Positions 1 to 23,620 of a stretch of 23,620 nucleotides of DNA are shown here, piece by piece. The stretch's first letter is position 1, and each line of letters begins with the position of its first letter. The DNA comes from Saccoglossus kowalevskii (Eukaryota > Hemichordata > Enteropneusta > Harrimaniidae), in NCBI RefSeq assembly GCF_000003605.2, contig NW_003132852.1, positions 185,404 to 209,023 on the forward strand, given 5' to 3'. A program made the translations under genes and the position numbers. The notes below the pieces were generated by a model, which made no database searches, was not told where the DNA came from, and saw nothing but the letters and a program-made list of their open reading frames with translations.

Positions 1-582
1 TTCGGATGTTTTACGAAATCGGGCACAACGCGACTTGATATTTGCTGAGTAATCTTCCACGGATTCGTCGGCTCCCTGTTTTCGCTCAGACAGTTCTTGT
101 TCTAGTATCCAGACTAAATCGGCGTTTTCAAAATATGCAATAAAGGCCGCCGTCAAAGCTTCATAATCATCTCTTACTTGGGCTGGCAATTCATTTACCC
201 ACATCTCGGCTGGGCCAGTCATCAACATCCTGAAACCTGCAGCTTTTCTATCATTCGGCAGTTGGGTAAAGTCTGCATAAGCATTAAATCTCTGTAACTA
301 GGTTGTCGCATTCTCTGATTGTTTACCTTTAAACGGGGCTGGCCCGATTCCCATGTTGACAGGCGTTGGACGATTTTGAAGATCTTCCACAACTTCCTGT
401 ATTCCTTCTACTGCTTGTTGTGTCATTCTTTGATCTCCAGCAATAGCTTGTGTCATTTGTCCAAGATGATCTGTTAAAACTTCACGGATTCCTTCCATTA
501 TATGTGTCTTTTGTCTTGTAATCATACAGTGTTCACAGTATGATTTTTGTGTTGAACACAATGCCCAAGGGTTAGCCACCAC
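1..582 (-). mobile_element. Ty3/Gypsy-type retroelement fossil, gag part
   Basis: Read on the minus strand, this stretch encodes a Gag-like protein: a helical N-terminal part (TDHLGQMTQAIAGDQR region) and then a capsid-like core with F-x-x-Y, W and alternating hydrophobic positions (PAEMWVNELPAQVRDDYEAL). The pattern fits Gag of Metaviridae; no zinc knuckle, protease or polymerase is reached before the window edge. The copy is broken, with at least one break in the visible part. Its LTR lies to the right, as expected for minus orientation. It sits downstream of the last LDLa exon, probably in an intron of the channel gene. Confidence 0.7.
569..581 (-). other. Candidate tRNA primer-binding site of the Gypsy fossil
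   Basis: On the plus strand the bases read GGGTTAGCCACCA, which looks like the 3' end of a tRNA (acceptor strand, discriminator, CCA). On the minus strand this gives TGG plus complement, two bases after an LTR end reading ATCACA. Position between gag and LTR is right for a primer-binding site; the tRNA identity is not assigned. Confidence 0.45.
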
Positions 583-583
583 G

Positions 584-1200
584 TGTGATAGGTATTTTTG
601 ATGTTTAAAAACCTTTCACTTAGGTAACCGGGATTCGGTCGTTCTCCACGCTAGACTCACAAGAAACACACACAAGCTCCATTCATGTTCCAAACGATTC
701 TCAGCTAAGTCCCTGGTTTTCACCCGAGACAGCATTAAATCACTCTTTATTTCTTGTCACTCCTTAACCAATTACAATCAGTATAAGAGACTCCAAGGCC
801 TTGCCTTAAAACAACCAACCAATCACATGAAAGTTTTACACATCATAATCAATTGATTAATTGTCAAGCTATTTAGAAAACCACTACTATATTGTCAACA
901 CTAACTAATATTTATGGGGTAATAGTCTTTCAATAACATTCCACAAAGATACCACATTAGTTAGAATCGCAAACAAGATTGGTTTAGTATTACAGCTACT
1001 GTACTGTAATCTTTTAAAACTACAGACTCATAAGATGTCTTTGGCTGATTTCGACTAGCTTGCCATCTGGCCTTGTCATTAACCTTTATCAGTAGATGTC
1101 ATGGCAACCACTGTCAAACTGACTGACCTCGTCGTTTAACCCCTATCAGTAGATGCCATGGCAACCACCGTTAGGCTGAAATATAAATCATGACACCATC
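584..1200 (-). mobile_element. LTR of the Gypsy-type fossil (far end not resolved)
   Basis: It starts TGTGATAGG next to the candidate primer-binding site. It carries a minus-strand AATAAA (746-751), the usual polyadenylation signal of an LTR. Bases 741-827 align almost collinearly with 16637-16724, a second LTR-like copy. A 57-bp tandem duplication is present at 1079-1192. I could not locate the outer TG/CA end or a target duplication, so the right limit is approximate and may reach about 1330. Confidence 0.5.
1079..1192. repeat. 57-bp tandem duplication with X-box-like motifs
   Basis: Two copies begin at TTAAC 1079 and TTAAC 1136. They share TATCAGTAGATG, then CATGGCAACCAC. Inside the copies, GATGTCATGGCAAC (1095-1108) and GATGCCATGGCAAC (1152-1165) differ by two and one bases from the palindromic RFX X-box GTTGCCATGGCAAC. 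A duplicated motif in the upstream part of an LTR often marks an enhancer. Confidence 0.6.
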
Positions 1201-2057
1201 ACCGAAAGTGACCTAAATCAGAGCATAATTAGATGGTCATTACCTCCAGAATTTTTGTCTTTGTCAAGCACCAGATTGTTGACAAAATAATTGTATGCAG
1301 GGGTATATGGTCTTGCCAACCTAAACGTGAATCGAGACACAATCGGAAATCGGTTAATGGATTTTGATGGTGAACGGAGGTAGTAGTGTCAATCATATAT
1401 TAGCATTCTTGCATATGATTAAAACACATTTTTTTTCTCGAAAACTGTTTAATTGACCAGAATTCAATTTTCCCAGCGACTGTATTCCTTGAAATGCAAT
1501 AATTGTAACAATAATGTCTATATAATTGTTTCTTTTTTGTCACTTTCAATTTCTTGGAGATTGCAAATGTTTTTTCCAGAGTGAACGTCTGAAAATCAAA
1601 GCATCCGCCGCTATGCGTGTCTGTAAACGGATTTGATTTTCCGGTGTCTTGACATCATCTACAGATAATTTCTGTGTCATTGTGATCAACTATTGTGAAT
1701 AGTGTGGTTTTTGTAGCCACTCATCACTGAAATTTAGGACTTTCTATTATTTGCGGACCGGTTTGTTCGTATCATCGTGTTGTATGCTCCGATTAGAATA
1801 TTTTCTTCGGTGATGTCGACATCTCTACCAGTGCCTGCCATACTCGTAGTAACTGCCACACCTTGTCTTACATAAAACGTCGTTTGTGGCTTAAAACACT
1901 CGCATCACTGCAATACTTTCGGATAATGATATCAGTACATTCATATTTGAAGGAGAATATTTATTTTGTTGCATCAAATGATGCAAACCCGCCCTCTGAC
2001 CGAAACACTGAATTCACAATAACTGATATTGATAGAAAATATATAACGAATACTCAC
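1201..2057. other. Intron sequence after the last seen LDLa exon; nothing recognised
   Basis: AT-rich non-coding sequence between the retroelement LTR and the last LDLa exon. No channel domain (palm, thumb, second helix) could be found on the minus strand. A 35-codon minus-strand ORF at 1734-1841 has no recognisable motif. Confidence 0.4.
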
Positions 2058-2174
2058 TATCTGTACATAAATCAAGATCTTCATCATCTTCCTCGTAGCA
2101 GTCATATTTCCCATCACAGACGAGGAGCTCATTAATACATTGGCCATTATTACATTTAAACCCATCACATGTAC
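2058..2174 (-). CDS. LDLa exon 10 of array (last exon seen)
   Basis: The acceptor reads TTTTAATAG and the donor GTGAGT; 117 bp, phase 1-1. It encodes [18 protein letters not shown] and then [18 protein letters not shown]. Six cysteines and the acidic cage are present, with DDE in place of SDE. The clear donor in phase 1 means the transcript continues to the left. The next exon is not recognisable within the remaining 2 kb, which a retroelement fossil partly fills. Confidence 0.88.
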
Positions 2175-5100
2175 CTATTAAAAGGTATTGTTTAAATTAG
2201 TGTAAAATTCATTTAACATACATGCTGCAATGCATTGGGGACCCTTTCTGGTATAAAGAAACAATATATGTAAGTAGATGAGCAGATATGCCTCTGTGCA
2301 ATGAAAGTTTCATTTCATTTATTCATTCATGTGTAAATGTTACAGGCGGAGCCTAATTACAAACTGCAGAAGAAAATAAAATAATATAAAGCATTGAGGT
2401 TTATTTGGCTTCGCGGAAACAAATATATGTGAAACAGCTTCCATGACAAATGAACATGTGCTAAGTTGCTAAAATGGATCATGGATCCTGTTTGAGACTG
2501 CAAACACAGGAAAACTTTAAATTGACTGACATTTCACATGACATATATAATCTTTGAATTATTATATAGAGTGCAAAAGAGATTTAACTATTGAGTGTTG
2601 TAACCAAAGCAACATGTCTTTTATTGTGCTAAGGTAAAATAGTGCAACGCTTGATAAATAATAATTAGTCAAAACTAATAGTGTGTATGTGAAAGTGATT
2701 GAGTAATTTAGTTATGCCAATATCCTCATTTAACAGTACCAACTTAACAAATTGAGTGTGTAATCTTGTTATAAATACTCATCTAGTTCACTTACTTTTG
2801 TTTTATGGCGATGTTATGTAACATTTTATTGGGATTACGATAAATTGTATTTGGATATAAATTGAGTAGAGATTATGTGGTTAGTACAAAATACAGATTT
2901 TTGTAAAACTGCAGTGTTCGATAGTATGTTGTCCTAGCTTCGTTGGGTATAAGAATTATCCAGTTTTGTAAAAATCAAATATGTGAAACCTTTTCATTGT
3001 GGGTTTCTAGGAAATTATGCTGTATGTGCTTGTACAAAATGCACTTAGAGGTGAACAGCTTCAAAATGTCTTCACTTACGATTTCTACATAAATCAGGAT
3101 CTTCATCTTCTGAATAAAAACTATGACAGTCCATGTGCCCATCACACAAACGGTGTTCACCTACACAGATACCGTCTTCACACATTACCCCAGGACACAC
3201 ACCTACCAAAAATATCGATTTCAAATAAGATATTAGTGTACACGCCTTAAATTTCTAAAATAGTAATAATTTGGGGGAATAATTTAACGGCTTGTAAAAT
3301 AACTTTTTAACATGTCGAGACAACGTGCCGTTATATTGATCACTGGGAAGAATAAGTTCTCACTTAAATATGTAGTTGATATATATGCCCTATATATTGT
3401 ATATTGTATGGTTGGTATATGATGGAATGAAAATGTTGCTGTTGACCTAATAAGTTGGTATAGTTAATATACATACCAAATGAGAGAAAACAAATAAACA
3501 CAGATATAACAAAATGCGATGAAATATAACATCCCCGGTTGAATGCAGATTATGAGAACATAAGTCATTCGTGTGAGATTCAGCTATTGACATGTTGATC
3601 AATATCATTAGCATTTGACCACTCGAATTTGGTAATTGGTCTTTATATACATCTGCGATCTAAATGACTCTGACCATTGCAGGACATGATGTGTACACTT
3701 ATCTGCTTATTGATCACCTTCATTTTGTATAATGTATTGTCTATGTATGTTTATGAACTTGTATTTTCCCTGTGCGATTTTCGTTTTATTATCTAGAGTT
3801 GTATTCATTATTTTTACTATAGCATTATACGTGTAATTATTAATCAAATGTATAACAAACGTCTTCACATTGATTCAATCAATGTGCTATTTTATGAAGA
3901 GTTATTATTTCCGCTATACCATTATACGCGTGATTAATAATCAAAGTTATTAGATACTATATCAACATCCTCACATCGACTCGAACAATATGTTCTATTG
4001 TGAAGTTACAATTGCTTCACAGTTTGCAAGAATTCTTAAACGCATTGTTTTTTTAATTTGAATGCCACCTCACTGTGAATTATTAAATATGTACACTTTG
4101 GAAAATATTTAATTTTTCAGTCAGTCATTCTTCAATTTCCTGTTTTGCCTTATCTTGAATGACATGGAAAAGGTATTGTATTGAATGAACTCTGACCATG
4201 TTATTGTTAGGTTATTGCAAAGTGAAAGTTTCTATACAATCAGCTTAACGTTTGATATTTTATGCATCATAATAATGTAATAGTATTTGAGGTAACATAG
4301 GAATGTGTGTCTATCTGATATGGGTTTTTTTCAGTTGTTTGCATTTTTTGGCAACATCAATCAATGTTTATTTCTTTAATATCTTTATTTTTTATTAGAT
4401 AAAATATAAAAAATACATCATTGTAATTTTGAAAGACGACTAAATATAGAATTTGACTCTAGTTTTTAATAAAATATTCATGATATTTGGAAAACAAACC
4501 TGTTTGGCTTTGCATTATATTCCAGTTGTCGCTTTTTTTTTTGATATTTTCTTTTATTATAAAATTTGCATAAAGCAATTGACATAATAATAACACTTTC
4601 TGTTCATTAATCCCTCAAAGGCTTGACAAGAAAACAAAACGAAACAAAAAACAATTAAGGCCGTACATATTAACGGGTTCACTACCAAAACATAGAAGTA
4701 ACGTTGGAAGCATGTCTTATGGTGCAAAATTGAATTGCATTTTTCTAGAAACAATAACGTGGTTTCTTTTCTTATATAAATCATATTTTCTATCTTTCTT
4801 ATATAACTAATTTCAGCTTTAATGGCAACAAAGGATGGTAATTCTTTCTTAATTTTGCTTGTATAGATACACTTTTTAAAAATTATAATTAAATGGTTCA
4901 AAAGGTTCGAGAAACTTTCATCACCATGGAGAATCTGTTTTGCTGAAAGTGCCAAGGGCACTGTCAACGTTGACCCCAGTGATCATAAAATCTTCTCCAA
5001 ATATCGGGCACCACTTGACAGTCACAAAAGAGATGTACCAGAGGTGATTGTAGGTGATTGAAAGTGATATAGCATAGCATTTGTGTACAGGATGTTATGG

Positions 5101-8100
5101 TTTAATTTCCAGTGAAATTCACGAAGATTGTTGCAAATTGTAACAAGACATGGCATTGAATAGAAAAAAATCCATCTAGTTTCTACCCCAACAAGTCTCT
5201 AAAGAGGGACTGATTAGTTGGAGTAATAACAAAATTCGGAGGAGATGAGTTAACGCCTAAATTTAAGGGGTACAGTTAGAAGAACTAATCATTTGCTTTC
5301 GACCATATACACAGATTGGAGGTTCTGGTCGCACATAAACTGGTCTACTTATTTTCCAGTCTTTAGATATAGCCGCAAAGAGACCCTGCCATTAAACCTA
5401 ATGTATTTAAGTCATTCCAAGTTTTAACCTTACTTATTCCAGTTTATTATTATTCCAGTTTAATATTTTTGTGATTGAGTTTCATGGTAGTTTGGGAGGG
5501 TCATACAGAGATCCATACGAATTGGCTTTCCTAATTCCTCTGGACCTCCCTCTGGTAACATATGTTCAGTCCATGGCCTATGTCTGAAAGAACATTCCGG
5601 TGCAATTCCAATGCTCGAAAACAGTATTGTTTATATCTGATCATCATCTGGTCAAAAGACCTGTATACCTCTTCCGTGTTTATTACTTGACACTCATCGC
5701 AATTTAAATTGAGTATATACCTGTTTTTGCATTATCTACTAATTCAAAATATGGAATATTAATATATTTATAGCTTACGATTCGAACACATATCAGGATA
5801 TTCGTCGGATCCATCTTTACAGTCATCTATCCCATTGCATACAACTCGCAGACCAATACAACGACCATTGTTGCATTTAAACTCGTGACACGGAACTATG
5901 GAGATAAAAAAGAAGCAATTCATTTCTCACGATATAATATAATTATGGTAAATGGTATTGCATAATGCACTAGAAAACGCAAGGACTACAAAATATAACC
6001 AGTGCAAACTGTATCATAAATGAAGTCAAGATGGTATGAGTGCGCATGAAGACACTACATTGCAAACTCTGATCAATGACTGGTTAATAGTTCGTCTCTG
6101 TGTTTGGCACAGAGTTGGTTTCACGAATTAAATGAAAATAAATACACACAATTTAAGTTACGGACATTTCTTGACACACAGGGTGATTTTGTATGCATTT
6201 CAACAACCATACCAATAAACATATTTGTAATTGCACAAATTCGACCGGAAGTGGGCAGCAAGATAGGGCCGTTTTTCAATAATTTTAATTTATTTTTAAT
6301 TCGCTGCTGTATATAGAAACGACAGTTTCATTTTTCGAGGAAATCGGAGATAAGACAAATCCCTTTATTTTATCTTCATTAATTTTAATGATATCAAATT
6401 AATGTGTTTATTTAAAAAAAATATTTAAAATAATAAAACGTCAAGGTTCGGAATCAAACCTGCTAAGTTGCAGTTGTTCTTCACATAATCAAATTGTCTT
6501 TTTTCTTGTATGTAAAACTTATTTCATGCATTATAATACCAGAAATTGAATTGCGCAGCATGACATACTTGTAACGCAAAAACAAACAAAAACAGTTAAA
6601 GTACAATATAACACGGTATCATGATAAGATAAATCTAGGCCGGTTTGGCATTTTGTTTTACCGATTGCTGTTTGAACACTGCTTGTTCTGTTGAGAATAT
6701 AACAATGCAGATGTAGTTTTGAGTGTGAACGCAAGGTGATGTGTATTTGATTATACATGTACAATTAATGTTGAAGCTATTTTAAACTGACGTTTTTGTT
6801 GCATAATCACAAAATGGACAATAACTGACATTACAATGTATGCGGAAATGTATTTATTTGCTTAGCAACCATTTGCTACTTATGTGAAACATGTAAAACC
6901 TTGTAATGTTTTGATTTTTTGTCTACAAATTGAGTTTTTCTGTATTTCAACAGCATAAACAATCTAACATCCTTAAAGTACCGATATACCAATGGTTACT
7001 TTCTTCGAAAGTATGGCGCATGTACGTCGAACTACTATATTATATACTGGGCATTTCCATTCAGAGCCAAAACTGGACAAGGTTAGACCCAAAGAACGGT
7101 GTTAATAAACATCTAAAAACGTCTTTTTGATCTTAGATAACGGGGATTTTATAGAAGCGCATATCTTGCCATATTTCTCCACCGACATCTCAGATTGCTG
7201 CCTGTGCAATGTGGTTAACATACCAGAGATAGCAATAGGATCAGACAAATCTGTGATCCAACAAGTCATCCAAAGAGTGTTTACTAGGTTATGACGTCAT
7301 TTGCTATATCTCAGTCCTCTCTGATATCTAGGAGAATTGTAAGGTTCAGGTAAAACCTACACCTCAGATATTTCATAAAGTCCACATCTATTGGCCTGGT
7401 TCGACAATTCAGCCAGTAAAGCGATTCTATATATGTTACGAGCTATGTAAATCGCTATATACAGTATATTGTTTTTCGTGCTAAATGTTTAATAATTGTT
7501 CATGTATTGCTGAATATATAATAACACTTAGTGAAGTATGAAAGATATTAATAGAAATTAGATAGAGAATATTTGTTCATATAAACAACTCACGGTGTCC
7601 ACATAGATCGGCGTCTTCATCATCGCCATCGGGACAATGATTAAATAAATTACAGGTAAAACGCATTTCGATGCATCTACCGCTCTTGCACTTGAACTCA
7701 GTACATATCGCTACAAAATTAACAAAATAAACTTCAGATTATTGTGGACAACATAACGGACATCGAAATACCCATTAGTAAATATAAACAAGCGTCCATC
7801 TGAGTGGTATGGTACGAGATATAAAGGAAATATAGATGAAGACCAGCAATTAACGAGTTTATTATTGTGTTTGCACATAACCTGAACTGTACTATCTTGC
7901 TATGACTACAATTTTGGATCATTTTAGCTTAATAAAGGTAATTAATAGATGTACTAATATCAACCAACGATTTGTTTTGTATAACCTATAATCTAAAGTG
8001 TTAAGCATGGAGTATTATACACGTTATCACAGTATGGTATTACATTTGGCACCGGACTATTGAAAGTAATTTGCACGATCCTGTAAACATATCATATTTG

Positions 8101-11100
8101 AAACAGACACCAAACAATATCTTTTGGATGCATTATTCTGCGTTTTGCGTGAATTACTGAGCCTACGTCTTTGGGTCGACTTGTGCAAATATTGTTTTGT
8201 TATTTCAGTTCAAAGTTCTTACCCAAGAGACCTACCGTGAATATTGTTATGTTTTGAAACGTGTGACGGTTAAAAACATATGTTCATACACTGACAACAT
8301 ATATTCTACTTTGTCCACGATACAGCAATTTGATTGAACAATACACTGAAGAAACTATCTCTCATATGGTCGAATAAGACGCACATAAGTGTACTATGCC
8401 GAAGTGTAGTGGTGAGGCAATGGAGGAATAACGAACCTTGGCTGACAAAGAGAGGATATTTCAAAACACACAACTTATTGAGACTCGGCTTTTATTACTA
8501 TAACTGTTGAAGTCGACGGTTCTTCGTTTGGTTTGAGGGGGCTGGGAAACTTGGTCGGAGATTATCGATTTCATACAGTAGAGAGGGTTTACTGACCGAA
8601 CTAACATTTTTGAAAAACAATACAGCAAAAAAGTTTCAAAAGATTATTATGCTTAATATTTGCTAGCTATCTCTCAAATATGTTAATAATGATGCTGAAT
8701 TATGTAATGGATTTTTTTTCAGGTACGTTATTTACAAAATTTCAAGGCATCAAATAATTCATATAATTTATCAAATAGCAAAAGTTTTATGTTTAGTTAA
8801 TATAAAATTATTATTATTTTACAAAATACTTTTTTTTTTAAATTCCATAGTGCAATGAAATGAATCAAAATAATGTTCATGTTTCGAAAAATCACCATAG
8901 TGACAGACCACTTCCATTGGAAATTCACTTATATACTGTACCGATCCATAGAAAGTAGCAATGACACTAGCTGGTTGTTTTGGTTGCTTCTATGGGAAAT
9001 CACAGGTGATTCGTTTCTGGAATAATTCAACAATTTTAGATAAATATTTCCTTACTGTTGTTACACACAGCTTCATCTTCGTCCTCTCCATTGGGACAAC
9101 GGGGATAACCATCACATACATCAAATTGGTCAAGGCAGATGTGGTTACTACACTTGAAATGAGGACATGTATCTGAATAATATAATTAGATTGCAAGTCA
9201 TATCCTACTTTTCCTAACCTATAACTGTATTTACACTTATTTAGAATTGTTCAAATTATTCATCACAGCAGTGAAAAATATTAGTTAAGATATTAAACAT
9301 GTTATGTTGTTGTTTTGTTATTGTCTGATAAAATGTGCAATTTCAATACTAGGTGTATGCAAATGATAATTTGATATGCTATTTATCAGTGTTAAACGTT
9401 TAGAATTGTACCTTTTGAATATTTGGCCAAGATGTACTCTACAAAACCTTTAGTTCAGTGGTTCGGACGAGAAAAAACAAAGCCTTTTTTTTAAAAAAAG
9501 TCCGCATAATTACTACATCCCTGGGCTTAATGATTGAGTAAGTACGTATGTACCCATATAAGTAGAACATAGTGGAAGTCTGCTGTAATGATGTTGAAAA
9601 TTGATGACATTGAAAACTGGTTGATAAGTTGGTGATGCAGTGTAACGTCGCCCACCTTCAATATCTTCAATATTAATGTTACGTACACAAATAAAATAAA
9701 ATCTATTCGGGGTCTGTATATATCATTCCTTTAGTAATTTGATCATATTAAGTAATGTATTGTTTATGTGTTTCGTTTGCAGTTGTCACGAACTCTAATT
9801 TTCACTTCGCAACTTCTGTTTAATGATTTTAATTCGGTGTGATATTTTCACTATACAAACTTGCAAGGATACTGCACAATTATTTACTCACGAATTTCGC
9901 ACATCGCGCGATTTTCGTCCTCTCCCCAAGGACACGCGCGATATCCGTCGCAAAGCTCTATCTCCTCAATACACTGGTGGTTGTAGCACGTGAAGTCGGG
10001 ACATGTATCTACCAAATAGAGTATGTTGGAATGTTAAATTCGATTGATGTAAAAATATATTGTGTTTTGTGTTCATACAAGAAAAGCAACGTTTGAACAA
10101 TGAATCCAAAGAAAAAGATATCTATATACATTTCGAAGTATATATCAGTCAACAAATCAGTCGATTTATCATTGTTATTCGGTAAAATGCTAATTGCAAA
10201 AGAATAAACACAAGAACAATTAAGAAGTAATTACTATTAGTCGCGTACACAGGTATTTACTTGAATGCGTAATGTTTGTTTAATTTGAGAATGATTGTAT
10301 AGCTTTTGTATTTTATATGTTTCTCAATTTCATGTATATGTAATAAACTCAACTGTTTAACTATTAACTCGCCATTCCCAAACACATTCCTAGTTGTAAT
10401 CCAACATTACAATATTGTATAATCTGACACGAGGATGTTGGTTTGTTTAGCTAACATGATTATTATCCCAGTTACCAGTTCGTACAATACAAAAAACGAT
10501 AAGGCCAGTTGCATTTATTTTACTTTACTAGCAATTAGGCATTTTTGTCACATAATATTTATGTTATACATTTGCACATAGCATTATATATGTATGAATA
10601 GCCACATTGTTCTCACAACACACACAAAAGCTAAGAGTAGTTAGTGTTGACCTATTTGTATCATCACATCGTAATGAGTACCTCAAAGGAAAGCATAACT
10701 CTCCTGGCATAATTGTAATGAATATAACTAACTTTATCTACTTTGTTTACTTCTTTTTCAATCACGCTTCACACTGATATGTATTTACAATATAATAATG
10801 GAAATAAAACAATAAATTTACTCACAACTTTCACAGTTTATCTTTTCTTCACCTTTAGAACATACATTTAATGGATACAACTCAGCACATCTTTTGAGAT
10901 CACTGATACAAGTGCCATCATAACACCGAAACTCACTTTCTGAACATTGTTCTGCACAATGAAATATACACCATGGTAGTTTATATATAGGTGTTCATAT
11001 TTTTGGAAGCATAGCACGATTACAATTATGCGCTATTCGGCGATACGACTTATTACGATTGTTGTTGACTTGGTGTTAATAGTAATAATATGAAAGAATT

Positions 11101-14100
11101 TGTATTTACAGATTTACTGATGATAATATAAAGTATAACTTTGAATGGCAAATCTTTCGTAATAAAATGTGCTGCGTATGGCTCAGTGTTTAGCCAGTTC
11201 GAAAACCATATTGCTTGGATTTGGTCAATCAATGTTTTAAAATGTCTCAAACATGGTTGTAGAACAAAAACATTGTCACACCTACACAGTTTGTTAAACA
11301 CGATTTATGTTGTTAATACGAGTATGATAAGACTCGTTACAACAAACACAAAACTTTAAGTTTCTTCCTGCATTTCACACCGATAACGTTCATACACTCT
11401 TAAAATAAAGATTTGTCCAGTTTTTTATAAATCTAAAACAGCAGAATTGTACCAGAGCCAAATATTGCACTAAATTAAATGATACACACGAATATTAGAT
11501 CGTGTCTAAAAATGTACTTACGAAGCGGATATTTACAGTCCTCATTATCAGGTTCGTCACTGTAGTCGTAACAGTCCCGAATTCCATTACAAAATGACGA
11601 ACTTGGGATGCAATCTAAGTTGTCACACGTCCACTCGAATGCAGTACAAGTTACTAAGAAGAAAGAGAAATAAGTAACAATACACACGTTTGTGTCAAAT
11701 ATAAGATCGATTTCATTGTCAAAACAATTGTAAAATCACAATTGTTCTGCTCATACATCGAATTAGCCAAATTACGTCATGGATAAACCCTCACATTCTT
11801 CACATATACATTTATACACTTGGATCAATGTCACAATTGTACTTTATTTTATTCCAATCCACACTTTCTGTAACCAACATACATACACTCAATGCAACAT
11901 ACAATAAATATAAACCATAAGTACCTTTAGGACAGTCTGCTTCGTCCATGTCGTTTGAACAATCAAATTTGTGATCACATTTCTGGTTTAATGGGATACA
12001 CTCGCCTTCGGTGCATTTGAATTCAGAGTCATAACAGTCGCCTAGAAAAAATAGAGGTGCAAGCAGTATTACAGGTTACAGGCAAAGATTTAACATTTTC
12101 TAGTTAGTTGGTAAATGTAATCTCAATTATTAAATTGTAGATATACTATAACTAACCTACTACTGTTGCTATTTATGTTATCATATTAAATAATATATAG
12201 TAATCTGAAATGTAATGGTTGAACAAAATCAGCAAAAATGCTTGTATTGCCTCCAAATAAAACTTTAGATCATACGGAATAATACAAAGCCACGTGGAAA
12301 ATCCGATTTATGATCCAGTTGTATGGTTTGTCCCAAAGAGGGCGCCACAGTATCTGAAAAATATTGTTAAAATCCAATACGGCGTTTTGTTCGTGAATTA
12401 GCTAGTCTAAATATCAATAACAAGGGAAGAAAATAAACAGAATGCCTAAAACTATGGTTGAAAATGGCAACTTCCAATTTATTTCAACCAAATATGATAC
12501 GTTTTCCAATCAAAATTGTGAAAGTTAAGTGCATCAGATCAAATCAGGGTCAATAAGTACAGCATGTTAATGGTGCTCACAAACAACTTGGGGTGGGGGA
12601 CGCAGAGAAGAAACGCGTGTTTAACGCAAACCACGGAACTGGTCTTTTTGTTTTATTGAAAGCGCTATATTGCAGATGAATGTATTGGAAAGTTGTTATT
12701 ATATAAAGGGTATTTTGCCCTGTTTTTTTTTTACCCTGTTTCAAAATATCGAATATAACGCGAAAAGTCACGTGATTGCTATGGTCAATGGTCACTTCCA
12801 CTCCAAGATGGTCGCCAAAGTAGTAGAAGCAGTTCGCAATATTTCACTGCATAACTTACAGTCTGGGTCTACAATAAGTAACAAAAGATGACCAAAGAAG
12901 AAATAAAGACAAAAGACTAACAATAAGAATTCAAGCTTTGCTCATAACCCTAATTAAAATAAGTAATTTAATATGTCATAACAATGTACCATTAATTTAC
13001 TTACGGCAGTTGTTTTCATCTTCTGAGTTTAAACAGTCTCTTACACCATTACATTGCATATATGGTTTAATGCAGTTGTTTTCGATGTCGTTACATGGTA
13101 TATCGTCTTCAGAACAAGGCCCTGTGATAGAAAAAATAGTTTTATTATATTGGATATTCACTGTCAATTCACTGCAAGCCTGTTCAAATAGAATATGCAA
13201 ATCGGATATTTTTAAATATTGGTGTTTTAAATATTATGTGATACAGCAGGGTACACCGCACTACGGGGGAAAATAACTTCCATAAAAATGATTTATTCGC
13301 TTCATATGTGTAAAAGAATCTCATAGAAATACACCATATACCGACATTTGCTGATGTTAAATCGTCAGGTAAAAAAATTGAATAAAATTATTTACAATTC
13401 GAGGGAAACGAACGAAAAATCGTCCACGAAGGTACAACCTTGCGTGAAAACTAACAATTCCACTGAAGGAGGAACACAATGCAGTGGCGGTGGAACACGA
13501 AGGGACAGTTTCCCTCTCGAAAAAAATTCGCCCCTCCAAAATCAAGATGCAACCATTGATGTCAGCAACATTTGCCACTCAAATGCAAGAAATATCGTTT
13601 CAGGAAAAGCATGCCTCCGGACCCCTCAGTAAGATCGCGCTTTTAGCGCGAGGTTGGTGAGCAGATTTCGCCCTTCCATGCAAAATCGTACCGCCGCCTA
13701 TGCAATGGGTTACATAAAACCGATTAAATATTCATACAGTTATATAAACATAGCGATCGCCAATGGGTCTTAATTTTCCTTGCCTCAAACCTTTAAAAAA
13801 AAAAACTTTCTATAACGCAGTTTTCCGCGATCCCCAGTGGACCATGCGCAGTTAGACGACCCGGTTGAAATGAGTCATATTTTGATACACAACGGCTATT
13901 TGCAGTTTTTACTGCTCATTAATGTAGTAACCGATAATGTAACACGATTTAACCGATATTGTAATAAAAACCGATAATGTAAAAATTCGCAACCAATAAT
14001 GTAACAAAAAAGAAAACGATAATGGAACACAAAATAACCGATAATGTAACATATTTTTTGAACAACCGTTAATTTACAAAGACGGTAACCTATAATGGAA

Positions 14101-17100
14101 TAACATATTTGCATGTGTATTTACTATAAGCGACCAGGAAAATCCTATTTTAAACACGACAACATTAGCATTCATGTGCAGCTTGTTAGCACGGGCTTAG
14201 AGGGCAAATATCTTGACCGGTGTTACGAAAACATGCGTGCGAGCTACGAAACGGCGGGTACCGATTAAATCTGACCCCCGGCTCTGCGTTAATGTTATTT
14301 TGAGCTAATAATTGCTTGGTTGATGCATTATGGTCGTTTATTGTACACGATCATTGATTATCCATAAAACTCCGGTATGAGATAATTGCTAAAAAGGAGA
14401 TTATTAAATAACCAAAACGTTAAACTCATACCCAAATATACTATTCCATGAACGTATGAATAAATGGATTAAGAACATTCAATATTGCCTACTTTGAACA
14501 AAGTAGAATTACTCTATCGGTGTTTGGCTGACCCTCTTTTCGCTTCTACCGCGTCAACTTTCGATACTTTTTTTCTTAGATAATATCGATAACAATATCT
14601 AAGTCAAATTGTTGGTCTAAATTATTTATACAATACTGATACACCTATAAATACATATACAACATTCAATGTATAGTCAATTCATTTACATTGTATATAT
14701 TGCACTTGTAATTATTGTTATATGATAATTTCACCAGGTCAATACATCATAATTATATTAATCTTTCATGTAATGTTGCATATACCACCACATGTATTCC
14801 AATAAATACCACCAGTCCAATTGTCCAATTGGATATAATCATCACGTGTCTATCACTATTTTGTATGTATTGTTTATAATATAGTTTTATATGTCATACT
14901 ATTTTACACAATGTCAGTCATTTTTATCTTTGTTTATTATGTATGTGTTGCTAGTTCCTTGGAGTCATTGTTTGAAGTTTGAGTTTACTTCACGCAAATG
15001 CATTTTGGGTAATGCTGACATCCTATCACTATGTTTTGTTTGAGGTGTTAATGCTGACTTTGTTGCTTGATTTGTTATCTTTGCACACTGTAACCTTCGC
15101 ATTGAGAGCTATTTAAGCTACTCAGTCTGCCCAGTATTTCAGTTCAACTTGGTATTCCGACTTACACCTCAGGCTACTATAGTAGTCTGCGCTTACACAT
15201 TAGACCCCCTTAACTTGATTAGAAATAATCAGATCTTTAGTGAATACAATATTAAGATGAAATTAAGGTAAATAACATAGATTTTCGAATGAGTAGGTTA
15301 AGACTGTAACACTTGAAGGTAGTGGCTGTGTTGGAAACTTGAAGCTGGTTGCGAATGAATTTGCAAGTTTGCATGATAAGTAGGATTAGTCATAGCACAT
15401 TGGTGACAAATGTAATGTAATGAATGTAAATCATATTTCGATGCCAAGGGTAAGGAGACAAGTGACTGTGATGTCATGCCAAGCATAAACATAAGTAGTG
15501 TAGAACGCTTACAATACCTTGAGATATTATTTTCGAGAAAAAATGAACTGACGCTGTGCGCCATCCTGTTATTCTGCAATCTGCACTTTCCGAATTTGCT
15601 TTGGTATTGCACATGTATACTTTCCTAGTTATTGTTCTAAGTAATCATAAATATAATGACTGAAGATTTGTATTTTCTTTGGTTTGGGCGTTCCTCAGAC
15701 CGTGCTAACAGTTTTTTCCTAGCCGATATTCAAACTTATGAGATAGCTCATACTTGGTGTAGCCTGAACAAGACTATAGACTACAGTAATGTGTAATCAT
15801 GCTATAAACATTTACTTAGTTCACGCGTTAGTACGTCCATGGTTCACGGTTTTATTCATTACTAAAACATCCGGCCATATCTAACTGCACTTCCCTCTAT
15901 CGTCATGTTATACTACCCGGTATTATAAATGAGTATATGTTTTCATAAATTCACCACCGAGGGCGTGATTTCAGTTTGTGTCGAGCATTCAGTCAGCAAA
16001 TCTCAGCACATGCCGAGTTTCGATCGCGAGCATCTATCAGGATCGAGATCGAGTTTTCAGCACGTGCCGACTCGGTCGCGGGTCTCGGTACGTGCCGAAA
16101 TCTCTGACAATAAATATTGTTCGAGTTGAGATTTTGATGAATAAGTATAAACACGAACCTGTTATACCGGAATCTCCATTTAAACCTAATCTCACAACAA
16201 GTTTGCTTTCTGGGTTAGAATATCAATGCATAACATGGAATGTACTAACCTATGCCTAAACCTAGTAGGAACACGTCGCCGACTGTGACCGTTCCTACGA
16301 TTCTCATAAATGATTCTCAGTGTTATCAGGCGGTAAATTCTTCTCCTCGGGGTTCTCCACACTTGTCAGGGGGGAATCTCGTCTCGTCTCTCTATTGCGT
16401 CCCCTTGAGGTATGGATCGGGAAAGTCACTTATACTTTACAGTCAAATAAGGCACACACAACGAAATACGTTTCAGCTCTCGTCTTAGTCGGTCAATCAA
16501 GCACTCTATAAGACACAGCGCCCTGGGGAAAAATCCCCAAGACTATCGCAAGGCTGACCCAAGACTAGCCCAAGACTCTCCGGGACTGGACTTTCGACTG
16601 CCTCTATCGTGCTGTGCTCCCCAAGACCAACTCAAACTCTCTTTATTCATTTTCAAAACTCTAACCAATTACAAAGCAGTAAAAAGACTCTAGGGCGTAA
16701 CCTTCAATCATAAGGCCAATCACACTAAGTACTGAATACGTCATATATTTTGATTAATCGTTCACTACATTAATAACTATGAATATCAACTGTCAGAATA
16801 GCTACGGTTATCTCGTAATTAGTTCCAAATCACTGAGCCAAGTTCCTTTCAAAACTTCAAATAGGCCTAAACGATAACAGACATAACACAGCAATTCAGC
16901 TAATAATCGGCTAATTAAGTCGGTTAACAGATACGCAAAAACAAATTCATGACAGTGTCGTTAAAAAGTTGTTTTTATTCAATTTCTCATTGGATCTGTT
17001 CTGTCGTCCTTTCTGTTTGTATCGCATAATTTCAGACACAATTTTTTTGTTTCCCGTTGAGCTATTAATTTGTCACAGTATTTCTTCACTATGTCCACAC

Positions 17101-20100
17101 TCCCTGTATCCGGGTAGAGGGAATGTACTCCGCCAAATATATATTACGGTGCGTAGCTCTTCGTCAAGCCAGAAATTACTTGAAATTACAAACGATTTTG
17201 TCTCCTTCCTAATTGTAATGATAAGTTACTTGAAGAAGACGACACAGGGCGTGATTTGTGTATGTGTGTTGGTATCCGATGCGTATACAATGTCGGACAC
17301 CTGTCGGGGCAAAACTCTATAGGAGCTCAACCTCAGATCGTTGTTGATTTGTTCAAGTGGTGATTCGTTCTGATTCATATCTTCAACCAAACTCCCAATC
17401 TGACTAGACAGACAATGTGCGGATGGCAGCTTATTGTTCTTCTATAACACTAGTAGTTATTCTGTCCATGTGGACTGAAACACGTACATGACCGAAATGA
17501 GAGTACAATAGAACTACATGCATTATTAATTCCGACACGCAAATATCACGTCTTGTATGTACGGTCAAAATTTGTATTAATTTATATTTAAATTATATTA
17601 ATATTGAATCGAATTAAAGTTACGTTTGTTTAGTTTAGGTTTAGCAAAGGGGGAGGTATGGTTCAATTTATATTAATATTAATATAATTGTACCATACCT
17701 TCAATACTTTCCCCCTTGTATTAAACTTAAGCTTCACAAACATTTCTATGTTGAGTCACGGGATATTCAACCTTTATTTAATGATGAAACTTAATTATAA
17801 AGTAATTCTACGTTGAATTGCATTGTAAATGAATTTAATTAAACTCATATTAAACGCAGACCTATATGGAAACGTTTTAATCGAGTTCATATCGCAATTA
17901 TATTAAAAGTTAATACAACTATATTAAAATTTAATCCAATGTGTGTCGATACAGCGACGGTAAGACTTGCGTGTGTGTGTGGGGGGGGGGATATTACACA
18001 ATAAACGATGTAACACAATATTCGCGACGTTTCCAAAGGATAAGTCGTTACTCGTGGGTTTGTGAAACTTGGAAATGACGAAAATATCACATAACATCAG
18101 TGACAATTTATTTTGGCGTGATTGGCTAATATTGAGACGAACACCTGTACCGTAGTACTGAGTTTATGCACTATGCATGTCCTTCGTGGCTTGCAAGGTA
18201 AGCCCATCTTAGAGAATCATGTCGACAATTCTAAAGGGTAACTTCAAAGTTTCCTGTTCTGTATCATGGTATATGCGCGTAGTCATATGGTCCGTCTCAT
18301 AATCGAGAAGTAATAAGTTAGTAGACATCTGACAAATATCTCATCGAAAAAGTTCGATCTAGGGTCCATGTGCAGAAAACAATCCATGGGGAAAATAGAA
18401 CTATGCATATTAACTATGTTAACACGCTAAGTTGTTATCCAATCGCAGACGTGAATTCATGTAGCAGGCGATGAAATGAACTTGGTATTTTGATATGTCG
18501 CTATCTAACCATGTTTTACAAAAGAAAGGAAATCTCACGCAACAATGCGTCGGTTCAATTTACTATTATTAAAATTGTCACGCTTCTGTAGTAGCATGTA
18601 TGTCGCCATTTAGTGATTTCATCATCATCAGGGACTAGAGAGTGAAAGTAAATAGTTTCTATATTGTTTACCGCAGCGAACATGCCAGCACCCTAAGGTT
18701 GCCTGTATATATTACTGGTCATCCTAATCGGCAAATGAATAAAATAAGTAACACGTTCCATTAGCTCCGTTATTAGTGTTGTTATGTAATGCTTATATAG
18801 CTTAGGTCAATGGTCTATGGAAATAAATTGTAAATAAACTACGAGAAGTTCTGTGAACTAAGGACAAGTGATTAACTCACTCATTAGCCTGAGCATGGCC
18901 ACACCTCCAATAAACAATCGTCCAGCGTGACTAAATTGGGCATTTTATAATTTCACAAAATTTAACAACTGTTTTACACTCTCTCAAAATGGTCATGTAT
19001 ATTGTCTTGGAAGCTCACACGATTCGCCGTAACGTTATGGCATCACCGAAAACAGACTTTGAACGAAAAGATATAAGCAAGGTGGACATGCTCCCTAAAG
19101 TAATACTTTTTTTATAAAATTGTAGCTAAAAAGCAATCAAAATTATTTTTCTTTGATGGGATGATATACGACGTAAAATACAGTATATTCCATATCGTTG
19201 TAGAAAATGTGAACAATTTCAATTGATTTAAGATAGCAGCTACACATGGTATTACATTATCGGGAGTCATCTTGTTACGTTATCAGTTCGAAAGAAATCT
19301 ATTACATTGTCAGTTATTTTCTTTGTCACATTATTGGTTGTGAGTTGTTACACTAGCGGTTTTGTAACAATATCGGTTAATTCGTGTAGCATTATCGGTT
19401 AATGATACATTATCTAGAATTTATTACAATATCGGGTCCAAAAATCGGATGAAAATAGTACAAATAGCATAGACAAACACTACTTTGTTTTGCTCCCAGA
19501 CTTCATTTGCACATGGGTTGTGGAAATACCGATTTTGATTTCAAGGACGAATCAAAATAAACTGCAGTAAATATGTAATATTTATTTTTTTCTAAAAAAC
19601 GAGTTTTCAAACTACATTTAAAAACATTAATAAAGTTACAAGTCTATCTCTACTGCTGACGAATATAAAAGTACAAGCTAATTTTCTAAAAGAGAGCATA
19701 GTTTTTTCACGAACGCTGAGCGTACATTCCCGTGGTACATTTTTAATCTTGCTTTTTCATTTAAAAAAAAGTGTAAGATGGCCTAACGCCACCATGACAC
19801 GCTGCATATCAGTCAACCAAGTGCCATGGATATGTTTAAGGAGAATTGTTTAAAATTATATACACAGTCAACAATACAGGTAAATGAAATCAAGATTTGT
19901 GTTATACGATTGACAAGTAATGTTGCAATATTCTAATCTCTTGTCACAAACCCTAACCCATGCAATTTTTGAAAAGATACACATTGAACATGTCAAAATA
20001 TCAAATGGCTATTGTGAGACTTTTTATATAGTTTTTAATAACGTTCCTATGCCGATTTTAGAACTTGGCCTGAAGTTCATATAGACATTAACAAAAACAT

Positions 20101-20876
20101 ATGATATAACCCCAACAAATGTATATGTATGAAACACACCATTGGCATCTATCATAAGGTTCATACCAAACACTTGGGAAATAGTAGTAAACAGTCCTTT
20201 GGTGCAAATTACAAAAGCATATTAGGATGGTTATAGTATAAAATATACAAAGAACAATTGAAAATTATTCATCAATATTATATTCCAAATTTACCCATAT
20301 TTAGCAATTGAAGGATGAGTAAAATTAATATATATACAAAATAAATTGGTCTCGAAATAGTATAGAACTTAAAATGAAATGAAAAATGATACGATAGACA
20401 CATATCTTACCTTTATACACGATAGGGAAATATTCGTCAGATTTCGCTATGTCATCATATATTGTGTTCTTTATAGCTGATCTCCGCATCTTATTCATAT
20501 TACACATCGTCACAGAAGGGAACTGAATGGTGTTATTCTTTGTGACTGTCAGCTTAAATGTTACATCGTAGTCGAAATATTTAATAATTAATGCACTGGC
20601 ATGTAAAGTGAACACGCAGAAGGAAACCAAAACAATAATGCTCCATATCATCTTGTGCATTGGTTTTACCGATGATGACACACGACTGATCCCATGTGCT
20701 GATGTTTCTGATGCGAATTGTGCTATGACATTGCTGAGCTTCTTGTTGTTTTTGCTGGTGAGTATTTTATGAGGGGTGTTGGTCTCATTGGACACGGCTT
20801 CAACGATTGATGCATCAGTCTGTCCATCACCAGGATGAGTCTCATCCTCAATAACGATCATTTCTGTGGAAGTCAT
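2058..20876 (-). CDS. DEG/ENaC-family sodium channel with ten LDLa modules (partial, 11 exons seen)
   Basis: This is the gene-level entry; the exons are listed separately. Spliced order is 20876-20411, 13121-13005, 12041-11925, 11653-11522, 10951-10826, 10008-9892, 9172-9056, 7710-7594, 5895-5779, 3202-3080, 2174-2058. What is seen: all splice sites are GT-AG, all ten junctions are phase 1, and none of the ten split codons makes a stop (G, R, V, Q, Y, H, T, L, R, R). The result is an open frame of 555 codons plus one base. Known from the family: DEG/ENaC channels are trimeric, usually amiloride-sensitive cation channels with short cytoplasmic ends, two membrane helices and a large cysteine-rich ectodomain. 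LDLa modules are six-cysteine, calcium-dependent ligand-binding folds. Inferred: the LDLa array sits extracellularly just after the first palm strand, where the finger domain normally begins. The second helix is not in the window. The alternative is two adjacent genes, but shared strand and phase argue for one. Confidence 0.72.
2175..3079. other. Intron between LDLa exons 9 and 10
   Basis: About 0.9 kb of AT-rich sequence with no ORF or repeat that I recognise. It is bounded by the GTAAGT donor of exon 9 and the AG acceptor of exon 10. Confidence 0.6.
3080..3202 (-). CDS. LDLa exon 9 of array (expanded acidic loop)
   Basis: The acceptor reads TTTGGTAG and the donor GTAAGT; 123 bp, phase 1-1. 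It encodes [18 protein letters not shown] and then [20 protein letters not shown]. Six cysteines and the DGxxDC ligands are present. The C5-C6 loop is two residues longer than in most sister modules and reads SEDE where SDE is usual. The aromatic before C2 is replaced by M. Confidence 0.86.
3811..4009. repeat. Diverged tandem dimer, period about 97 bp
   Basis: Unit 1 (from 3811) and unit 2 (from about 3908) share ACTATAGCATTATACGTG versus GCTATACCATTATACGCG. TTAATAATCAAA-like, CTTCACAT/CCTCACAT and AATGTGCTATT/ATATGTTCTATT segments then follow in the same order. CATTATAC lies at 3823-3830 and 3920-3927. Only two units are visible. Confidence 0.55.
4557..5600 (-). pseudogene. LINE (non-LTR retrotransposon) ORF2 3' fragment
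   Basis: The minus strand shows three pieces in the order expected at the end of a LINE ORF2. First, [20 protein letters not shown] (about 5145-5080). Second, the C-x-C segment [20 protein letters not shown] (5035-4976). Third, the C-terminal helix region [20 protein letters not shown], continuing to IENMIYIRK, inside an open stretch at 4557-4967. The pieces lie in different frames and stops interrupt them, so the copy is dead. Upstream, [12 protein letters not shown] and AISKDWKI (5300-5430) also fit ORF2. No reverse-transcriptase YxDD or endonuclease part remains, and the 3' tail is not evident. The clade (CR1/L2-like or other) cannot be fixed. The upstream limit is approximate. Confidence 0.72.
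5779..5895 (-). CDS. LDLa exon 8 of array (canonical)
   Basis: The acceptor reads CTCCATAG and the donor GTAAGC; 117 bp, phase 1-1. It encodes [18 protein letters not shown] and then [18 protein letters not shown]. This is a near-textbook LDLa module: FKC, GRCI, NGxxDC and DGSDE are all in place, so calcium binding is expected. Confidence 0.92.
5896..7593. other. Intron between LDLa exons 7 and 8
   Basis: 1.7 kb, AT-rich. ORFs of 66-77 codons at 6104-6316, 6531-6764 and 6930-7130 show no domain, no consistent splice signals and ordinary AT-rich composition; I regard them as chance. No clear repeat. Confidence 0.55.
7594..7710 (-). CDS. LDLa exon 7 of array
   Basis: The acceptor reads TTTTGTAG and the donor GTGAGT; 117 bp, phase 1-1. 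It encodes [18 protein letters not shown] and then [18 protein letters not shown]. The FKC-x-x-GRCI core is typical of LDLa. The position before C5 is H, not D, while the DGDDE stretch keeps most of the acidic cage. Confidence 0.87.
7711..9055. other. Intron between LDLa exons 6 and 7
   Basis: 1.3 kb of AT-rich sequence with poly-T and poly-A runs near 8710 and 8830. No gene or mobile-element domain recognised. Confidence 0.55.
9056..9172 (-). CDS. LDLa exon 6 of array
   Basis: The acceptor reads TTATTCAG and the donor GTAAGG; 117 bp, phase 1-1. It encodes [18 protein letters not shown] and then [18 protein letters not shown]. Six cysteines are present. The residue before C5 is R instead of D, so the calcium cage is incomplete, as in its sister exon at 9892-10008. 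Confidence 0.87.
9173..9891. other. Intron between the duplicate LDLa exons 5 and 6
   Basis: 0.7 kb. It contains a T8/A7 snap-back run around 9483-9500 and otherwise nothing recognised. Confidence 0.55.
9892..10008 (-). CDS. LDLa exon 5 of array
   Basis: The acceptor reads TTTGGTAG and the donor GTGAGT; 117 bp, phase 1-1. It encodes [17 protein letters not shown] and then [18 protein letters not shown]. All six cysteines are present. The acidic residue usually just before C5 is replaced by A, so one cage ligand is missing. This module and the next (9056-9172) share CDGY-x-x-CP-x-GEDE and the same first ten exon bases, which marks them as a recent tandem duplicate pair. Codons here are more GC-rich (several CGC/GCG) than in the neighbours. 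Confidence 0.87.
10009..10825. other. Intron between LDLa exons 4 and 5
   Basis: 0.8 kb of AT-rich sequence; no ORF, repeat or RNA gene recognised. Confidence 0.55.
10826..10951 (-). CDS. LDLa exon 4 of array (divergent, calcium site degraded)
   Basis: The acceptor reads CATTGTGCAG and the donor GTGAGT; 126 bp, phase 1-1. It encodes [19 protein letters not shown] and then [19 protein letters not shown]. The six-cysteine framework and the F-x-C aromatic are kept. The acidic cage is mostly lost: N/D-G after C4 becomes AE, the D before C5 becomes V, and the SDE position reads GEE. A structural spacer role, or a fold without calcium, is plausible. Confidence 0.78.
10952..11521. other. Intron between LDLa exons 3 and 4
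   Basis: 0.57 kb. Overlapping opposite-strand ORFs at 11053-11301 and 11141-11359 carry no recognisable domain and are taken as chance. Confidence 0.55.
11522..11653 (-). CDS. LDLa exon 3 of array (tightest calcium-cage match)
   Basis: The acceptor reads CTTCTTAG and the donor GTAAGT; 132 bp, the longest of the ten, phase 1-1. It encodes [18 protein letters not shown] and then [19 protein letters not shown]. The SDE triplet and the DC before it match the LDLa calcium cage closely. Extra residues lie between SDE and C6, and a short tail KYPL follows C6. The frame is open on both flanks, so exon ends rest on the splice consensus and on phase agreement with the neighbours. Confidence 0.88.
11925..12041 (-). 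CDS. LDLa exon 2 of array
   Basis: The acceptor reads TTTTCTAG; the donor is a weaker GTACTT; 117 bp, phase 1-1. The module runs [16 protein letters not shown] and then [16 protein letters not shown]. All six cysteines and the aromatic before C2 are present. The acidic ligands (D before C5, D-x-D-E before C6) look intact, with S of SDE replaced by D/M. Only 271 bp separate it from the next exon, the shortest intron in the array. Confidence 0.87.
12042..13004. other. Intron between LDLa exons 1 and 2
   Basis: About 1 kb. The stretch 12300-12900 is less AT-rich than its surroundings and may be an old interspersed repeat, but no terminal structure or domain was found. Confidence 0.5.
13005..13121 (-). 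CDS. LDLa exon 1 of array
   Basis: The acceptor reads TATCACAG and the donor GTAAGT; the exon is 117 bp, phase 1-1. It encodes one LDLa module with six cysteines, starting PCSEDDIPC and ending [16 protein letters not shown]. The C4-C6 segment keeps the calcium-cage pattern (N-G-x-x-D-C, then S-E-D-E), so this module is probably calcium-binding. It lies downstream of the channel exon across a 7.3-kb intron that contains mobile-element debris. Confidence 0.88.
13440..13720. repeat. GC-richer block, possible old interspersed repeat
   Basis: It stands out from the AT-rich intron by composition and by purine/pyrimidine blocks such as GGAGGAACACAATGCAGTGG and GCCTCCGGACCCCTCAG. It includes the perfect 7-bp-arm hairpin TCGCGCT-TTT-AGCGCGA (13635-13651). 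A 94-codon ORF crosses it but shows no domain. The style suggests a dispersed repeat; no second copy is in the window. Confidence 0.35.
13929..14101 (+). repeat. Left iteron array, about 8 units of AACCGATAATGTAAC
   Basis: Units read AACCGATAATGTAAC, AACCGATATTGTAAT, AACCGATAATGTAAA, AACCAATAATGTAAC, AAACGATAATGGAAC, AACCGATAATGTAAC, AACCGTTAATTTACA and AACCTATAATGGAAT. They are separated by 5-15 bases of A-rich spacer, so the period is about 20-25 bp. The 72-codon minus-strand ORF over this array is only a by-product of the repeat. Confidence 0.85.
16007..16098 (+). repeat. Three ACRTGCCGA motifs in a GC-rich patch
   Basis: CACATGCCGA (16007-16016), CACGTGCCGA (16061-16070) and TACGTGCCGA (16089-16098) occur within 92 bp, among TCG-rich sequence (ATCGCGAG, GATCGAGATCGAG). 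One copy contains the E-box CACGTG. Spacings of 54 and 28 bp are near a 2:1 ratio. Function unknown. Confidence 0.4.
16320..16960 (-). mobile_element. Probable solo LTR related to the Gypsy fossil at the left edge
   Basis: It has a minus-strand AATAAA (16642-16647) followed by a block (16637-16724) collinear with 741-827 of the left LTR. They share CTCTTTATT, CTAACCAATTACAA, CAGTA, GACTC and CCAATCACA at nearly identical spacing. A TGTTATCAGG start at 16320 and a shared TTCTCCAC support the left limit; the right limit is a guess. No gag or primer-binding site adjoins it on the left, hence solo. It is strongly diverged, so old. It lies inside the candidate foldback element. Confidence 0.45.
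17624..17741. repeat. Imperfect AT-rich hairpin, arms of about 55 bp
   Basis: GTTTGT...GGTTTAG...AAGGGGG...AGGTATGG pairs with CCATACCT...CCCCCTTG...TAAACTTAAG...ACAAAC. The centre, CAATTTATATTAATATTAAT plus its flank, is itself nearly palindromic. This could be a short MITE-like insertion or an arm centre of a foldback element. Confidence 0.6.
17977..17991. repeat. GT/G microsatellite
   Basis: A short GTGTGTGTGTG run followed by about ten G. Low-complexity sequence, position approximate. Confidence 0.6.
19250..19436 (-). repeat. Right iteron array, about 9 inverted units of the same motif
   Basis: On the plus strand the units read like GTTACATTATCGGTT: ATTACATTATCGGG, GTTACGTTATCAGTT, ATTACATTGTCAGTT, GTCACATTATTGGTT, GTTACACTAGCGGTT, GTAACAATATCGGTT, GTAGCATTATCGGTT, GATACATTATCTAG, ATTACAATATCGGG. 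This is the reverse complement of the unit in the left array, with similar spacing. Confidence 0.85.
20411..20876 (-). CDS. Exon 1: DEG/ENaC N-terminus, TM1 and first ectodomain strand
   Basis: The exon encodes 155 residues plus one base. Residues 1-50 are an acidic, then basic, Ser/Thr/Asn-rich cytoplasmic tail. Residues 54-64 read [11 protein letters not shown], matching the conserved pre-TM1 segment, with the HG gating dipeptide at 61-62. Residues about 77-98 are the hydrophobic first membrane helix ([20 protein letters not shown]). Residues 119-126, FPSVTMCN, match the FPAVTICN signature after TM1 and include the first conserved ectodomain cysteine. There is an N-glycosylation sequon at N114. 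The chosen start is the first in-frame ATG, with A at -3. The frame stays open about 16 codons upstream without an ATG, so a small 5' extension through another exon is possible. The exon ends in a GTAAGA donor in phase 1. Family assignment is firm. Subtype (ASIC-like, peptide-gated, degenerin) cannot be decided from this part. Confidence 0.9.
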
Positions 20877-23620
20877 AGTACATTTGACGTAGCAATAGTA
20901 GTAGTTACTATATAGCAAAGACAAACGACATCATGTCATATATATATATATACATACGTGGACAGAGAAATTAAGACACGACTACATAAGTAAAGTTCAC
21001 TCTACAGTACTGTTTCGTAAGGTACATGGAGTACCTCACGCATCAGGAGTTAAGACTTTATTAAATAAACCACCGAAACAGACTACGTTATAAGCGCTAC
21101 AGATTTGCATAACAATGGAGTGTGTTTACGATGTTAAAACTAGTTGTTGCATAGCAACGATTTGGCACAGATTTTATCTAATGCGAAAATATGACCTTCA
21201 TGATTATTTTTTCCGCTGCCTACTACGGCATGAAAGGTCCGACATACTAGATGTTCTAATCACACACACACACGGCTGTAAGTATTGCAAAGTCCTGAGA
21301 AGTATTAATGTTATCGTTCTCTCTCTGAAATCAGACTACATGTACTTTCTATAGTCATAGACGTGTTAATACGTCCATGCTATAATAGTCTGAGCCCTGA
21401 ACAATCGATGCATTTTTTTCAGAACTAATCAAAGTTCTGGGAGCGTCTATTGTACACCTGATTGCGCTGTGACTGCTCAAGCTTTGGGTTTACGTTGCCG
21501 ACTGCTTGATTGCTTCACGACCTTAACTAAATTCACTGATGCCCGTCTGTATTTGGGGTCTTGTACTCCTTCGCCATATCATGTAATCCATAAAGTTAGA
21601 ATGTGTTATCAGTAGCTATCTGACACACAATGAGTGTTTACAAACACTTGAGTGGTTGGGGCAATGTGACTAAAACTGATGTTAAAATTCAGCATACAAT
21701 GTTTTAAAATGCGTTGCTTGAATAAAACTGACAAGGCACATTCAATTTACCAGACTATTGAACAACTAGGAAAAGTGAAAAAAAAAAAACTTCTTATCAC
21801 CAGCAGAAATGCGTATTTTTTTTTTTTTTTGATTATTGTTTTTTTGATTGAGTAACGTGTCGTAGAATGCAGCTACGGGCATGATAAACACACTTTTGAA
21901 AGTATGACGTTTCCAAAAATATATACTTTCCTGGGTATGTTTGTAGTCATTTAATTACAATTAGACGATGAAAACAACTATATAAATAATAGTCTCGCTA
22001 CCTTAATATGAAAATGATAGTTTCTGACATAATTACAAACGATTATATTACACGCCATTTGTGAAATTTAATACGAAAGCGGAGACAAACTGCCATCAAC
22101 AGAAGCTCATACATACATACTTGATTAATGCATGTGTAATACAAAAGTTATTTTCTTGACTGAAAGCTGATATTGACATTAAGCAGTAATGAGTAAGTAA
22201 ATAATGCAACGTTTATTTTATAAATTATCAAGTATAAATTATTATTTAAATAAAATGCGTGTGAATAGCATATACTTTTTGTATTTATGCATTTAAAGAA
22301 TTTATACTTGTTACTATTTTATATATATATAGAATTTATATAGAATATTTAATTTAGGATTGATTGTGTTTATTGTAAACTAGTCTAAGAGAAGATGTAC
22401 AATTTAATGCGTCTGTGCTCAATAAAGTAATAGTTTAAATATCAATGTTTCTAATCAGGCAGGTTCGTCACCAAGTATCGCTCCTGGCGCATGGTTAAAG
22501 TTGTTTTAATTTTTTAATAAAGCTGTAAAACTAGTTTTTGATCCAGGAATGTTTTAGTAAATAACAATTATTTACCTAAAATCAAATAAACATTTTCATG
22601 AAGTTGTTAATAATGCTACATCGCTTGGTCATATGTTCAAGTGAAATGATGACATACATATACGCATACGAGTATGTCGAAAGATTAATTATTATTTATG
22701 AGAAACACCTGTAGAAATGTTCTTCCACTATAGATACAATTTGGCAACGTTTAGTGTCTGTACCTTGTGTTTTATTTAGTGGTACTTCTACTTGAAATTG
22801 GCATGCCTAATTGTATCGATACTTCAGAATTGTCTTACGTTCACGTGAGCTTGTTAAACAAATATGTCTATTCTCTTCAGATGTACCAACTTCAAGATGT
22901 AAGGACGTGATTTATAATACTGACAAATTATGTCCCATTTACATTTGTAGTAACTAATACAAAACAAAACACTTATGAAGAAATACAACATATTGTTTCA
23001 TTTTTGTTTGTGGTAATATATATGTACACATGTACACAGCTTTGGGGACATACTCTGAAAATAGAGTAAGACTATGAAATGTCACCTCTTTTAAAGTAAT
23101 GATTTAAATAAATATAGCACCATTAAAATCAGGAGGTTTTTTACAGCAATGTGTTTATTCGTTGGCGACTGTATTTGGACATTAACTCTAACAGTACGAT
23201 ACATTTATGCGTGTTAAAAATGCGATTCAAGACCCCAAATCTCAAACACGTCTTGATTTCAATTAAGCTTTACAGCTTAAGCTAGGATTAAATGCATAGC
23301 TTGGTACCTCAAAATTCTAGCGCGTCACTAGTCAATGTGACTATGATTGATCGTGATTTCCAGTGATCGCTTAGACAATTGATTGATACACGGACATATA
23401 CCATACACTGTTTGTTTTTCAAGTAAACACACCGTTTTCAATTAAAACACGATGTTAAAATTAAAAACATGTTTACAATATTATAAAATATCTTTATTTT
23501 TTAACAAAACATTAGTTTTTTTGTATTTTTGGAAAAGTGTTTGTCGAAGTAATTAAAACACTTTTTTAAAGAAAATTAAGCACATTGTAAAAATGCACAC
23601 AAAAAACACTTTTTACTGAG
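20877..23620. other. 5' flank of the channel gene; no gene recognised
   Basis: AT-rich. It holds a TA microsatellite (about 20938-20955) some 65 bp upstream of the chosen ATG, a 10-bp-arm hairpin with one mismatch (21016-21040), a CA run near 21265 and a T18 run near 21815. A 79-codon plus-strand ORF (21115-21354) shows no domain. A promoter or 5' UTR exon of the channel gene may lie here, but no core-promoter motif is convincing. Confidence 0.45.

Follow-up and report, generated by a model that had tools for sequence, protein, structure and literature searches.

The stretch of DNA analyzed here in its whole length of 23,620 nucleotides (hereafter the window, C2444:185404-209023) carries on its minus strand the first exon of a DEG/ENaC channel gene and ten exons that each encode one LDLa module, and the best explanation overall is probably that it represents the 5' half of a gene encoding a DEG/ENaC subunit with an LDLa arm inserted into its finger domain. 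Support comes from a tandem paralog (copy 2) located to the right of the window, which almost certainly, to judge from its exon order, combines a DEG/ENaC TM1 exon, fifteen LDLa-type exons and the rest of the channel with TM2. The window copy very likely has the same architecture. Its features are the following:

20411..20876, minus strand: exon 1, with start codon, cytosolic N-terminus with HG motif, TM1, FPSVTMCN beta strand and finger start
13122..20410, minus strand: intron 1, 7.3 kb
13920..19412, no strand assigned: segment within intron 1, with inverted repeats at 13920-14027 and 19302-19412 of about 110 bases each
13005..13121, minus strand: LDLa module 1 (E2), splice borders and Pfam LDLa
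11925..12041, minus strand: LDLa module 2 (E3), splice borders and Pfam LDLa
11522..11653, minus strand: LDLa module 3 (E4), splice borders and Pfam LDLa
10826..10951, minus strand: LDLa module 4 (E5), splice borders and Pfam LDLa, degenerate calcium site
9892..10008, minus strand: LDLa module 5 (E6), splice borders and Pfam LDLa
9056..9172, minus strand: LDLa module 6 (E7), splice borders and Pfam LDLa
7594..7710, minus strand: LDLa module 7 (E8), splice borders and Pfam LDLa
5779..5895, minus strand: LDLa module 8 (E9), splice borders and Pfam LDLa
3080..3202, minus strand: LDLa module 9 (E10), splice borders and Pfam LDLa
2058..2174, minus strand: LDLa module 10 (E11), splice borders and Pfam LDLa, last module inside the window

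In the initial annotation, a DEG/ENaC N-terminus with TM1 and FPSVTMCN had been proposed on the minus strand. This is confirmed here by the Pfam ASC profile (PF00858), which matched exon 1 at 1.2e-20 (profile 1-88), and by a PDB search in which the FMRFamide-gated channel FaNaC (7yvb) was the closest solved structure (4.2e-13). The elements that define a DEG/ENaC N-terminus were all found, with HG at residue 61, TM1, and the FPxVTxCN strand (FPSV at 119), and human alpha-ENaC residues 58-147 aligned with exon 1 at equal lengths. As expected, no relatives of exon 1 were found among viral and prokaryotic contigs, and a search for RNA families gave 0 matches. The exon ends at a phase 1 donor, GTAAGATATG.

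Each of the ten LDLa exons is entered in phase 1 and has a length that is a multiple of three, with AG/GT at every internal border, and the borders previously assigned proved correct to the base. Joined to exon 1, they yielded the open spliced frame that had been claimed (555 residues without a stop), and Pfam LDLa (PF00057) matched this product in 10 stretches (3.8e-55). It had also been argued that the TM1 junction shares the phase of the array; it does (phase 1), but the argument is a weak one, chance agreement being about one in three. The eight modules scanned singly were all above the curated cut-off, the weakest being E5 (24.6 vs 24.1 bits), and the last two, scanned as one piece, exceeded it with 2 stretches. 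No extra LDLa was found in the array introns, the minus strand of 2000-11900 giving 7 stretches, no more than the known exons. Just past the last LDLa exon, a Retrotrans_gag match (Pfam 5.9e-7) lies at window 13-228 on the minus strand.

Six cysteines are present in 10/10 LDLa exons, and E6 to E11 have in common a shortened, four-residue Cys1-Cys2 spacing that suggests local exon duplication. The ten modules are acidic (92 acidic vs 32 basic residues), and six of them carry the full acidic calcium-site set, judged by LDL-receptor positions. LDL-receptor modules dock lysines with an aromatic residue; this aromatic occurs in only one of the ten. The closest solved match of the whole array was LRP2 (3.3e-124, summed over many stretches). 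For module 1 the closest solved structure was the LDLa of relaxin receptor 1, which leads VLDLR by 1.6 bits only, so that an RXFP-type arm was given no weight.

To find the rest of the gene, which the window ends inside, we searched the genome (572 Mb, 4830 contigs). To the left of the window lies a stretch of N (108304-185403). To its right, exon 1 is repeated at 90.1% DNA identity, with all ten LDLa exons in the same order and 82.9-95.7% identical to those of the window copy. The resulting gene model is:

C2444:272133-233510, minus strand: copy 2, 25 exons, 38.6 kb

Beyond the ten shared modules, copy 2 has five more LDLa-type exons (fifteen in all), and after the array the finger, palm, thumb and knuckle exons follow on the same strand, and then TM2. 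The 25 exons were chained in compatible phase into a product of 1,149 residues with no stop, in which Pfam ASC (7.9e-79, two stretches) and LDLa (2.9e-74, 14 stretches) were the only families matching at E 0.1. The second ASC stretch (profile 129-454) covers the rest of the ectodomain and TM2, which contains a GMS that we take to be the GxS filter motif of DEG/ENaC channels. Searched alone, the C-terminal 374 residues matched ENaC gamma (8e-34) and FaNaC (2.5e-33). Some details of the model are less firm: two acceptors are weak (M13, -2.3; P3, -0.6), that of the last-but-one exon (P8) was picked for phase alone, and about 20 residues before P8 as well as the C-terminal tail are probably missing. 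One module of copy 2 (E2) has lost a cysteine and M14 has only four, and the introns contain runs of N. The same contig also bears a further first exon (71553-71091, 84% identical) and a further 3' end, consisting of five LDLa matches (104471-99222) and then TM2 (87402-87100), whose link to any copy is severed by N stretches.

Copy 2 thus supports, on one strand and in phase, the earlier proposal of a DEG/ENaC channel with at least ten LDLa modules in its ectodomain. The window alone is no proof that the array belongs to one gene with exon 1, as the initial annotation had read it, but for the tandem paralog the matter is settled. The possibility had been raised that the LDLa exons start from a signal-peptide exon of their own, and none was needed or found, intron 1 of the paralog being 485 bases long. 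Nor did we find exon 1 continuing into an ordinary ENaC exon elsewhere, since such exons come after the array.

About 6.8 kb of intron 1 of the window copy is absent from the paralog. The segment between the inverted repeats (13920-19412) is probably an inserted mobile element, and a search of it for transposase gave no match. A Pfam scan of intron 1 on both strands gave no match, a search for hidden channel exons in intron 1 and the left 2 kb (three minus frames) gave no ASC match, and PDB searches of the intron 1 frames yielded no channel and one chance match (E 0.35). Two heuristic scans of the intron for a signal-peptide exon returned 0 candidates; only the second counts, as the donor threshold of the first was failed by 10/11 of the window donors themselves, and it has little power because block shuffles averaged only 0.55, its sensitivity being uncalibrated. 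Window 723-864 and 16620-16761 resemble each other and have the same orientation; they are possibly repeat-element remnants.

The position of the array in the channel can be read from the alignments on its two sides. The C-terminal part of copy 2 aligns from residue 237 of ENaC gamma and residue 278 of ENaC alpha, and because this alignment and that of exon 1 bracket the array, it lies between the finger start and these residues. We believe that it is placed in the finger just past the first helix, in the region that in ENaC forms the GRIP, the exact junction being extrapolated because the exon 1 alignment stops about 16 residues short. The ENaC structure paper (PMC6197857) locates the protease-sensitive GRIP in the finger, between alpha1 and alpha2.

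The comparison of the window copy with copy 2 gave a dN/dS of 0.233 (0.0686/0.2947; NG86, 553 codons), and exon 1 and the LDLa exons, taken separately, each gave 0.227; within exon 1 the opening 40 codons show weak constraint (0.51). Both the TM1 exon and the array have been constrained since the duplication, though a pairwise ratio cannot tell in which lineage.

Related arrangements recur in the genome. An ASC profile search scored 93 exons, 18 of which were first-exon matches ending at profile 78-100. The DNA that follows was read for eight of these 18, and extracellular modules came next in 8/8, with LDLa in seven (window, copy 2, C3229 twice, C958, C4507:613919 and C1313). At C3976:394301-412700 the TM1 exon of a DEG/ENaC gene is followed by two PAN_4 modules, and no LDLa was found there (the three scores obtained were below threshold and on the wrong strand). 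For three more of the 18, a module match stands at the expected place by coordinates (LDLa at C4507:148810 and C3898, PAN at C2445). The C3229 genes also have six PAN_1 modules. A compact case is C4507:603901-613900, 10 kb without N that begin right after the first exon and hold six LDLa, one ShK (4.7e-11) and TM2 (6.3e-8). Class 1-1 phase was obtained for 21/24 module exons by the best splice candidates, and for the other 3/24 only by the second best.

For a strand test we took the best 150 of 1658 LDLa candidates and dropped 25 from one LDLa-rich ORF of C4670, leaving 125. Among the matches listed, 40/125 had an ASC exon within 30 kb on the same strand and 1/125 on the opposite one; for PAN_1 the corresponding figures were 13/52 and 0/52. 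At least 29 of the 93 ASC exons have LDLa on the side expected of an inserted array, and at least six of those 29 have it on the other side too, possibly not all in tandem clusters. When the ASC first exons were sorted into classes, expected-side LDLa occurred in 7/18, 5/9 and 2/6 among the matches listed, against 0/13 for the type with a profile start of 15-22, although absence from these matches means little. A cluster of DEG/ENaC exons with profile start 15-21 occupies C3473:25621-111409, with no LDLa nearby among the matches listed. The very LDLa-rich region of C4670 (35786-41390) is mostly one open frame of 1735 aa and lies away from ASC exons.

In other DEG/ENaC genes the TM1 exon is followed by LDLa, PAN/apple or ShK modules, which suggests that a phase-1 intron at this point has been the entry point for class 1-1 module exons. 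It is possible, though somewhat less likely than not, that the genome holds a large family of mosaic receptor-channels with interchangeable LDLa, PAN and ShK sensors, in which the in-frame skipping of modules would produce graded sensors. As regards the gene studied here, the TM1 donor, the module exons and the finger acceptor of copy 2 are all in phase 1, so that modules could be dropped in frame. Without any of them, copy 2 is predicted to encode a channel of ordinary size, with 527 residues, and alternative splicing could generate any module number, from the 15-module receptor down to those 527 residues, and with it graded sensors from one gene.

In DEG/ENaC channels, the finger and thumb mediate gating by protons, peptides, force or proteases. 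The odds are about even that the arm binds something and that this binding is coupled to gating or to positioning. In a trimer, every subunit would project from its finger a calcium-stabilized, acidic and cysteine-rich arm; this arm might capture a soluble ligand, a matrix component or a partner protein, and the capture would shift the finger against the thumb and so open or close the sodium pore. The initial annotation had suggested that a calcium-dependent protein ligand might gate or tether the channel. The single docking aromatic among ten modules argues against the classic lysine-docking mode. Given this count and the acidic set in 6/10, we favor a model in which the arm captures a ligand or partner in some way different from lysine docking, presumably with coupling to gating through the finger.

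The strongest rival to ligand capture is matrix tethering, in which the arm is structural, anchors the channel to the extracellular matrix or a neighboring cell, or clusters it, and has a mechanical or positional role. Most modules lack the lysine-docking aromatic, and mixed LDLa, PAN and ShK modules are frequent in matrix and adhesion settings, which also counts in its favor. We nevertheless consider it the less likely reading, since insertion at the GRIP region, described as gating-regulatory in ENaC (PMC6197857), favors a link to gating. That shared finger region could also mean that the arm is a GRIP counterpart, inhibitory or protease-regulated and released by cleavage; however, the 555-residue window product has no furin-type site (R-x-K/R-R or R-x-x-R), and this reading is improbable.

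The two remaining explanations bear on the gene itself. The tandem copies, the large insertion in intron 1 and a 3' half beyond the N stretch would suit a window copy that is a decaying duplicate without function, yet its eleven exons and splice borders are all intact and dN/dS against copy 2 is 0.23 (though the lineage under constraint is not distinguishable), so we regard decay as quite improbable. Alternatively, this strand might carry two genes, first a DEG/ENaC gene or its remnant and then an unrelated gene with an LDLa array, for example GRL101-like (type C LGR) or LDL-receptor-like. The 7.3-kb intron of the window leaves room for this, module 1 is nearest to relaxin receptor 1 (by the small difference given above), and LDLa-array receptors exist in invertebrates (PMC6267866). 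Against it stand the 485-base intron 1 of the paralog, the channel exons flanking its array on both sides, a product with ASC and LDLa and without leucine-rich-repeat, 7TM or YWTD match, the strand bias of 40 to 1 genome-wide (among the matches listed) and, from a scan of low power, the 0 signal-exon candidates in the window intron. For the paralog, the short intron, the flanking exons and the ASC plus LDLa product largely refute two separate genes, and we hold this explanation to be highly improbable overall.

The two families joined here, DEG/ENaC and LDLa, are both well known. In the open-access literature we found no description of a DEG/ENaC channel carrying such modules, whether LDLa, PAN or ShK, and none of one region hosting all three, and predicted proteins of such a layout may well exist in sequence databases. 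If true, a modular finger arm would be a natural experiment on how the finger region controls gating, would widen the range of stimuli for DEG/ENaC channels and would be a case of receptor-channels assembled by exon shuffling in animals. Given the phase pattern, control by alternative splicing can be tested directly with RNA reads.

Compared with known systems, the paralog resembles FaNaC (7yvb, 8on7) and ENaC (6wth) in its two TM segments and its cysteine-rich ectodomain exons in order, the TM1 exon of the window being nearest to FaNaC and the C-terminal part of the paralog to ENaC gamma and FaNaC; this nearness means best similarity and does not alone place the channel in the FaNaC clade. 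An LDLa array is absent from the known structures, and ENaC has the GRIP at this place (PMC6197857). With the arrays of LDL receptor, VLDLR and LRP2 it shares tandem class 1-1 six-cysteine modules, but its array is embedded in a channel, it lacks the EGF/YWTD propeller and single TM that follow the array in that family, and in the window copy six of ten modules have the four-residue Cys1-Cys2 spacing and one of ten the docking aromatic. GRL101 and RXFP (type C LGR) are likewise membrane receptors with signaling-coupled LDLa modules: six LDLa motifs occur in starfish GRL101 (PMC6267866), and the LDLa module of RXFP1/2 is reported to be required for activation (PMC3822782). In these receptors, however, leucine-rich repeats and 7TM follow the LDLa, and the paralog product, with neither, is a two-TM channel; the mosaic family, if true, would be the sodium-channel counterpart of these LDLa-bearing GPCRs.
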